From Nocardioides caldifontis (GTDB lineage Bacteria > Actinomycetota > Actinomycetes > Propionibacteriales > Nocardioidaceae): a DNA stretch of 64,000 bases. Under the pieces are notes generated by a model. The model did no database searches. It had not been told where the DNA came from and was given only the letters and a program-made list of their open reading frames with translations. Where the stretch lies: assembly GCF_008087345.1 (NCBI RefSeq), contig NZ_ML701736.1, positions 62,001 to 126,000 of the forward strand. The letters run 5' to 3'. Numbering within the stretch: position 1 is the stretch's first letter; every line of letters begins with the position of its first letter. Made by a program: the position numbers and the translations under genes. Positions 1 through 64,000 of the stretch are shown piece by piece.

Positions 1-473
1 TTCTCCCCAACGGATCTGCCCGTGAGGCGGTACTGCAGGCGTTGGAGGCCTCGCGGGTAGCGGTCCAGCCGCTCGCCGGCTCGCGGCTGCGGCGCTTCGG
101 TGACCTGGGCCTCGACGGGCTTCTCTCTTCCGCGGGAAGTGACCCTGCCCTGGCCCGTTTCGTCGAGGGCGAGCTCGGTCCTCTGCTCGCGTGGGACGCC
201 TCTCGAGTAGACGGGGAAAGAGCCACCGCCGAAAGACCACTCCTGCCCGTGCTCGACGCCCTCCTGCGCGCGAACGGTCGAGTGGCTCGCGCCGCGGCGG
301 AGCTCGGCGTGGACCGCCGTACGCTGGCGTCCCGGGTGCGGGTGCTCGAGGAGCTCCTTGACGCAGACCTCGAGTCCTACGACTGTCGGCTCCGGCTGGG
401 CGTCGCCCTCCGCTCCCTCCGGATGCTGGAGACGCACGACATGCCGCAGGGGGGCCAGCCGCCTACGACGTGA
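1..473 (+). CDS. PucR-family transcriptional regulator, C-terminal part
   Basis: The reading frame is open from the left edge of the window, so the start lies outside; about 157 residues are visible. The end carries the PucR C-terminal helix-turn-helix: an 'ANGRVARAAAELGVDRRTL' helix pair, then 'RVRVLEELL' and an 'RLGVALRSLRML' tail. The same layout ends the complete PucR protein at 4997-6610. PucR proteins are DNA-binding activators or repressors of catabolic genes and often sense the pathway substrate. The gene runs in the same direction as the ABC importer that follows after 150 bases containing several inverted repeats, so it is probably that importer's regulator. The family assignment is firm; the effector is unknown. 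Confidence 0.85.
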   Translation, partial: LPNGSAREAVLQALEASRVAVQPLAGSRLRRFGDLGLDGLLSSAGSDPALARFVEGELGPLLAWDASRVDGERATAERPLLPVLDALLRANGRVARAAAELGVDRRTLASRVRVLEELLDADLESYDCRLRLGVALRSLRMLETHDMPQGGQPPTT

Positions 474-492
474 CCGCGGTCACGAACGTGAC
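471..492. promoter_or_regulatory. Two overlapping palindromes at the end of the pucR gene
   Basis: TGACCGCGGTCA (471-482) is a perfect palindrome that includes the pucR stop codon. It overlaps GTCACG-AA-CGTGAC (479-492), a perfect inverted repeat. Dyads at this place, ahead of an importer operon, look like regulator binding sites. This is inferred from symmetry and position only. Confidence 0.35.
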
Positions 493-505
493 GCGGCGGG
501 CGGGC

Positions 506-548
506 ACCTGTCACACCTGGGTCATCTCGGGCAGGTCGAGTCACAGGT
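506..548. promoter_or_regulatory. Array of four ACCTG/CAGGT half-sites
   Basis: ACCTG occurs at 506-510 and 515-519, and its complement CAGGT at 532-536 and 544-548, giving two direct pairs facing each other. The array is about 80 bases upstream of the binding-protein gene start. It is a plausible operator for a dimeric or tetrameric regulator such as the adjacent PucR. No factor is known. Confidence 0.35.
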
Positions 549-550
549 AC

Positions 551-591
551 GGTTCCGGCGGAACCGACGACCGGCGCCCTTCGGAAGGGCG
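551..591 (+). other. Two consecutive small hairpins in the importer leader
   Basis: GGTTCC-GGC-GGAACC (551-565) and CGCCCTT-CGG-AAGGGCG (575-591) are perfect stems with 3-base loops. No T-run follows either, so they are not classical terminators. They may shape the 5' leader of the importer mRNA or weakly terminate the pucR transcript. Confidence 0.3.
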
Positions 592-625
592 AGACGCTGG
601 GGCGTCGCGCGGGAGAGGAGAGCTC

Positions 626-1750
626 GTGACGGGTGCACAAAGGCGAATGGTCAACCGGCGGTCCGTCCTCCTGGGAGGGCTGGCGGCAGCGGCCACCATG
701 GGGCTGGCGGCGTGCGGAGACGACACCAAGACGGCGGCCGCAGGGAAGAGCGCGAAGGCGACTGTGAAGCCGAAGCCCGACGGCGACCTCACCTGGTTCA
801 GCTGGGCCGACTATGTGGCACCCGAGGTCGTCGAGGGCTTCGAGAAGGAGTATGGCGTCAAGGTCACCTTTGACGCCTTCGACTCCGACGACACCATGCT
901 GCAGAAGCTCGCCGCGGGGCTGCCGTACGACCTGGTGACCACCAACAGCGCCTACATGTACCGTGCGATCCAAGGTGGGCTGCTCCTTCCTCTCGAGATC
1001 TCGGCCCTCAAGAACGGCGGCGAGATCCTCCCGTACTTCGAGAAGCCGGCCTACGACAACGGTGATCAGCTCCACTCCGTGCCCTACAGCGGTGGACCGA
1101 CCGGGATCGTGTACCGGACCGACCAGCTCACCGGGACCGAGTCGTGGGACGACCTCTGGGAGCTGGGCGAGGACGGCAAGGTGTTCGTCCTCGACTACGT
1201 GGAGGATGCGATCGGCGCGTCCTTGCTCCGGCTCGGCTACGACCTCAACTCCGCCGACGCGGCTGAGGTCGAGGAGGCCACCAACGAACTCGTCGCGCTG
1301 AAGCCGCGACTCGGCGGGATCTCGAACGACACGCGCAACAACATGAGCACCGGCAACGCCTATATCCACCAGGCATGGTCCACCGACGCATACGCGGTGA
1401 TGACCGACGGCAAGTACGCCGACAAGATCGCCTTTCAACAGACCACCGAGGACGGCGTGCCGTTCGGCATGGATCTGTTGTCGATCGGCGCGAACGCCAA
1501 GGCGCCGGGAACTGCGATGGCGATGATCGACTGGCTGCTCCGTCCGGAGAACCAGGAGAAGAACGTCACCTACATCGGTCAGCTCGCCGGCACCCGGACC
1601 GGTGACGAGGTCTACCGCGACGTCGTCAAGGACATCCCGAGCCTGCAGGTCCCCGAGAACTTCTACGAGACGGCTCAGTGGCGCGACTCGTTGGAGGGCG
1701 AGCGCCTCCAGCTCTGGACCCAGAGCTGGAACCGGTTCAAGGCTTCCTGA
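626..1750 (+). CDS. Pot-type ABC transporter substrate-binding lipoprotein
   Basis: A 374-residue extracytoplasmic binding protein of the spermidine/putrescine (PotD) class that delivers substrate to the permeases encoded next. The GTG at 626 is chosen because AGGAG lies 5 bases upstream; a later ATG at 647 has no such site. The N-terminus has a twin-arginine-like stretch (NRRSVLLGG) and a lipobox ending LAAC, so it is probably a Tat-exported lipoprotein. The mature part begins 'DLTWFSWADYVAPEVVEGF', typical of PotD-like proteins. It is followed after 11 bases by the permease gene, so the four transporter genes form one operon. The polyamine label is a family name only. The neighbouring tartrate genes make a dicarboxylate or an acylated polar compound equally possible. 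Confidence 0.85.
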   Translation: MTGAQRRMVNRRSVLLGGLAAAATMGLAACGDDTKTAAAGKSAKATVKPKPDGDLTWFSWADYVAPEVVEGFEKEYGVKVTFDAFDSDDTMLQKLAAGLPYDLVTTNSAYMYRAIQGGLLLPLEISALKNGGEILPYFEKPAYDNGDQLHSVPYSGGPTGIVYRTDQLTGTESWDDLWELGEDGKVFVLDYVEDAIGASLLRLGYDLNSADAAEVEEATNELVALKPRLGGISNDTRNNMSTGNAYIHQAWSTDAYAVMTDGKYADKIAFQQTTEDGVPFGMDLLSIGANAKAPGTAMAMIDWLLRPENQEKNVTYIGQLAGTRTGDEVYRDVVKDIPSLQVPENFYETAQWRDSLEGERLQLWTQSWNRFKAS

Positions 1751-1761
1751 CCGGTCTTGAC

Positions 1762-2625
1762 ATGACGAGGCGTGACGGGAGGGGACTCTGGGCCGCGATG
1801 CTGGCGCCGAGCTCCCTCGTGCTGCTCCTGCTCTTCCTGGCCCCCTTGGCCATGCTGGCGGCGTACTCGTTCGGCACCGTCGACGTCCTCGGCCGGCCTC
1901 AGCTGGGCTTCACCCTGGACAACTACGAGCAGGCGGTTCAGGGATACAACCTGGCGATCGTGGCCCGTACGGTCTGGTACGCCGCCGCGGCGACCGCGAT
2001 CTGTCTGGTGCTCGGCTACACGGTCGCGTACACCGCGGCTCGGTTCGCGGGCCGGTTCAGTGCGCTCCTGGTTGCGCTGGTAGTGGTTCCCTGGCTGGTC
2101 AGCTACGTGGTGCGCATCTACGCGTGGAAGCAGCTGCTCGGTGACGACGGCATCGTCAACAGCGCCATCGGGATGTTCGGGGTCACCCCGGTCAGCTGGA
2201 TCGGGACGCCGTACGCAGTGATCGGTGGTCTTGTCTACAGCTATCTACCGCTGATGATTCTCCCGCTCTACGCCTCGCTGAAGGACATGGACCCTTCGCT
2301 CATCGATGCCGGCAAGGACCTCTTCGGGACGCCACGCAAGACGTTCTGGTTCGTGACCCTGCCATCGACCCGCACCGGTGTGATCGGTGGTTGCATGCTC
2401 GTGTTCCTACCGGCACTAGGTGACTTCGCCACGGCTCAGTTCCTCGGCGGCGCCCAGACCACGATGGTGGGGAACATCGTTGCTGACCAGTTCGTGGCGT
2501 CAGGTCAGCAGACCTTCGGAGCCGCGCTGTCGATGGGTCTCGTGCTGCTGCTGGTCGTCACCGTCCTTCTGGGCTCACTGCTGAACCGGCGTCGCCGGGG
2601 TCGTCTGTCGGACGTGGTGGTGTGA
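1762..2625 (+). CDS. Pot-type ABC transporter permease (PotB-like)
   Basis: This 287-residue integral membrane protein has about six hydrophobic segments. It begins MTRRDGRGLWAAMLAPS and runs directly into the first transmembrane helix. A cytoplasmic EAA-like loop ('SLIDAGKDLFGTPRKTF', about residues 175-195) should contact the ATPase. The start is the ATG at 1762, 11 bases after the binding-protein stop. The longer upstream reading would overlap that gene without a ribosome site. It should pair with the second permease to form the channel of the Pot-type importer. Confidence 0.87.
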   Translation: MTRRDGRGLWAAMLAPSSLVLLLLFLAPLAMLAAYSFGTVDVLGRPQLGFTLDNYEQAVQGYNLAIVARTVWYAAAATAICLVLGYTVAYTAARFAGRFSALLVALVVVPWLVSYVVRIYAWKQLLGDDGIVNSAIGMFGVTPVSWIGTPYAVIGGLVYSYLPLMILPLYASLKDMDPSLIDAGKDLFGTPRKTFWFVTLPSTRTGVIGGCMLVFLPALGDFATAQFLGGAQTTMVGNIVADQFVASGQQTFGAALSMGLVLLLVVTVLLGSLLNRRRRGRLSDVVV

Positions 2626-3461
2626 TGGGCACGCGTCGTGCGGCATTCGATCGCCCGCGGACCCTCTGGGGTGTCACCGCGCTGGTGTTGGCCCTGCTCT
2701 ACCTGCCCCTGGGTGTGGTCTTCCTCTACTCGTTCAACAGCAGCAGCTCGTTGGTGCAGTTCGACGGGTTCAGCTTCCAGTGGTACCGGGCCGTGCTCGA
2801 CAACGGTCAGATGCTCGACTCCCTGAGGGTCAGCGTCGAGGTCGCGGTCGTGACCACGGTCGTCTCCGTGGTGCTCGGGACGCTGCTGTCCTTCGGCGTC
2901 GTGCGGGGGATGGCGGCGCTGGGGCGGCCTGTGCAGGCGTCGGTGCTCCTGAGGGTGGTCACGCCCGAGACTGCTACCGGGGTCGCACTGCTGCTGATGT
3001 TCACGCAGCTGGGGGTGACGCTCTCCCGCGTCACACTGGTCCTTGCCCACGTCTCGCTGTGCATCGCCTTCGTCGCCGTGGTGATCACGAGCCGGTTGTC
3101 CCAGCTCAACCATGAGGTCGAGGAAGCCGCGATGGACCTGGGGGCGACCCGACTGCAGTCCGTGTGGCTGGTCGCGATCCCTGCCCTCCGACCGGCCATC
3201 GTCAGTTCAGCCCTGCTGTCCTTCGTGCTCAGCTTCGACAACTTCATCACCTCGTTCTTCACGTCCGGCATCGGAGTTCCGCCCCTGCCGGTGCGCATCT
3301 ACTCGATGATCCGCTACGGCGTCTCCCCGGAGGTCAATGCCATCGGTGCCTGCATGTTGGTGATCACGGTGCTCGTGATCGTCCTCGCGATGCTCGTGGC
3401 CCGGCTCGGCGGGCGCAGGCGCACGCCCGATTTCCGTCAGGAGGACGCGACCATTGTCTGA
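2625..3461 (+). CDS. Pot-type ABC transporter permease (PotC-like)
   Basis: This is the second permease of the importer, about 278 residues with roughly six membrane helices. Its EAA loop reads 'EVEEAAMDLGATRLQSVW'. The ATG at 2625 overlaps the previous stop by one base (TGATG). A GTG at 2622 would add one residue and give a GTGA overlap, and the sequence does not decide between them. Translational coupling to the first permease is expected. The charged C-terminal tail overlaps the start of the ATPase gene by 8 bases. Confidence 0.87.
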   Translation: MGTRRAAFDRPRTLWGVTALVLALLYLPLGVVFLYSFNSSSSLVQFDGFSFQWYRAVLDNGQMLDSLRVSVEVAVVTTVVSVVLGTLLSFGVVRGMAALGRPVQASVLLRVVTPETATGVALLLMFTQLGVTLSRVTLVLAHVSLCIAFVAVVITSRLSQLNHEVEEAAMDLGATRLQSVWLVAIPALRPAIVSSALLSFVLSFDNFITSFFTSGIGVPPLPVRIYSMIRYGVSPEVNAIGACMLVITVLVIVLAMLVARLGGRRRTPDFRQEDATIV

Positions 3462-4536
3462 GTCGCCCACCGTCCAGCTCGTCGACGTCTCCAAGCGGTA
3501 CGGCGACGCTGCTGCGGTTGACCACGTCGACCTCGACATCGCCACCGGGGAGTTCTTCTCGCTGCTGGGTCCCTCGGGGTGTGGCAAGACGACAACCCTG
3601 CGGATGCTTGCCGGGTTCATCGTCCCGGACGAAGGAGCTGTGCTCCTGGACGGCACGGACGTGACCGACGTGCCGCCGTACCGACGCGACGTGAACACCG
3701 TCTTCCAGAGCTACGCATTGTTCGACCACCTGACCGTCGCCGACAACATCGCCTTCGGGCTGAAGCGGCGCGGGGTGAAGAAGCAGGAGATCCGCCGAAG
3801 GGTCGGTGAGGGGCTGGAACTGGTCGACCTTCTGCCGCGAGCCGGGGCCAGGGTCAAGGAGCTTTCCGGCGGGCAGTGCCAGCGGGTCGCACTTGCGAGG
3901 GCGCTGGTCAACCGTCCGAAGGTGCTGCTCCTCGACGAGCCGCTCGGTGCACTGGACCTCAAGCTGCGCCGGCAGATGCAGAGTGAGCTCAAGCGCATCC
4001 AGCGGGAAGTAGGGATCACGTTCGTGTACGTGACCCACGACCAAGAGGAGGCGCTCACGATGTCCGACCGGATCGGCGTCATGAACCACGGCCGGTTAGA
4101 ACAGGTGGACGCCCCGGAACAGCTCTACGAGGCTCCGTCGACCGCTTTCGTGGCCGGGTTCATCGGCAACACCAACCTGCTCCGGGGTCGGCGCAGTGGC
4201 GACATGGTGATTCTGGAAGGAGGGACCAAGGTGCCTGTCGGAGCCCGGGTCGCCTCGGACGCCATCGACCGCGTGCTGGTCTCGGTGCGTCCCGAGAAGG
4301 TGCAGCTGGGCGCAGCTCCGGAGGCGGGCGACGTGGTGGCGTTCACCGGGCGGGTCACCGAAGCGGTCTATCTCGGAGCGTCCACCAGGTACAGCGTCCG
4401 TTGTGACGATGGCCTGCTCGTGACCTCCGACCAGCCGCATGCAGCCGGTGCTGAAGATCGTGCACATGTCGTGGGGGCACCGGTCACGGTGGGCTGGCGC
4501 CCACAGGACTCCGTGGTGCTCGCGGACTCCGACTGA
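3454..4536 (+). CDS. Pot-type ABC transporter ATPase (PotA-like)
   Basis: The ATPase that powers the upstream importer, 360 residues. It has a Walker A (GPSGCGKTT, residues 39-47), a Q-loop (VFQSYALF), the ABC signature LSGGQCQRVALARAL, a Walker B (VLLLDEPLGALD) and a switch His (VTHDQEEAL). A C-terminal TOBE-like region (about 240-355) follows, as in PotA/MalK-class ATPases. The start is a TTG at 3454 with AGGAGG nine bases upstream. It overlaps the permease gene by 8 bases, which fits coupled translation. The signature motif has Cys where Gln is usual (GGQCQR), probably without effect. Confidence 0.9.
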   Translation: MSESPTVQLVDVSKRYGDAAAVDHVDLDIATGEFFSLLGPSGCGKTTTLRMLAGFIVPDEGAVLLDGTDVTDVPPYRRDVNTVFQSYALFDHLTVADNIAFGLKRRGVKKQEIRRRVGEGLELVDLLPRAGARVKELSGGQCQRVALARALVNRPKVLLLDEPLGALDLKLRRQMQSELKRIQREVGITFVYVTHDQEEALTMSDRIGVMNHGRLEQVDAPEQLYEAPSTAFVAGFIGNTNLLRGRRSGDMVILEGGTKVPVGARVASDAIDRVLVSVRPEKVQLGAAPEAGDVVAFTGRVTEAVYLGASTRYSVRCDDGLLVTSDQPHAAGAEDRAHVVGAPVTVGWRPQDSVVLADSD

Positions 4537-4563
4537 TACCGAGAAGACAGGAAGGATTGCACT

Positions 4564-4977
4564 GTGGGCCTGCTGATTGGCATGGACAACCACGACATCG
4601 TCTGCGAGGACGTGCAGAGGATGTATGACTTCTACGTGGGCACTCTCGGCATGCAACCGGCATATCCGTTCGTGCCCGAAGACGAGTGGTTCGCCGCCTC
4701 TGCCGGTTCCACGACCTTGTACTTCTTCAAGGGCACTGGAGCTCATCCGCCGAGGTTCTCGCACGACACCGGGCAGAATCCGCCGGGCATCGAGTCGTTG
4801 AGCTTCCTCGTCGAGGACATCCATAAAGCGGTCGCCGCGCTCGACGGCAAGGTCGAGTGGGCCGCTCCTGCGGAGAAGTGGGAGCACCCCAACGGCGCCT
4901 GGTTCCACTACCGGTTCTTCTACGATCCTGAGGGGAACAAGATGGCGGTCAGCGAGGCACATCCGGTCCGCCCCTGA
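4564..4977 (+). CDS. VOC (glyoxalase/dioxygenase-fold) family protein
   Basis: A 137-residue single-module vicinal-oxygen-chelate protein. It has the first beta-alpha unit with a candidate metal His ('MDNHDIVCEDVQRMYDFYV'), a middle 'SLSFLVEDI' strand and a closing 'FYDPEGNKMAVSEA' segment carrying the usual Glu. Such proteins are glyoxalases, isomerases, dioxygenases or binding proteins, and substrate cannot be read from sequence. The GTG start at 4564 follows an AGGAAGGA ribosome site. It lies between the importer ATPase and the second PucR gene with short gaps on both sides, so it is probably part of the same transcription unit and works on the imported compound. Confidence 0.8.
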   Translation: MGLLIGMDNHDIVCEDVQRMYDFYVGTLGMQPAYPFVPEDEWFAASAGSTTLYFFKGTGAHPPRFSHDTGQNPPGIESLSFLVEDIHKAVAALDGKVEWAAPAEKWEHPNGAWFHYRFFYDPEGNKMAVSEAHPVRP

Positions 4978-4996
4978 GCATCCGGAGGAGACGGGC

Positions 4997-6610
4997 ATGG
5001 TCCTACCGGTCGGTCCGACCGAGCCGATGACCGTGCTGTCCGTGCTCGAGGACCCGGTGGTGCGCCGCGGAGGCCCCGAGGTCCTCGCCGGCGGGGACAA
5101 CCTCCTGCGACGGGTGCGTTGGGTGCACGTCTCGGACCAGCCCGACATCGCGGCGTACCTCCGCGGCGGGGAGGTGCTGCTGACCAGCGGGACCGGGCTA
5201 CCTCCCGGTGCCGAGGCGCTGCGCCGCTACGTCGCCAGCCTGGCGCAGGTAGGTGTCGCGGCGCTGGTGGTCCGAAACGAGGGATTCCGGACGTTGCCGG
5301 AGCCGATGGTTGCGGAAGCCGGCGCCCGGGGACTGCCCCTGGTTCGGCTGAACCACAGGATCGGTTTCGCAGAAGTGACCCGGGCGTTGCACGGCCGGCT
5401 CCTCGACGCCGAACTGTCGTTCCTCCGGCGCGCAGACCTATTGCGTAACGAGCTGATGAGCCTGTTGGTGTCCGAGGCGCCACTGATCGAGCTCGTCGAG
5501 GTCATCGCCAGGTCGCTGGACCGAGGGGTGATCGTGGAGGATGCGTCGGGCCGGGTGGTCGCATTGCGCTGGCCAGGACATGATGAGGACGCCCTCCTTG
5601 AGCTCTGGGAACGCCGCTCTGGGGGCTCCGCAGGCCAGGTGGTCGGAGGCTCGTCGGTGCACGCGGAACCCGGCATGTGCTGGAGCCCGCTCATGGCTCG
5701 TGGCGCACCATGGGGCAGGATCCTCGCCCTCGACTACGGACCGATGCCGACTGAGGACGCGGCCGGGCTCCTCGAGGTCGGAGCAGTGGTCCTCAACCTC
5801 GCTGTCACGCGGGAGCCAGGGAGCAAGGTCATCGCACAGGCGCACGACGAGCTGTTGGAGCAGCTGTTCGACGCCGACAGCACCTGCGAATCGCGAGTAC
5901 GCCGCCGCGCTGCGAGCCTTGGCGTCGCGCTGGCCGATGCGCCTCTGGTCGGCTTCGCGATCCGTCGCCGACGTGGCTCCGCGGCCGGCCTGCGCAGCCG
6001 CGTGGAGCAGCTCTTCCGCTCCACGAGTTCGCCTGCCTTGGTCGGAGTGCACGAGGAGCAGGTTCTCGGGCTGCTGCAGGTCGATGATGCCGAGCACCGG
6101 TTGCGTCACGTGGTGGCCGAGCTCGACGCGACCGACCCGGACAAGAGCTGGACCTCTCGACGCCCCGTCGTGGCCGGTGTCAGCACCCGGTTGCCGGTCG
6201 CGGCTGTCAGCCGGGCACTGCGCCAGGCTGTTGCGGCCGCTGAGCATGCCTCAGCCGGCTCCGGGGGCGTCGTGGTGCACCGCTACGGCGACCTCGGGTT
6301 GTTCCGTCTCCTCGCCCATCTGGGCGCTGAGGGACGGCTCGCGGGTTACGTCCGTGCCCAGCTCGGGCCGCTGCTGGACCACGACCGTGAAGGTCGCTCG
6401 CCACTGGTCGAGACCTTGCGCTCCTACCTCGAGCACAACGGTCGGGCCACCGAGACCGCGCAAGCGCTTTACATCGAGCGACGGACCGTCTACCACCGGC
6501 TGCGCGCCGTGGAAGAGCTGCTCGGGTGCGACCTGGGTGATCACGATGCCCGGCTCCAGGTCGGCGTCGCCCTGGCGGGGCTCGAGGTCCTCGAACGACA
6601 GACGACCTAG
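4997..6610 (+). CDS. PucR-family transcriptional regulator
   Basis: This 537-residue protein has the full PucR architecture. The N-terminal purine-catabolism-regulator-like domain (about 1-130) includes 'LRRVRWVHVSDQPDIAAYL' and 'GGEVLLTSGTGLP'. A central GGDEF-like/linker region follows (about 300-430). The C-terminal PucR helix-turn-helix (about 470-530) contains 'ATETAQALYIERRTVYHRL'. The ATG at 4997 has GGAGGA 8 bases upstream. Its stop codon shares the palindrome CTAG (6607-6610) with the stop of the reverse-strand dehydrogenase gene. With the partial PucR at the left edge, two PucR regulators flank one importer. The likely role is control of the importer and the tartrate genes. Confidence 0.88.
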   Translation: MVLPVGPTEPMTVLSVLEDPVVRRGGPEVLAGGDNLLRRVRWVHVSDQPDIAAYLRGGEVLLTSGTGLPPGAEALRRYVASLAQVGVAALVVRNEGFRTLPEPMVAEAGARGLPLVRLNHRIGFAEVTRALHGRLLDAELSFLRRADLLRNELMSLLVSEAPLIELVEVIARSLDRGVIVEDASGRVVALRWPGHDEDALLELWERRSGGSAGQVVGGSSVHAEPGMCWSPLMARGAPWGRILALDYGPMPTEDAAGLLEVGAVVLNLAVTREPGSKVIAQAHDELLEQLFDADSTCESRVRRRAASLGVALADAPLVGFAIRRRRGSAAGLRSRVEQLFRSTSSPALVGVHEEQVLGLLQVDDAEHRLRHVVAELDATDPDKSWTSRRPVVAGVSTRLPVAAVSRALRQAVAAAEHASAGSGGVVVHRYGDLGLFRLLAHLGAEGRLAGYVRAQLGPLLDHDREGRSPLVETLRSYLEHNGRATETAQALYIERRTVYHRLRAVEELLGCDLGDHDARLQVGVALAGLEVLERQTT

Positions 6611-7674
6611 GAGCGACCGTCCGCCAGGAGAGCCAGGATCGCGTCGCCGGCGGCCTCGGTGCCCGCACGGCCCCCGACGTCGACCGTGCGGGTGGCGGGA
6701 TCGAGCAGGGACATGGCGATGGCAGCCCGCACCCGGTCACCCCATTCCCGGTGCCCCAAGTGGTCCAGCATCAGTGCGGTGCTGGCAATCGAACCGACGG
6801 GATTCACCACCCCGGCTCCGCGGATGTCAGGCGCTGAGCCATGGATCGGCTCGAAGGTCGACGGGAATCGGCGGTCGGGATTGAGGCTGGCGCTGGGCGC
6901 CATACCCATGCCACCGATCAGAGCGGCACCAAGGTCGGTGAGAATGTCGGCGAACAGGTTGGACGCGACCACGACCTGGAACCGGCGCGGGTCACGGACC
7001 ATGAACATCGCCGCTGCGTCGACCAGCAGCTCCTCGGTCTCGACGTCGGGATAGTCCGCTGCGACGTCTGCGAACACCTCGTCCCACAGCGCGCCGGAGT
7101 ACTGGAGAGAGTTCGCCTTGCTGACGCTCGTCAGTCGCTTTCCTTCTGCTCGCGCCAGCTCGAAGGCCCAACGGATCACCCGTTCGGTGCCGAACCGCGA
7201 GAAGCTCGCTGTCTGCAGGGCCACCTCGCGGTCAGTGCCGGGGTAGAGCCGGTCACCGAGACCGGCGTACTCGCCTTCGGTGCCCTCGCGGACGAAGGTC
7301 ATGTCGATGTCGCCGACCCCCCACCGGGAGAGCTCGCTGCGCACACCGGGCAGCAGGCGGAGCGGACGCAGGTTGACGAACTGGTCGAATCCGAACCGGA
7401 GCCGAAGAAGCAGGTCCCGCAGCGTCACGTAGTCCTTGACCTTCGGTGAGCCCACGGCGCCGAAGAGGATCGCATCGTGGTCGCGGATCAGGTCCAACCC
7501 ATCCTGAGGCATCATTTCGCCGGTCGTCAGGTAGTGCTCCGTGCCCCACGGAAGCTCGGTGAACTCGAAGGAGACCGCGGGGTCCTGGGACGCCACCAAG
7601 TCGAGGACGCGACATGACTGCGCCACGACTTCTGGGCCGACGCCGTCGCCGGCGATCACTGCGATGCGGTGCAC
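6607..7674 (-). CDS. Tartrate/D-malate dehydrogenase-like beta-decarboxylating enzyme
   Basis: A 355-residue member of the isocitrate/isopropylmalate dehydrogenase family. It begins 'VHRIAVIAGDGVGPEVV' and carries the signature 'NLFADILTDLGAALIGG' and the end motif 'FEPIHGSAPDI'. The region 'LWGTEHYLTTGEMMPQDG' type (here PWGTEHYL) resembles the tartrate dehydrogenase/D-malate subgroup (TtuC) rather than LeuB. Family enzymes oxidise tartrate or D-malate with NAD+, metal-dependent. The GTG start at 7674 is chosen because AAGGAGG lies 4 bases upstream; the longer reading lacks support. The gene is convergent with pucR and divergent from the tartrate operon. A paralogue sits at 11855-12955. A LeuB role is less likely, given the context. 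Confidence 0.82.
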   Translation of the reverse strand: MHRIAVIAGDGVGPEVVAQSCRVLDLVASQDPAVSFEFTELPWGTEHYLTTGEMMPQDGLDLIRDHDAILFGAVGSPKVKDYVTLRDLLLRLRFGFDQFVNLRPLRLLPGVRSELSRWGVGDIDMTFVREGTEGEYAGLGDRLYPGTDREVALQTASFSRFGTERVIRWAFELARAEGKRLTSVSKANSLQYSGALWDEVFADVAADYPDVETEELLVDAAAMFMVRDPRRFQVVVASNLFADILTDLGAALIGGMGMAPSASLNPDRRFPSTFEPIHGSAPDIRGAGVVNPVGSIASTALMLDHLGHREWGDRVRAAIAMSLLDPATRTVDVGGRAGTEAAGDAILALLADGRS

Positions 7675-7775
7675 CCGTCCTCCTTCTGAACACGACAACC
7701 CGAGCCACTTTCGACGCCTGCGCCGACGTTACGCAGAGCCGCTCGTCCACGCCCGGTTGCCCGTGTGACGAATGC

Positions 7776-7830
7776 CCGGGACTCGTGTCCCGGTTGTGAC
7801 ATGGAGGCAGCCGCCTCGCATGGTTAGCCT
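7776..7830. promoter_or_regulatory. Dyads and probable -10 element in the divergent tartrate promoter region
   Basis: The 224-base gap between the reverse dehydrogenase and the SDR gene holds CCGGGAC-TCGT-GTCCCGG (7776-7793), a perfect dyad. GAGGC-AGCC-GCCTC (7804-7817) follows, then TAGCCT (7825-7830), a TAnnnT-type -10 element for the rightward operon. The second dyad falls just upstream of the -10, a position suited to repression or activation. The binding factor is probably one of the two PucR proteins, by inference. Confidence 0.4.
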
Positions 7831-7898
7831 CCCTGTGGCTGTTGTGAGCACATGCGACGACCTGGGTCGGGCGGCGAGGAGCGTGAGGGAGCGTGCGT

Positions 7899-8687
7899 AT
7901 GAAGGGCAAGATCGCTGTGGTGACGGGCGCCGGCCGAGGCAACGGCCGAGCAATCGCCTCACGGCTGGCGGCGGAGGGCGCCACCGTGGTCGTCGGTGAC
8001 CTAGACGAGGGTGCCGTCAAGGAGCTCGCAGCGGAGGCGGATGCAGCTGGCGCCGGGAAGATCGTGGCGATGCGTTGCGACGTCTCCCAGGAGGATGACG
8101 TCGAAGCTCTGTTCGCCGAGGCAGAGCGGCTCGGGGGCCCGCACGCCGTGGTCGCGCAGGCAGGCGCGATCCTCGAGGCCACCTTGGAGGAGACGACCCC
8201 TGAGCAGTGGGACCGGTTCTTGTCGGTCGACCTCCGCGGCACGTACCTGTGCGCCCGTGCCGCCATCCCGCGGATGCGCGCGCTCGGCGGCGGCTCGATC
8301 GTCAACATGTCAGGCACCTATGCCTACCTGCCGGAACGCGGAGTGGCGGTGCAAGCCGCTGCAAAGGGGGCCATCATGAGCCTTACCCGGGCTCTCGCTG
8401 TCGAGCTCGGACCAGACAGGATCCGCGTCAACTGCATCGTCCCCGGCTACATCGAGACCCCGATGGTGGCTCACTGGGCTGACAAGCACCCTGACCCGGC
8501 CGCTGTCCGCGCCGCGGCGGGAGGGCTCCACTCACTCCGTCGTATGGGGACGCCGGAGGAGATCGCCGCGATGGCGTTGTTCCTCTGCTCCGACGAGTCC
8601 TCGTTCTCGACTGGTCACCCCTACCACGTGGACGGTGGTCTGGCCGCCGGTATGAACTACACCGGCAACCGGCCCGAGGACGCCTGA
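7899..8687 (+). CDS. SDR-fold protein lacking the canonical catalytic Ser/Tyr
   Basis: A 262-residue short-chain dehydrogenase/reductase-fold protein. The N-terminal NAD(P) site TGAGRGNG (about residues 9-16) is intact. In the active-site segment the usual SS...YxxxK reads 'NMSGTYAYLP...VQAAAK': the Lys is kept, but Gln replaces Tyr, and Gly stands where the catalytic Ser normally falls. A proline-glycine 'CIVPGYIETPM' stretch and the C-terminal 'HVDGG' are normal. The ATG at 7899 is preceded by GAGGGAG at 7-base spacing; a GTG at 7893 is a poorer choice. It is first in the tartrate operon, followed after 5 bases by the deacetylase gene. It may be a divergent dehydrogenase or an NAD(P)-binding non-enzyme. 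Confidence 0.85.
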   Translation: MKGKIAVVTGAGRGNGRAIASRLAAEGATVVVGDLDEGAVKELAAEADAAGAGKIVAMRCDVSQEDDVEALFAEAERLGGPHAVVAQAGAILEATLEETTPEQWDRFLSVDLRGTYLCARAAIPRMRALGGGSIVNMSGTYAYLPERGVAVQAAAKGAIMSLTRALAVELGPDRIRVNCIVPGYIETPMVAHWADKHPDPAAVRAAAGGLHSLRRMGTPEEIAAMALFLCSDESSFSTGHPYHVDGGLAAGMNYTGNRPEDA

Positions 8688-8692
8688 GCGCG

Positions 8693-9517
8693 ATGGGGCC
8701 GACGACCGCAGATGTCGCGTTCACGTTCGACTTCGACGCCGACGAGGTGTGGTTGGGCGAGGACCCGGGCAACGCCCGGTTGCCTGTGGTCCTGTCTCAA
8801 GGTGAGTACGGCGCACGAGTCGGCCTAGGAGCCGTGCTCGAGGTTCTGCGACGCACTGCCGTGGTGGCTACCTTTTTCGTTCCCGGACGCGTGGCGGAGC
8901 GCTACCCCGGTCATGTGGACCGCATCCTCGAGGCTGGCCACGAGGTCGCGCACCACGGGTACACGCACCGCTCACCTGCGACGCTGTCACCGGACGAGGA
9001 GCGCCTCGAGCTGGAGCGGAGCATCGAGGCGCTCGACCGCCACGGTGTCGCGCCGCACGGTTACCGCGCCCCTTCCTGGGAGCTCACCGACCAGTCACTG
9101 CGTCTCCTCGAAGAGGCCGGATTCGGCTACTCCTCGAACTTCATGACCGACATCCGTCCCTACCGGCACGAAGGACACGACCTGGTCGAGCTCCCGGTGC
9201 ACTGGGCGCTCGACGACGCCGCCCACTTCTGGTTCTCCGGGGACACCTGGGAGAAGAAGATCTCGACCAACAGTGAAGCCGAGGAGATCTTCCTGGCGGA
9301 GGCCGACGGCATCACTGCGATGGGCGGCTGCTGTGTCTACACCTTCCACCCACAGATCATCGGCCGACCGGGCAGGTTGGCGCTCTTGGAGCGGCTGGTG
9401 GTAGCGGCCCAAGAGGACCGCCGAACCAGGATCGCTCCGTTGGGCGTGCTGGCCGTGGAGGCCAGGGACGTCTTTGCCGCCGAAGGTGCAGTTCCAGTGC
9501 AGGAGCCACACAGATGA
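8693..9517 (+). CDS. NodB-type polysaccharide deacetylase / cyclic imidase family hydrolase
   Basis: A 274-residue cytoplasmic-looking enzyme with no signal peptide. NodB metal-site motifs are present: 'FTFDFDADE' (Asp), 'EVAHHGYTH' (His, His) and 'YRAPSWELT'. The absence of export signals and the 'FDFDAD' motif fit the PuuE/HpPgdA branch, which includes cyclic imidases and allantoinase-like enzymes acting on small C-N substrates rather than on chitin or peptidoglycan. It overlaps the next gene by 4 bases (ATGA), so the two proteins are made together. Hydrolysis of an amide or imide in the same pathway as the C45 hydrolase is a reasonable inference. Confidence 0.82.
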   Translation: MGPTTADVAFTFDFDADEVWLGEDPGNARLPVVLSQGEYGARVGLGAVLEVLRRTAVVATFFVPGRVAERYPGHVDRILEAGHEVAHHGYTHRSPATLSPDEERLELERSIEALDRHGVAPHGYRAPSWELTDQSLRLLEEAGFGYSSNFMTDIRPYRHEGHDLVELPVHWALDDAAHFWFSGDTWEKKISTNSEAEEIFLAEADGITAMGGCCVYTFHPQIIGRPGRLALLERLVVAAQEDRRTRIAPLGVLAVEARDVFAAEGAVPVQEPHR

Positions 9518-10695
9518 CCGAGCGCAGGTATCCACGGATCCGGGTCTCCGGAGCCGCCTACGAACGCGGGGAGCAGTACGGGCGTGCGGCCCGCGATCGC
9601 GTGCTCCGCAGCAAGCAGGGCTATGAGAGGGCGTTCGCGCATGCTGCCGGATGGAGCTGGGACCACGCCGTGGAAGCGGCAGGCGCGATGGTCTCCGCCG
9701 TGCGGAGCGCGTTCCCGACGTACGTGGAGGAGATGCAGGGGATCGCGGACGGGGCCGGACTCTCGTTCGAGGACGTGTTCGCGATGAACGCACGCACCGA
9801 GGTCATGTGGGCCGCCACTGTCCGACAGAGCGACCAACTGCGTGGTGCCCTCGCTCGAGAGTGCAGCTCATTCGCGCTAACTCCTGAACGCACGGCCTCC
9901 GGGCACACCTACGTCGGACAGACGTGGGACTGGCTGGTGCAGGGCTTCGAGACGGTGGTCGTGCTCGAGGTGGAGCAGGATGAGGGTCCGAACTTCGTGA
10001 CCGTCGTGGAGGCCGGCCTGCTCGCCAAGTCGAGCCTGAACTCCTCCGGTCTCGGTGTTTGCGTCAACACACTGGTCACGTCGGAGGACCGCGGTGAGAC
10101 GGGCGTTCCGTTCCATGTGCTGATCAGGGCTCTGGCCGATTGCCACTCCGTCACCGACGCGGTCTACGTCCTCTCCAAGAACCGGCGCGCGTCGTCGGGC
10201 AACTTCATGATCGGCCACGTGGACGGCACGGTGCTCAACCTGGAGACGTCTCCTGGTGACGCGCGGGGTGTCACCCCCCAGCTGCCCGACCGAGGAGCGC
10301 TCGTCCACACCAACCACTTCGTCGATCCCCCGGGGTACGGCACGGAGCTGGCTTCCTATGCGATGGCCGACAGCTATGTCCGGCTGCAACGCGTGCGCAC
10401 GTCGATCATGGAAGACCCGTCGCCGGCGACGGTCTCGTCGCTGCACGAGGCGATGTGCGACCACGCGGACTACCCAGCGTCGGTGTGCTGCCACCCCGAC
10501 GCACGCGAGGACGACGCGGAGCAGTGGGCCACCGTGATGGCAGTCGTGATGGACCTCGACGAGCGGACCCTCCACCTCAGTGAAGGCAATCCGTGTGAGG
10601 CGCCGCCGGCGCCAATGACCTTCGGCGACCTCCTGCACAAGGAGTCGCCGCTCGTTGCGCTGCAGCGCCAGCGGGGCGAGGAGGCGAAACGATGA
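9514..10695 (+). CDS. C45-family N-terminal-nucleophile acyltransferase/hydrolase
   Basis: A 393-residue protein of the acyl-CoA:6-aminopenicillanate acyltransferase-like C45 family. Such precursors self-cleave before a Cys that becomes the catalytic N-terminus. The candidate is Cys117 in 'ARECSSFALTP', followed by 'HTYVGQTWDW', where the Asp-Trp is typical. Further motifs are 'NSSGLGVCVNTL' and 'LVHTNHFVDP'. Family members hydrolyse or transfer acyl groups on amides. There is no signal peptide, so it acts in the cytoplasm. Four-base overlaps with both neighbours place it firmly in the tartrate operon, suggesting removal of an N-acyl or amide group from the imported compound. Substrate unknown. 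Confidence 0.85.
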   Translation: MTERRYPRIRVSGAAYERGEQYGRAARDRVLRSKQGYERAFAHAAGWSWDHAVEAAGAMVSAVRSAFPTYVEEMQGIADGAGLSFEDVFAMNARTEVMWAATVRQSDQLRGALARECSSFALTPERTASGHTYVGQTWDWLVQGFETVVVLEVEQDEGPNFVTVVEAGLLAKSSLNSSGLGVCVNTLVTSEDRGETGVPFHVLIRALADCHSVTDAVYVLSKNRRASSGNFMIGHVDGTVLNLETSPGDARGVTPQLPDRGALVHTNHFVDPPGYGTELASYAMADSYVRLQRVRTSIMEDPSPATVSSLHEAMCDHADYPASVCCHPDAREDDAEQWATVMAVVMDLDERTLHLSEGNPCEAPPAPMTFGDLLHKESPLVALQRQRGEEAKR

Positions 10696-11858
10696 GGATC
10701 GTTGACATCAAGGAGATGTCCGTGGGCATCTCCTCGTCGATGCGCAACGCGGTCATCGACTTCTCGGAGATGACGGTGTCGGTCGTCGCGATGGTCAGTG
10801 ACGCGGTGGTCGACGGTGAACCGCTCGTCGGCTACGGCTTCAACTCCAACGGGCGCTATGCCCCGAGCGAAGTGATCCGCCGCCGGTTGGCGCCGCGCGT
10901 CCTTGCCGCCGATCCCGACGAGCTGCTCGACCCGGCGGGGCTCCTCGAGCCGGCGCAGGTCGCGGCTGCCGCGATGCGCAACGAGAAGCCAGGCGGGCAC
11001 GGCGAGCGTGCCGTCGCCGCCGGGGTTCTCGACATGGCTGCCTGGGACCTCCGGGCCAAGCTCGAGAACCGGCCGTTGTGGCGGACGATCGCCGACCGGG
11101 TCGGCAACGATGACGCGCGGCCCGCGGTGCCCGTGTACGCCGCCGGCGGTTACTACCACCCTCGAGGTGGCACCTCGGCGCTCGTCGACGAGCTGTCGGG
11201 GTACCTCGCGCTGGGGTACACCGACGTCAAGATGAAGATCGGCGGAGCCGACCTGGCCACCGACGTGGCTCGGATCGAGGCGGTGCTCGCTGCGCTTCCC
11301 GAGGGCGGCACGTTGGCCGTCGATGCCAACGGCAGGTTCGACCTCCGACGGGCCGTGGAAGTCGGAGGCGCTCTCGAGTCCTACGACCTTCGCTGGTACG
11401 AAGAGCCCTGCGATCCCCTGGACTACGCGGCCATGGCAGCGCTTGCCGACGTCTACGAGGGGCCGCTGGCCACGGGCGAGAACCTACTGTCCTCCCAGGA
11501 CGCCTTGAACCTTCTCCGCCACGGAGGGATGCGCCCCGGCCACGACGTCCTCCAGATGGACCCAGTGCTGTCGTACGGACTCGTGGACTATCTCCGCACC
11601 GCGCGGCACCTCACCCGCCATGGCTGGAGTCTCGGCGACTGCTGGCCCCACGGAGGCCATCAGTTCAACCTCCACATCGCCGCGGGGCTGGGACTCGGCG
11701 GCATCGAGTCCTACCCGGGGCTCTTCGAGCCCTTCGGCGGCTTCGCGGACGACGAGCCGGTTCACGAAGGCATCGTGACGGTCGGCGACGGTCCCGGCAT
11801 CGGCTTCGAACGAGCCGCCCGGCTCGAGCCAGTGCTCGACAAGGTGCGAACCTCATGA
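10692..11858 (+). CDS. tarD: D(-)-tartrate dehydratase (enolase superfamily)
   Basis: A 388-residue enzyme converting D-tartrate to oxaloacetate and water, Mg-dependent. It closely follows the known Bradyrhizobium D-tartrate dehydratase along its whole length: 'VGYGFNSNGRY', 'NEKPGGHGERAVAAG', 'VYAAGGYYHP', 'DVKMKIGGA', 'AVDANGRF', 'WYEEPCDPLDY' and 'PHGGHQ'. Expected active-site residues are all present: the KxK pair (Lys180/Lys182), metal ligands Asp211, Glu237 and Glu263, and His320, each offset by two from the characterised protein. The ATG at 10692 overlaps the preceding stop by 4 bases, as does the next gene. This is the most specific functional assignment in the island and anchors its tartrate interpretation. 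Comparison is from memory of the family. Confidence 0.9.
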   Translation: MRIVDIKEMSVGISSSMRNAVIDFSEMTVSVVAMVSDAVVDGEPLVGYGFNSNGRYAPSEVIRRRLAPRVLAADPDELLDPAGLLEPAQVAAAAMRNEKPGGHGERAVAAGVLDMAAWDLRAKLENRPLWRTIADRVGNDDARPAVPVYAAGGYYHPRGGTSALVDELSGYLALGYTDVKMKIGGADLATDVARIEAVLAALPEGGTLAVDANGRFDLRRAVEVGGALESYDLRWYEEPCDPLDYAAMAALADVYEGPLATGENLLSSQDALNLLRHGGMRPGHDVLQMDPVLSYGLVDYLRTARHLTRHGWSLGDCWPHGGHQFNLHIAAGLGLGGIESYPGLFEPFGGFADDEPVHEGIVTVGDGPGIGFERAARLEPVLDKVRTS

Positions 11859-12955
11859 CGACAGGACGGGATCCAGCCGTGACACGACGCTTCCAGATCG
11901 CATGCATCCCCGGTGACGGCGTGGGCCCCGAGGTCGTCAATGCCGGTCGCGCGGTGCTGGACGCGCTGGCAGCCGAGTCCGGAGGAGAGTTCGCCTTCGA
12001 CTGGACCTCGTTCGACTGGGGGAGCGAGTACTACCAGCGTCACGGGCAGATGATGCCCGACGACGGTCTGGAACGGCTCCGCGAGCACGACGCGATCTAT
12101 TTCGGTGCGGTGGGCTGGGAGAACGTTCCCGACCACGTCAGCCTCTGGGGGTTGCGTCTCCGGATCTGTCAGGGGCTCGACCAGTGGGCCAACATCCGAC
12201 CGGTGCGGTTCCTCCCCGGCGTGACAAGCCCGCTGCGGGTGGCGGACACGGCCGAGCTCGACTGGCTGGTGGTGCGGGAAAACAGTGAGGGGGAGTACGC
12301 CGGCCTCGGAGGTCGTAACCTGTCCGGTCGCGGCCCCGGTGGGGAGGTCGCCCTCCAGTCTTCCCTGTTCACCGAGGTCGGTTGCGAGCGGATCATACGG
12401 TTCGCGTTCGAGCAGGCCCGGATGCGGTCACGACCCAAGGTCACGAGCGTGACGAAGAGCAACGCGCAGCAGTACGGCATGGTGCTGTGGGACGAGGTCT
12501 TCGCCCGCGTCGCGGCCGATTACCCCGACGTGGAGAGCGACAGCTGCCTGGTCGACGCCATGGCTGCCCGCTTCGTGCTGGCACCCGAGGAGCTGTCGGT
12601 CGTGGTGGCGTCGAACCTGAACGCCGACATCCTCTCCGACCTCGGCAGTGCCTTGGCAGGGAGCCTGGGCTTGGCCGCCAGCGCCAACTTGAACCCGGAG
12701 CGGCGGACCCCGAGCATGTTCGAGCCGGTCCACGGCTCGGCCCCGGACATCGCCGGCCGGGGCATCGCCAACCCGATCGGCGCGATCGAGAGCGCAGCGT
12801 TGATGGCAGAACACCTCGGACTCGGAGACGTGGGACGCCGGGTTCGTGCGGCCGTCGAGGCCACGACTGCGAGCGGAGTTCTGCCGCGCGATCTCGGTGG
12901 AGGTGCGGATACGCAGGTGGTCACCAAGGCGGTGGTGGCGAACCTGGCGGACTGA
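11855..12955 (+). CDS. Tartrate/D-malate dehydrogenase-like enzyme, second copy
   Basis: A 366-residue beta-decarboxylating dehydrogenase paralogous to the product of 6607-7674. It begins 'FQIACIPGDGVGPEVV' and has 'FDWGSEYYQRHGQMMPDDG', 'VVRENSEGEYAGLGG', 'NLNADILSDLGSALAGSLG' and 'FEPVHGSAPDIAG'. The 'RENSEGEY' and 'WGSEYY' segments match the tartrate dehydrogenase/decarboxylase (TtuC) subgroup. It is last in the operon, with an ATGA overlap to the dehydratase gene, and is followed by a strong terminator. It could process tartrate stereoisomers not handled by the dehydratase, or D-malate. The exact reaction is not determinable here. Confidence 0.87.
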   Translation: MTTGRDPAVTRRFQIACIPGDGVGPEVVNAGRAVLDALAAESGGEFAFDWTSFDWGSEYYQRHGQMMPDDGLERLREHDAIYFGAVGWENVPDHVSLWGLRLRICQGLDQWANIRPVRFLPGVTSPLRVADTAELDWLVVRENSEGEYAGLGGRNLSGRGPGGEVALQSSLFTEVGCERIIRFAFEQARMRSRPKVTSVTKSNAQQYGMVLWDEVFARVAADYPDVESDSCLVDAMAARFVLAPEELSVVVASNLNADILSDLGSALAGSLGLAASANLNPERRTPSMFEPVHGSAPDIAGRGIANPIGAIESAALMAEHLGLGDVGRRVRAAVEATTASGVLPRDLGGGADTQVVTKAVVANLAD

Positions 12956-12988
12956 CGCAGCACACATCGGGCGGGCTGTCAGCCGAAC

Positions 12989-13036
12989 GGCGCAGGTCGG
13001 GACCACCGTCCCGATCTGCGCCGCTCGTCGCTTTTC
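12989..13036 (+). terminator. Intrinsic terminator after the tartrate operon
   Basis: A 15-bp stem (12989-13003 with 13008-13022, one G-U pair) encloses a 4-base CACC loop. It is followed a few bases later by CTTTTCC. It lies 34 bases after the last operon gene and ahead of the adhesin gene. Confidence 0.75.
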
Positions 13037-13115
13037 CCTCAACGTCGGCTCCGGGCGGTCGATCCATTTCCTTGGCTCGTCCAAGATTTTGCGCACCCCA
13101 CCCCTGGAGCTTCTT

Positions 13116-16100
13116 TTGCCCTCGCCTGCTCGCAAACCGCTCGCCCTCGCGGCGATCGCGGCGACCACCCTGTCCGCGCTCTCCTTGATGCCGTCCGCGT
13201 ACGCCGCGACGGCTGCAGAGCTCGCCCCCGTGATCCTCAACAACCCCTCGTACGTCACCGGGTCGCACCTGCTCGACCCCTCGGCCGGCCAGTCGACGAT
13301 GGTGGCGACCACGCCGATCGCTGGGTTCCCGCGCGACGGCGGGTCCTTCGCGATCCTCTCGACCGGCAAGGCGGCCGACGCCTACAAGGCGAACTCGTCC
13401 GGCGACCTCGGCACCCAATTCGGCGGCAAGTCCCGCGGCACCGGGAACGACCAGGACGTCACGGTCCTCCGGATCGACCTGAACGTTCCGGCCGGCGTGA
13501 ACTGCTTGACCGGCGTCGACTTCCGGTTCTTCTCCGAGGAGTTCCCGGAGTACGTCAACCAGGGCTACAACGACGCGTTCATCGCCGAGCTGGACACCAG
13601 CACCTGGACGGCGCAGGGCGACACGATCAACGCTCCGAACAACTTCGCGTTCGACAGCCAGGGCAACGTGATCAGCATCAACGCCTCCGGTGCGGCCACG
13701 ATGACCGCGGGGAACGCGGCAGGCACGACGTACGACGGCGGCAGCGACCTGCTCACCGCAGCGACGCCGATCACCCCGGGCGCGCACAGCCTCTACCTGT
13801 CGATCTTCGACCAGGGCGACGACGCCTACGACTCGACCGTCTTCATCGACAACATGCGGTTCGGCAAGGTGGCCAACGTCGCGACCGACTGCAAGCCGGG
13901 CGCCCAGGCGGCCTCCGACGAGCCGGTCGAGGAGGCTCCCGAGCCGACCCACGTCACGGCCGGCCCGATCGCCCACACCGACGAGTTCGGCACGATCGAC
14001 GACACGTACACGATCCCGGCGACCACCGGCGTCACCTACCTCGTCGACGGCGAGCCGAAGGCCCCCGGCACCTACGCGGGCACGGGCACCGTGACCGTCG
14101 TGGCGCAGCCGGCGGACGACACCTTCGTGATCGACGGCGAGACCTCCTTCGAGATCACCTTCACCGCGGACCGGGCGAGCGACCGGAGCACCAGCGGCGT
14201 GGGCCGCGCCGAGCAGTCGGTCACCGTGCCGCTGCCCACCGAGGGCACCGTGCACCTCGTCGACGGCGACGGCCACTCCGTGAACGCGCTGTCGACCCCT
14301 GCCGGTGAGTACACCGTGGAGCCCACGTCCGGGAAGATCACCTTCCTGCCGGCCGTCGGTTTCAGCGGCGACGCGCAGGTCACCTTCCGGGTCACCGAGC
14401 GCGACGGAACGCCCTCCACCGCGACGTACACCGCGACCGTCACCAAGCCCGCCGGGCCGACCGCGGCGCCCCTGACCAGCCACGCCGGCATCGGCGTGAC
14501 CCAGACCGTCGAGGTCGACGGCGAGGACCTCACGCTCCTCGACGGCGAGGGCACCCCGACCGACGAGGTCGAGGTCGACGGCGAGGGCACCTACGCCCTC
14601 GGGGAGGGGACCCTCTCGTTCACCCCCGAGACCTGCTTCTCCGGCGTGGCCACCCCCGCCGAGTACCAGGTGACCGACAGCTACGAGCAGAGCAGCACCT
14701 CGACGTACACCCCGACCGTCGACGCCCCCGCGGCACCCCAGCCGCAGGAGCTGAGCTCCGAGGGCACCGGCACCGAGGTGCAGCACGCCACCGCCGACGT
14801 CCCCGAGTGCGGCCGTCTCGCGCTGGTCGACACCGAGGGCGACGAGGTCCTCGAGGTCGCCCGCGACGGCGAGGGCAGCTACGTCCTCGACCCGGCCACC
14901 GGCCCGATCACCTTCACCCCGGTGTTCGGCTACTCCGGCGTCCCGGCGCCGGTCGAGCTCGCCGAGCACGACGGCCACGGCAACCGCGTCGTGGGCTCGT
15001 ACGCCGTCACGGTGCACGCACCGGCCGCCGTGGTCCCCGACGTGCTGACCTCGACCGGTGTCGGCGCCCAGCCGCAGAGCCGCTCGGTCACCCTCCGCAC
15101 CGGTGACGTGCTCACCCTCCTCGACGGCGACGCCGAGGTCGGCGAGGTCGTGGTGCGCGGGCAGGGCACCTACCTGATCGACCCGGCCACCGGCACGATC
15201 AGCTTCGTCCCCGCTCCGGGCTTCCACGGCCAGGCGACCCCGGTGACCTACCAGGTCACCGACGCCTACGGTCAGCGCAGCTCCGCGACGTTCACCCCGA
15301 CCGTCGAGCTCCCCGCGGCCCCGGCTCCCACGCCGGTCCGCAGCAACGGCCCGCAGCAGAGCCCGCAGCAGGTCCAGCTCGACGTCCCGGCCGGCGGCTC
15401 GGTCAAGCTCCTCGACAACACGGGCGCGACCAAGCGACGCGTCGTGGTGAAGGGCCAGGGCGTCTACGAGCTCGACGCGGCCACCGCGACGATCACCTTC
15501 ACACCGCGCAAGGGGTTCCACGGCAAGGCGCAGCCGGTCACCTTCGCGGTGACCGACGGTTACGGCCAGGTGTCGAAGGCGTCCTACCGCGCGATCGTCG
15601 CCCAGGCCACCTCGGTGCACCTGACCGCCCCGAAGCAGGTGCGCACCACCACGACGCTGCCCACCACGTGCCGCGTCACCGCCGGCAAGGCGAAGCGCTG
15701 CTCGGTCACCGCCTACGCCTCGGTCAACGGCACCCGCACGGTGGTCGGCAAGGGCAGCGTGAAGGTGCGGACCGCAGCGAAGCGCGTCTCCGTCCCGGTC
15801 CGGCTCAACACCGTCGGCCGTTCGCTGGCCGCCCAGCCGGGCGGGTTCAAGGTGGAGCTCGCCTCCGTCACCCGCACCGTCGACGGTCGCGACTACGCCG
15901 CCGACGCGCGGTCCCTCGCGGTCGCCCCGACGATGCAGCTGCGCCCCCTCTACTTCGCCACCGACTCGGCCGTGCTGAGCAAGGCGGACCGGCGGTACCT
16001 GCTCCAGGTGCGTCGCCAGCTCGGCGGCGTGGCGCGGATCGTGTGCACCGGCTTCGCCGACGCCCGCTCCACGGTGGACTACAACGCGCGGCTCGGCATG

Positions 16101-16253
16101 GCCCGGGCGCAGGCGGTGTGCGAGGTCCTGGCCCACGGCGTCCGCGCCAAGGTCGCCAAGGTCAGCCGTGGTGAGACCCGGCCGGCGGGCGACAACGCCA
16201 CCGAGCGCGGCCGTGCGCTCAACCGGCGGGTCGAGGTCACGCTGAAGTACTGA
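13116..16253 (+). CDS. Secreted CshA-repeat adhesin with C-terminal OmpA-like domain
   Basis: A predicted surface protein of 1045 residues. The TTG at 13116 is chosen because TGGAG lies 6 bases upstream and it yields a clean signal peptide (Arg-Lys start, hydrophobic core, cleavage near SAYAATA). Residues about 35-250 form a choice-of-anchor L-type domain ('VDFRFFSEEFPEY', 'FIDNMRFG'). Five tandem repeats of about 95 residues follow, each ending like 'ITFTP..GF.G.A.PVTY.VTD.YGQ.S', the CshA fibril repeat. The last ~110 residues are OmpA-like ('YFATDSAVLSKADRRYL', 'CTGFADA', 'NRRVEVTLKY'), a peptidoglycan-binding fold. It is monocistronic, with terminators on both sides. Likely role: cell-wall-attached adhesion fibre. 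Confidence 0.8.
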   Translation: MPSPARKPLALAAIAATTLSALSLMPSAYAATAAELAPVILNNPSYVTGSHLLDPSAGQSTMVATTPIAGFPRDGGSFAILSTGKAADAYKANSSGDLGTQFGGKSRGTGNDQDVTVLRIDLNVPAGVNCLTGVDFRFFSEEFPEYVNQGYNDAFIAELDTSTWTAQGDTINAPNNFAFDSQGNVISINASGAATMTAGNAAGTTYDGGSDLLTAATPITPGAHSLYLSIFDQGDDAYDSTVFIDNMRFGKVANVATDCKPGAQAASDEPVEEAPEPTHVTAGPIAHTDEFGTIDDTYTIPATTGVTYLVDGEPKAPGTYAGTGTVTVVAQPADDTFVIDGETSFEITFTADRASDRSTSGVGRAEQSVTVPLPTEGTVHLVDGDGHSVNALSTPAGEYTVEPTSGKITFLPAVGFSGDAQVTFRVTERDGTPSTATYTATVTKPAGPTAAPLTSHAGIGVTQTVEVDGEDLTLLDGEGTPTDEVEVDGEGTYALGEGTLSFTPETCFSGVATPAEYQVTDSYEQSSTSTYTPTVDAPAAPQPQELSSEGTGTEVQHATADVPECGRLALVDTEGDEVLEVARDGEGSYVLDPATGPITFTPVFGYSGVPAPVELAEHDGHGNRVVGSYAVTVHAPAAVVPDVLTSTGVGAQPQSRSVTLRTGDVLTLLDGDAEVGEVVVRGQGTYLIDPATGTISFVPAPGFHGQATPVTYQVTDAYGQRSSATFTPTVELPAAPAPTPVRSNGPQQSPQQVQLDVPAGGSVKLLDNTGATKRRVVVKGQGVYELDAATATITFTPRKGFHGKAQPVTFAVTDGYGQVSKASYRAIVAQATSVHLTAPKQVRTTTTLPTTCRVTAGKAKRCSVTAYASVNGTRTVVGKGSVKVRTAAKRVSVPVRLNTVGRSLAAQPGGFKVELASVTRTVDGRDYAADARSLAVAPTMQLRPLYFATDSAVLSKADRRYLLQVRRQLGGVARIVCTGFADARSTVDYNARLGMARAQAVCEVLAHGVRAKVAKVSRGETRPAGDNATERGRALNRRVEVTLKY
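14187..15609 (+). repeat. Five tandem CshA-type repeats within the adhesin gene
   Basis: The coding region repeats a unit of about 285 bases five times. Each unit contains a 'LLDG' strand, a 'GTY.LDPATG.ITF.P' core and a 'VTD.YGQ.S.A.YTPTV' end. Units 4 and 5 are the most regular. Unit 3 is the most diverged ('VELAEHDGHGNRVV'). The repeats differ enough in DNA that they are unlikely to be recombining freely. Confidence 0.7.
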
Positions 16254-16265
16254 TCCGCGGCACGT

Positions 16266-16308
16266 ACCGGAGGAGCTCACGCCACGCGTGGGCTCCTCCG
16301 GTCGTTTC
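16266..16308 (+). terminator. Intrinsic terminator after the adhesin gene
   Basis: A 17-bp stem (16266-16282 with 16286-16302, one G-U pair) closes on a 3-base CAC loop. CGTTTCGG follows. It starts 12 bases after the adhesin stop codon. Confidence 0.75.
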
Positions 16309-16340
16309 GGACGCGGCGCAGCCCGCACCACCCGGCCACC

Positions 16341-16346
16341 TAGGAT
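16341..16346 (+). promoter_or_regulatory. Candidate leaderless -10 element for the thiolase gene
   Basis: TAGGAT (TAnnnT form) ends 8 bases before the ATG at 16355. No Shine-Dalgarno sequence lies in front of that ATG, so transcription probably starts at or next to the start codon. Confidence 0.45.
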
Positions 16347-16354
16347 CCCTGCGC

Positions 16355-17569
16355 ATGGACGACGTGGTCATCTGTGCGCCCCTCCGGACCCCGGTCGGCC
16401 GCTTCGGCGGCGCGTTGTCGTCGTTGAGCGCGGCCGACCTCGCCTCCCAGCTGCTCCGCGAGCTGGTACGCCGCACGGGGCTCGGCGAGGGCGACGTGGA
16501 CGACGTGGTGCTCGGCCAGGGGTACCCGAACGGTGAGTCGCCGGCCATCGGTCGCATCGCGGCCCTCGACGCCGGGCTCGGCACCGGCGTCCCCGGGCTC
16601 CAGGTGGACCGGCGTTGCGGCTCCGGACTGCAGGCGGTCCTCCAGGCCGCCGCGCAGGTGGCCACCGGCGGCGCACGGCTGGTGGTCGCCGGCGGCACGG
16701 AATCGATGTCGAACGTGGAGCACTACGCGCTGGGGCTGCGGACCGGCGTGCGCAGCGGGGGCGTCGAGCTGGTGGACCGGCTGTCGCGGGCCCGCGAGAC
16801 CGCGGGCGGCTGTCACCACCCGGTTCCCGGCGGGATGCTGGAGACCGCCGAGAACCTCCGCCGTGACTACGGCATCACCCGCGAGGCTCAGGACGAGCTG
16901 GCGTTGCGCTCGCAGCAGCGCGCCGTCGCCGCCCACGACAGGGGTCGCTTCGCCGACGAGCTCGTGCCGGTGACCGTCTCCGGCCGGCGCGGGAAGCCGG
17001 ACGTCGTCGTCGACCGCGACGAGCACCCCCGTCCGGGCACGACGCTCGAGGAGCTCACGGCACTCCCGCCGGTGCGCCGCAAGGTCGACCCGGAGTCCAC
17101 CGTCACCGCCGGCAACGCCAGCGGGCAGAACGACGGCGCGGCGATGTGCGTCGTGACCACTCGGGCAGAAGCCGAGCGACGTGGGCTCGAGCCGCTCCTC
17201 GCGCTGCGGTCGTGGGCGGTCGCCGGCGTCGGCCCGGAGACCATGGGGATCGGTCCGGTCCCGGCCACCGCCGCGGCGCTCGAGCGCGCGGGGCTGACCC
17301 TCGACGACGTCGACCTGGTCGAGCTCAACGAGGCCTTCGCCGCGCAGGTCCTCGCCGTCCTGCAGGAGTGGAAGCTCGACCCCACCGACGAGCGGCTCAA
17401 CCCCAACGGCTCCGGGATCTCGCTGGGCCACCCCGTCGGCGCGACCGGCGCGAGGATCCTGGCCACGTTGGCGCACGAGGTGCGGCGGCGCGGGAGCCGG
17501 TACGCCGTGGAGACGATGTGCATCGGCGGCGGCCAGGGGCTCGCCGCGGTCTTCGAGCGCGTGGTCTGA
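16355..17569 (+). CDS. Thiolase (acetyl-CoA C-acyltransferase)
   Basis: A 404-residue cytoplasmic thiolase that condenses or cleaves acyl-CoA and acetyl-CoA. The nucleophilic Cys88 is in 'DRRCGSGLQAV', the catalytic His in 'GHPVGATGAR', and the second Cys in 'ETMCIGGGQGLA'; 'NEAFAAQVLAV' is also present. Length and motifs are full for the biosynthetic/degradative type II thiolases. The gene stands alone: a terminator lies upstream and an independent leader downstream, so its partner pathway (fatty acid, aromatic or acetoacetyl-CoA metabolism) is not shown by context. Confidence 0.9.
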   Translation: MDDVVICAPLRTPVGRFGGALSSLSAADLASQLLRELVRRTGLGEGDVDDVVLGQGYPNGESPAIGRIAALDAGLGTGVPGLQVDRRCGSGLQAVLQAAAQVATGGARLVVAGGTESMSNVEHYALGLRTGVRSGGVELVDRLSRARETAGGCHHPVPGGMLETAENLRRDYGITREAQDELALRSQQRAVAAHDRGRFADELVPVTVSGRRGKPDVVVDRDEHPRPGTTLEELTALPPVRRKVDPESTVTAGNASGQNDGAAMCVVTTRAEAERRGLEPLLALRSWAVAGVGPETMGIGPVPATAAALERAGLTLDDVDLVELNEAFAAQVLAVLQEWKLDPTDERLNPNGSGISLGHPVGATGARILATLAHEVRRRGSRYAVETMCIGGGQGLAAVFERVV

Positions 17570-17601
17570 CCGCCCGCTCCTGGTCACAACGGAACGGTCA
17601 C

Positions 17602-17675
17602 GAGGCCGTCCGTCCCTTCACAGGACGGTGCCTCCCGTGCAAGGGTCCCGGTCACCCGTCGTACTCCACGACGGG
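17602..17675 (+). promoter_or_regulatory. Two hairpins in the leader of the amino-acid ABC operon
   Basis: CCGTCC (17606-17611) pairs with GGACGG (17623-17628), extended by GAGG/CCTC past a small bulge. CCCGTCGT-ACTCC-ACGACGGG (17655-17675) is a perfect 8-bp stem. The second ends 11 bases before the ribosome site of the binding-protein gene. They may be a thiolase terminator plus a leader structure. No known riboswitch class was recognised. Confidence 0.3.
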
Positions 17676-17697
17676 GAGGCCACGCGAAGGAGCCCAC

Positions 17698-18636
17698 GTG
17701 CACGTCCGTCGTCTCGCACCGCTCGCCCTGCTCACGGTCCTCGGGCTGCTCGCCGCCTGCGGCGACGCCGAGCCGGAATCCGGCAGCGGAGGCGGCGGTG
17801 GCGGTGGGTCGAGTGCCGACCCTGCAGGTGGCACGGTCTGCGAGACGACCGACGCCGAGGGCGACCTGCTCGCCCAGATCTGCGACAAGGGCGTGCTCAC
17901 CGTGTCGACCGACGCGGCCTACCCGCCCCAGTCGAGGTACGTCCCCAAGGAAGACAAGTGGGAGGGGTTCGACATCGACGTCGCGACCGAGATCGCGAAC
18001 CGGCTCGGCGTCGACATCGCCTGGGAGACCCCGTCCTGGGACGTGATCACCGCCGGTGGCTGGAACGGCCGGTGGGACCTCAGTGTCGGCTCGATGACAC
18101 CGACGAACGACCGGCAGGAGGTCCTGCACTTCACCGAGCCGTACTACTTCACGCCCTCGGTGGTCCTGGTCCACGAGGACAACAGCACCATCCAGGACCT
18201 CGAGAACGACCTCGACGGCAAGACGATCGGCGTCTGCGCCGGCTGCACCTACGAGCAGTTCCTCGACAAGAGCCTGGACATCCAGGGGTTCGAGTTCGAC
18301 TTCGTCGTCGACGACGCGACGATCAAGGGCTACGACACCGACACGACCGCGCTGCAGGACCTCGCGCTCGGTGACGGCACCCGTCTCGACGCCGCGATGA
18401 CGTCGCTGACCGTCGCTCAGGGCTACGTCGACGAGGGCAACCCGGTGAAGATCGTCGGCGACCCGCTGTTCTACGAGCCGCTGTCCGTCGCGATCGACAA
18501 GAGCGCCGACCTCGACCCGGCGTCACTGGTCGAGGCGACCGACCAGATCGTCCAGGAGATGCACGAGGACGGCACGCTCACCGGCTTCTCCGAGAACTGG
18601 TTCGGCGGCACGGACCTCACCAAGCAGCAGCAGTGA
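17698..18636 (+). CDS. Polar amino-acid ABC transporter substrate-binding lipoprotein
   Basis: A 312-residue binding protein of the solute-binding family 3 (glutamine/glutamate/polar amino-acid type). The signal is a lipoprotein type, 'LLTVLGLLAAC', followed by a Gly/Ser-rich linker. The mature domain starts with 'GVLTVSTDAAYPPQSRYV' and contains 'WEGFDIDVATEIANRLG', 'WDLSVGSMTPTNDRQ' and 'HFTEPYYFTPSVVLV'. The GTG at 17698 has AAGGAG 5 bases upstream. GTGA overlap with the permease gene defines a three-gene operon. Two extra Cys (VCAGCTY) occur in the second lobe. Exact amino acid unknown. Confidence 0.88.
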   Translation: MHVRRLAPLALLTVLGLLAACGDAEPESGSGGGGGGGSSADPAGGTVCETTDAEGDLLAQICDKGVLTVSTDAAYPPQSRYVPKEDKWEGFDIDVATEIANRLGVDIAWETPSWDVITAGGWNGRWDLSVGSMTPTNDRQEVLHFTEPYYFTPSVVLVHEDNSTIQDLENDLDGKTIGVCAGCTYEQFLDKSLDIQGFEFDFVVDDATIKGYDTDTTALQDLALGDGTRLDAAMTSLTVAQGYVDEGNPVKIVGDPLFYEPLSVAIDKSADLDPASLVEATDQIVQEMHEDGTLTGFSENWFGGTDLTKQQQ

Positions 18637-19547
18637 CCTCCTGGGGCGACCGGCGCGAGCGGGTCGCGCTGGCCTCCGCGTCGGTGCCGTTCCGGCTCAA
18701 GGTCGCGATCGTCTGGGCCTGCATCTTCGCCCTGCTCGTCGGCTTCTTCGCGCTCGCGGCCTACGACACGGAGTGGATGGGCGAGAACTTCGAGTTCATC
18801 CTCAGCGGCGTCCGCTACACGTTGCTGATGGCGTTCGGCGGCATCGTGATCGCGGTGGTCCTGGCCACCCTGGGCGCGCTCGCGCGGATCTCGCGCAACC
18901 CGGTGGCGTACGGCGTGGCCGGGTTCTACGTCTCGTTCTTCCGCGGCACCCCGCTGATCGTGCAGATGTTCCTGATCTACCTCGCGCTCCCGCAGGTGGC
19001 CGGGAACCTCGTCGACCGCTACCCGTGGATCGGCACCAACGTCGAGCAGCGGCTGATCCTCAGCGTCGCGGTCGCCGGCACCCTCGCGCTCGGGTTGAAC
19101 TACGGCGCCTACATGACCGAGATCTTCCGCGCCGGCATCCAGTCGGTCGCCCAGGGCCAGGGGGAGGCGGCCGACGCGCTCGGGATGAGGTACTGGACCA
19201 AGATGCGCCGCGTCGTGCTCCCGCAGGCGCTCCGGGTGATCATCCCGCCGACCGGCAACGAGTTCATCGCGATGATGAAGGACACCGCGCTGATCTCCTT
19301 CCTGGGCACGACCGCCGCCAGCGCGGAGATGTTCCGGCGGGCGCAGCTCGTCGGCAAGGCGGACTTCAAGAACCTCGAGGCCTACGTCATGGTCGCGGCG
19401 ATGTACTGGGCGCTCACCGTCCTCTTCTCCTTCTTCCAGCAGCGGCTCGAGGCGCGGATGGCCACCGGCTACGTGCGGGAGGCCGCCCGGGTGGAGGGTG
19501 CCGGACGCTGGTTCGGCGGCCGCGACCGAGGAGGCCTCGGTGCGTGA
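18633..19547 (+). CDS. Polar amino-acid ABC transporter permease
   Basis: A 304-residue permease of the HisM/GlnP class with about five to six membrane helices. It includes '[19 protein letters not shown]', a hallmark of this class, and the EAA-like loop '[19 protein letters not shown]' followed by '[15 protein letters not shown]'. The GTG start at 18633 overlaps the binding-protein stop (GTGA). Only one permease gene is present, so it probably works as a homodimer. The C-terminal tail overlaps the ATPase gene by 8 bases. Confidence 0.88.
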
Positions 19548-20304
19548 CGTCGTCGTCCGCGTCCGCGGGCTCTCCAAGACGTACGGGCGGCACCAGGTGC
19601 TGCGCGACGTCGACCTCGACCTGCACAAGGGCGAGGTGATCGTGATCTTCGGCAGGTCGGGGTCCGGCAAGTCGACGTTGCTGCGCTGCGTGAACTTCCT
19701 CGAGGACCCGACCGCCGGGACCGTCGAGATCGGCGACCAGAAGCTCGGCGGCGGCCACCGCACACGCCGCAAGCGCGAGCAGATCCGGCAGCTGAGGCTG
19801 CGGGTCGGGATGGTCTTCCAGCAGTTCAACCTCTTCCCGCACATGACCGCGCTGGAGAACGTCATGTCGGGGCCGCTCGGCACGGGCCGGCCGAGCACGG
19901 CCGAGCGTGCCCAGATCCGGGCGAGGGCCGAGGCGCTCCTCGCCGAGGTGGGGCTGGCGGACAAGGCCGACCAGCACCCGATCCGGCTCTCCGGCGGCCA
20001 GCAGCAACGCGTGGCGATCGCCAGGGCGCTCGCGATGCAGCCGGAGGTGATGCTCTTCGACGAGCCGACCTCCGCCCTCGACCCCGAGCTCACCGGGGAG
20101 GTGCTCGGGGTGATGAAGCGGCTCGCCACCGAGCACCACATGCCGATGCTCGTGGTCACCCACGAGATGGGGTTCGCCCGCGAGGTCGCCGACCGGATGG
20201 CGTTCTTCCACGAGGGCGTGATCCTGGAGGAGGCGACGCCGGAGGAGATGTTCGGCGGAGCGCGGAAGCCGGAGACCCGGCAGTTCCTCGACGCGATCCT
20301 CTGA
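19540..20304 (+). CDS. Polar amino-acid ABC transporter ATPase
   Basis: A 254-residue ATPase of the GlnQ/HisP class. It has a Walker A (GRSGSGKST), a Q-loop ([11 protein letters not shown]), the signature [15 protein letters not shown], a Walker B ([12 protein letters not shown]) and a switch His (VTHEMGFA). The GTG at 19540 is selected because GAGGAGG lies just upstream, giving an 8-base overlap with the permease gene. It completes a binding protein-permease-ATPase operon. The gene ends 8 bases from the convergent asparaginase gene. No terminator hairpin was seen between them. Confidence 0.9.
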
Positions 20305-20312
20305 TCGTCCGG

Positions 20313-21269
20313 TCAGAACGCCGGCTGCACGGCGCCGACGGGCTCCCCACCGCCGTACAGCAGGGAGCGGCCGGTCGCGGCGAGCGCCTCGGCGTCGACC
20401 CCGGGCAGCTCGTCGACCCCCAGCCGCTGCAGGGCTGCGGCCATCACGACCGGCCGGGCGCGGTCCGAGCCGTCCTCGACCTTGCACGCCACCGCGCGGC
20501 CGTCGGGGAGCGCCACGACGTAGCACGCCTCCGCGCCCAGCTTCGCGATCGCTCCCGGCACCGCGCGGAGCAGGGCGGCCTCGTCGCGACGGGTGCCGGA
20601 GACCAGCTCGGGGTGGGTGCGGATCGCGTCGGCGACCGCCCGCTCCGGGCCGGTGCCCGCTACCGCGAGGGCCTGGAACGCATGCGCCAGCCCGGTCAGC
20701 GTCGTCGGGAGCAGGGGAGCACCGCAGCCGTCGACAAGGACGGTGTCGACCACGATCCCCGTCAGCTCCTCCACTGCTTCACGCACCGCCTGCTGCAACG
20801 GGTGGTCGGGGTGCAGGTAGCCGTCGAGGGGCCAGTCGTTGACGACGCAGGTGGCGAGCATCGCGGCGTGCTTCCCCGAGCAGTTCATCCCGATCCGGCT
20901 CGGTGTGCGGCCGCCCCGCACCCAGGCGTCGCGCTCCTCGCGGTCGAACGGCCAGTCCTCGGTGTTGCCCAGGGCGTCCTCGCCGAGCCCGGCGCCGGCC
21001 AGCACCCGGCGTACCGCGTCGAGGTGGAGCTGCTCGCCGGAGTGCGAGGCGCACGCGATCGCCAGCAGCTCGCCCTCCAGCGGCAGCCCGTGGCGCAGCA
21101 TCGCCACCGCCTGGAGCGGCTTGAGGCAGGAGCGCGGGAGCATCGGCGCGTCGAGGTCGCCGAGGGCCCACTCCACCGAGCCGTCGGCCGCCAGTGCGAC
21201 GACGGAGCCGCGGTGCCGGCCCTCCACGAACCCGCTGCGGACGACCTCGGCGAGCACGGGGGACGACAT
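20313..21269 (-). CDS. L-asparaginase II family protein
   Basis: A 318-residue member of the asparaginase II family (the Rhizobium etli type, unrelated to the E. coli enzymes). Motifs are 'SCLKPLQAVAML', 'ACASHSGEQLHLDAVR', 'MNCSGKHAAMLATC', 'VDGCGAPLLP' and 'ELVSGTRRDEAAL'. The conserved Ser-Lys, Cys and Asp residues typical of this family are present. The product releases ammonia from asparagine in the cytoplasm. It is convergent with the amino-acid importer and divergent from the NSS transporter, so a nitrogen-scavenging block is plausible. The start is the ATG at 21269; no strong ribosome site is visible. Confidence 0.86.
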   Translation of the reverse strand: MSSPVLAEVVRSGFVEGRHRGSVVALAADGSVEWALGDLDAPMLPRSCLKPLQAVAMLRHGLPLEGELLAIACASHSGEQLHLDAVRRVLAGAGLGEDALGNTEDWPFDREERDAWVRGGRTPSRIGMNCSGKHAAMLATCVVNDWPLDGYLHPDHPLQQAVREAVEELTGIVVDTVLVDGCGAPLLPTTLTGLAHAFQALAVAGTGPERAVADAIRTHPELVSGTRRDEAALLRAVPGAIAKLGAEACYVVALPDGRAVACKVEDGSDRARPVVMAAALQRLGVDELPGVDAEALAATGRSLLYGGGEPVGAVQPAF

Positions 21270-21354
21270 GCCCGCGAGTGTGCCAGGCGGTGCCGAACGT
21301 CCCGATCCGCCCTACCATGCGAGGAAGCCGGCTCCACCTGCTGCGGGAGGTCGC

Positions 21355-22908
21355 ATGAGCACCACGGTCCACGAGCAAGCCGAGGCACGTCGCGGCGCGT
21401 TCTCGTCACGGCGGGTCTTCGTGCTCGCCGCCATCGGGTCCGCGGTCGGGCTCGGCAACATCTGGCGGTTCCCCTACGTCGCCTACGAGAACGGTGGTGG
21501 CGCCTTCGTCATCCCGTACCTCGTCGCGCTGCTGACGGCCGGGATCCCGTTCCTCTTCCTCGACTACGCGCTCGGCCACCGGTCCCGCGGGTCCGCTCCG
21601 CTGGCCTTCGCGCGCACCCGGCGCGCGACCGAGGGGCTCGGCTGGTGGCAGGTGGCGATCTGCTTCATGATCGCGGTCTACTACGCGGCGGTCATCGCGT
21701 GGGCGCTGCGCTACACGTTCTTCTCGTTCGACGAGGCGTGGGGGGACGACCCCGAGGGGTTCCTGTTCGGGGACTTCCTGCAGGCCGGCGACCCCGGGGT
21801 GGACGCGACGATCGTGCCGGGCGTGCTGGTGCCGCTCGCCCTCGTGTGGATCGCGGTGCTCGTGGTCATGGTGCTCGGCGTCCAGAAGGGGATCGGCGCG
21901 ACGTCGGTCGTGTTCATCCCCGTGCTGGTGATCGCCTTCGCTGCCCTCGTCGTGCGCTCCCTGTTCCTGCCGGGGGCAGGCGAGGGGCTGGACGCGCTGT
22001 TCACCCCCGACTGGGGTGCCCTCGGCGACGCCGCGGTGTGGGCGGCGGCATTCGGGCAGATCTTCTTCTCGCTGTCGGTCGGCTTCGGGATCATGATCAC
22101 CTACGCCTCCTACGTGCACCGGCGCACCGACATGACGGGCTCCGGGCTCGTGGTGGGGTTCGCGAACTCGGGTTTCGAGCTGCTCGCCGGCATCGGGGTC
22201 TTCGCCGCCCTCGGCTTCATGGCCCAGGCCAACGGCGTCGCCGTCGGCGAGGTCGCCACCGACGGACTCGGGCTGGCCTTCATCGCCTTCCCGACGATCA
22301 TCAGCGAGGCCCCGGCCGGCGCGCTGATCGGCGTGCTGTTCTTCGGCTCGCTGGTGTTCGCCGGCATCACGTCGCTGATCTCGGTCATCGAGGTCGTGGT
22401 CTCGGCGGTGCGGGACAAGTTCGAGATGACGCGGCGCAACGCGGCGCTCGTCGTGACGATCCCGTCGGCGCTGCTCAGCCTGGTCTTCTTCTCCACCACC
22501 AGCGGCGTCTACGTGCTCGACATCGTCGACCACTTCATCAACCGGTTCGGGATCCTCCTCGTCGCGGTGGTGAGCATGCTGGTGCTGGCCTGGGTGGTGC
22601 GGGCGATGCCGATGCTCGCCGACCACATGAACAGGAACGGCTCGGTCCGGCTCGGTCAGTGGTGGCTGGTGCTGGTGTCGGTGGTGGCGCCGGCGGCGCT
22701 GGCGTACGTGCTGGTGCGAGAGCTGATCGACAACGTGCAGGAGGCCTACGAGGGGTACCCCGGGTGGATGCTCGGCGTGTTCGGTTGGGGCGCTGCCGCT
22801 GCGGTCCTGGTGGTCGGCTTCGTCGCCGCGCGGCTGCGGTGGCGGCACCCGGAGGCCCTCACCATTCCCGACGACAGGGTCGTGACCGAGGAAGGAGGTC
22901 AGCCATGA
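21355..22908 (+). CDS. NSS-family sodium-dependent amino-acid transporter (MetP-like)
   Basis: A 517-residue neurotransmitter:sodium symporter with about 11-12 membrane helices. The N-terminal signature 'AIGSAVGLGNIWRFPYVAY' is intact, and the unwound TM1 and Na-site residues follow the LeuT pattern. The ATG at 21355 has GGGAGG 4 bases upstream. It overlaps by 4 bases a gene for a MetS-type small subunit, the arrangement of the Corynebacterium methionine/alanine importer MetPS. The likely substrate is therefore methionine, alanine or similar, energised by Na+. Specificity is by analogy. Confidence 0.88.
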   Translation: MSTTVHEQAEARRGAFSSRRVFVLAAIGSAVGLGNIWRFPYVAYENGGGAFVIPYLVALLTAGIPFLFLDYALGHRSRGSAPLAFARTRRATEGLGWWQVAICFMIAVYYAAVIAWALRYTFFSFDEAWGDDPEGFLFGDFLQAGDPGVDATIVPGVLVPLALVWIAVLVVMVLGVQKGIGATSVVFIPVLVIAFAALVVRSLFLPGAGEGLDALFTPDWGALGDAAVWAAAFGQIFFSLSVGFGIMITYASYVHRRTDMTGSGLVVGFANSGFELLAGIGVFAALGFMAQANGVAVGEVATDGLGLAFIAFPTIISEAPAGALIGVLFFGSLVFAGITSLISVIEVVVSAVRDKFEMTRRNAALVVTIPSALLSLVFFSTTSGVYVLDIVDHFINRFGILLVAVVSMLVLAWVVRAMPMLADHMNRNGSVRLGQWWLVLVSVVAPAALAYVLVRELIDNVQEAYEGYPGWMLGVFGWGAAAAVLVVGFVAARLRWRHPEALTIPDDRVVTEEGGQP

Positions 22909-23036
22909 GCGCCGAGGCGATCGTGATGATGGTGGTGGCGATGGTCGTGCTGTGGGGCGGGCTGGCGCTGGCGCTGCTCAACCTCGCCCGCAGCCCCGAC
23001 CTTCCCGAGAGCAGCGAGGTCCATCGCGACCTCTGA
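22905..23036 (+). CDS. MetS-family NSS transporter small subunit
   Basis: A 43-residue protein with one N-terminal membrane helix ('AIVMMVVAMVVLWGGLALA') and a short polar tail ending 'SSEVHRDL'. Its ATG overlaps the transporter stop (ATGA), and GGAGG lies about 9 bases upstream. Small MetS-type subunits are needed for function of MetP-type NSS transporters in Corynebacterium. Position, length and topology match. It is easily missed because of its size. Confidence 0.85.
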   Translation: MSAEAIVMMVVAMVVLWGGLALALLNLARSPDLPESSEVHRDL

Positions 23037-23044
23037 ACGGTCGC

Positions 23045-24451
23045 TCAGCCGCGGATCGACGCGAACGGGCGGGCCTCCTCGAGCTCGTACGCGAGCTCCA
23101 GCAGGGTCCGCTCGTCACCGAGGTCGGCGGAGAGGTGCACGCCGATCGGCAGCCCCGTGCTGCTCGCGGCGAGGGGGAGCGACATCCCCGGCCCGCCGGT
23201 GACGTTGTTGAGCGGGGTGAAGCCGACGTAGGTCCGGAGCCGCTCGAAGAGCTCCTCGAAGTCGAGCGTCGGGGAGAGGTGACCGAGCAGCGGCGTCGTG
23301 TGGCCGAGCACGGGGGAGAGCACCACGTCGCGGCCGGCGAAGGCCCGGCGGTACTCCCGCGTCGAGCGGCGCAGCCGGAGCACCATCCCGGGAGTGCGCG
23401 CGAGCCGCTTCTTGTACGACGCCGCGAGCCCCCGCGTGAGGTTGTCGGTCCTCGCCGGGTCGAACTCGGGGCCGAGCGCCCGCTTCCCGCCGGCGGTGAT
23501 CGCGAACCCGAGCATCCCCCAGTAGAGCGAGAAGTCCTCGGCGAACTTGGCCGACACCGGCAGGTCCATCTCCTCCACCTCGTGGCCGAGGGACGCCAGC
23601 AGCGCGGCGGTGCTCTCGACCGCGGCCCGGGTCTCGGCGTCGGTCGGCGTGCCGGTCACCGAGTCCAGCACCACCCCGACCCGCAGCCGGGTGGACGACG
23701 GCCCCAGCACGCGGCGTACGGGCGGCAGCCCGCGCGCGGGTCTCGCGGCCTCCATGGCAGCGAAGAAGCGGGCGGTGTCGCGGACCGTGCGGGTGACCAC
23801 GCCCTGACCGATGATGTTGACCGGCATGGCGCGTTCGTTCGGCTCGAGGACGAACCTGCCACGAGTGGGCTTCAGCCCGACGAGCCCGCAGGCCGCAGCC
23901 GGGATCCGGATCGACCCGCCCCCGTCGTTCGCGTGCGCCACCGGGACCACGCCGCTCGCCACCAGGGCCGCGCTCCCGCCGCTCGACGCGCCCGCGGAGA
24001 AGTCGGTGTTCCAGGGGTTCCGGACGGGGTCGCCCTCGGCGTACTCCGTGGAGGCGCTGAAGCCGAACTCGGGCAGCCGGCTCTTGCCGAGGAAGGTGAA
24101 GCCGAGCGACCTGAGCTGGGTGACGAAGGGCCCGTCCTGGGCAGCCGGTCTGGCCGTGAACGCGGTCGTGCCGTGGTTCGTCGGGAGCCCGGCGAGGTCG
24201 ACGTTGTCCTTGACGAACGTGGGCACCCCGTGGAACGGGCCGTGAGGCGTGCTGTCCGCGGTCGCCAGCGCGCGCTCGTAGTCGGCGACGTGCACCCCGT
24301 TGAGCAGCGGCTGCACTGCCTCTGCGCGCGCCACCGCGGCCTCCGCGAGCTCCGCCGGGGAGACCTCCTTCTGCTCCACGAGGGAGGCCAGTGCGGTGGC
24401 GTCGTGATCGCCGAGGGCGTCGTCGGTGAAGGCGTGCACTCGTTCCGGCAT
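23045..24451 (-). CDS. Amidase (amidase-signature family)
   Basis: A 468-residue amidase-signature enzyme hydrolysing amides. The Ser-cisSer-Lys triad is visible: Lys in 'TFVKDNVDLAG', and the Gly/Ser loop 'AGASSGGSAALVASG' with the nucleophile and cis-Ser, preceded by 'NPWNTDFS'. The start is placed at the ATG at 24451 ('MPERVHAFTDDAL'). An ATG four codons upstream (24463) is possible, and neither has a clear ribosome site. The C-terminus ends 8 bases from the convergent MetS gene. Substrate cannot be read; the family includes general aliphatic and aryl amidases. Confidence 0.87.
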   Translation of the reverse strand: MPERVHAFTDDALGDHDATALASLVEQKEVSPAELAEAAVARAEAVQPLLNGVHVADYERALATADSTPHGPFHGVPTFVKDNVDLAGLPTNHGTTAFTARPAAQDGPFVTQLRSLGFTFLGKSRLPEFGFSASTEYAEGDPVRNPWNTDFSAGASSGGSAALVASGVVPVAHANDGGGSIRIPAAACGLVGLKPTRGRFVLEPNERAMPVNIIGQGVVTRTVRDTARFFAAMEAARPARGLPPVRRVLGPSSTRLRVGVVLDSVTGTPTDAETRAAVESTAALLASLGHEVEEMDLPVSAKFAEDFSLYWGMLGFAITAGGKRALGPEFDPARTDNLTRGLAASYKKRLARTPGMVLRLRRSTREYRRAFAGRDVVLSPVLGHTTPLLGHLSPTLDFEELFERLRTYVGFTPLNNVTGGPGMSLPLAASSTGLPIGVHLSADLGDERTLLELAYELEEARPFASIRG

Positions 24452-24579
24452 GGGGTGGATCATGCCGGACGGGCCGTTCGTCCTAGGGGTGGTCTCCGTC
24501 GGCTGCGTGGGGAGGAAATCCCGATGCGGCGGTGGCGCAGGTCGGCGCACGCTGGTGGTCCCACCGACCAGGAGCCGAC

Positions 24580-25137
24580 ATGTTCACCACCTTCGCCGCG
24601 CAGCGACGTCCCGAGGAGCAGACCACGACCACGGCCGTGGCGACCCTCGCGGACCGGCTCGCCTACGCGGCCGTGATCGAGCAACAGCGGCGCTGGCTCG
24701 AAAGGACGTTGGGCGTCCCCATCCACGAGCTGCGGCCGGAGGCCGCGGCCGAGCAGGCAGACCCTGTCGCTGCGCTCGCCGAAGCGGGCACGACACCGCT
24801 GCTGGCGCGGACCGGGGGCAGACCGTCCGGCGTCGCCGCGGTCGGGCCGCTGCACGGCGACGACGGCGGCTTCGAGCTGACCCGGGTCTTCGTGACGCCG
24901 GCCGCGCGTGGCAACGGTGTCGGCCGGGCCCTCGTCGCGGCCGCGGCCGACGTCGCCCGCGCCGCGGGCGGGGAGCGGCTGGTGCTCGAGACGCACGAGC
25001 CGACGATGGGCCCGGCGGTGCGGCTCTACCGCAGCCTCGGGTTCCGCGACCGGGAGCCGCTGGGCCACCACACGCACGCCGGCGTGATCACGCTCGAGCT
25101 GGAGCTCGCGCCGGGCCGCGTGCCGGCCCTGGTCTGA
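24580..25137 (+). CDS. GNAT-family N-acetyltransferase
   Basis: A 185-residue acetyl-CoA-dependent acyltransferase. The C-terminal half holds the GNAT core: the strand 'TRVFVTPAARGNGVGRAL' with the acetyl-CoA pyrophosphate loop RGNGVG, then 'RLYRSLGF'. The first ~75 residues are less typical, rich in Thr, Glu and Arg. The ATG at 24580 has AGGAG 5 bases upstream. It is divergent from the amidase gene. The acceptor substrate is unknown. Confidence 0.82.
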   Translation: MFTTFAAQRRPEEQTTTTAVATLADRLAYAAVIEQQRRWLERTLGVPIHELRPEAAAEQADPVAALAEAGTTPLLARTGGRPSGVAAVGPLHGDDGGFELTRVFVTPAARGNGVGRALVAAAADVARAAGGERLVLETHEPTMGPAVRLYRSLGFRDREPLGHHTHAGVITLELELAPGRVPALV

Positions 25138-25324
25138 CATCGCGGCACCCTCGCCCGTGTCGGTCGCCGAAATTGTCGGACCCGCCGCGTATCACAGAAG
25201 CAGGACAGGGCTCGTTGTCCACAAGGGCACACGAAGCCTCAACCAGAGCGGCACCCGGCCGATGAGATCGGCAGGAGGCAACCGTCTCAACAGGGACGGG
25301 GCTCGACTTCCACCAGGAGGCGCC

Positions 25325-25465
25325 ATGTGCGCGACACGATCGCCAGGCGGACACCTCGTCTGCGCCAACCCCCACTGCAACGGCCGGAGCCACGTGTGGA
25401 TCCACGAGTCCTCCGCGCCGGACTCCAAGCGCGACCAGGACTCCGCGGAGAGCGCCGCGGCCTGA
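25325..25465 (+). CDS. Small Cys-containing protein (46 residues)
   Basis: Not recognised as a named family. It begins MCATRSPGGHLVCANPHC and has a CxxxxC pair followed by His residues (NGRSHVWIH), then an acidic, polar tail. The start is convincing: AGGAGG ends 4 bases before the ATG at 25325. The Cys/His pattern suggests a small metal-binding or zinc-ribbon fragment. It is preceded by about 190 bases without another gene, in which no terminator or repeat was seen. It ends 3 bases before the convergent MFS gene. Homologues in related genomes would be needed to confirm it. Confidence 0.5.
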   Translation: MCATRSPGGHLVCANPHCNGRSHVWIHESSAPDSKRDQDSAESAAA

Positions 25466-25468
25466 CGC

Positions 25469-26962
25469 TCACGCGGCCCTCGGCTGCTCCGGCGGCCGCT
25501 GCACCGGAGCCGGCGGGCCGGTGACCGCACAGTGGTGCGCCGCCGGTTCGCTCCGGCAGGGGCGCCGGGCCCGCGGGTCACGCGTCCCGACGGCGGCGAC
25601 GAGCGAGCCGAGCACCAGCAACCCGGCGCACCCCCAGGCCAGCACCTCGAACCCGGCGAGCACGGCGTCGGGGTCGATGAGCCGGTCGCCGCTCAGTCCA
25701 GCCACGAGTGGGACCGCTGCGACGCCGAGCAGCCCGGCGGTGCGCGCCACCGCGTTGTTGACGCCGCTGGCCAGCCCTGCCTGGTGGTCGGGGACGGCGG
25801 CGAGCACGGTGGCCGTCAGCGGGGCGACCAGCGTGGTGAGCCCCGCGCCGAAGACCAGCGCCGGGCCGAGCACGTCGAGCACGTAGGAGGTCGAGGAGTC
25901 GATCCGGTGCAGCATCGCGACCCCGACGGCGGCGACGAGCGGACCGATCGTGAGCGGCAGCCGCGGGCCGGTCCGCTCGACCAGTGCCCCGGCGCGGGAC
26001 GAGAAGAGCAGCATGACCGCGGTGACGGGCAGGAGGGAGAGCCCCGCGGCGAGGGGTGAGTACCCTGCGCCGACCTGGAGGGTCACCCCCACCGCGAAGA
26101 AGACGACACCGAGCGCGGCGTACACCACGAGCGTGACGAGGTTGGCCACGCCGAAGAGCCGCGAGCCGAAGATCGACGGCGGCACGAGGGGCCGGGCGGT
26201 ACGCCGCTCGTGCGCCACGAACACGGCGCCGAGCACGAGCCCGGCCAGCAGGGTGAGGGCGACCGGCCACGTCCAGGAGGACGCCCCAGCCGCGGTGAGC
26301 GCGTAGGTCGCCGCCGCGAGCGAGGCGGCGAGGAGGACCGCTCCGGGAACGTCCAACCGGCCGGTGGCGTCGGGGTCCCGCGACTCGGGCACGTAGCGGA
26401 CCGCCAGGGCCAGGACCATGGCGGCCACCGGCAGGTTGACCAGGAAGACCCACCGCCAGCTCGCTGCCTCGACGATCCAGCCGCCGAGGAAGGGGCCGAC
26501 CGCTCCGGCGACCCCGCCGAGCCCGGACCACGCCCCGATCGCGCGCCCGCGGTCGTCGTGGGCGAACGAGGCCTGGAGGATCGCCAGGCTGCCCGGTGTC
26601 AGGAGCGCGCCGCCGACCCCCTGGGCGGCCCGCGCCGCCACCAACGTCCCGATGTCGGGAGCCAGGCCGCAGACCGCCGAGGCGACGGCGAACAGCACCG
26701 TTCCCGCGACGAAGACCCGGCGTCGTCCGAGGCGGTCGCCGAGCGCTCCGCCCAGCAGCACCAGGGCGGCCAGCGTCAGCGTGTAGCCGTTGACGACCCA
26801 GGTGAGCCCCGCCGTGCCGGCGTCGAGCGCGCGGCCGATGCGGGGCAGCGCGATGTTGACGACCGTGGCGTCGACGAAGCTCAGCGACGAGCCGAGGACG
26901 GTGGCGGTGAGCACCAGCCGGGCCCGTGGTGTGCCCCAGACCAGGGGAGCGGCGGTCGTCAC
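25469..26962 (-). CDS. MFS transporter, DHA2 (14-helix) drug-exporter type
   Basis: A 497-residue drug:proton antiporter-like protein with about 14 hydrophobic segments. It includes 'SLSFVDATVVNIALP' in helix 1, motif A 'GALGDRLGRRRVF', and 'SWRWVFLVNLPVA', typical of EmrB/QacA proteins. The GTG at 26962 is preferred over the upstream reading. It lies 6 bases after a TACCGT -10-like element (26974-26969, reverse strand) and lacks a ribosome site, suggesting a leaderless mRNA. No adjacent TetR regulator is present, so induction is not evident. Substrate unknown. Confidence 0.85.
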   Translation of the reverse strand: MTTAAPLVWGTPRARLVLTATVLGSSLSFVDATVVNIALPRIGRALDAGTAGLTWVVNGYTLTLAALVLLGGALGDRLGRRRVFVAGTVLFAVASAVCGLAPDIGTLVAARAAQGVGGALLTPGSLAILQASFAHDDRGRAIGAWSGLGGVAGAVGPFLGGWIVEAASWRWVFLVNLPVAAMVLALAVRYVPESRDPDATGRLDVPGAVLLAASLAAATYALTAAGASSWTWPVALTLLAGLVLGAVFVAHERRTARPLVPPSIFGSRLFGVANLVTLVVYAALGVVFFAVGVTLQVGAGYSPLAAGLSLLPVTAVMLLFSSRAGALVERTGPRLPLTIGPLVAAVGVAMLHRIDSSTSYVLDVLGPALVFGAGLTTLVAPLTATVLAAVPDHQAGLASGVNNAVARTAGLLGVAAVPLVAGLSGDRLIDPDAVLAGFEVLAWGCAGLLVLGSLVAAVGTRDPRARRPCRSEPAAHHCAVTGPPAPVQRPPEQPRAA

Positions 26963-26968
26963 CCGTGC

Positions 26969-26974
26969 ACGGTA
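26969..26974 (-). promoter_or_regulatory. Candidate leaderless -10 element for the MFS gene
   Basis: On the reverse strand TACCGT (26974 down to 26969) is separated by six bases from the GTG start at 26962. This matches the spacing at other putative leaderless genes in the window. Confidence 0.4.
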
Positions 26975-27009
26975 GGGCGGTGGTGCGCCCGGCGACACCC
27001 TCGCGGTCG

Positions 27010-28872
27010 TCAGCGGACGAAGGCGGTGGTGCTCTCGTGCGGGTCGGCGCCGGCCTCGATCCGCCCGCCGGGCCGGGTCCGGACGATGCCGACGCCGCCC
27101 ATGACGTGGTCCCAGCGGTCGACCTTCCGGACCGTGTAGCCGCGCTCCTCGAGGTCGGCGTGGAGGGCGTCGTACAGCTCGCCCTCGAGCTCGACGGTGC
27201 GCGGCTCGATCTCGTGCGGGGCGAACGAGCTCGGGAAGTTCAGCGAGCGGAACCGGGGTGCCTCCACCGCCTCCTGGGGGTTCATGCCGAAGACGAGGAT
27301 GTCGAGCAGCACCTGCACGTTGGTCTGCGCCTGCACGTCGCCGCCCGGGGTGCCCATCGAGATCCAGCCGCCGTCCTTCTCCTCGACCATGACGGCGTGC
27401 GGCGTGATCCGCGGCCGCTTGCCCGGCTCGAGCGCGGCCGGGCTGTCGGCGTCGAGACGAAACTGCGTCATCCGGTTGCCGAGGTTGAGCCCGGTGCCCG
27501 GGACCATAGGCGTCAGCGGGAAGTCGCTCGGGGTGAGCGTCACCGAGTTGCCGTCGGCGTCGACGACGGCGAGGTGCGTGGTGTCCTTGCCGACCAGGGG
27601 GTCCGGGTCCTGGGTGCCCACCTCACCCGCGTCGGGCATCCCGTCGTACGCCTCGTCACCCATCTCCAGGCGCCGTTGCTGCGCGTGCTCGTCGGACAGC
27701 AGCTGCTCGACCGGTACGTCGACGAACTCCTCGTCCCCGACGTACTGCTCACGGTCGGCCATCGCCAGGTCGATCGCCTGGAGCACGGTGTGGACGTACT
27801 GCGCGGAGTCGCGGCCCATCGCCTCGAGGTCGACGTCCTCCAGGATCTTGAGGACCATGGGCACGACGATCCCCTGGCTCCACGTGCGGTTGGTGAGGAT
27901 GCGGTGGCCGCGGAAGGTGCCGACGACCGGCTCCTCCCAGCCGCCTTCGTAGGTGGCGAGGTCCTCGGCGGTGAAGAGGCCGTCCTCCTCCTCGTGCAGC
28001 GTGAGGATCTGCTCGGCGATCGGCCCCTCGTAGAAGTAGTCGCGGACTGCCTCCAGCCCGGCCTCGCGGCCGCCACCGTCGGCAAGCGCCTCGGCCTCGG
28101 CAGCCGCGAGCCGTTCGAAGGTCTCGGCGAGGTCGGGCCGCTTGAACCGGTCGCCGACGTGGATCGGGCGCCACCACTCGCCCTTCGTGTAGACCTTCGC
28201 GTTCTCCGGGAGGACGAACTGGAACCCGATCCGTTCCACGAGCGAGAAGTCCAGGTTGGAGGCCATCACCGCGTGGACCGGGAAGCCGTCACGCGCGAGG
28301 TCGATCGCCGGTTGCGCCAGCTCGCCGAAGGTCATCGTGCCGCGGTCGGCGAGGAGGGAGACGAGCACGTCCGGGGACGCCGGCAGGAGCTGCGCCCAGA
28401 TGTCGCGCTCGGGGACGGTCTCCCACCCGCGGTCCCGGAACTTCTCGAGCGTCGCGCCCGCGGGTGCGGTCCCCGCTCCGGTGTAGCTGCGCACCTCACC
28501 GGTGCGGCCGTCGCGGTGGAGCAGGGGAGCGACCCCGGGGAAGCTCGCCGCCTCGCCGAACGTCACGTTGAGCGCCAGCAGGCCGGCGACGGCGGCGTCG
28601 GCGGCGTTGCCGCCGCGCTCGAGGACGTCCCGCATCGCCTCGGCAGCCCAGGGTGTGCCGGCCACCACGGCGTAGTCGCGGCCGGTGGCGAGCGGGCGGC
28701 TCTCGCCCTTGGGGCTGTCGAAGTCCATGGGGTCGCGAGGCCCCTTCGGCAGCGCCCAGTAGACGCAGCCGAGGAGCACCACCACGACGAGCAGCCCGAC
28801 CCCGAGGCGGCGGGCCCACCGTCGCCACCCCGACCGCTTCGGGCTGTCGTCGGCTGACCGGCGTCGTCGCAC
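27010..28872 (-). CDS. Gamma-glutamyltransferase, membrane-anchored
   Basis: A 620-residue gamma-glutamyltranspeptidase, which cleaves or transfers the gamma-glutamyl group of glutathione-like peptides. Its precursor self-cleaves before Thr. The expected site is in 'GKDTTHLAVVDADGNSV', giving a large and a small subunit. 'AAMGTPGG'-type oxyanion residues appear here as 'ISMGTPGGD'. The N-terminus has a basic stretch (RRRRSADDS) and one hydrophobic helix ('LGVGLLVVVVLLGCVYWAL') without a clear cleavage site, so it is probably anchored facing outward. The GTG at 28872 follows GGGAGGAG. It is divergent from the nuclease-helicase gene. Confidence 0.88.
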   Translation of the reverse strand: MRRRRSADDSPKRSGWRRWARRLGVGLLVVVVLLGCVYWALPKGPRDPMDFDSPKGESRPLATGRDYAVVAGTPWAAEAMRDVLERGGNAADAAVAGLLALNVTFGEAASFPGVAPLLHRDGRTGEVRSYTGAGTAPAGATLEKFRDRGWETVPERDIWAQLLPASPDVLVSLLADRGTMTFGELAQPAIDLARDGFPVHAVMASNLDFSLVERIGFQFVLPENAKVYTKGEWWRPIHVGDRFKRPDLAETFERLAAAEAEALADGGGREAGLEAVRDYFYEGPIAEQILTLHEEEDGLFTAEDLATYEGGWEEPVVGTFRGHRILTNRTWSQGIVVPMVLKILEDVDLEAMGRDSAQYVHTVLQAIDLAMADREQYVGDEEFVDVPVEQLLSDEHAQQRRLEMGDEAYDGMPDAGEVGTQDPDPLVGKDTTHLAVVDADGNSVTLTPSDFPLTPMVPGTGLNLGNRMTQFRLDADSPAALEPGKRPRITPHAVMVEEKDGGWISMGTPGGDVQAQTNVQVLLDILVFGMNPQEAVEAPRFRSLNFPSSFAPHEIEPRTVELEGELYDALHADLEERGYTVRKVDRWDHVMGGVGIVRTRPGGRIEAGADPHESTTAFVR

Positions 28873-28991
28873 CCCTGCTCCTCCCGTGACGGTTGAGGGC
28901 GCAACTGTGGCACGTGGCGCCGAGGGTCCCGTGCAGGACACCCGGGGCTGTCGGTGGGGGGTACTAGCGTGCACGGCAAGGAGAGGACGGG

Positions 28992-31900
28992 GTGCCGATG
29001 AGACTGGTCGACGGACGGATCTGCTGGAGCCCCAGCGACCTGACCGCCGCCGCGACGTGCGAGTTCTCCGTGCTCCGCGCGCTCGACGAGCTGCTCGGCC
29101 GGGGGTGTGCACGACCGGACGACGTCGACCCGCTTCGCGTGCAGGTCGCCCGCGTCGGTGACCTCCACGAGCGCGAGGTGCGCGAGCAGCTCGAGAGCGG
29201 GGCTGCCCGGTTCGTCGAGCTCCCGCGGCCCACCGGCTGGTCGGCGGACGAGCTCGCCGCCATGCACCAGCGGACCCTGACGGCGCTGCGCAGCGGGGCC
29301 GACGTCGTCTACCAGGCAGGGTTCTTCGACGGCGAGCTCGTCGGCTTCGCCGACTTCCTCGTCTCCACCGACGAGGGGTGGGTGGTCAGCGACGCCAAGC
29401 TCGCCCGCCAGGCCCGGCCCACGGCGCTGCTGCAGCTCGGCGCCTACGCCGACCAGGTCGCGGCGGCCGGACTCCCTCTGGCGCGGGTGGCGCGGTTGCT
29501 GCTCGGCGACGGCAGCGAGGACGTGTTCCCGCTCGTCGACGTGTTGCCGGTGTTCCGCGAGCGGCGGGCCCGGTTGCGGTCCCTCCTCGACGCGCACCGC
29601 GACGCGGGGCCGGTGGAGTGGGGCGCGCCCGGCCACCTCGCCTGCGGACGGTGCGCGGACTGCCAGCACGCGGTGGAGGAGCACCGCGACCTGCTGCTCG
29701 TGGCAGGGATGCGGATGTCGCAGCGCACCCTCCTGCGGGACGCCGGCGTGACCACGCTCGACGGCCTGGTGGCGATGGAGGAGCCGCCCGAGGGGATGGT
29801 GCGGGCGACCTTCGACAAGCTCGTTGCGCAGGCGCGGCTGCAGGCCCGGCAGCTCGCCGCGACGGCCCCGGGCGAGGAGCCGGTCGTGCTCCACGAGCTC
29901 GTCGACGGCGGAGCGGCGCTGGCGCGGCTCCCGGAACCGTCTGAGGGCGACATCTTCTTCGACTTCGAGGGCGACCCGCTCTACCGGGAGGCGGATCCGG
30001 CGGTCTGGGGGCTGGAGTACCTCTGGGGCGTCATCGAGGCGCCGGTCGACGGGAGGCCGCCCGAGTTCGTCCGCTGGTGGGCCCACGACCGGCGGGAAGA
30101 GCGCAAGGCGTTCGTCGAGTTCATGGAGTACGTCGCCGAGCGGCGGGCGAAGCACCCGGGGATGCACGTCTACCACTACGCCCCCTACGAGACCGCGGCC
30201 CTGAAGCGGTTGGCCGGCCGCTACGCGACCAAGCAGTCCGAGCTCGACGAGCTGCTGCGGTCGGCGGTGTTCGTGGACCTGTACTCCGTGGTGCGCTCCT
30301 CGGTGCGGGTCTCGCAACCGTCGTACAGCATCAAGAAGCTGGAGCCGCTGTACATGGGCGCGGAGACGCGTGCCGGGATGGCGGTGGCAGCCGGTGACGC
30401 GTCGGTGGCGGAGTACCACGAGTCGCGGGCGCTCCGGGCCCGCGGCCTCGTCGCCGAGGCCGACGACAAGCTGGCCGCGCTCGAGAGCTACAACCGCTAC
30501 GACTGCGTGTCCACGCTCGAGCTGCGCGACTGGCTGGCCCGGCTGGCCGCCGAGCAGGGGATCACGCCGGTTCCCGCTCCGGTCGTCACTGCGCCGGTCC
30601 CCGCTGCGGTCCCGGCTGGGCCGTCGGGTGACGACGAGCGGGCCCGCGCCGCCGAGGAACGTGACCGCGTCGTCGCGGCGCTGCGCGCACGCTCCGGGCC
30701 GGACGACCGGACGCAGCGCACCGCCGACGAGCAGGTCCACGCGATGCTTGCATCGGCGATCGGCTACCACCGTCGCGAGTCGCTGCCCCACTGGTGGGAG
30801 CACTTCAACCGGCTCGCCACCCCCGATCTCGACGACTGGCGGCCGGACCGCGACGTCTACCGGGTCGAGGGCGTCGTGGTCCTGGAGGACTGGCACGTCC
30901 CCGAGGGCAGGCAGGTGCTGCACCGCCGGTTGCGGCTCCGCGGGGCGTGGGGACCGGGGAGCACGCCGGGGGAGCGGGCCGGTGTCGTCTACCGCGTCCC
31001 GTGCCCGGAGGGCGCGACGGTCCCGGAGAAGTGCGACTACGGCTACTACGGCGACCGGGAGATCGAGGTGTCGGAGGAGGACCAGGACGACGTCGTCCTC
31101 ACCGAGAAGCTCGCCCGCGGCGCGGAGGGCCACGCCGCCGTGCCGGTCGCGCTGGTGCCGGCGTCGCCGCCCAACGACGCTTCGATCACGGGCGCGATCA
31201 CGGAGGTGGCACGGCAGGTGCTCGCGTCACCGTCGCTTCCGGAGCACCCGGCGCTCGACGTGCTGCGGAGACGGCCCCCGCGGTTGCGTTCCATGGCTGC
31301 CCTGCCGCACACCGGTCATGCGATCAACGACCTCGTCGCGACTCTGCTCGACCTCGACCGGTCGTACGTGCCCGTGCAGGGGCCGCCGGGGACCGGGAAG
31401 ACCTGGACGGGGTCCAGGGTGGTGAAGGAGCTCGTCGAGCAGCACGGGTGGCGGATCGGCGTGGTGGCGCAGTCGCACGCGGTCGTGGAGAACATGCTTT
31501 CCGCGGTCTGCAAGGCGGGCCTCGACCCTTCGAGGATCGGCAAGAAGGGCACGAAGACCGATGGCGCCGTCTGGGTCGAACTCGACGGCAAGCAGGGGCG
31601 GACCCACGCGGCGTTCCTGGAGGAGCACGACGGGACCGGGTGCGTGCTGGGCGGGACGGCTTGGACGTTCACCTCCGACAAGTCGGTGGCCAGGGGGTCG
31701 CTCGACCTGCTGGTGATCGACGAGGCGGGGCAGTTCGCGCTCGCCAACACGGTGGCGGTCTCCGTCGCGGCGAAGCGGCTCCTGCTCCTCGGCGACCCGC
31801 AGCAGCTGCCCCAGGTCAGCAAGGGCACCCACGACGAGCCGGTCTTCGTGTCGGCGCTGCGGTGGGTGATGCACGGGGCGGACACGCTTCCCCAGGAGCT

Positions 31901-32528
31901 CGGCTACTTCCTCGAGATGACCTGGCGGATGCACCCGGCGCTGTGCGAGAAGGTCTCGACGTTGTCCTACGCCGGCGAGCTGCGCTCCGCACCTGCGACG
32001 GCGGCGCGCCGGCTCGAGGGCGTCGCTCCCGGCCTCCGCACCGTGTGCGTGGCGGGTGTCTCCGGCACCTCGGTGGAGTCGGAGGAAGAGGCGCTCGCGG
32101 TGGTCGAGGAGGTGCGGTCGCTGGTCGGGAGGAGCTGGCACGACCCGGGGTGCGACCCGGCCGACCGTCCACTTGCCCCGGAGGACGTGCTCGTCGTCGC
32201 GCCGTACAACGCGCAGGTGCAGCTGGTCAGGCAACGGCTGCGCGAGGCGGGGTTGCCAGGGGTGCGCGTCGGCACCGTCGACAAGTTCCAGGGTCAGGAG
32301 GCTCCGGTCGTGATCGTGTCGATGACCGCGGCTTCTGCGGCCGAGGTGCCGCGGGGGATGGGGTTCCTGCTGAGCCGCAACCGGGTCAACGTGGCGATCT
32401 CCCGCGCGCAGTGGCTCGCGGTGCTGGTCCGGTCGAAGGAGCTGACCTCCTACCTGCCCAGGTCGCCGAAGGGAGTGCTCGAGCTGGGGGCCTTCATCGG
32501 GCTGAGCGGCGATATCTCGGCGCGATAA
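28992..32528 (+). CDS. TM0106-family RecB-like nuclease fused to SF1 helicase
   Basis: A large DNA-processing protein of 1178 residues. The N-terminal ~220 residues form a RecB/Cas4-like PD-(D/E)xK nuclease ('FADFLVSTDEGWVVSDAKL'). A Cys near the start (Cys23) and a late cluster 'ACGRCADCQH' (about 216-224) match the four-Cys Fe-S arrangement of Cas4/AddB nucleases. A RNase H-like region follows ('DIFFDFEGDPLY', about 315). The C-terminal SF1 helicase has 'QGPPGTGKTW' (about 795-805), 'LLVIDEAGQF', 'LLGDPQQLPQV', 'VGTVDKFQGQE' and 'RNRVNVAISRA'. The GTG at 28992 sits after AAGGAGAGG; an ATG at 28998 is an alternative. DNA repair or defence is possible. Confidence 0.86.
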   Translation: MPMRLVDGRICWSPSDLTAAATCEFSVLRALDELLGRGCARPDDVDPLRVQVARVGDLHEREVREQLESGAARFVELPRPTGWSADELAAMHQRTLTALRSGADVVYQAGFFDGELVGFADFLVSTDEGWVVSDAKLARQARPTALLQLGAYADQVAAAGLPLARVARLLLGDGSEDVFPLVDVLPVFRERRARLRSLLDAHRDAGPVEWGAPGHLACGRCADCQHAVEEHRDLLLVAGMRMSQRTLLRDAGVTTLDGLVAMEEPPEGMVRATFDKLVAQARLQARQLAATAPGEEPVVLHELVDGGAALARLPEPSEGDIFFDFEGDPLYREADPAVWGLEYLWGVIEAPVDGRPPEFVRWWAHDRREERKAFVEFMEYVAERRAKHPGMHVYHYAPYETAALKRLAGRYATKQSELDELLRSAVFVDLYSVVRSSVRVSQPSYSIKKLEPLYMGAETRAGMAVAAGDASVAEYHESRALRARGLVAEADDKLAALESYNRYDCVSTLELRDWLARLAAEQGITPVPAPVVTAPVPAAVPAGPSGDDERARAAEERDRVVAALRARSGPDDRTQRTADEQVHAMLASAIGYHRRESLPHWWEHFNRLATPDLDDWRPDRDVYRVEGVVVLEDWHVPEGRQVLHRRLRLRGAWGPGSTPGERAGVVYRVPCPEGATVPEKCDYGYYGDREIEVSEEDQDDVVLTEKLARGAEGHAAVPVALVPASPPNDASITGAITEVARQVLASPSLPEHPALDVLRRRPPRLRSMAALPHTGHAINDLVATLLDLDRSYVPVQGPPGTGKTWTGSRVVKELVEQHGWRIGVVAQSHAVVENMLSAVCKAGLDPSRIGKKGTKTDGAVWVELDGKQGRTHAAFLEEHDGTGCVLGGTAWTFTSDKSVARGSLDLLVIDEAGQFALANTVAVSVAAKRLLLLGDPQQLPQVSKGTHDEPVFVSALRWVMHGADTLPQELGYFLEMTWRMHPALCEKVSTLSYAGELRSAPATAARRLEGVAPGLRTVCVAGVSGTSVESEEEALAVVEEVRSLVGRSWHDPGCDPADRPLAPEDVLVVAPYNAQVQLVRQRLREAGLPGVRVGTVDKFQGQEAPVVIVSMTAASAAEVPRGMGFLLSRNRVNVAISRAQWLAVLVRSKELTSYLPRSPKGVLELGAFIGLSGDISAR

Positions 32529-32552
32529 CCACGTTCTGCCGGAGCGGTGCAC

Positions 32553-32558
32553 TAGCCT
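32553..32558 (+). promoter_or_regulatory. Candidate leaderless -10 element for the DUF222-HNH gene
   Basis: TAGCCT (TAnnnT) is followed by seven bases and then the ATG at 32566, which has no ribosome site. The element sits in the 37-base gap after the helicase gene, so the HNH gene probably has its own promoter. Confidence 0.45.
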
Positions 32559-32565
32559 CGAACAC

Positions 32566-33870
32566 ATGTTCGAGGGAGCCGAGCTCAGCACCGCGCAGCT
32601 GGCGGAGGTCGTGGGTGCGCTTGCCCGGCTGGACACCTCCGTCGACGATGCCGAGCGGATCGACCAGATCCGGCTCCTCGAAGAGCTCAAGTCCGCCGCC
32701 GCGGCCGCGCAGGCACGGGTGACGACCGCCTTCGTGACCTCCCAGGAGGCGGCCCAGCGCCACGCAGGGGTGCCGGCGAAGGACGTCGGCAAGGGCGTGG
32801 TCGCCCAGGTGGCGTTGGCGAAGCGGGAGTCACCGGCACGGACGCGGCGGTACGTCGGCTGGTCGCGCGTGCTGACCAACGAGCTGCCTCGGACCTTCAC
32901 CGCCCTGAGCGAAGGTCGGATCTCCGAGTGGAGGGCGCAGATCGTCGCCCGGGAGACGGCGTGGCTGAGCCGCGAGCACCGCGAGACGATTGACGAGGAG
33001 CTGGCACCCCACCTCGAGGGATGGGGCGACCGACGGATCGAGAGCGAGACGAAGAAGCGTGCCTACCGGCTCGATCCGCACGGCTACCTCGCGCGTTGTC
33101 GACGGGCGGAGCAGGACCGGACGGTGACGCTGCGTCCGGCGCCCGACACGATGACTTACCTGACCGGTCTCCTCCCGGTGGCGCAGGGTGTCGCGGTGCT
33201 CGCGAGCCTGAAGCGCCATGCGGACTCGGCCCGAGCCCAGGGCGACGAGCGTAGCCGCGGCCAGATCATGGCGGACACCCTCGTGGAGCGGGTCACCGGG
33301 CAGTCGTCGGCGGCCGCGGTGCCGGTCGAGGTCAACCTCGTCATGACGGACCAGGCGCTTCTCAACACCGGGGACGCGCGGGACGAGCCGGCCCGGCTGG
33401 AGGGGCACGGCACGATCCCTGCGGAGCTGGCTCGGAGGCTGCTCCTGAAGGGCGAGGAGGCAGCCGCAGCGTGGGTGCGCCGGCTCTACCTCCAGGGCGG
33501 ACAGCTCGTGGCGATGGACTCCCGCCGGCGCGAGTTCGACGGTGGGCTGCGCAAGCTCCTGGTGCTCCGTGACGAGCTCTGCCGGACGCCGTGGTGCGAT
33601 GCGCCGGTGCGGCACGGCGACCACGTGGTCCCCGTCGAGGAGGGCGGCGCGACGTCGGCGGACAACGGGCAGGGGCTGTGCGAGGCGTGCAACTACGCCA
33701 AGCAAGGGTGGGGATGGCGGGCCCGTGCCTCAGGTGGCGCTGGGCGTGAGGTCATCACGACCACGCCCACCGGGCATCGCTACCGGAGCAGACCGCCCGA
33801 GCCTCCACGCACCCGAAGACTCGTCCGCGGCGACGTCCAGCTCAGGCAGCTGTTGGTCGAGGTCGCGTGA
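32566..33870 (+). CDS. DUF222 / HNH endonuclease-signature protein
   Basis: A 434-residue protein of the large actinobacterial DUF222 (13E12-like) family, usually present in many copies per genome. The helical DUF222 region covers most of the first 300 residues. The C-terminal HNH site reads 'CRTPWCDAPVRHGDHVVPV', then 'GGATSADNGQGLCEACNYAK', with the metal-site Cys pairs and His/Asn present. Whether these proteins cut DNA in the cell is not established. Start ATG 32566, probably leaderless. Convergent with the Ca-repeat gene; a hairpin separates them. Confidence 0.85.
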   Translation: MFEGAELSTAQLAEVVGALARLDTSVDDAERIDQIRLLEELKSAAAAAQARVTTAFVTSQEAAQRHAGVPAKDVGKGVVAQVALAKRESPARTRRYVGWSRVLTNELPRTFTALSEGRISEWRAQIVARETAWLSREHRETIDEELAPHLEGWGDRRIESETKKRAYRLDPHGYLARCRRAEQDRTVTLRPAPDTMTYLTGLLPVAQGVAVLASLKRHADSARAQGDERSRGQIMADTLVERVTGQSSAAAVPVEVNLVMTDQALLNTGDARDEPARLEGHGTIPAELARRLLLKGEEAAAAWVRRLYLQGGQLVAMDSRRREFDGGLRKLLVLRDELCRTPWCDAPVRHGDHVVPVEEGGATSADNGQGLCEACNYAKQGWGWRARASGGAGREVITTTPTGHRYRSRPPEPPRTRRLVRGDVQLRQLLVEVA

Positions 33871-33900
33871 GTTCTTGGCGCCGGCGCCCTACATGGAGGA

Positions 33901-33925
33901 CCCCGCACGTCATTGACGTGCGGGG
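33901..33925. terminator. Bidirectional hairpin between convergent genes
   Basis: CCCCGCACGTC-ATT-GACGTGCGGGG is a perfect 11-bp stem with a 3-base loop. It is centred between the HNH gene (stop 33870) and the reverse-strand repeat gene (stop 33955). There is no T-run, but its place and stability suit a terminator for both. Confidence 0.6.
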
Positions 33926-33954
33926 CCCCGGTGCTGCAGCCGCTCAGCGGACGG

Positions 33955-35940
33955 TCACGGCGTCTGGTCCGGCGTGCGCGGGTCCGTCCCGTTGACCATC
34001 AGCTCGACGTAGTCGTTCACGCCGTCGTCGTCGGTGTCTGCTTTCTTGGGATCCGTGAACCATTCCTCGACCTCGTCGCCGTCGGACAACCCGTCGCCAT
34101 CGTTGTCCTTCACGAGCGGTGAAGTTCCGACCAAGTGGACCTCCTGCCCATCCTCGAGGCGATCTGCATCGCTGTCAGCTGAGTGAGGATCGGTTCCCGC
34201 TGCAATTTCGGATCCATCTGTCAGGCCGTCGTCGTCGCTATCTACATCCTTCGGATTGGTGTTGTGTAGATCCAACTCGTTGCCGTCAGTCAGCCCATCA
34301 CCATCTGAGTCGACGTCCTTCGGGTCCGTGCCCAGCTGGACCTCGTGTCCATCGCCGAGCCCGTCACCGTCGGAATCGAACGCCGAGGGATCAGTAGTGC
34401 GGTGGAGGACTTCTTCGCGGTCGTCGAGTCCGTCGTCGTCGGAATCGCTCTTGGTGGGGTCCGTGTTGAATGTGTTGAGTTCAGCACCGTCGTTCAGCCC
34501 GTCCTCGTCCGTGTCAGCCGCCAAGAGATTGGTGCCCGCGGATACCTCTTCACCATCCGCGACGCGGTCCCCATCCGTGTCAACAAGCAGCGGGTTGCTG
34601 TTGTACGTGTGGACTTCGGCGCCGTCGTCAACACCGTCCGAGTCGCTGTCGCGCCGGTTGGGGTCGGTGGCCCGGTCCAGCTCCGCCGAGTCGGACAGAC
34701 CGTCGTCGTCGCTGTCGGTGTCGGTCGGGACGGTGTGGCGCTCGGTCACCTCGGCCCAGTCGCTGAGGCCGTCGCCGTCGGTGTCCTTCGACAGCGGGTC
34801 GGTGCCGTAGTGGTCGACCTCGTCGCCGTCGTCCAGGCCGTCCTCGTCCGTGTCGCGCACGCGGGCGTCGAAGCCCTGCTCGATCTCCGTGAAGTCGTCG
34901 ATCCCGTCGGCGTCGGAGTCGGTCGCGAGCGGGTCGGTGTCGTGGTCGCGCAGCTCGGCGTGGTCGTCGAGCCCGTCGCCGTCGGAGTCCTTCGACAAGG
35001 GGTCGGTGCCGTGCGTAGCGAGCTCTTCCGCGTCACCGAGGCCATCCATGTCGGTGTCCGTCGACGTCGGGTCCGTGCCGTGGTCGTCGACCTCCACGGC
35101 GTCGTGGAGGGTGTCGCCGTCGCTGTCGACGTTCGTCGGGCGGGAACCGTGCACATCGACCTCGACGCCGTCGGTCAGCCCGTCGCCGTCGCTGTCCCGC
35201 TCGAGCGGGTCGGTGAGGTGCGTCAGCACCTCTGCGCCGTCGCGGAGCCCGTCGCCGTCGCTGTCGGCCCGCTTGGGATCGGTGTCGTGCCGAAGGAGCT
35301 CGGCACGGTCGGAGAGCGCGTCGGCGTCGGTGTCGGACTTCGTCGGTGACGTGCCGTGCTGGTGCACCTCCACGCCGTCGCCCAGCCCGTCGCGGTCCGT
35401 GTCGACCACCTTCGGCTTGGTGCGCAGGGTGAGGACCTCCAGGCCGTCGCCGAGCCCGTCGAGGTCGCTGTCCGTGCCGAGCGGGTCGGTCCGGTGCTGC
35501 TTCAGCTCGCGGCGGTCGGAGAGACCGTCGCCGTCGCTGTCCGCCTTCAGCGGGTTGGTGCGGTGCCGCCGGACCTCACGGCCGTCCCGGAGTCCGTCGC
35601 GGTCGGTGTCGGGCTTGCGCGGGTCGGTCCGCTCGCGCAGCACCTCGCGGCCGTCCCACAGCTTGTCGCCGTCGGTGTCGCCGACCCGCGGGTTCGTCCG
35701 CCACTTGCGCCGCTCGGCGGCGTCGGACAGGCCGTCGCGGTCGGTGTCCTTCGCCCGCGAAGGCCGGCGCGCCTGGACGGTCCCGGCGGCCCGGTCCGCC
35801 GCTGCGGAGGCGACGGCGCGGTGCCACGAGGCTGGAACGGTGGACTGGTGCTCGACCGTTGACGCCGGCGGGAGCAACAGGACGGAGGAGCCGACCGCCA
35901 TGGCGGACAGCGAGAAGACGGCTCGAAGTGGCCGGGTCAT
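33955..35940 (-). CDS. Secreted protein with 26 thrombospondin type-3-like Ca-binding repeats
   Basis: A 661-residue acidic exported protein. It starts at the ATG at 35940 with a signal peptide (MTRPLRAVFSLSAMAVG, hydrophobic to about residue 25). From about residue 65 to the end it is built of 26 units of 22-23 residues with the pattern D-T/S-D-x-D-G-L-x-D-x-x-E followed by a variable 'THxTDP' end. Each unit is a calcium-binding DxDxDG loop, as in thrombospondin type-3 repeats. No catalytic domain, sortase motif or membrane anchor is visible. DNA for the C-terminal third (about 34050-34650) is clearly lower in GC than the rest. Likely a calcium-stabilised extracellular or wall-associated spacer or adhesin. 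Confidence 0.8.
   Translation of the reverse strand: MTRPLRAVFSLSAMAVGSSVLLLPPASTVEHQSTVPASWHRAVASAAADRAAGTVQARRPSRAKDTDRDGLSDAAERRKWRTNPRVGDTDGDKLWDGREVLRERTDPRKPDTDRDGLRDGREVRRHRTNPLKADSDGDGLSDRRELKQHRTDPLGTDSDLDGLGDGLEVLTLRTKPKVVDTDRDGLGDGVEVHQHGTSPTKSDTDADALSDRAELLRHDTDPKRADSDGDGLRDGAEVLTHLTDPLERDSDGDGLTDGVEVDVHGSRPTNVDSDGDTLHDAVEVDDHGTDPTSTDTDMDGLGDAEELATHGTDPLSKDSDGDGLDDHAELRDHDTDPLATDSDADGIDDFTEIEQGFDARVRDTDEDGLDDGDEVDHYGTDPLSKDTDGDGLSDWAEVTERHTVPTDTDSDDDGLSDSAELDRATDPNRRDSDSDGVDDGAEVHTYNSNPLLVDTDGDRVADGEEVSAGTNLLAADTDEDGLNDGAELNTFNTDPTKSDSDDDGLDDREEVLHRTTDPSAFDSDGDGLGDGHEVQLGTDPKDVDSDGDGLTDGNELDLHNTNPKDVDSDDDGLTDGSEIAAGTDPHSADSDADRLEDGQEVHLVGTSPLVKDNDGDGLSDGDEVEEWFTDPKKADTDDDGVNDYVELMVNGTDPRTPDQTP
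33979..35748 (-). repeat. 26 tandem 66-69-base repeats coding DxDxDG units
   Basis: The coding sequence repeats a 22-23-codon unit 26 times. Units near the C-terminus use different synonymous codons (GAT, TCT, AAT, ATC) from units near the N-terminus, so the DNA copies are not identical. Unit 13 has the most altered end ('QGFDARVR'). Confidence 0.85.
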
Positions 35941-36149
35941 GCGGAAGTACCTTTCAGGGGAAGGGCTCGCTCGCGCGGATCTCGCACAGGGAGCTGGAGC
36001 CTCTGACGACGCCCCGCCGGGTGCGGCGGCGCTGGGAGCCCCAATCGACGGAACCGCAACGGTCCTGACGTTCGAGCCGTGTGGCCTTCGCCTCACCCGC
36101 GCAGGGAGGCGTCTTCGAGCGGCGTCGAGAGCGCGGCATGCTTGGCCGC

Positions 36150-36548
36150 ATGCGCTTCACCGAGCACGAGCTGACCGCAGCCTTGCACGCCGCCGCCAAG
36201 ACGGTGCTGGCCTCGCAGCGGAAGGACGTCCGCAAGGGCAAGGTCGACATCGACACCGTGTGGGACGAGATGGACCGCCTGCAACGGTTCCAGCTCCTCG
36301 ACGGCCTCGGGGGGCAGCTGCTGCCGATCCTCGTCGCACTGCCCGACGTCGACGTGGAGCCGGGCACGCGGCCGACGTTCACCGACGAGCAGATCACGGC
36401 GGCCGTCGAGGAGCGGATGGAGGACTCAGGCGGGCGGATGCGTCGCAAGGTCACGGTCGCCGCGCGCGTCGCCCTGGTGAAGGCCGCGTTGGCGCAGCTG
36501 CCCCCGCGGAGCGACCCCGACGCGCTCACGGTGCCCGACCACCTCTGA
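36150..36548 (+). CDS. Conserved-looking hypothetical protein (132 residues)
   Basis: Not assigned to a named family. A soluble, largely helical protein: 'MRFTEHELTAALHAAAK', a basic stretch 'SQRKDVRKGK', 'LDGLGGQLLPILVALPDV', 'RPTFTDEQITAAVEERM' and a tidy end 'PRSDPDALTVPDHL'. No signal peptide or membrane segment is present. The ATG at 36150 starts the recognisable protein; an ATG at 36138 adds four residues, and neither has a strong ribosome site. Codon use is typical of the genome. The preceding ~210 bases (35941-36149) hold the promoter side of the repeat gene; nothing else was recognised there. Confidence 0.6.
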   Translation: MRFTEHELTAALHAAAKTVLASQRKDVRKGKVDIDTVWDEMDRLQRFQLLDGLGGQLLPILVALPDVDVEPGTRPTFTDEQITAAVEERMEDSGGRMRRKVTVAARVALVKAALAQLPPRSDPDALTVPDHL

Positions 36549-36640
36549 GCTCCGGGCCGTTCCGGCGGTCCGCCGAAAAGTGTCGGCGGTCACCTCTACC
36601 GTGGTTCTCACCGGTGGGGGTCTGACGAAGGGGGGCCGGC

Positions 36641-37996
36641 ATGAACGGGGACGACACGCTGGAGGGGAGCACGACCGCGGGATGGCGGCAGTTCCGCGCG
36701 AGGCTCGCGGACCACGTCGCCGCGATGGACGACGACGACCTGTTGTTGATCGAGGTCGAGTGGCAGGACGACCAGGAGGACGGCGCCGCACCCTACGTCC
36801 AGCTCTGCGGCTGGGGCGACGACCAGGTGCGGCTCGAGGCGGTGAGCAACCACTACCTCGCGCCCGCGGTGAGGCTGGACGACGAGGGCGAGGCGACCTT
36901 GCTGGCGCTCGGCTACGAGGCGCCCAGCCACGGTCCGGAGGACGGTCCGGACGGAGGCTCGGCCAACTTCTACGTCGACCTCGACCGCGGTTGCGCGGAC
37001 CGGGCGGCGGAGATGGCGGTCCGTGCCCTGCGGGACGTGTACGGCGTCGTGCACCCCGCGTTCCTCGACGTCGGCGCCCTGACGCTCCCCGAGCCGGAGG
37101 TCACCGAGCCGGGAGAGGAAGGCGAGGGGCCGGAGGTGGCGTACCCCGGGGGCCGTGACCACCTGCAGTCGTTGGTCGACGCGGCGCTGGTGCCGTTCCT
37201 CGGCCACTCGCCGGAGCACGACGAGGACGGGGACATCCCCGTCGTCCTGGACAGCACGGTCGTGTTCGTCCGGGTCCTCGACGAGGTGCCCGTGGTGCGG
37301 ATGTTCGCCCTCGTCGTGCGCGACGTCGAGCACCCCGAGCGGGCCGCGTTCGAGGTCGGAGTGCTCAACCGCGACACCCGGCTGGTCAAGTTCGTGTGGA
37401 CCGGCCAGAGCGTGATGGCTTCCGTCGAGCTGCCTGCATGGCCGTTCGTCGGTGACCAGCTGCGGTCGGCGCTCGCGATGACCATCGGGGTGCTCGACCA
37501 GGTGGCCCCGGACCTGGCGGTGCGGCTCGGTGGCCGGACGGTGATCGAGGCGAGCCCCGAGGTCGGTGCGGCACCGGCGGAGGACCCGGAGCCCGAGCGG
37601 TCCAGCCCCTACGTGGCCGTCCTGCGGGTCCTCCACGAGCTCGACACGGAGTCCCCGGGCGAGGTCGACCCGGTGCTCGCCGCCGGTCTCTGCGAGGACG
37701 ACCGCGACCTCATCCTCGAGGTGCTGTCCCGCGCGACCGACCGGGAGGCATCCTGGCGCGTCGGGCTGGAAAACGCCCTCGACGAGGGTGACGACGACGA
37801 GGCCGAGCTCTGCGCGGAGGAGCTGGAGCGCGCGGTGCGGCTCATCGCGTTGCTGCGCGCGGCCCTGCGCCGCACCGTCGAGCGGCAGGTCGAGGCGACG
37901 CGGGCGGCGCAGCACGAGCGGAGCCGGCGGCGGGGACGTCGGCGGCGGGTCCCGGACCCGACGCTCGACGAGGTCGACCCCGGCATGTGGGGCTGA
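36641..37996 (+). CDS. Probable TY-Chap (Tir/YbjN chaperone-like) domain protein
   Basis: A 451-residue acidic cytoplasmic protein. It seems to hold two alpha/beta chaperone-like modules. The first (about 10-135) is 'WRQFRARLADHVAAMDDD', 'LLLIEVEWQ' and 'YVQLCGWGDDQVRLEAV'. The second (about 165-300) is 'LQSLVDAALVPFLGH' and 'FALVVRDVEHPERAAFEVG'. A long acidic and then highly basic tail follows (RSRRRGRRRRVPDP). The pattern resembles actinobacterial YbjN/type III chaperone-like (TY-Chap) proteins linked to conflict systems, an assignment made by eye. The ATG at 36641 follows a G-rich site; TACCGT at 36597 may be its -10. Four bases separate it from the nuclease-helicase gene, so they are co-expressed. 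Confidence 0.6.
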   Translation: MNGDDTLEGSTTAGWRQFRARLADHVAAMDDDDLLLIEVEWQDDQEDGAAPYVQLCGWGDDQVRLEAVSNHYLAPAVRLDDEGEATLLALGYEAPSHGPEDGPDGGSANFYVDLDRGCADRAAEMAVRALRDVYGVVHPAFLDVGALTLPEPEVTEPGEEGEGPEVAYPGGRDHLQSLVDAALVPFLGHSPEHDEDGDIPVVLDSTVVFVRVLDEVPVVRMFALVVRDVEHPERAAFEVGVLNRDTRLVKFVWTGQSVMASVELPAWPFVGDQLRSALAMTIGVLDQVAPDLAVRLGGRTVIEASPEVGAAPAEDPEPERSSPYVAVLRVLHELDTESPGEVDPVLAAGLCEDDRDLILEVLSRATDREASWRVGLENALDEGDDDEAELCAEELERAVRLIALLRAALRRTVERQVEATRAAQHERSRRRGRRRRVPDPTLDEVDPGMWG

Positions 37997-38000
37997 GGCC

Positions 38001-39626
38001 GTGCCGCGCCTCCTCGACGACGAACCGTCCTTCACGACCAACTCCGAGAGGCTCGTCCACGAGCTGCTCCGTGACCAGCTCGGCCCTGACGACCTGCTCG
38101 GTGCCGGCATCCGCATCACCCGCCGCGGCCAGGACCGTGAGATCGACATCCTCGTCGGGCTCGCCGGGCACGGCGTCGTCTCGCTCGAGGTGAAGGGCGG
38201 CGCGGTATGGCTGGCCGACGGTTCCTGGCACCAGAAGTGGAAGGGCTCCACGAGACGGATCGACCCGGTCGAGCAGGTCCGCCAGGCGACCTACGCCCTC
38301 CGCGACTACGTCGACGCCGACACTCGCTGGGAACGCCGCCGGATCCGGTGGACCCACGCCGTCGTGCTCCCGCACACCGACGTGCCCGACGACTTCGCGA
38401 CGCCGACCTGCGCCCGCGAGGCGGTGTTCGGCCGCGACGACCTGTCGGGCATGGTCAGCGGGCTGCGCCGGCTCGTCGATCAGCAGCGCAACCCCCCGGC
38501 CACGGCCGGGGACCTGCTCGACCTCCGCGACGTGCTCGGCGGGCGGTTCCCGCCGCAGGCGGACCGGATCGCAGAGGCGGGGGAGCGCGAGGAGCGCGCC
38601 GACCAGCTGACCGAGCAGCAGGGGATGATCCTCGACGCCGTCCGGATGCTCCACCGGGTCGAGGTCCGCGGCGGGGCCGGCAGCGGCAAGACGTGGCTCG
38701 CGGTCGAGCAGGCTCGCCGCCTCTCCGCGCGGGGACAGCGGGTGGCGCTGGTCTGCTACTCGCGCGGCCTCGCGGCGTACCTGGAGCGCAGCATCGCCGC
38801 GATCCCGAACCGTCGGCACCGCCCCGCCTTCGTCGGCACCTTCCACGCGCTGGGGGAACGGTGGGGCGCGGTGCTCCCGGAGACCACCGACGACAAGGAG
38901 GGGTGGGAGGTCCGGCTCCCGGCGGACATGACCGGGCTCGCCGCGCAGCTCCCCGACGGCCAGCGCTACGACGCCGTCGTGGTCGACGAGGCGCAGGACT
39001 TCTCCGACACCTGGTGGCCGGCCCTGCTCGGCGCGCTCCGGAGCGAGGAGGAGTCCGGCGTCTACGTGTTCTCCGACGAGAGCCAGCGCGTCTTCGCCCG
39101 GTACGGCGGTCCGCCGCTGGCCCTGCTACCGCTGATGCTCGACACCAACCTGCGCAACACCCGGCAGATCGGCGAGACGTTCACCGACCTGGCGCCGTTC
39201 CGGATGCGGCTCAAGGGCGGCGACGGCCCCGACGTGCGGCTGGTGGAGTGCGCGCCCGGCGAGGCGGTCGACCGGGCGGACGACGTGGTCGACGAGCTCC
39301 TCGACCACTGGCGGCCGCAGGACATCGCGCTGCTGACCACCGGCAGCCGCCATCCGGAGCAGAAGGAGCGGCAGGAGCGGGGGCAGGACCACTACTGGGC
39401 GACGTTCTGGGACGACGACCAGGTCTTCTACGGCCACGTGCTCGGGTTCAAGGGGCTCGAGCGCAGGGTCGTGGTCCTCGCGGTCAACGAGAAGGAACGG
39501 ACCGAGCGCTCGCGTGAGCGGCTCTACGTCGGGCTGAGCCGCGCCCGCGACGAGCTCGTCGTCTGCGGCGACCCGGACTACCTGAAGGAGGTGGCCGGGG
39601 CTGCGCTGGTCAGGTCGCTGCGGTGA
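38001..39626 (+). CDS. NERD-domain nuclease / UvrD-like helicase
   Basis: A 541-residue protein joining a nuclease-related (NERD) domain to a superfamily 1 helicase. NERD covers about residues 10-140, with the PD-(D/E)xK elements 'DREIDILVG' and 'VVSLEVKGG'. The helicase has a Walker A 'RGGAGSGKTWLA' (about 222-232), 'VVVDEAQDFSDTWW' (about 326), 'LDTNLRNTRQI', a 'HVLGFKGLERRVVVLAV' motif and 'LYVGLSRARDELVV'. The GTG at 38001 lies 4 bases after the upstream stop. NERD-helicases occur in phage-defence and DNA-repair loci. Here it is paired with a chaperone-like gene. Confidence 0.85.
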   Translation: MPRLLDDEPSFTTNSERLVHELLRDQLGPDDLLGAGIRITRRGQDREIDILVGLAGHGVVSLEVKGGAVWLADGSWHQKWKGSTRRIDPVEQVRQATYALRDYVDADTRWERRRIRWTHAVVLPHTDVPDDFATPTCAREAVFGRDDLSGMVSGLRRLVDQQRNPPATAGDLLDLRDVLGGRFPPQADRIAEAGEREERADQLTEQQGMILDAVRMLHRVEVRGGAGSGKTWLAVEQARRLSARGQRVALVCYSRGLAAYLERSIAAIPNRRHRPAFVGTFHALGERWGAVLPETTDDKEGWEVRLPADMTGLAAQLPDGQRYDAVVVDEAQDFSDTWWPALLGALRSEEESGVYVFSDESQRVFARYGGPPLALLPLMLDTNLRNTRQIGETFTDLAPFRMRLKGGDGPDVRLVECAPGEAVDRADDVVDELLDHWRPQDIALLTTGSRHPEQKERQERGQDHYWATFWDDDQVFYGHVLGFKGLERRVVVLAVNEKERTERSRERLYVGLSRARDELVVCGDPDYLKEVAGAALVRSLR

Positions 39627-39645
39627 GGAGGCTGACCGGTGGCGG

Positions 39646-40554
39646 TCACTCGCAGAGGTCGCAGATCCCCGTCGCGGGCAGCTGGGTGAAGTGCACCGGA
39701 CACACCGCGAGCGGCTTCGCCTGCTTGCGGGCGGTCGCCTCCTCCGGGGACCGCGATGCGGCACGGCTGAACGCACTCGACGTCGCACGAGCCTTGCGCG
39801 GCGCCGCGGAGGAGGTCACGCGCTCCCGGCGGACCGGGGCGCGGCGGGTGACCACCGGCTCGCCGCCGTCCGGTGGGAGGGGTGCGCGGAAGTACCGGTG
39901 GCAGTCGAGCCGCTCGTGCGCGGCGTGCTCGTCGGGGTCGTCGACCCGTTCGCCGCGAAGCGCGGTGACCGTGGCGGCGTAGGCCGGGAGGACGCTGCCG
40001 CTCGCGTCGATGCAGAGCGCGCCGAGGATCGGCTCGCCGCGGGAGACGCACTCCTCGGCGACCCGGCCCAGGACGTCGCCGAGCCAGTAGCGCGGCTGCT
40101 GGTTGGTGTGGATCAGCGACCGCTCCTGCACGTACTCCGCGAGCTCGCTGCTCGACACCGTGGCCCGGTAGGTCCCGGCCGCCTCGAGCAGCCGGCCGCG
40201 GGCGGCGAGCGCCCAGGTGGCGATCGAGTGGTCCCGACCCACCGTCGAGGCGGACACGGCGTCAGGCCGCAGCCGCAGCGGCGTGACGACCTCGAAACCC
40301 AGCCCGCTGAGCCGCCGGGCCGCGACGTCGCGGCCGCCGGAGAAGTCCGAGGGGCGCAGCGGCGTGCCGGTGGCGTAGCGGTGGGCGACACCGAGGACGG
40401 CCTTGGAGTCGTAGTCGCGGCCGTCGTGACGGAGGAGGAAGCCGGTGGCGTCCGGGAACCCGTGCCGCGCGAGGAACGCGCTCCGACCGATCTGGTCGTG
40501 CTCCTCGATGGCCTGTAGGACGTGCTCGGGTCGAATCGCGTCGAACTGCGCCAT
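39646..40554 (-). CDS. McrA-like head-domain protein without HNH nuclease
   Basis: A 302-residue protein. The first ~95 residues resemble the N-terminal head of ScoMcrA-type restriction proteins: 'EHDQIGRSAFLARHGFPDA', 'HDGRDYDSKAVLGVAHRYA', then 'SDFSGGRDVAARRLSGLGF'. The expected HNH domain is absent. The middle contains 'QPRYWLGDVLGRVAEECVSRG' and the end has a Cys/His set ('CPVHFTQLPATGICDLC'), probably zinc-binding, after a Lys/Arg/Ala-rich linker. The ATG at 40554 follows TAGGGT by 6 bases and is likely leaderless. It is convergent with the NERD-helicase gene, 19 bases apart. Function unknown; recognition of modified DNA is possible. Confidence 0.6.
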   Translation of the reverse strand: MAQFDAIRPEHVLQAIEEHDQIGRSAFLARHGFPDATGFLLRHDGRDYDSKAVLGVAHRYATGTPLRPSDFSGGRDVAARRLSGLGFEVVTPLRLRPDAVSASTVGRDHSIATWALAARGRLLEAAGTYRATVSSSELAEYVQERSLIHTNQQPRYWLGDVLGRVAEECVSRGEPILGALCIDASGSVLPAYAATVTALRGERVDDPDEHAAHERLDCHRYFRAPLPPDGGEPVVTRRAPVRRERVTSSAAPRKARATSSAFSRAASRSPEEATARKQAKPLAVCPVHFTQLPATGICDLCE

Positions 40555-40560
40555 ACGTCC

Positions 40561-40566
40561 ACCCTA
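40561..40566 (-). promoter_or_regulatory. Candidate leaderless -10 element for the McrA-like gene
   Basis: On the reverse strand TAGGGT (40566 to 40561) ends six bases before the ATG at 40554. It lies inside the first copy of a CCCTACGGT repeat (40562-40570). Confidence 0.4.
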
Positions 40567-40600
40567 CGGTTCTGCTCGTTTCGACGTGAGCGCGGATCCG

Positions 40601-40609
40601 CCCTACGGT
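40601..40609 (+). promoter_or_regulatory. Probable -10 element for the first Ig-TM-PH gene
   Basis: CCCTACGGT here repeats the same nine bases at 40562-40570, 39 bases earlier. TACGGT (40604-40609) is a TAnnnT-type -10 about 38 bases before the ATG at 40648. The shared motif may link control of the two divergent genes. Confidence 0.35.
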
Positions 40610-40647
40610 AGACGCGCAGTTCATCCGCCCGCGACGGAGAAGACAGC

Positions 40648-42633
40648 ATGAAGCGAGCCCGAGCACGCGCCCTGCTGGCCGGCGTCCTCATGACGTCCGG
40701 TCCGATGCTGGGTGCTGTCGCGACGGTCGCCCCGGCGCACGCGCAGCCGCCCGTGCTGGCCCCCGACAAGCCTGACCGCCCCGGCGGTTCCGAGGCGCAG
40801 GCCCGGCCCGGGAAGCCGGGGAAGCCCGGCAAGCCGGGCAAGGGCGGCAAGAAGAAGGCCAAGCCCGACCGGCAGCCCCCGGGCACCCCGGCGGTCGGGG
40901 GCACCTACTCGGGTCCCGGCGGCTACGTCTCGGTCTCGGTGAGCGCCGAGGCCGGCAGCCGCGTCGTGGTCCGCGCCAAGGGCGGCGGCGTGGTCGCCGT
41001 CGGCAGCGGCACGGGGGGCTACAGCTCGGTCGGCTGGACCACCTCGACCGGCAACCACGTCTACACGGTCCGCGCCGTCGACGGCGCCGGCAACGCCAGC
41101 CGCTCGGCGACGTTCTCCGTGTACGCCGACGCCAACCCTCCGGCGCTGAGGCGTGTCGACACCAAGGCCGGCAACGCGAAGGACACCCGCACCCGCGTCC
41201 GGTTCACCACCGACGCGGGCTCGGCGTACCGCATCCTCTCCGGAGGCAAGGTGCTGCAGAAGGGGACCACCGGCACCGCGCGGGTCAACGAGCGCGTCGA
41301 CCTGCCGAACGGGCGCCACGGCGTCACCGTCGAGGTCCGCGACAAGGTCGGCAACACCCGCACCGCTACCGACTCCGTGCGCGTCGCGGTCAAGGAGCTC
41401 GCGGTCCGCGCGGAGCTGGTCAGCGAGCCGACCACCGGCACCCAGGTCCTCGCCGTGGAGGCCACCCCCAACGCACGACGCGCGGTCTTCCGCCTGCCGG
41501 GCGAGGACAAGCAGAAGCTCCGGATGCGCTACGGCTCGGGCGACTTCAAGCTGCGGCTTGAGGACGGCACCTACGAGGGCGGCGTCGTGCGGGTGCGCGA
41601 CAGCCAGGGGCGCGTCGGGCGCGTCGAGGTGCCGGATCTGGTCGTCGACACCACACCCCCCAGCCTGAAGGTCGACACCGACACCGTGGCCGCGTCCCGC
41701 GGGTCGCTGGAGATGACCGTGACCGCCGACGAGGGCGACGAGGTCACCTGGCAGCTGCTCGACGACGACGAGGTCGTCGAGGAGGGCTCGTTCACCTCGG
41801 ACGGCGAGGCCCGGACCGTCGAGGAGGACGTCGAGGCCGGTGCCTTCCGGCTCGCCGTCAGCGCCACCGACGGGTTCGAGCGGACCACCACCGACGTGAC
41901 CACCACCCGGATCGGCGCCGACGCGACGCCGTACGGGGTGATCGCACTGGTCGTGCTGGGTCTGCTCGCGCTGGTCGGTGGGATCGTCGCGGCCGTGCTC
42001 CGGGTGCGCACCCACCCCCCGGTGTGGGCGCAGCGGCTCGGCAGGCGGCTCTCCGCGACCACCGAGACCGTCACCTCCAAGGCGAAGGCCGTCGCCTCGA
42101 TCCCGCAGCAGCGGCGTGCTCTGGAGCTCGAGGAGGAGGAGTGGTACCGCCGCGACGAGGAGCTCGTCACCCTCCTCGCCGCCGCGACCGGCGAGGCCGC
42201 CCCCGGCGGCGAGATCGAGCTCCCCGAGGTCGGGCCGCTCCCGCACGAGCAGGTGCTCTACACCGCCCCGGCACGGCTCTTCGAGCACGGTGAGGGGCCC
42301 GAGTCGGTGGTGACGGTCGACGGCGAGCTCGTCGTGACGACGATGCGCATCGCGTTCGTCGGCGGCGGCGAGCAGCGCGACTGGTGGCGGGCGCTGGTGG
42401 AGGAGCTCCGCCACGACGGTGACGACCTGACCGTGGTCAAGCGGTGGCACGACGACGCGTGGACCGGGTTCGAGTACGCCGACCCCGAGCTGACGCGGCT
42501 CTACCTCGACCTCACCGTTGCCGAGCGCCACGGCGCCAAGGAGCACTTCGTCGAGCGAGTGCAGCGGCTCGTGGACGAGCACCGGGCCGGGCGTCCGGAG
42601 GCGCCCCGCACGCAGGTGCCCGCCGACGCCTGA
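40648..42633 (+). CDS. Surface protein with Ig-like domains, one membrane helix and PH/GRAM-like cytoplasmic domain
   Basis: Function not known. 661 residues in this order: signal peptide (to about 32, ending PAHAQ); a Gly/Pro/Lys linker (GKPGKPGKPGKGGKKK); three or four Ig-like beta domains (about 75-425) with 'YTVRAVDGAGNAS', 'VEVRDKVGNTRT' and 'VVDTTPPSLKV'; one membrane helix (about 429-453); a basic and acidic helical stretch with 'LELEEEEWYRRDEEL'; and a C-terminal domain (about 530-650) with 'DGELVVTTMRIAFVGG' and 'RDWWRALVEELRH', resembling a bacterial PH/GRAM fold. The gene at 44350-46341 encodes a full-length paralogue. The ATG at 40648 follows GGAGAAG. It ends 4 bases from the convergent hydrolase gene. 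A receptor or wall-sensing role is inferred. Confidence 0.75.
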   Translation: MKRARARALLAGVLMTSGPMLGAVATVAPAHAQPPVLAPDKPDRPGGSEAQARPGKPGKPGKPGKGGKKKAKPDRQPPGTPAVGGTYSGPGGYVSVSVSAEAGSRVVVRAKGGGVVAVGSGTGGYSSVGWTTSTGNHVYTVRAVDGAGNASRSATFSVYADANPPALRRVDTKAGNAKDTRTRVRFTTDAGSAYRILSGGKVLQKGTTGTARVNERVDLPNGRHGVTVEVRDKVGNTRTATDSVRVAVKELAVRAELVSEPTTGTQVLAVEATPNARRAVFRLPGEDKQKLRMRYGSGDFKLRLEDGTYEGGVVRVRDSQGRVGRVEVPDLVVDTTPPSLKVDTDTVAASRGSLEMTVTADEGDEVTWQLLDDDEVVEEGSFTSDGEARTVEEDVEAGAFRLAVSATDGFERTTTDVTTTRIGADATPYGVIALVVLGLLALVGGIVAAVLRVRTHPPVWAQRLGRRLSATTETVTSKAKAVASIPQQRRALELEEEEWYRRDEELVTLLAAATGEAAPGGEIELPEVGPLPHEQVLYTAPARLFEHGEGPESVVTVDGELVVTTMRIAFVGGGEQRDWWRALVEELRHDGDDLTVVKRWHDDAWTGFEYADPELTRLYLDLTVAERHGAKEHFVERVQRLVDEHRAGRPEAPRTQVPADA

Positions 42634-42637
42634 GGCG

Positions 42638-44197
42638 TCACCCGACTACCGACAGGTGGACCTTCGCGTCCTGGAGCCGGACCGCGCCCGGGAGCCGGCT
42701 TCCCATGACGAGGAACGTGTCGCTGATCGGGCTGACCATCAGGAACAGCCGCTGGTGCTCCGGCACGTCCACGGCCACCGCGGGCAGCTCGATGCGGCGC
42801 TGGACGCGGGAGACCGGCTTCGGCTCGTTGAGCGGCATCACGTTGTTCTGCACCAGCGTCGCGTCCAGCGGGCTCCGGCCGATGGCGAGCCCGAGGAAGG
42901 CACGGCTGTCGGGCAGCAGGGTACTCACCTTCGCCGAGAGGTACGCCGACCCGGCGATCCGCAGGGGGCCCTTCGCGACCTCCACGGCGATCGGCAGCCC
43001 GACGCCCGTCGACGTGGCCACGTCGCGCACCGGGAACGCGGTGTCCGGGGCGACCGAGCGCACCGTCGTGCAGGTGCTGTAGCGGGTCGCGAGATGCACC
43101 TTGCCGTAGCCGCGCAACTCCCAGTCACGGCCCTTGAGCACCTCGTCGAAGAACTTCAGGGACAGCGCCGTGAAGTCGCCGCCACCCAGCCGCTCGCTGC
43201 ACGGGTCGGAGGTGACCTCGACGCCACGGGGGAGCAGGGTCGGCAGCACGTGGCCACCGTTGTAGCCGACGAGCATGCTCCGCTTCCGGGCCCGCGGCGT
43301 GAGCGCCGTACGCCAGTTGGTCAGCCCCTGCTGGAGGTTGAACAGCGAGTCGGTGGTGCCCTGGCCGAAGAGGACCGGGATGTCGAGGCGGCGGCCGTCG
43401 CGGACGTGCCACGACGGCCCGTTGCGGTCGAAGAAGGTCTCCATGTCCTCGCCGAGCGGGAAGCGGCCGTCCGGCCAGTAACCCGTGGCCGCCCCTTCGA
43501 CGAGCGCCTTGTAGACGTTGGCCGGCAACGCGTCGAACGGCAGCGACGCGGCGCTGAGTGCCAGCGCCCACTCGGTGCGGACCACGCCCTCCGGCGCGAG
43601 GCTGTCGTTGAGGTCGTTCCAGGTGATCTCGGGGGCGAGCGCGTCGAACACCGGCTTGCCGCGCGTGCGGAGCTCCTCGAACGCGCCGAGGAGCTGGTAG
43701 CCGCCGCCGTAGCTGCCGCCGACCGCACCCATCCGCGGGTCGCCCGGTCCGTCCTGGCGCACCCAGCGCAGCTTGCCGACGACGCCGACGAGCGCGCGGA
43801 CGTCGTGGCCCTCGACCGCCGGGTTCTCGACGTGGGCGTGGCCGCCGCTCTCGCCCCAGCCGCGCTGGTCGTAGGAGAGCACGCCGTAGCCGGCGTCGAG
43901 GTACCGCTGCACGTCGGCCACCTTCGTCGCCCGTGACCCGCCCCAGCCGTGGCTGTGCATCAGCAGCGGGACCGGGGCACGTCGGCTGGCGCCGGCGGGC
44001 TTGAAGACCGTGTAGCAGATCTCGACGGGCCTGGAGGTGCCAGGATCGGGGACGCTGGTCAGGCACCCGTCGCGCTGGGTGTGTCCGGGGCCGGGGAGGG
44101 GCGGCGCCGCCTCCGCGGTGCTGCCGGGTACGACCTGGGTGGCGGCGAGGGTGGCCAGGGCGGCGAGCCCGGCGGCCAGCGTGGTGCGCAGCGGCAT
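42638..44197 (-). CDS. Secreted S15/CocE-NonD-type alpha/beta hydrolase
   Basis: A 519-residue exported serine hydrolase of the X-Pro dipeptidyl-peptidase/CocE class. The signal peptide ends near STAEAAP. The nucleophile is Ser162 in 'AVGGSYGGGYQ'. The acid is probably the Asp in 'FGQGTTDSLFN' and the base the His in 'VGYNGGHVLP'. 'YDQRGWGESGG' is a typical early strand. The C-terminal ~140 residues form the jelly-roll domain of this class ('RIAGSAYLSAKVSTLL'). It acts outside the cell on peptides or esters. It sits between the two paralogous Ig-membrane proteins, convergent with the first and divergent from the second. Confidence 0.85.
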   Translation of the reverse strand: MPLRTTLAAGLAALATLAATQVVPGSTAEAAPPLPGPGHTQRDGCLTSVPDPGTSRPVEICYTVFKPAGASRRAPVPLLMHSHGWGGSRATKVADVQRYLDAGYGVLSYDQRGWGESGGHAHVENPAVEGHDVRALVGVVGKLRWVRQDGPGDPRMGAVGGSYGGGYQLLGAFEELRTRGKPVFDALAPEITWNDLNDSLAPEGVVRTEWALALSAASLPFDALPANVYKALVEGAATGYWPDGRFPLGEDMETFFDRNGPSWHVRDGRRLDIPVLFGQGTTDSLFNLQQGLTNWRTALTPRARKRSMLVGYNGGHVLPTLLPRGVEVTSDPCSERLGGGDFTALSLKFFDEVLKGRDWELRGYGKVHLATRYSTCTTVRSVAPDTAFPVRDVATSTGVGLPIAVEVAKGPLRIAGSAYLSAKVSTLLPDSRAFLGLAIGRSPLDATLVQNNVMPLNEPKPVSRVQRRIELPAVAVDVPEHQRLFLMVSPISDTFLVMGSRLPGAVRLQDAKVHLSVVG

Positions 44198-44349
44198 GCC
44201 TCCCCAACGGCCGACCTGCGCGGCCGGTTACGAAGCGGCCCCTGGGTGGCCATGGTCACCGAGTGACCAATGAGGCGATTTACGCAACTTCATCCGTTTC
44301 CTGCCGATACCGTGTGCAGACGGTCGTACGCGAGGAGAAGGCAGTCGGG

Positions 44350-46341
44350 ATGAAGGGTCGCAAGCGCGCCCAGCTGGTCGGTGCGGCGCTCACAGCAGGG
44401 ATGGTGCTGCTCGGGACGGCCGGTGCGGCCACGCCGGCGTACTCCGCCCCGGACGACTCCACCCGCACACCGTCCACCCCGGGAAAGCAGAAGCCGGGCG
44501 ACGACAAGGGCGGGAAGCGCGACCAGGACGACTCGTCGACCAAGCCCGGCAAGCCCGAGAAGGAGAAGCCGGAGAAGGACACCGAGGCGCCTGCTGCTCC
44601 CCGGCTGGGTGAGGCGACCGTCGCTCCCAAGGGGGCCGTCGAGCTCCCCGTGACCGCCGAGAAGGACGCCAAGGTCGTCGTGCGCGAGGACGGCGGCCGG
44701 GTCGTCGGGCGCACCAGGGCCACCGGCTCGCCGCAGGTCCTGAAGTGGCGGACCCGGCACGGCGAGCACGAGTACTCCGTCACCGCGACCGACAAGGCCA
44801 AGAACGAGAGCGACGCTGCCACCGTCACCGTCGACGTCGACGCGCGAGCCCCGAAGATCCGCCGGTTCGAGCTCACCCCCGGCACCGCCGACGACTCGCG
44901 CAGCTCCATGCTGCTGCGCACCGAGGGCGGAGCGGCATACCGGCTCCTGGTCGACCGCGAGGTCGTCGACGAAGGCACCACCGAGGACGGTCATCTGGAC
45001 CAGGTGCTCGACCTGGCCAACGGCCGGCACCCGGTCCGCATCGAGCTCGTCGACGAGGTCGGCAACCGCGCCGTCGAGACCCGACAGCTGGTCGTCCGGA
45101 TCCCCGAGCTCGAGGTCGACGCCGAGGTGCTGAGCGAGGTCACCGACTCGGTCCAGGTGGTCCGGGTCGAGGCGATGGCGGGCACGACCGCGGTGCTCGC
45201 GGTGCCCGGCCAGGCCGACCTGCGGTTCAAGCTGCCCAAGGGCAAGGCCGAGGTCGAGCTGCCGCTCGCGGACGGGACGTACGACGACGCGACCGTGACG
45301 GTCACCGACCGCCAGGGGCGCACCGGCACGGTCGAGCTGCCCACCGTCGTCGTCGACACCACGCCGCCCGACCTCTCGGTCTCCGTCGACCGTGCGGTCG
45401 CCGCCGAGGGCCGGTTGGACGCCGAGATCACCGCCGACGAGGACACCGTCGTGGACTGGGAGCTCCTCGACGCCGGCCGCGTGGTCGAGTCCGGGAAGTA
45501 CGTCGCGCTCGGCGGGCCCCAGGCTCTCGAGCGGGACGTCGAGGAGGGCTCCTACGAGCTCGAGGTCACCGCGACCGACACCTTCGACCGTACGACCGTG
45601 GACCGCGTGAAGGTGGCCGTCGCCGCCGACCCGATGTCCGCCTCGACGATCGCCCTCCTCGTCCTCGCCGCGCTCGCGGTGGTGGGTGCGGCCGTGGGAG
45701 GCACCATCGCCTACCTCCGTCACCGCCGCCGCACGCTGGGCGTGGTCCGCAAGGAGAAGGTGCGCAAGGTCAAGGGACGCAAGGCGAAGGCCCGCGTCGC
45801 CGAGATCAGTCGCGAGCAGGAGGTCGCCTTCGCGGAGGCCTCGGAGCTGTGGCGCCGTCGTCACGAGGCGCTGACGACCTTGCTGGACATCGCCAACGGC
45901 GCCGCTCCCGTGGTGCCGGTGCTGGAGGGGCTCGAGCCGCTGCCGGACGAGCAGGTGCTCTACATGGTCGGCGCCGACCTGACCGACATGATGGACAGCG
46001 ACCGGCTCGACGTGACGCTCGGCAGCGCCGACGGCGAGCTCGTCGTCACCACGCACCGCTTCGCGTTCGTCGGCCCCGAGCAGCGCCGCGACTGGTGGCT
46101 TCCGCTCGTCGAGCAGCTCCGTCACCGCGACCACCGGCACACCAGCATCAAGCTGCGGGACAGCGACACCCGGTCGTGGCTGGAGTACGACGACCCCGAG
46201 GTCACCCGGCTCTACCTCGACTTCGCGATGGCCGGGCAGAACGGCACCCGCACGGCGTACGTCGCCGGGCTGGCCCAGGGGCTCCGGGACCACGAGATGC
46301 GTCGTCCCACCCCGCCCGGCCAGCAGCCCGTCCGCGCCTGA
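44350..46341 (+). CDS. Second Ig-like/membrane/PH-GRAM-like surface protein (paralogue)
   Basis: 663 residues, collinear with the product of 40648-42633. It has a signal peptide (to about 35), a Lys/Asp/Pro linker ('KPGKPEKEKPEKD'), Ig-like domains ('YSVTATDKAKNESD', 'VVDTTPPDLSV'), a membrane helix at the same position (about 430-455), a very basic juxtamembrane stretch (RKEKVRKVKGRKAKAR) and the cytoplasmic 'DGELVVTTHRFAFVGPEQ' with 'RDWWLPLVEQLRH'. The juxtamembrane region differs most from the first copy. Its leader also resembles that of the first copy (GAGAAGGCAG before the ATG), with TACCGT at 44308 as a likely -10. Function unknown; a duplicated cell-surface sensor is inferred. Confidence 0.75.
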   Translation: MKGRKRAQLVGAALTAGMVLLGTAGAATPAYSAPDDSTRTPSTPGKQKPGDDKGGKRDQDDSSTKPGKPEKEKPEKDTEAPAAPRLGEATVAPKGAVELPVTAEKDAKVVVREDGGRVVGRTRATGSPQVLKWRTRHGEHEYSVTATDKAKNESDAATVTVDVDARAPKIRRFELTPGTADDSRSSMLLRTEGGAAYRLLVDREVVDEGTTEDGHLDQVLDLANGRHPVRIELVDEVGNRAVETRQLVVRIPELEVDAEVLSEVTDSVQVVRVEAMAGTTAVLAVPGQADLRFKLPKGKAEVELPLADGTYDDATVTVTDRQGRTGTVELPTVVVDTTPPDLSVSVDRAVAAEGRLDAEITADEDTVVDWELLDAGRVVESGKYVALGGPQALERDVEEGSYELEVTATDTFDRTTVDRVKVAVAADPMSASTIALLVLAALAVVGAAVGGTIAYLRHRRRTLGVVRKEKVRKVKGRKAKARVAEISREQEVAFAEASELWRRRHEALTTLLDIANGAAPVVPVLEGLEPLPDEQVLYMVGADLTDMMDSDRLDVTLGSADGELVVTTHRFAFVGPEQRRDWWLPLVEQLRHRDHRHTSIKLRDSDTRSWLEYDDPEVTRLYLDFAMAGQNGTRTAYVAGLAQGLRDHEMRRPTPPGQQPVRA

Positions 46342-46404
46342 AGTCCCTTCTCGCGCTTGGGTCTGGCTCGACGCGGAAGTCGATCTCGCCCTCCGGGCGC
46401 AGGG

Positions 46405-47426
46405 TTACGCCGGGGGCGCACCGCCGGTCGACTCCCGGACCACCAGCTCGAAGCCGACCGTGACGTCACGGGCCGGGTGCGGTGGCTCCTCGACCCGGTG
46501 GCGGAGAAGGTCGAGCGCGGTGGTCGCGATACCGGCCTTGTCCGGGGCGACCGTGGTCAGCGAGGGCGTGCTGAACCGCCCGTCCTCGATGTCGTCGAAC
46601 CCCACGACCGCGACCTCCTCCGGCACCCTGACCCGGCGGACGGCCAGGGTGCGCAGCGCGCCCAGCGCCAGCACGTCGGAGAAGCAGAAGACCGCGTCGG
46701 GCGGCTCGGGGAGGTCGAGCAGCCGGTGCATCGCTTCGGCCCCCTCGGTCCGGCCGTAGCTCGCGACCGTCGGCGCGAGCGCGGCGTCGACCGTCATGCC
46801 GCGCGCCGCGATCGCCTCCTCGTAGCCGGCCTGCCGCAGCGGTGCCACACCGGACAGGGCCCGCTCCGGCTCCTGGTAGCCGATCGCGGCCACCCGCCGC
46901 CTGCCGAGCCCCAGCAGGTGCTCGGTCGCGGCCCGGGCGGCCGCGACGTTGTCGACCGCGACGTGGTCGAGCGCGCCCCGGGTGATCCGCTCGCCGAGGA
47001 GCACCATCGGGACGCTGCTCGCCGCGCGCTCCAGCTCCTCGGCCCCGAGCCCGACCGGGCTCAGCAGGAGCCCGTCGATGAGGTGGCCCTTGAGCCCGGC
47101 GGCGACCTCGCGCTCGCGGTCGGGGTCGCCGCCGGTCTGGTCCACCAGGACCGTCCAGCCGTGGGTCGCGGCGGCCGCCACCGTGACCCCCGCCAGCTCG
47201 GCGAAGTAGGGGATGTCGAGCGCCGGAAGGGCCAGTGCGATCAGTCCGGAGCGCCCCCGCCTGAGCGTGCGGGCCGACAGGTTGGGGCGGTAGCCGAGCT
47301 CGTCGAGGGCGGCCTGGACCCGCTCACGGGTTTCGGGGCGGACATGTGGGTACCCGTGGACCACGTTGCTGACCGTCTTGACCGAGACGCCCGCCCGGTC
47401 GGCCACGTCCCGGAGCCGAACCGTCA

Positions 47427-47427
<1 letters not shown>
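46405..47427 (-). CDS. LacI-family transcriptional repressor
   Basis: A 340-residue LacI/GalR regulator. The N-terminal helix-turn-helix and hinge are 'LRDVADRAGVSVKTVSNVV' and 'RPNLSARTLRRGRSG'. The ligand-binding domain follows ('GLIALALPALDIPYFAEL', 'VVGFDDIEDGRFSTPSLTT'). It is divergent from the arabinofuranosidase operon, and a perfect 18-bp operator lies in the 56 bases between them, so it almost certainly represses this operon and perhaps itself. An arabinose-containing sugar is the expected inducer, inferred from the GH51 and GH43 genes. The ATG at 47427 forms part of a second palindrome. Confidence 0.92.
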
Positions 47428-49033
<1,606 letters not shown>

Positions 49034-49039
49034 TCCGCC

Positions 49040-50374
49040 ATGGCACGCACCACCAGCTCCCGGTTCCTCACACCCGGCCTCAGCCGCCGGGGGTTCCTCC
49101 TCGCGGGCGGCAGTGCCGCCTTCCTGACCGCCTGCGGGGGCGGTGAGGGCGTCGGCGGGAACCGTGAGACCGCCGGGAACTTCACGGGGGAGTACGAGGG
49201 TCCCGCGGTGACACTCGACTACTGGAACGGCTTCACCGGTGGTGACGGCCCGACCATGCAGGCGATGTTGAAGGCGTTCAACGACAGCCAGGAGAACATC
49301 ACCGTCAAGAACAACACGATGGAGTGGGCCGACTTCTACCAGCGGCTCCCTGCCGCGGCGAACGCCGGTCGCGGTCCCCACGTGGGGGTGATGCACCTCG
49401 ACCAGCTCGCCACCAACGCGGCGCGCCAGGTCATCGTGCCGCTCGACGACGTCGCGGACGAGATCGGGCTCGAGGAGTCCGACTTCATCTCGGCCGTCTG
49501 GGGGCCCGGGATCTACAACGACCAGCGCTACGGCATCCCGCTGGACGTGCACTCGTTGGCGATGTACTACAACGAGGAGCACTTCGAGAAAGCCGGCATC
49601 ACCGAGCCGCCCACCGACGCCGCATCCCTCGAGGACGCGATCAAGGCGCTCCAGGAGGCGGGGTACAAGACGCCGTTCTGGATGCCGGGTCAGTGGCCGG
49701 CGCACCTGATGTTCTTCAGCCTGCTGTGGCAGAACGGGGGCGAGCCCTACAACGAGGACGGGTCGGAGGCGCTCTTCGGCTCCGAGGAGGGCATCGCGGC
49801 GATGACCTGGATGCGCGAGCAGGTCGACAAGGGGTACAGCCCGCCGAACGTCGACCGCGACGCGCAGTACCTCGCCTTCAAGAACGGCCAGAACTCCATC
49901 ACCTGGGACGGGATCTGGCAGATCAACGACCTCAACGCCGCCGGCATGGCCTACGGCATCGCACCGATCCCGACGATCGGCGACCAGGAGGCGGTGTGGG
50001 CGAACAGCCACCACCTCTTCATGACCTCGCAGGCCGCCGACGACGAGGACCTGTCGAACGCGTCGAAGATGTTCATCAGCGAGATCAGCCAGCAGTCCGG
50101 CGAGTGGGCCAAGGCCGCGATGATCCCGGCCCGCAACTCCGCGCGTGAGGACGCCTCGTTCACCGACTCGCCCCAGGCGGCGCTGGTGGACCAGCTCGAG
50201 CTGTTCCACTTCCTGCCCTCGATCCCGGGCGTGGCCGACACCATCGCGCAGACGGTCGAGGTCGCGGTCAACGAGATCGTGCTCGGCAAGGCGACGCCGG
50301 AGGAGGCGCTGACGCAGCAGCAGTCCAACGCCACCGAGCTCCTGAAGCAGAACCAGGAGAAGTACGGAGGCTGA
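49040..50374 (+). CDS. Carbohydrate ABC transporter substrate-binding lipoprotein
   Basis: A 444-residue extracellular sugar-binding protein of the solute-binding family 1. The N-terminus has a twin-arginine motif and lipobox ('LSRRGFLLAGGSAAF', 'LTAC'), so it is probably exported folded and lipid-anchored. The mature region shows 'VTLDYWNGFTGGDGPTM', 'YGIPLDVHSLAMYYN' and 'NSITWDGIWQINDL'. It follows the GH51 gene by 6 bases and precedes the permeases by 2, within the LacI-controlled operon. An arabinose oligomer or arabinoside is the expected ligand, by context. Confidence 0.88.
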   Translation: MARTTSSRFLTPGLSRRGFLLAGGSAAFLTACGGGEGVGGNRETAGNFTGEYEGPAVTLDYWNGFTGGDGPTMQAMLKAFNDSQENITVKNNTMEWADFYQRLPAAANAGRGPHVGVMHLDQLATNAARQVIVPLDDVADEIGLEESDFISAVWGPGIYNDQRYGIPLDVHSLAMYYNEEHFEKAGITEPPTDAASLEDAIKALQEAGYKTPFWMPGQWPAHLMFFSLLWQNGGEPYNEDGSEALFGSEEGIAAMTWMREQVDKGYSPPNVDRDAQYLAFKNGQNSITWDGIWQINDLNAAGMAYGIAPIPTIGDQEAVWANSHHLFMTSQAADDEDLSNASKMFISEISQQSGEWAKAAMIPARNSAREDASFTDSPQAALVDQLELFHFLPSIPGVADTIAQTVEVAVNEIVLGKATPEEALTQQQSNATELLKQNQEKYGG

Positions 50375-50376
50375 GG

Positions 50377-51336
50377 GTGACCACACTGGGAACGCAGGCG
50401 ACGCCTGCCGTGGCGAGCGGGGTGGAGGTGGCCCCGCCGTCGCGCCGCCGCAACGACAAGGTCGCCTGGCTGTTCCTGGCGCCCTACCTCGTCCTGTTCG
50501 GCGCGTTCGTGCTGCTCCCGATCGGGCTCGGCGTCTGGATCAGCCTCCACGCCTGGGACTTCACGCTCCCCGGCAAGCCTTTCGTCGGGCTCGACAATTA
50601 CAAGGACCTGGTGACCCCGGGCTCCATCGCGTTCGACCCGTTCTGGAACGCCATGCAGGCCACCGGGATCTTCACGGTGCTCAGCGTGCCGCTGCTGATC
50701 GTGGTGCCGCTGGCCGTGGCGCTGGTTATGAACCAGAGGTTCCGGGGTCGCAACCTCTTCCGTGCGGTGTTCTTCGCGCCGTACGTCCTCGGCGTCGCGG
50801 TGGTCGGCGTGATGTGGCGGTTCCTCCTCGACGCGAACATCGGCGTGGTCAATTACCTGCTCGGGGTGGTGGGGCTCCCCGACGACACGGCCTGGCTCAG
50901 CTCGCTCCCGGCGGCCTGGGTCACGCTCGTCGGGGTCACCGTGTGGTGGACGCTCGGCTTCAACGCCGTGATCTTCCTCGCCGGCCTTCAGGACGTCCCC
51001 AAGGAGCTGTACGACGCCGCCCACGTGGACGGCGCCGGCGCCTGGTCCCGGTTCCGCCACGTGACGCTGCCGGGGCTCCGGCCGGTGATGGTGTTCGTGC
51101 TGCTGACGACGATCATCGCGTCGGCCAACATGTTCGGTCAGTCGTTCATCATGACCCGCGGCCAGCCGGGCCAGGAGACCAGGACGGCGATCTACTACAT
51201 CGCCGAGACCGGGCTGCAGAACTTCCAGATGGGGTCGGCGGCCGCGGCCAGCTGGGTGCTCACGCTGATCCTGATGGTGACGTCGTTGCTGCTGTTCGCG
51301 TTGCTGCGCGAGCGCGGGGGGAGGGCCCGGTCGTGA
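50377..51336 (+). CDS. Carbohydrate ABC transporter permease (MalF/UgpA-like)
   Basis: A 319-residue membrane protein with about six helices and the EAA loop 'PKELYDAAHVDGAGAWSRF' followed by 'PGLRPVMVFVLL'. The first helix begins 'VAWLFLAPYLVLFGAFVLLP', typical of sugar permeases. The start is the GTG at 50377, two bases after the binding-protein stop. It forms the channel with the following permease. Confidence 0.9.
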   Translation: MTTLGTQATPAVASGVEVAPPSRRRNDKVAWLFLAPYLVLFGAFVLLPIGLGVWISLHAWDFTLPGKPFVGLDNYKDLVTPGSIAFDPFWNAMQATGIFTVLSVPLLIVVPLAVALVMNQRFRGRNLFRAVFFAPYVLGVAVVGVMWRFLLDANIGVVNYLLGVVGLPDDTAWLSSLPAAWVTLVGVTVWWTLGFNAVIFLAGLQDVPKELYDAAHVDGAGAWSRFRHVTLPGLRPVMVFVLLTTIIASANMFGQSFIMTRGQPGQETRTAIYYIAETGLQNFQMGSAAAASWVLTLILMVTSLLLFALLRERGGRARS

Positions 51337-52145
51337 AGACGGTCCGCTACACGGTGCTGTCGGTGCTGGCGCTGCTCTTCGTCAGCCCGCTGCTGTTCAT
51401 GATCTCGACGTCCTTCAAGTCGCGGACCGAGTCGGCCAGGACCCCACCCACGTGGATCCCGGAGCAGTTCACCGTCGGGGCCTACGAGACGGTGCTCAAC
51501 GCCGCGGACACCCCGGTGCTGCGCTGGTTCCTCAACTCCATGGTGGCGGCGACGGCGAACTCCGCGATCGTCGTGGTCACCTCGGCGCTGGCGGCGTACG
51601 CCCTGGCCCGCATGGAGTTCCGCGGCCAGAAGGTGGTCTTCGGGCTGATCATCGCGACGCTCTTCGTGCCGCCGGTGATCCTGGTGATCCCCAACTACGA
51701 GATCGTCGGCCGGCTCTACTGGCTGGACACGCTCACCGCGGTGATCATCCCGACGGCGGCGAACGCGTTCGGCGTCTTCTTCCTGCGCCAGTTCTTCATC
51801 TCGCTCCCCAAGGAGCTGGAGGAGTCGGCGTCCCTCGACGGCGCGAACATCTTCCAGACGTTCTGGAGGATCGTCCTGCCACTGTCGAGGCCGGCGCTCG
51901 CGACCCTCGCCCTGCTGGCGTTCCTCACCAACTGGAACGACTTCCTGTGGCCGGTCTACGTCCTGTTCGACCCGGAGATGCAGACGTTGCAGGCCGGGCT
52001 GAGCACGCTGCAGTCGGCGAACAGCGTCCGCTACGACCTGCTGATGGCAGGCGCGGTCGTCGCCAGCGTGCCGGTGCTGCTGCTCTACGTCTTCGCGCAG
52101 CGGTTCGTGATCGAGGGCGTGTCGCGCTCGGGGATCAAGGGGTGA
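51333..52145 (+). CDS. Carbohydrate ABC transporter permease (MalG/UgpE-like)
   Basis: A 270-residue second permease, about six helices, beginning 'MKTVRYTVLSVLALLFVSP'. The EAA loop reads 'PKELEESASLDGANIFQTF'. The GTG at 51333 overlaps the previous stop (GTGA). No ATPase gene lies in this operon, so the importer must use a shared MsiK-type ATPase encoded elsewhere, the usual situation for actinobacterial sugar importers. Confidence 0.9.
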   Translation: MKTVRYTVLSVLALLFVSPLLFMISTSFKSRTESARTPPTWIPEQFTVGAYETVLNAADTPVLRWFLNSMVAATANSAIVVVTSALAAYALARMEFRGQKVVFGLIIATLFVPPVILVIPNYEIVGRLYWLDTLTAVIIPTAANAFGVFFLRQFFISLPKELEESASLDGANIFQTFWRIVLPLSRPALATLALLAFLTNWNDFLWPVYVLFDPEMQTLQAGLSTLQSANSVRYDLLMAGAVVASVPVLLLYVFAQRFVIEGVSRSGIKG

Positions 52146-53641
52146 CCGGTGCGCCACCCCGCCTCACCCGACGCTTCCTGCTCGCTGCCGCCCTAGGCGG
52201 CACCACCGCCGGCTGCTGGTCCGACGAGCCGCCGGGCCCCGACCCCGCCCCGTCCAACCCGTCCAACCCGTCCAACCCGTCAGAGGAGGCCGCGATCTTC
52301 GAGCTGTCGTTCACCACCGAGAGCCGCTACCGCCCCTTCGCGCTGGTCGGCACGGAGGCCGGCCGTGCCACCGCCGCCGCACCCGGGGTGCAGCGGTCCG
52401 AGGACGGCCCGGTGGCGCCGTTCTGCGCGGTCGAGGCGGGCGTGTCGGGCTCCGACCGGCCGGCCGGCCGGGTCGTGCTCGGGCTGGTCGGGGACCAGGA
52501 GCACGTCGTCGCGTTCCACGACCCCGAGGCCCGCCGGGTCGGGATCGAGGTGCGCGCCGGAGGGCGGACCCGCGTCGTGCGGCGCAAGAAGGTCGACCTG
52601 CCGGCGGCGTACCGCCTCGCCTTCGCGCTCTGCGAGAACCAGGTGACCGTGCTGGTCGACACCGGCGACGGCTGGCGGCCCGTCGTGACCGAGCGCGACC
52701 GGGTGCGTGCCCGCACCGACCTGCGCCGGCCGGAGACCCTCGAGGGGATGCGGTACGGCTACGGCACCACCGAGGAGGGCGCCGGCCGGCTCGAGGACGT
52801 GCGGTGGGGGCTCTTCGGGATGACCGGGCTGCGCGACCAGCACCTGGTGCAGCACGCCGACGGGACGCCGTACGTCCAGGACGGCAAGGCGTACTTCACC
52901 GCCACCTGCGCGGGGCTCGGCTTCTTCCAGCAGGCGCACTGCGGCGTCTTCTCGCTCGACCTCGCAGGCCCCGAGCGGCTCGAGCACGTGGGGCAGCTGT
53001 TCTTCCACCGCGACGGGCTGCTGCTGGGCGACCACGCCGGTCAGCTGGTCCGTGACGGCGACCGGTGGCTGGTGGCGATGAGCTCCTGGGGCGACTTCGA
53101 CTTCGACGGCGTGCACGTGCGGCACACCGAGTCCACCGAGGACCTGCTCCACGGGGTGCACGTCCTCGGGTCCACGCCGACCGCACTGCCGACATCGGTC
53201 AGCTCGTGGGACCCCGGCATCACCAGGATCGACGGGCGGTGGCACGTCAGCTTCGTCGAGAGCCCGTCGCAGGACCCCTTCGACTTCCACCCCGCGCTCG
53301 CGGTCGGAGGCGACGGCCCGGAGTGGCACGAGCGGCTCGAGCTCGTCGGGGCCGACACGTCGCTGCACCAGTGCGAGGGGCCGATCCTCGCGCAGGTGCA
53401 AGGTGAGTGGTGGTTCCTGGCAAGCGACGGCGACGCCCGCCACTACCCTGTGTACGACCTGCGGATGCGCCGGGTGGGCCGGCTCGACGCGCCGTACGGC
53501 ACCAACATCCCGCACCCCCAGCTCGTCCCGCTCGAGGACGGCGACCACCTGCTCGTCACCTTCGACGGCACGCAGTTCACCGAGAAGGTCATGGGGTACG
53601 GCGGCCACGGCGACGTGATCGTCATGCGGAGCAAGGACTGA
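52142..53641 (+). CDS. Tat-exported lipoprotein with beta-propeller-like (GH43/GH32-like?) C-terminal region
   Basis: A 499-residue protein of uncertain function. The N-terminus carries a twin-arginine signal and lipobox ('LTRRFLLAAALGG', 'TAGC') and then a Pro/Asn/Ser linker with NPSNPSNPS. Residues about 55-230 look like a beta-sandwich. The C-terminal ~260 residues contain repeated strand pairs, 'GDHAGQLVRDGDRWLVAMS', 'WDPGITRIDGRWHVSFVES', 'CEGPILAQVQGEWWFLAS' and 'HPQLVPLEDGDHLLVTFDG', suggesting a five-bladed propeller as in GH43/GH32 enzymes. The GTG at 52142 overlaps the permease stop (GTGA). It may be a cell-surface glycosidase feeding the importer. Activity unproven. Confidence 0.65.
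   Translation: MTGAPPRLTRRFLLAAALGGTTAGCWSDEPPGPDPAPSNPSNPSNPSEEAAIFELSFTTESRYRPFALVGTEAGRATAAAPGVQRSEDGPVAPFCAVEAGVSGSDRPAGRVVLGLVGDQEHVVAFHDPEARRVGIEVRAGGRTRVVRRKKVDLPAAYRLAFALCENQVTVLVDTGDGWRPVVTERDRVRARTDLRRPETLEGMRYGYGTTEEGAGRLEDVRWGLFGMTGLRDQHLVQHADGTPYVQDGKAYFTATCAGLGFFQQAHCGVFSLDLAGPERLEHVGQLFFHRDGLLLGDHAGQLVRDGDRWLVAMSSWGDFDFDGVHVRHTESTEDLLHGVHVLGSTPTALPTSVSSWDPGITRIDGRWHVSFVESPSQDPFDFHPALAVGGDGPEWHERLELVGADTSLHQCEGPILAQVQGEWWFLASDGDARHYPVYDLRMRRVGRLDAPYGTNIPHPQLVPLEDGDHLLVTFDGTQFTEKVMGYGGHGDVIVMRSKD
52249..52275 (+). repeat. Triplicated 9-base repeat in the lipoprotein linker
   Basis: CCCGTCCAA is repeated three times in direct succession, coding the Pro-Ser-Asn linker just after the lipobox. 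A slippage-prone spot where the linker could lengthen or shorten in frame. Confidence 0.7.
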
Positions 53642-53652
53642 CGGGAGCCACG

Positions 53653-54489
53653 ATGCCCACCTCGATGAGCAGTGCCGTGCACGACGACGTCGAGAGGGCG
53701 CGCCGGGAGCTCCACGACGCCGGGATCAGCGCGCTCCGCGGCGCGTTCACGCCCGAGTGGGTGGCGCAGCTGCGTGAGGACGTCGACACCGCCTTCGAGG
53801 AGGCCCGGAGCCGCGAGGGCGGTGCCGTCGGCCGAGGCCCGCAACGGTGGTACGTCGAGCTCCACCCCCAGGCCCTGCGGGGATTCGTGGAGCTGGTGGA
53901 CCACCCGTGGGTCCGCGGCGTCTGCGAGGCCGTCCTCGGACCGGACTACCAGGTCGTGGAGATCGGCTTCGACACCCCGTTCCCGGGGGCGGAGCACCAG
54001 CCGTGGCACCGCGACTTCCCGAGCCCGCGTGAGACCCGCGAAGAGCGCCGGCTGACGTCGCTCGCGTTCAACATCACCACGGTGTCGACGACCGACGAGA
54101 TGGGGCCGTTCGAGATCGCGCCCGGCACGCAGTGGGACCCGGGCGACGACTTCGACCACGGCATGTTCCCGCCCCGGTCGCGCTACCCCGACTTCGAAGC
54201 CGTGGCGGAGCGGAAGTACCCGAAGGTCGGCGACATCTCGGTCCGCTCCGCGTTGACCGTCCACCGCGGCACCCCGAACCGGTCGGACGTAGCCCGTCCG
54301 GTGGTCGTGCTCGGGGTCGACGCGCCGGGCGCCGGCAACCACGAGCACCACGACCCGGCGGTCACGCGGGACTACTGGGACGCGCTTCCCGAACGGGTCC
54401 GGCGGCACCTCTGCGTCGCGGTCGTCGACGAGCTCACGCCGATCACGCAGAAGCACACGATCGAGGGGCTGGTGATGGGGGAGGGCTGA
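53653..54489 (+). CDS. Phytanoyl-CoA dioxygenase (PhyH)-family protein
   Basis: A 278-residue Fe(II)/2-oxoglutarate-dependent oxygenase-like protein. The metal motif is 'QPWHRDFPSP' (His-x-Asp) with a distal His and the 2-oxoglutarate-binding Arg near 'LTVHRGTPNRS'. 'DEMGPFEIAPGTQW' is the usual strand between them. The ATG at 53653 is 11 bases after the lipoprotein stop, so it probably belongs to the arabinoside operon. Hydroxylation or oxidative cleavage of the aglycone or a sugar derivative is a guess. Substrates of the family range widely. Confidence 0.82.
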   Translation: MPTSMSSAVHDDVERARRELHDAGISALRGAFTPEWVAQLREDVDTAFEEARSREGGAVGRGPQRWYVELHPQALRGFVELVDHPWVRGVCEAVLGPDYQVVEIGFDTPFPGAEHQPWHRDFPSPRETREERRLTSLAFNITTVSTTDEMGPFEIAPGTQWDPGDDFDHGMFPPRSRYPDFEAVAERKYPKVGDISVRSALTVHRGTPNRSDVARPVVVLGVDAPGAGNHEHHDPAVTRDYWDALPERVRRHLCVAVVDELTPITQKHTIEGLVMGEG

Positions 54490-54499
54490 GCGGTCGCAC

Positions 54500-56485
54500 T
54501 CACCGGGCCAGCGCCCACACCCGCACGTGGTCGAAGAACGCGGGTGCGTCCATTGGATCCTCGGCACCCATGGAGACCAGCCCGATCCGCAGCCGGTCGC
54601 CGGCGAGCCGGTCGTGGCGCCAGGTGCCGCCGCGCACCCAGCGGACGCCGTCCTGGCTGGTGTAGGCCGTCAGCAGCACCCGCCCGCGGCGGCTCTGCTT
54701 CACGACCCGCAGCCACGTCTCGTCGCCCGGGGCACCGACCACCGTGTTGCCGTAGCGGGTCAGCCCGCGCGGGACCGCCTTGGCCCACTCGGTCTGCCGG
54801 GTCTCGAAGATCGACACGTGCACGAGCTTTGCGTAGCGCTGGGGGCCGGCGTAGAGCACGAGCCCTGCCTGCGCGAAGTTCTGGCAGCACCCCTCGGGCG
54901 GCACCTCGAGGGCGACCTGGGTCTCCACGACGAAGTCCCGGCGGGGAGCCGGGCGGGTCAGGACCGACGCCAGGCTCTCGCTGTCCGCGTGCAGGTCCGC
55001 GGTCTGCACGTCGAGGCGGAACCGGCCGCCGGACACCTCGTGGGTCGCCGGGTCATCGGGCTCGCGCACCCACGACCACGCGTCGGAGAGCGCGCTGCCG
55101 TCGAAGGCGTCACCGAAGGCAGGCAGCTCCGCCCCGAGCCGGTGCGGCTCGACGGGGTCCGCGCGGTAGCGGCTCCGCTCGCGCGGCTGGGCGGCCGGTG
55201 CCGGCATGACCGTGTCGGAGGCCCAGCGGCCGGCCCGGACCGACGGCCAGCCGCCGCGCCAGGTCACCGGGTCGAGCAGCACCGGCCGCTTCGTGAACCC
55301 GCGCTCGCCCTTGAACCACGGGTCGTCGCGGTCCACCGCGTGGTAGGCGGTCCACCACTGCCCACGCCGGTCCTGGAAGACCGAGTTGTGGCCGAGGCCG
55401 ACCCAGCGGTTGCCGTTCATGCTCAACACCGGTGTGCCGCCGACCCTGGCGGCCCGCAACGAGTTGCCCTCGCGGTCCACGAACGGCCCCAGTGGGCTGC
55501 GCGACCGTCCGGCGAAGACGCTGTAGCCGGTGAGCGGGCCGTTGCAGCAGTTGGTGGCCGAGCCGAAGTAGTAGTACCAGCCCTTGCGCCGCACGACGTG
55601 CGACCCCTCGTAGCGGTTGGGGATCGCCACTGCCTGCTGCAGTGCCCGCCTCTCGGCGAGCGTCCGTCCCAGGGTCATCACGCCGGACCGCTGCGGCTCG
55701 ACCAGCGGCGCTTCCTCCTGACCCGTGGTGATCTGCTGGGCCGCGCCGGTGGTGCGGATGCCCTTGCGGGTCAGTGCCACGCGCTGGCCGAACACCCCGC
55801 CGTAGTAGCTGCCGTAGTAGAGCACCGTCCGTCTGCCGACGGACTCGCCGAGCAGGTCGGGGTCGAAGGTCCAGAAGAAGTCGCACCCCGGGCCGTTCTG
55901 CCGCGGCGCGACGACCGGCTCCGGCGAGATCCGCCAAGGCCCCGTGGGGGTCCGGCTGGTGGCGACGCCGATCGCGCTGTCACCGTCACAGCCGCCGACC
56001 CCGCTGACCGACCGGCGGGTGTTCGTCACCGTGAAGGTCAGGTAGTAGCGCTTCGTGGCCCGGGAGTACGCCAGGTCGGGCGCCCACAGCCCCGCGTCGC
56101 GCTCGGCCCAGGAGGGCAGCCGCGGCAGTGCGTCACCGACGTAGCGCCACCGCACGAGGTCCTTGCTGACGAGCATCGGGATCGGGTGGAACGGCGGGCT
56201 CCCGGGCCGCGACGTCTCGCGGTCGTTGAGCGGGTCGGTGGTGCAGAGCATGTACCAACGGTCACGGTGCTTCCCACGCCCGCGCAGGACCGAGGGGTCC
56301 GCGCAGCTCTCGACCCGGCCGCCGCCTCGCACGACGGGGAGCAGCGGGTTCCGGTAGCGGTCGGCGCCGACCTGGTGCTTCGTCGGCGGCGGCGCCTGCG
56401 CCACGACGGCCGCCGAAGGGGCGGTGGTGGGGGCGAGCGCGAGGACGAGGGCGGCGACGACGCCGGCGGTGGTGGCCCGAGCCAT
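54500..56485 (-). CDS. Secreted GH43-family glycoside hydrolase with C-terminal sandwich domain
   Basis: A 661-residue exported enzyme. The signal peptide begins MARATTAGVVAALVLAL; the ATG at 56485 is chosen over longer readings. Residues about 40-440 form a five-bladed propeller with the GH43 acidic residues: Asp in 'SCADPSVLRG', Asp in 'LWAPDLAYS' and Glu in 'RYEGSHVVRRKGWYYYF'. The C-terminal ~200 residues ('FDGSALSDAWSWVREP', 'LVLYAGPQRYAKLVHVSI') are a DUF1349-like concanavalin sandwich seen in beta-xylosidases and arabinases. It should cut arabinan or arabinoxylan outside the cell, supplying the neighbouring importer. Convergent with the dioxygenase gene, 10 bases apart. Confidence 0.83.
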   Translation of the reverse strand: MARATTAGVVAALVLALAPTTAPSAAVVAQAPPPTKHQVGADRYRNPLLPVVRGGGRVESCADPSVLRGRGKHRDRWYMLCTTDPLNDRETSRPGSPPFHPIPMLVSKDLVRWRYVGDALPRLPSWAERDAGLWAPDLAYSRATKRYYLTFTVTNTRRSVSGVGGCDGDSAIGVATSRTPTGPWRISPEPVVAPRQNGPGCDFFWTFDPDLLGESVGRRTVLYYGSYYGGVFGQRVALTRKGIRTTGAAQQITTGQEEAPLVEPQRSGVMTLGRTLAERRALQQAVAIPNRYEGSHVVRRKGWYYYFGSATNCCNGPLTGYSVFAGRSRSPLGPFVDREGNSLRAARVGGTPVLSMNGNRWVGLGHNSVFQDRRGQWWTAYHAVDRDDPWFKGERGFTKRPVLLDPVTWRGGWPSVRAGRWASDTVMPAPAAQPRERSRYRADPVEPHRLGAELPAFGDAFDGSALSDAWSWVREPDDPATHEVSGGRFRLDVQTADLHADSESLASVLTRPAPRRDFVVETQVALEVPPEGCCQNFAQAGLVLYAGPQRYAKLVHVSIFETRQTEWAKAVPRGLTRYGNTVVGAPGDETWLRVVKQSRRGRVLLTAYTSQDGVRWVRGGTWRHDRLAGDRLRIGLVSMGAEDPMDAPAFFDHVRVWALAR

Positions 56486-56615
56486 CCGGACACTCTCGAC
56501 CGGTTCGGCGTCCGTGGCAAGAGCATGCCGGTGACCGGCGTACGGACTGGAGGGCACTTGACAGCCGGGGCCGACGGGTCGAGCGTGTCATGCACCGGCT
56601 GACTCGGGAGGCCTC

Positions 56616-59600
56616 ATGCGGCGTTCGGGCTCATTTATTGTCGCGACTGCACTTGCGGCCGCCCTGCTGGCTCCCGGGAGCGCCCCGGCCGCGCCACGCG
56701 ACCGCGGAGGGCCCACGGCCGGCGTTGACGTCTACGTGGCCACCGTCGACCTCGACCAGGTGGCCGACGTGGTGGCCTCGGGAGTCGAGCGCCGCGAGCT
56801 CGTCATCCGCGAGGCGGCCGGCGGGAAGCAGGTGCGCGTCGAGGTGCCGCTGAGCGCTCTCCAGGCGAGGCGGCTCCGAGCCCAGGGGATCGACCTGGGG
56901 CTCAAGCGCATCGACGGGCAGTCGGTCGCGGAGCGGTCGACGGCGATGGCGGCCGAGGGGTTCGAGGTGTGGCGGCGCTACTCCGGCGCGGACGGTCTGC
57001 GTGCGCAGTTCCGCGAGATGGCGGCGAGCCACCCCCGCATCACCGAGCTGCAGACGATCGGGAAGACGGTGCAGGGCCGTCCGATCGTCGCGCTCAGGGT
57101 CACCCGCGACGCCCGGAAGGTGCGGGACGGCAAGCGGCCCGCCGTGCTGTACCTGGCCGCGCAGCACGCGCGTGAGTGGATCACCCCGGAGATGGTCCGC
57201 CGGCTGGCGCTGCACGTGCTGGAGGGCTACGGCAAGGACGCGGAGCTCACCCGGCTCGTGGACCGCCGCGAGCTCTGGTTCGTCCCGGTCGCCAACCCCG
57301 ACGGCTACGACCTCACCTTCGAGCCGGGCCAGCGGCTGTGGCGCAAGAACCTCCGCGACAACAACGGCAACGGGGTCGTGGACGCGGGTGACGGCGTCGA
57401 CCTGAACCGCAACTTCCCGACCCGCTGGGGCTACGACAACGAGGGCTCGTCGCCCGACCCCGCGAGCGACACCTACCGGGGCCCGCGCCCCGCCTCGGAG
57501 CCGGAGAGCAAGGCGCTCATCGGGCTGGCCCGCCGGGTGGGGTTCGAGTTCCTGGTCAACTACCACTCCGCCGCGGAGCTCCTGCTCTACGGCACGGGGT
57601 GGCAGGTGGCGACCGCCAGCCCCGACGACGTGATCTACGAGGCGATGGCGGGCGACGACGCACAGCCGGCCGTGCCCGGCTACGACCCCGACGTGTCGGC
57701 CGAGCTCTACACCACCAACGGTGACACGGACACCCACATCACCGAGGCCTTCGGAACGCTCGGCTTCACCCCGGAGATGTCGACCTGCGAGGCGGCCTCG
57801 GCGGTCGACCCCGACGACCCGTGGCTGCCCGAGGATTGCGGCAGCGGCTTCGAGTTCCCCGACGACCCGGTTCTCGTCCAGCAGGAGTTCGAGAAGAACC
57901 TGCCCTTCGCCCTGTCGGTGGCGCGGTCGGCGGCTGACCCAGACGACCCCGACTCCGCTGTCGGCCGCACGGCCGAGGACTTCCGGGTCGACACGTTCGA
58001 CGTCTCCTACGGCACGCCGCAGGAGGTCGCGGTGGTGGCCAAGCGCGCCCTGCGCGACGTGCGGATGCACTACCGCGTGGACGGCGGTCCGGTGAAGGTG
58101 ACGCGCGTCCGGCCGTGGTCCGGCGGCGAGCGCTACGGCGACGAGAACGACGTCTACTACCGCGAGCTCCGTGGCACCGTCCGCGGCGCCCGGCCCGGTG
58201 ACCGGGTGCAGGTGTGGTTCAGCGGCAAGGAGAAGGGCGAGCGCCGCTCCGCGAGCGACCGGTTCGGATACACGGTGGAGTCCGACACCGAGCACGACGT
58301 GCTCGTCATCGCCAACGAGGACTACACCGGGGTCGACCCCGACTACCCGCCCGAGGTGACCGCCCCGAAGTACGCCGAGCAGTACGTCGACGCGGTCGAG
58401 GCCTCCGGTCGCACCGCGGACGTCTGGGACGTGGACGCCGACGGCGTGCCGCACGACCTGGGCGTGCTCTCGCACTACGACGCCGTCGTCTGGTACCTCG
58501 GCGACAACCGGCTCACCCAGGACCCTGAGGACGTCGAGACCGAGTCCCCGTTGGGGCCCCTGCCCGACACCGCGGTGGCGGAGCGCCAGCAGTACCTCAC
58601 GCTCGCCGTGCGGGACTACCTCAACGAGGGCGGCAAGCTCGTCCACGTCGGCGAGAGCACCCAGCACCAGGGGCTCGAGGGAATCAGCGACGACCTCGTC
58701 GGCGGGCTCTACTACGGGCTCAACGGCGACCCCACCGCCGACTGCGTGATCTCGGACCGGCCGACCGGCTCCCTGGAGGGGCTCTTCGACGACTGCCTCA
58801 TCCTCGCCGACGACTTCCGGCAGTACTGGCTGGGCGGCTACCGGCGCACGAGCTTTGCCGACGCGGTCGGCGTCGAAGGGGTGCGCCACCCCTTCCTCGG
58901 GTTCGCCGGTGAGTTCGGCGGAGCCGGGGCGACCCCGGACAACCCGCTCGACGAGGCCGGTCACTTCACGGTGACCAGCGACGTCCTGCCGCCCTCGCAG
59001 TTCCCGCAGTTCCGGAGCCGCGGCACCCTGTCGTTCACCACCGACGTCGGCGCGCTGCCCTTCGAGCCCGTCGAGGGCGAGCGGTACGCCGGCGCGCTGC
59101 ACCAGGACGGCTCCTACATGCGGCTCACCCGCACGGCGACGATCCCCGACGGTGCCGGCGCAGCCTCCCTCGACCTGCAGGTCTCGGCCGCGACCGAGGC
59201 GGGGTACGACCACCTCGTCGTCGAGGCGCGCCCGGCCGGCACCGAGGAGTGGACGACGCTCCCGGAGGCCGGAGGGCTGACGAGCAGCACCTCGCCGGCG
59301 GAGTGCGAGGACGACCCGTTCCTCCTCGACCTGCACCCGTTCCTGACCCACTACCTCGACGCGGAGACGTGCACCTCGCCCGGCTCGTCGGGCGAGTGGA
59401 ACAGCATCACCGGCTCGACGGACGGGTGGCAGCAGGCGTCGTACGACCTCACGGGGTTCGCCGGCGAGGAGGTGGAGCTGTCGATCAGCTACGTCACCGA
59501 CCCGTTCAGCGGTGCGGTGGGCGCGTTCGTCGACGACACCCGGCTCGTCGTGGACGGGGCGGTCGTCGACGCGGACGGCTTCGAGGACGCCACCAGCGAC

Positions 59601-59795
59601 TGGACGGCGGCCGGTGCGCCCGAGGGCTCGCCCGGCAACGCGGGCGACTGGCAGATCGCCGGACGGCTGGTCTTCCAGCACGCCGGGACCTCGACGGCCG
59701 ACACGCTGCTGGCCGGGTTCGGGCTCGAGCAGCTGGCCTCGGACGCCGAGCGGGTGGCCTTCATGGAGAGGGCGTTGGGCGGGCTCCTGCGGTAG
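56616..59795 (+). CDS. Secreted M14-family zinc carboxypeptidase
   Basis: A 1059-residue exported metallopeptidase. The signal peptide ends near APAAPRD. The zinc site is His/Glu in 'QHAREWITPE' and His in 'VNYHSAAELL'; the catalytic Glu is in 'LGFTPEMSTC', with 'VDLNRNFPTRWGYD' as substrate-side residues. After the catalytic domain (about 115-440) comes a long non-catalytic part: a region with 'HDVLVIANEDYTG' and 'YDAVVWYLGDNR' (glutamine-amidotransferase-like, about 560-750) and two beta-sandwich segments ('FVDDTRLVVDG'). The ATG at 56616 has GGGAGG 4 bases upstream. It is divergent from the GH43 gene. Acts outside the cell, releasing C-terminal amino acids. Confidence 0.86.
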   Translation: MRRSGSFIVATALAAALLAPGSAPAAPRDRGGPTAGVDVYVATVDLDQVADVVASGVERRELVIREAAGGKQVRVEVPLSALQARRLRAQGIDLGLKRIDGQSVAERSTAMAAEGFEVWRRYSGADGLRAQFREMAASHPRITELQTIGKTVQGRPIVALRVTRDARKVRDGKRPAVLYLAAQHAREWITPEMVRRLALHVLEGYGKDAELTRLVDRRELWFVPVANPDGYDLTFEPGQRLWRKNLRDNNGNGVVDAGDGVDLNRNFPTRWGYDNEGSSPDPASDTYRGPRPASEPESKALIGLARRVGFEFLVNYHSAAELLLYGTGWQVATASPDDVIYEAMAGDDAQPAVPGYDPDVSAELYTTNGDTDTHITEAFGTLGFTPEMSTCEAASAVDPDDPWLPEDCGSGFEFPDDPVLVQQEFEKNLPFALSVARSAADPDDPDSAVGRTAEDFRVDTFDVSYGTPQEVAVVAKRALRDVRMHYRVDGGPVKVTRVRPWSGGERYGDENDVYYRELRGTVRGARPGDRVQVWFSGKEKGERRSASDRFGYTVESDTEHDVLVIANEDYTGVDPDYPPEVTAPKYAEQYVDAVEASGRTADVWDVDADGVPHDLGVLSHYDAVVWYLGDNRLTQDPEDVETESPLGPLPDTAVAERQQYLTLAVRDYLNEGGKLVHVGESTQHQGLEGISDDLVGGLYYGLNGDPTADCVISDRPTGSLEGLFDDCLILADDFRQYWLGGYRRTSFADAVGVEGVRHPFLGFAGEFGGAGATPDNPLDEAGHFTVTSDVLPPSQFPQFRSRGTLSFTTDVGALPFEPVEGERYAGALHQDGSYMRLTRTATIPDGAGAASLDLQVSAATEAGYDHLVVEARPAGTEEWTTLPEAGGLTSSTSPAECEDDPFLLDLHPFLTHYLDAETCTSPGSSGEWNSITGSTDGWQQASYDLTGFAGEEVELSISYVTDPFSGAVGAFVDDTRLVVDGAVVDADGFEDATSDWTAAGAPEGSPGNAGDWQIAGRLVFQHAGTSTADTLLAGFGLEQLASDAERVAFMERALGGLLR

Positions 59796-59995
59796 CGACG
59801 GACGGCCCTTCCGAACGGCGGGAACCCGTCGTCCTTGGACCATCCACAAAGAGGAGAAAGACCCTCTGGAACGAACGGCCCCTGGCCGATTCTGGTGGTG
59901 ACGGTCGGACCGGCGGAAACGCCGAGGGAGCGACAGCTCCGGGGCAACAGGGCCTCCCGGACAGCACCGTCCACCATCACACCCAAGGAACCATC
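59796..59995 (+). other. Structured leader or intergenic region
   Basis: 200 bases without a gene. CGGCG-GAAA-CGCCG is a stem with a GNRA loop. GGAGC-GACA-GCTCC follows almost at once, then a GGGCCTCCCGG stretch that could pair back to GAGGGAG. An AGAGGAGAAAGA segment lies earlier. No known riboswitch consensus was recognised. It may be a cis-acting RNA for the membrane-protein gene. Confidence 0.25.
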
Positions 59996-60592
59996 ATGCG
60001 CAGAAAGACGCTCGACTCCCTCCTCACCGCCACCGGCGCGGTCATCGTCCTCGTCCTGCTCGTCGCCGGAGGGCTCCTCACCTGGGCCAGCTCCTACGTG
60101 GGCGACCAGGTCACGGACCAGCTCTCGATGCAGGACATCACGATGCCGGAGAAGGAGGCGCTGGAGACCGAGGCGCAGCACGAGGCCCTCGACGAGTTCG
60201 CCGGCCAGAAGATGACGACCGGCGAGCAGGCGAAGGCCTTCGCGGACCACTACATCCTGGTCCACATGAACGCCTCCAGCGACGGCCGGACCTACGAGGA
60301 GGTCAGTGGCGAGTTCATGGCGCTGAGCAACGACCCCGACGCCGACCCCGCCGAGGTCGAGCAGCTCGGTGCGCTCCGCCAGTCGCTCTTCATGGGCAAC
60401 ACCCTCCGCGGCCTGCTGCTCAACGCCTACGCCTTCGACACCATGGGCAAGATCGCCGGCTACGCAGCCATCGCGTCCTTCAGCGGCGCCGGTCTCCTGC
60501 TGGTGCTCGTCGGAGCCGGCGCGGTCCACGCCCGGCGCACCCCCTACGAGGTCGAGGTCGGTCGTCCGGACCGGGAGCTCGTCAACGCCTGA
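59996..60592 (+). CDS. Small membrane protein with two helices, unknown function
   Basis: A 198-residue protein not matched to a named family. An N-terminal membrane helix (LLTATGAVIVLVLLVAGGL) is followed by an extracytoplasmic region of about 110 residues with conserved-looking 'ITMPEKEAL', 'FADHYILVHM' and 'MGNTLRGLLLNAYAF'. A second helix is 'IASFSGAGLLLVLVGAGAV', and the tail is basic then acidic. The layout suggests a two-helix protein with its loop outside. The ATG at 59996 follows AAGGA by 7 bases. It ends 24 bases before a strong terminator, so it is probably monocistronic. Confidence 0.75.
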   Translation: MRRKTLDSLLTATGAVIVLVLLVAGGLLTWASSYVGDQVTDQLSMQDITMPEKEALETEAQHEALDEFAGQKMTTGEQAKAFADHYILVHMNASSDGRTYEEVSGEFMALSNDPDADPAEVEQLGALRQSLFMGNTLRGLLLNAYAFDTMGKIAGYAAIASFSGAGLLLVLVGAGAVHARRTPYEVEVGRPDRELVNA

Positions 60593-60616
60593 CACGGGCT
60601 GTCAGATCCACCGCTC

Positions 60617-60659
60617 ACGGCGGCGGGACCCACGAAGGTCCCGCCGCCGTCGCCTTTTC
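60617..60659 (+). terminator. Intrinsic terminator after the membrane-protein gene
   Basis: A perfect 14-bp stem (60617-60630 with 60637-60650) closes on a CACGAA loop. CGCCTTTTCG follows. Placed 24 bases after the stop codon of the small membrane-protein gene. Confidence 0.8.
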
Positions 60660-60738
60660 GTTACCTCCCGGGGGATGTGGGCGCGACGTCCCGGTTCTAA
60701 GGTGCTTTGGTCCCGAACCACCCCCGGAAGGACCTGAC

Positions 60739-62859
60739 GTGGCTGCTCGGAGCCCCCGCCTCCTCCTCGCCCTGGCCGTCGGCGTGACGCCGACCGCGCT
60801 GCTCGTCCCACTCGCGCCCGCCGCGAGCGCCGCGCCCGGCAGCTGCGCCGTCGCGCCGACCCACGAGATCTGGGAGGTGCAGGGCGACGGCGCCGAGACG
60901 CCGCTCGGCGGCAGCGAGGTGACCGTCCGCGGCACCGTCGTCGGCACCCTGCCCGGTTTCGACGGGTTCCACCTGCAGGACCCCGACGGCGACGGCGACG
61001 GGGCCACCAGCGACGGGGTGTTCGTCTACAGCCCCGGCACCGAGGTCGGGCTCGGCGACACCGTCGCGGTCACCGGTGGGGTGTCGGACAGGTTCGGGCA
61101 GACCCAGATCACCTCCCGCGAGGACGTCGCGGTCTGCGAGGCCGGTGACGAGGGCGACCTGCCCGAGCCGGCGCCGCTGGAGCTCCCCGCCGGGGACGAG
61201 CAGCGGGAACGGCTCGAGGGGATGCTCGTCGCCCCCGAGGACAGGCTCACGGTCAGCGAGGTGTACGACCTGACCTCCTTCGGCGAGCTGGTGCTCTCCG
61301 AGGGCGGCCTCCTCGTGCAGCCCACCGAGCTCGCGCGCCCCGGCACCCCGGCCGCGACCGAGGTGGCGGTCCGCAACAAGGCCCGCCGGATCACCCTCGA
61401 CGACGGGGTCAGCGCCCGCGTCAGCACCACCAGCCGCCCGTACCTCACCCCCGGGACGCCGGTCCGGGTCGGCGACGAGCTGACCTTCACCGAGCCGCTG
61501 GTGCTGGGGTACGGGTTCGACCAGTGGCGGCTCCAGCCCGCGGACGGGACCTCCGCAGGCGTCTTCGAGCCGCAGGACACCCGGACCGAGGCGCCGGACG
61601 AGGTGGGAGGCGACCTGCAGGTCGGTGCCTTCAACGTCCTCAACTACTTCGTGACGCTGAGCGGCCCCGACGCCCGTGGCGCGAAGAGCCAGGCGGCCTT
61701 CGACAAGCAGGCCGGCAAGATCGTCCCGGCGATCGAGGCCCTGGGCGCCGAGGTCGTCACCCTGATGGAGATCGAGGACACCGACTCGACCGGCCACAGC
61801 CCCGGCGACGCCGACCAGGCGCTCGCCGACCTGGTCCGCCGGCTCAACCTGGCTGCGGGGGAGGAGAAGTGGGCGTTCGTCCCGCTCCCCGACGAGCTGT
61901 ACGCCGTCGACCGCGACGTGATCCGGAACGGGATCATCTACCAGCCCGACGCGGTGCGGCCGCTGGGCGAGCCGGTCGGGCTCGTCGACGAGACGGTGTG
62001 GCACAACGCGCGCGAGCCGATCGCGCAGTCCTTCCGCAGCGTCGCCGAGGACGACGTGTTCACCGTGGTGGCCAACCACTTCAAGTCCAAGAGTCCCGGT
62101 GAGCCGACCGGGGACAACGTCGACAGCGGTGACGGCCAGGGCGCGTGGAACGGCGACCGGGTGCGCCAGGCGAAGTCCCTCGCGGCCTTCGCGAAGGGGC
62201 TCGCCCGGTCGACCGACGACCGCGACGTGCTGCTGCTCGGCGACCTCAACGCGTACACCCAGGAGGACCCGATCGAGGTGCTCCGCCGCCGCGGCTTCGC
62301 CGACCTCGGCGAGGAGCACGACCCGGGGCGCTACAGCTACGTCTTCGACGACCTGTCCGGCTCGCTCGACCACGCCCTGGCCAGCCGGGCGCTCGCCCGC
62401 AAGGTCACCGACCTCGCGCACTGGAACATCAACGCCGTCGAGTCCTTCGCCTACCAGTACGCCGGCGACCCGGCGCTCTACGCGGCCGACCCCTACCGCT
62501 CCAGCGACCACGACCCGCTGCTCCTGGGGCTGGACCTGGAGGTCCCCCTGGCGCGGGACCACCGCTGCGACGGACTGGTGCCGACCATCGTCGGCACCAA
62601 CGGCGACGACGTCCTCCGTGGCACCAACCGGCGCGACGTCGTGCACGCGCTCAGTGGCGACGACCGGGTGCTCGGGCTCAACGGGGCCGACCTGCTGTGC
62701 GGTGGCGCGGGCGACGACCTGGTCGAGGGCGGGAACGGCGACGACCACCTGTTCGGCGGTCCGGGCGACGACGTGCTCCGGGGCGACAACGGTGACGACA
62801 CCCTCACCGGTGGCCGCGGCCAGGACGACGTCCTCCAGGGACGTGGTGGGGGCGCCTAG
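60739..62859 (+). CDS. Secreted ExeM/NucH-type endonuclease with RTX-like repeats
   Basis: A 706-residue extracellular nuclease. It has a signal peptide (to about ASAAPG), an N-terminal OB-fold-like DNA-binding region ('GSEVTVRGTVVGTLPGF'), and an endonuclease/exonuclease/phosphatase catalytic domain with 'LQVGAFNVLNYF', 'LMEIEDTDS', 'NHFKSKSPG', 'LLLGDLNAYTQED', 'SLDHALAS' and 'SSDHDPLLLGL'. The last ~90 residues carry calcium-binding hemolysin-type nonapeptide units such as 'GGAGDDLVEGGNGDDHLFG'. The GTG at 60739 has GGAAGG 7 bases upstream. It likely degrades environmental DNA for nutrients or biofilm turnover. The stop overlaps the putative -10 of the next gene. Confidence 0.87.
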   Translation: MAARSPRLLLALAVGVTPTALLVPLAPAASAAPGSCAVAPTHEIWEVQGDGAETPLGGSEVTVRGTVVGTLPGFDGFHLQDPDGDGDGATSDGVFVYSPGTEVGLGDTVAVTGGVSDRFGQTQITSREDVAVCEAGDEGDLPEPAPLELPAGDEQRERLEGMLVAPEDRLTVSEVYDLTSFGELVLSEGGLLVQPTELARPGTPAATEVAVRNKARRITLDDGVSARVSTTSRPYLTPGTPVRVGDELTFTEPLVLGYGFDQWRLQPADGTSAGVFEPQDTRTEAPDEVGGDLQVGAFNVLNYFVTLSGPDARGAKSQAAFDKQAGKIVPAIEALGAEVVTLMEIEDTDSTGHSPGDADQALADLVRRLNLAAGEEKWAFVPLPDELYAVDRDVIRNGIIYQPDAVRPLGEPVGLVDETVWHNAREPIAQSFRSVAEDDVFTVVANHFKSKSPGEPTGDNVDSGDGQGAWNGDRVRQAKSLAAFAKGLARSTDDRDVLLLGDLNAYTQEDPIEVLRRRGFADLGEEHDPGRYSYVFDDLSGSLDHALASRALARKVTDLAHWNINAVESFAYQYAGDPALYAADPYRSSDHDPLLLGLDLEVPLARDHRCDGLVPTIVGTNGDDVLRGTNRRDVVHALSGDDRVLGLNGADLLCGGAGDDLVEGGNGDDHLFGGPGDDVLRGDNGDDTLTGGRGQDDVLQGRGGGA

Positions 62860-62862
62860 TGT
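62857..62862 (+). promoter_or_regulatory. Candidate leaderless -10 element for zwf
   Basis: TAGTGT (TAnnnT) begins with the TAG stop of the nuclease gene and ends six bases before the zwf ATG at 62869, which has no convincing ribosome site. Confidence 0.45.
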
Positions 62863-62868
62863 GGGGCC

Positions 62869-64000
62869 ATGGAGCAGCCGCACGTCATCGTCCTGTTCGG
62901 CGCCACCGGTGACCTCGCCCGGCGCAAGCTGCTGCCGGGGCTGCTGCACCTGTTCCGTGCGCAGCTGCTGAAGCACAGCCGGATCATCGGCACCTCGCTC
63001 GACGAGCTCGACGACGAGCAGTTCGTCAAGCTGGTCCGCGAGGCGTGCGAGGAGTTCAGCCCCGAGGAGCTCGACGACTGCTGGCCGGAGTTCGCCAAGA
63101 TGCTCTCCTACGTGCCGCAGTCGGCAGGCAGCCGCGGCCTCGCGGAGGCCGTGAGGACGCAGGAGCGTGAGCTGGAGCCGCACGGCGAGGTGGCGCGGCT
63201 GCACTACCTGAGCGTCCCGCCGAAGGCGGCGCTCGCGGTGGTGCACCAGCTCGCCGAGGAGGGGCTCGCCGAGCGGTCCCGGGTCGTCATGGAGAAGCCC
63301 TTCGGCACCGACCTGGAGAGCGCGAAGTACCTCAACGCCCAGCTCCACGAGGTCTTCGACGAGAGCCAGATCTTCCGGATCGACCACTTCCTCGGCAAGG
63401 AGGCGGCCCTCAACATCCTGGCGTTCCGCTTCGCCAACGGCCTCTTCGAGCCGATCTGGAACCGCAACTTCATCGACCACGTGCAGATCGACGTCCCGGA
63501 GACCCTCGGCCTCGAGACCCGCGCGGAGTTCTACGAGCAGACCGGCGCGTTCCGCGACATGGTGGTCACCCACCTCTTCCAGGTCCTCGCGTTCGTGGCG
63601 ATGGAGCCGCCGACCGCGCTGGAGCAGGGGCCGATCGGCGAGGAGAAGTCGAAGGTCTTCCGCTCCATGCGACCGCTGGACACGACCGCGGTCGTGCGTG
63701 GGCAGTACGTCGGCTACCGCGACCTCAAGGGGGTCGCTGAGGAGTCCGACACCGAGACGTTCATCGCGCTCAAGGTGGAGATCGACAACTGGCGCTGGGC
63801 CGGGGTGCCGTTCTACCTGCGGACCGGCAAGAAGATGGCCGAGAGCGCCCGGATCATCTCGATCGCCTTCAAGGAGCCCCCGCGCACGATGTTCCCGCAC
63901 GGCTCCGGCGTCGGGCTGCACGGCCCGGACCACCTGACCTTCGACCTCGCCGACGAGTCGCGGATGTCGCTCTCCTTCTACGGCAAGAAGCCGGGCACCG
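62869..64000 (+). CDS. zwf: Glucose-6-phosphate dehydrogenase, 5' part
   Basis: The first 377 residues of an enzyme of about 470-510; the gene runs off the right edge. It oxidises glucose 6-phosphate to 6-phosphogluconolactone with NAD(P)+, the entry to the pentose phosphate pathway. The dinucleotide site is 'VLFGATGDLARRKL' (about 8-21). The active-site signature RIDHFLGK is at residues 170-177, preceded by 'VVMEKPFGTDL'. 'VPFYLRTGKKMAE' is the later conserved block. The ATG at 62869 lies 9 bases after the nuclease stop and 6 after a -10-like TAGTGT. The middle of the protein ('ANGLFEPIWNRNFIDHVQI') is normal, with no disruption. Confidence 0.92.
   Translation, partial: MEQPHVIVLFGATGDLARRKLLPGLLHLFRAQLLKHSRIIGTSLDELDDEQFVKLVREACEEFSPEELDDCWPEFAKMLSYVPQSAGSRGLAEAVRTQERELEPHGEVARLHYLSVPPKAALAVVHQLAEEGLAERSRVVMEKPFGTDLESAKYLNAQLHEVFDESQIFRIDHFLGKEAALNILAFRFANGLFEPIWNRNFIDHVQIDVPETLGLETRAEFYEQTGAFRDMVVTHLFQVLAFVAMEPPTALEQGPIGEEKSKVFRSMRPLDTTAVVRGQYVGYRDLKGVAEESDTETFIALKVEIDNWRWAGVPFYLRTGKKMAESARIISIAFKEPPRTMFPHGSGVGLHGPDHLTFDLADESRMSLSFYGKKPGT

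Follow-up and report, generated by a model that had tools for sequence, protein, structure and literature searches.

Two genes of Nocardioides caldifontis encode surface proteins of the same architecture, and between them lies a gene for a putatively secreted hydrolase. The earlier note on this DNA proposed that the two proteins form a wall- or ligand-sensing device and that the hydrolase acts with it. How are the two proteins related, and which parts lie on which side of the membrane? What is the domain at their C-terminal end, and does the hydrolase belong with them at all? Here we take up these questions for genes A and B and the S15 gene, which lie in a stretch of 64,000 nucleotides (the window). 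The features are as follows.

40648..42633, plus strand: gene A, 661 amino acids; signal peptide, Lys/Pro linker, Ig-like domains (read as four), transmembrane helix at residues 431-449, juxtamembrane stretch, helix and PH-like domain
42136..42630, plus strand: helix and PH-like C-terminal domain of A, residues 497-661; without a Pfam match, aligned to bPH_3 by hhalign as part of a set
42638..44197, minus strand: S15/CocE-type hydrolase, 519 amino acids; PF02129 at E 8.6e-15, signal peptide by eye, motifs GGSYGG, GTTDSLF and NGGHVLP
44350..46341, plus strand: gene B, 663 amino acids; architecture as in gene A
44584..45627, plus strand: Ig-like ectodomain of B, residues 79-426, read as four beta sandwiches (AlphaFold, Foldseek to tandem Ig repeats, Big_13)
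45640..45696, plus strand: transmembrane helix of B, residues 431-449; hydropathy 2.48, net charge of +5 in the next 20 residues
45841..46338, plus strand: helix and PH-like C-terminal domain of B, residues 498-663; by profile comparison, without a Pfam match

Two paralogous envelope proteins

Judged from their sequences, A and B are paralogues in a sparse family of actinobacterial proteins and are predicted to be type I, single-pass proteins of the envelope. Their alignment runs over the whole length at 40% identity (E 1.5e-119), a likeness far beyond chance, and the source genome has no third copy. The one further match there, in what reads as a thioredoxin-reductase-like protein, is at chance level (E 0.14). 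The start of gene B is taken as the ATG at 44350; its reading frame opens upstream, at a GTG at 44263. The earlier note had described two collinear proteins of 661 and 663 residues, and its coordinates and lengths are correct. It had also listed a signal peptide, a Lys/Pro linker, Ig-like domains and a helix near residue 430, all of which are present in both proteins. Hydropathy places a signal segment at residues 9-27, so that export is predicted, and one other membrane helix, at 431-449 in A and B alike. Big_13 Ig domains score 37.6 and 43.2 bits in A and B, against a Pfam cut-off of 27. The motifs that the earlier note had pointed out in the cytoplasmic domains, GELVVTT.R.AFVG and RDWW..LVE.L, are likewise common to the two, and the second extends to RDWW..LVE.LRH.

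The AlphaFold model of B shows Ig-type beta sandwiches at residues 79-425, and Foldseek matched this ectodomain to tandem Ig repeats, with bacterial adhesins at the top. Whole-model TM-scores are low, at 0.2-0.25 against 4p99, 6xi3 and SiiE 2yn3, and the likeness to adhesins therefore holds at the level of the domain. Those Ig-repeat adhesins share with A and B the tandem extracellular sandwiches of the Big_13 kind; A and B differ in having about four repeats, a transmembrane anchor and a putative cytosolic PH-like domain.

The full-length order of signal peptide, four Ig domains, helix and PH-like domain (type I) occurs in 11 proteins from 10 genomes, nine of them besides the source. It is rare and scattered, being found in 6 of 245 genomes of the family. 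Six other family genomes (G096, G127, G142, G144, G192 and G231), in which only Ig or transmembrane stretches match, were set aside. So were two single matches: the one in G492 reads like a thiamine-phosphate kinase, and the one in G264 is a frame of 176 residues that contains a stop. Plasmids searched with the B protein and phages searched with its C-terminal domain yielded nothing. Two scans of contigs gave no match, and they say little, since relatives known from the genome search were missed as well. In the literature searched, which was limited to open-access papers, we found no published description of the architecture. Did the pair arise by a recent local duplication? This is unlikely: in a midpoint-rooted tree A groups with the gene of G040 (96/96) to the exclusion of B, which suggests an older duplication.

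Relatives carry the PH-like domain in a second, opposite membrane order, with the PH-like domain first, then the helix and an outer tail (type II). In every one of the 11 type I proteins, and in 9 of the 10 of type II, the flank of the helix on the PH side is the more positive; among those of type I, this flank carries a net positive charge in 10. The bias is slight in G040 and L156, and in G214 it does not show as a net charge. This charge pattern supports a cytosolic position for the PH-like domain in both orders, and across relatives it agrees with the topology that the earlier note had assumed, Ig domains outside and PH-like domain inside.

The C-terminal domain

The identity of the inner domain is the harder problem. 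A Pfam scan of seven C-terminal domains returned no match at E up to 10, and the gathering cut-off of bPH_3 (PF14470) was not reached for any of them. Nor was there a convincing match in Pfam, NCBIfam, PHROGs or PDB sequences. PDB profile matches stood at E 0.65 or more; those in NCBIfam and PHROGs were weak (E at least 0.0029 and 0.013, respectively), each involved at most 2 of 16 rows, and were put down to chance. So were two Pfam matches in a pair of f27 proteins, to FANCL_d3 (E 0.13) and to Vps36_ESCRT-II (E 0.16), which we take to be a PH-like domain. Structure prediction from a two-row alignment gave a pLDDT of 41 and no confident fold.

Profile-profile comparison was more informative. 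Against 19 rows of bPH_3, hhalign gave 88-94% for sets of 8, 16, 18 and 27 rows: 88% at E 3e-6 for the 8 full-length rows, 94% at E 1e-7 for 16 C-terminal rows, and 93% for 27 C-terminal rows, whose score was 46.9 where the highest of 100 shuffles scored 17.1. When the two bPH_2-like rows were removed, leaving a 17-row set, the C-terminal sets still gave 84-89%; the 8 full-length rows went from 88% to 84% and three f38 rows from 87% to 49%. On their own, those three rows had matched the 19-row set at E 4e-6. Other small sets did less well, A and B alone giving 29-36% and five f27 rows alone 3%. The bPH_3 score was reached by 0 of 200, 0 of 100 and 0 of 100 shuffled controls, and unrelated profiles (ectodomain and S15) gave 0.06-0.17%. 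Similarity to bPH_2 (PF03703), presumably the same as DUF304, was below 1% for all seven subsets and for the 27-row set. GRAM (PF02893) was not among the Pfam matches listed, and the 60 genomes and 14 controls drawn on for building profiles held no members of it.

Could the domain be another small alpha/beta fold, its G-x-L-x-VT-x-x-R-x-x-F hairpin motif a product of convergence? AlphaFold offers no confident model to counter this view, bPH_2 and the f27 rows alone are unmatched, and the confident bPH_3 match is confined to 55-59 columns in the first part of the domain. Against these points stand the E-values for the 8-row, three-row and 16-row sets, and the controls, whose scores lie far below those of the sets; we consider a fold of another kind improbable. 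The comparison supports a PH-like domain linked to the bPH_3 branch. The earlier note's PH-like call is thus supported by profiles of 8 to 27 rows (84-94%), and of the checks that it had suggested for the fold, the HHpred-type comparison favours the call and structure prediction gave nothing usable.

Like bPH_3 (YokE-like) domains, the A/B-type domain has a G-E start and a G-x-L-x-x-T-x-x-R-x-x-F hairpin. It departs from them in three ways: its N-terminal helix is conserved and contains an invariant Trp, another invariant Trp belongs to an (R/Q/K)-(D/E)-W motif, and its C-terminal stretch is helical.

The intervening hydrolase

The gene between A and B has the domain and catalytic motifs of S15/CocE-NonD hydrolases. 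It scores 55.6 bits with PF02129 (cut-off 23); TIGR00976 stays below its cut-off, at 40 of 66 bits. The Ser-Asp-His motifs are present in the window gene and in all 11 homologues extracted, from a family in which 47 genomes have one. The enzyme is unrelated to A and B and, in relatives, mostly unlinked to them.

Is it nevertheless part of a sensing device with the Ig proteins, processing a ligand or linker? The genes do adjoin in the window. The hydrolase lies between A and B, as described, and its stop codon is four bases (GGCG) from that of A. The proximity did not amount to a shared unit. The S15 gene is on the minus strand, which the earlier note had not mentioned; it converges with A and diverges from B, and so can share an operon with neither. 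Its distribution also speaks against the device. At E 1e-60 an S15 homologue is present in 47 genomes of the family, of which 43 lack the Ig protein and 4 have it; in G011 and G214 the Ig protein occurs with no S15 homologue at that limit. Neighbourhoods of 5.5 to 19.5 kb around the full-length Ig gene contain S15 in one of nine other genomes (G023, 2.6 kb away with two genes between), and four neighbourhoods of type II genes contain none. The Ig and S15 genes of G040 are separated by 3.15 Mb of a 4.44-Mb contig, a distance that shrinks to 1.3 Mb if the contig is circular; those of G058 are on separate short contigs. The proposed partnership is highly improbable on this evidence, which includes paralogues without the hydrolase, the very finding that the earlier note had said would refute it. 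The hydrolase is probably a mere neighbour and no part of the Ig/PH system.

A probable module on the inner face of the membrane

What, then, might A and B do? Our preferred reading, a tentative one, is an envelope stalk or adhesin whose inner anchor would be a PH-like plate for docking or oligomerisation. The Ig stalk may span the wall or project from it and bind either a component of the wall or a ligand at the surface. The PH-like domain, held at the membrane, would offer a surface for protein docking or self-association; this plate could anchor or cluster the stalk and might also signal what state the stalk is in. According to PMC2817789, bacterial PH domains form oligomeric rings by way of the beta5 edge, and membrane-tethered PHb families are predicted to face the cytosol.

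A simpler alternative is a passive tether, in which the stalk is a structural element of wall or adhesion and the PH-like domain anchors it with neither signalling nor clustering. It would suit the resemblance of the ectodomain to extender Ig repeats of adhesins, and no signalling gene is conserved in the neighbourhoods. We think it somewhat unlikely: the inner domain is conserved between A and B at least as well as the Ig domains (46% identity against 36-45%, a narrow margin), and seven invariant columns (W, E, G, R, G, W, P) over 16 divergent rows exceed the needs of a mere anchor. An export or transport helper is very unlikely. Membrane PH-domain proteins can be required for export, as DdE and DdF are for a leaderless bacteriocin (PMC8657885); that paper calls their domains PHb2, and if this is bPH_2, as we read it, the A/B-type domain does not match. 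A and B moreover have a single transmembrane helix, and no transporter gene is conserved nearby. More generally, the neighbourhoods of full-length and type II relatives, with genes called by a simple in-house ORF caller, contain no conserved neighbour that would point to a pathway.

The stalk-and-plate reading can be widened. The PH-like domain also occurs in soluble proteins and joined to DUF4236 and DUF2510, and the reversed order in relatives suggests that what it needs is an inner membrane face and an outer module, not Ig domains as such. It is conceivable, though unlikely, that A and B belong to a general device of actinobacteria that works across the membrane: a cytosolic PH-like domain would self-assemble or dock a partner and would be coupled, in either orientation, to interchangeable outer modules (an Ig stalk or a Cys-rich tail). 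Such a device would be a bacterial analogue of Ig-type cell-adhesion receptors with an inner adaptor.

Membrane-tethered bacterial PH-like proteins are a kind already known; the PH-like family of A and B is unlisted. The DUF304, DUF1200 and DUF2244 proteins in PMC2817789 also place a PH-like domain at the cytosolic face of the membrane, and A and B differ from them in the Ig ectodomain, the signal peptide, the single transmembrane helix and the lack of a bPH_2 profile match. That paper describes the physiological functions of its bacterial PH domains as not understood. A domain missed by Pfam, NCBIfam and PHROGs would gain a name, and its fusion to outer modules in two opposite orders across the membrane yields a concrete, testable claim: that the PH-like domain acts on the cytosolic side of the membrane in concert with something on the outer side.

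Two paralogous genes and the hydrolase between them

The earlier note described A and B as duplicated surface proteins (661 and 663 residues) with Ig-like, transmembrane (TM) and PH/GRAM-like parts. The existence and layout of the two genes are borne out: the coordinates are as claimed, and the proteins match across their full length.

40648-42633, + strand: gene A, an ORF as the earlier note described
42638-44197, - strand: ORF for an S15-type hydrolase of 519 residues
44350-46341, + strand: gene B, an ORF as the earlier note described

Aligned end to end, A and B are 40% identical (E 1.5e-119), and a homology search of the source genome found them to be its sole copies. The C-terminal domains are 46% identical, the TMs 38%, the juxtamembrane stretches 12% and the signal and linker parts 41%; values for the Ig domains are 36-45%. 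In a tree of eight full-length proteins, A pairs with the gene of genome G040 (support 96/96); B and the gene of G023 join this pair at an unresolved fork, and that of G058 lies outside. Because B falls outside the A-G040 pair, the duplication looks, from these sequences, to predate the divergence of A from the G040 gene, with later loss or transfer.

Is the hydrolase a partner of these proteins, processing a ligand or linker as had been proposed? S15 and A lie tail to tail with four bases between their ends, and S15 diverges from B, so that it forms an operon with neither. An S15 homologue (E 1e-60) occurs in 47 of 245 family genomes, which we took to be the same set in the Ig and S15 surveys. 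Just four of these 47 also have an Ig-TM-PH protein: the window genome, G023, G040 and G058. The two genes are 2.6 kb apart in G023, with G6PDH and an aldo/keto reductase between them. In G040 a 4.44-Mb contig holds both at a distance of 3.15 Mb (1.3 Mb if circular), and in G058 they are on different contigs. Around S15, 16-17 kb were compared in 11 genomes (ten without the Ig protein, plus G040), and neither there nor on the 8.9-kb contig of G058 was an Ig-TM-PH gene found. Around the nine full-length Ig genes outside the window, S15 was found in one of the neighbourhoods compared (5.5 to 19.5 kb), that of G023; apart from it, only aldo/keto reductases recurred at E 1e-10, in two of the nine. 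A block of a DUF222-HNH gene, the 36141-36545 gene, the Ig gene, G6PDH and S15 is present, in slightly different order, in both the window and G023, and this common block may account for the proximity. On strand, distribution and the neighbourhoods covered, we therefore reject the partnership and regard S15 as probably an ordinary neighbour gene.

Other nearby genes deserve mention. At 36141-36545 (+) lies a 135-residue stretch of a small protein; it is 62% identical in the same block of G023 and has no Pfam match. The protein encoded at 36641-37993 (+) has three chaperone domains of the TY-Chap (YbjN-related) type above cut-off. At 47484-49033 (+), near B, an arabinofuranosidase-like (alpha-L) gene is apparently split across two frames (ORFs 47484-48404 and 47717-49033), and is thus either broken or misread in this assembly. 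In G011, likewise, a GH43 glycosidase gene (L021:7605-8711) follows the Ig-TM-PH gene by 24 bases on the same strand; no relatives of it were found in the other compared neighbourhoods.

Relatives and the ectodomain

Full-length proteins in the order signal-Ig-TM-PH (type I) number 11 in 10 genomes, the window's included: six of the 245 family genomes (six more that match only in part are not counted), G369 from a class sample of 296, and G747, G810 and G766 from an order sample of 284. By hydropathy nine of the 11 have a signal segment; G058 fell below cut-off, and the G766 frame measured was end-cut. In five (G747, G810, G766, G369 and G214) the Ig domains are preceded by an N-terminal Cys motif, HRxxCHxxHSC.SD.GSY.CGD.

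Big_13 Ig domains score above the Pfam cut-off in A and B. AlphaFold, given an alignment of the A and B rows only, modelled B 79-425 as Ig-type sandwiches (pLDDT 65-92 in each 10-residue block of 81-420), and from the strand pattern of the model we read the ectodomain as four Ig domains. Foldseek matched this model to tandem Ig and FN3 repeats from bacteria and animals, the best match and several more being bacterial adhesins (4p99, 2yn3, 6xi3). TM-scores to these three over the entire model are 0.2-0.25, so the likeness holds domain by domain. Ig domain 3 of the G023 homologue (L006) contains an inserted run of (DTAD) units, in frame, that the other six aligned rows lack. Both A and B have a single hydrophobic helix at 431-449, followed by a net charge of +5.

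The C-terminal domain

AlphaFold models this domain poorly (pLDDT 41 alone; within the full-length model, large parts of it fall below 50). A Pfam scan of seven family members' domains gave no match, even at E 10, and searches of PDB sequences, NCBIfam and PHROGs gave no convincing one. We therefore turn to profile comparison by hhalign, with reference members of bPH_3 (PF14470) and bPH_2 (PF03703) gathered from whole genomes. A reference of eight bPH_3 rows was matched weakly (26%, P 7e-4; none of 200 shuffles as high). Against 19 rows, a 16-row C-terminal set reached 94%, the eight full-length rows 88%, three f38 rows 87%, A and B alone 36%, and five rows of family f27 just 3%. A 27-row set matched bPH_3 at 93% (E 3e-7, score 46.9; top of 100 shuffles 17.1). 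With two bPH_2-like rows removed from the reference, the values were 86% (27 rows), 84% (full-length), 49% (f38) and 29% (A and B). Unrelated control profiles (ectodomain, S15) gave at most 0.17%, the C-terminal sets against bPH_2 less than 1%, and the positive control, bPH_2 against the 19 rows, 97%; one paper groups PH-domain families at an HHsearch probability of at least 85% (PMC5091641). The match spans 55-59 columns at the beginning of the domain, so that the fold's second half is proposed from the order of motifs. The hhalign match to bPH_3 supports a PH-like profile for the domain, and the PH-like part of the earlier call was a good inference.

Two membrane orders and their possible meaning

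Ten proteins in nine genomes have a reverse order (type II): helix, PH-like domain, TM, Ser/Pro/Thr-rich linker and tail. Nine of the ten tails hold 4 to 8 cysteines, and that of L027 none; among five scanned, three matched DUF3761 under cut-off (E 5e-4, 2e-5 and 0.03). G747 has both orders (L149, L158) on a single contig, separated by 1.3 Mb. Charge is more positive on the PH side of the TM than on the other side in all 11 type I proteins (ten have a net positive charge there; 0 inside vs -2 outside in G214, merely +2 vs +1 in G040) and in nine of ten type II proteins, L153 having no helix called outside the domain at the hydropathy cut-off. The PH-like domain is thus most likely cytosolic in both orders.

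Other forms exist. In 14 small genomes of f27 the same helix and PH-like domain occur in proteins some 220-237 residues long, one of them interrupted by a stop and none with a membrane helix; all 14 (L095-L098, L100, L102, L103, L107-L113) conserve an inserted stretch, GIR[YF]RVGAxxG, missing from the aligned Ig membrane forms and resembled, by eye, in L049 and L152. The domain follows DUF4236 and a hydrophobic stretch in L115, where charges leave the topology unsettled, and DUF2510 and a TerB-like stretch (below cut-off) in L049, where the domain match itself is weak (E 2e-4).

These analyses show, at the level of predicted proteins, a signal segment and Ig stalk, a single TM, an inner helix and a domain of PH-like profile. 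It is possible, if somewhat short of probable, that the stalk has a binding target at the wall or surface, with the PH-like domain serving to dock a partner or assembling with itself. One paper describes solved bacterial PH domains as forming rings via a strand edge, one that overlaps a site where eukaryotic PH domains bind proteins, and gives a predicted cytosolic orientation for related membrane-tethered families (PMC2817789). We rank a passive envelope tether second, after docking or self-assembly. We are left with a rare protein architecture and with an unlisted PH-like domain that has been put to use in two orientations across the membrane.
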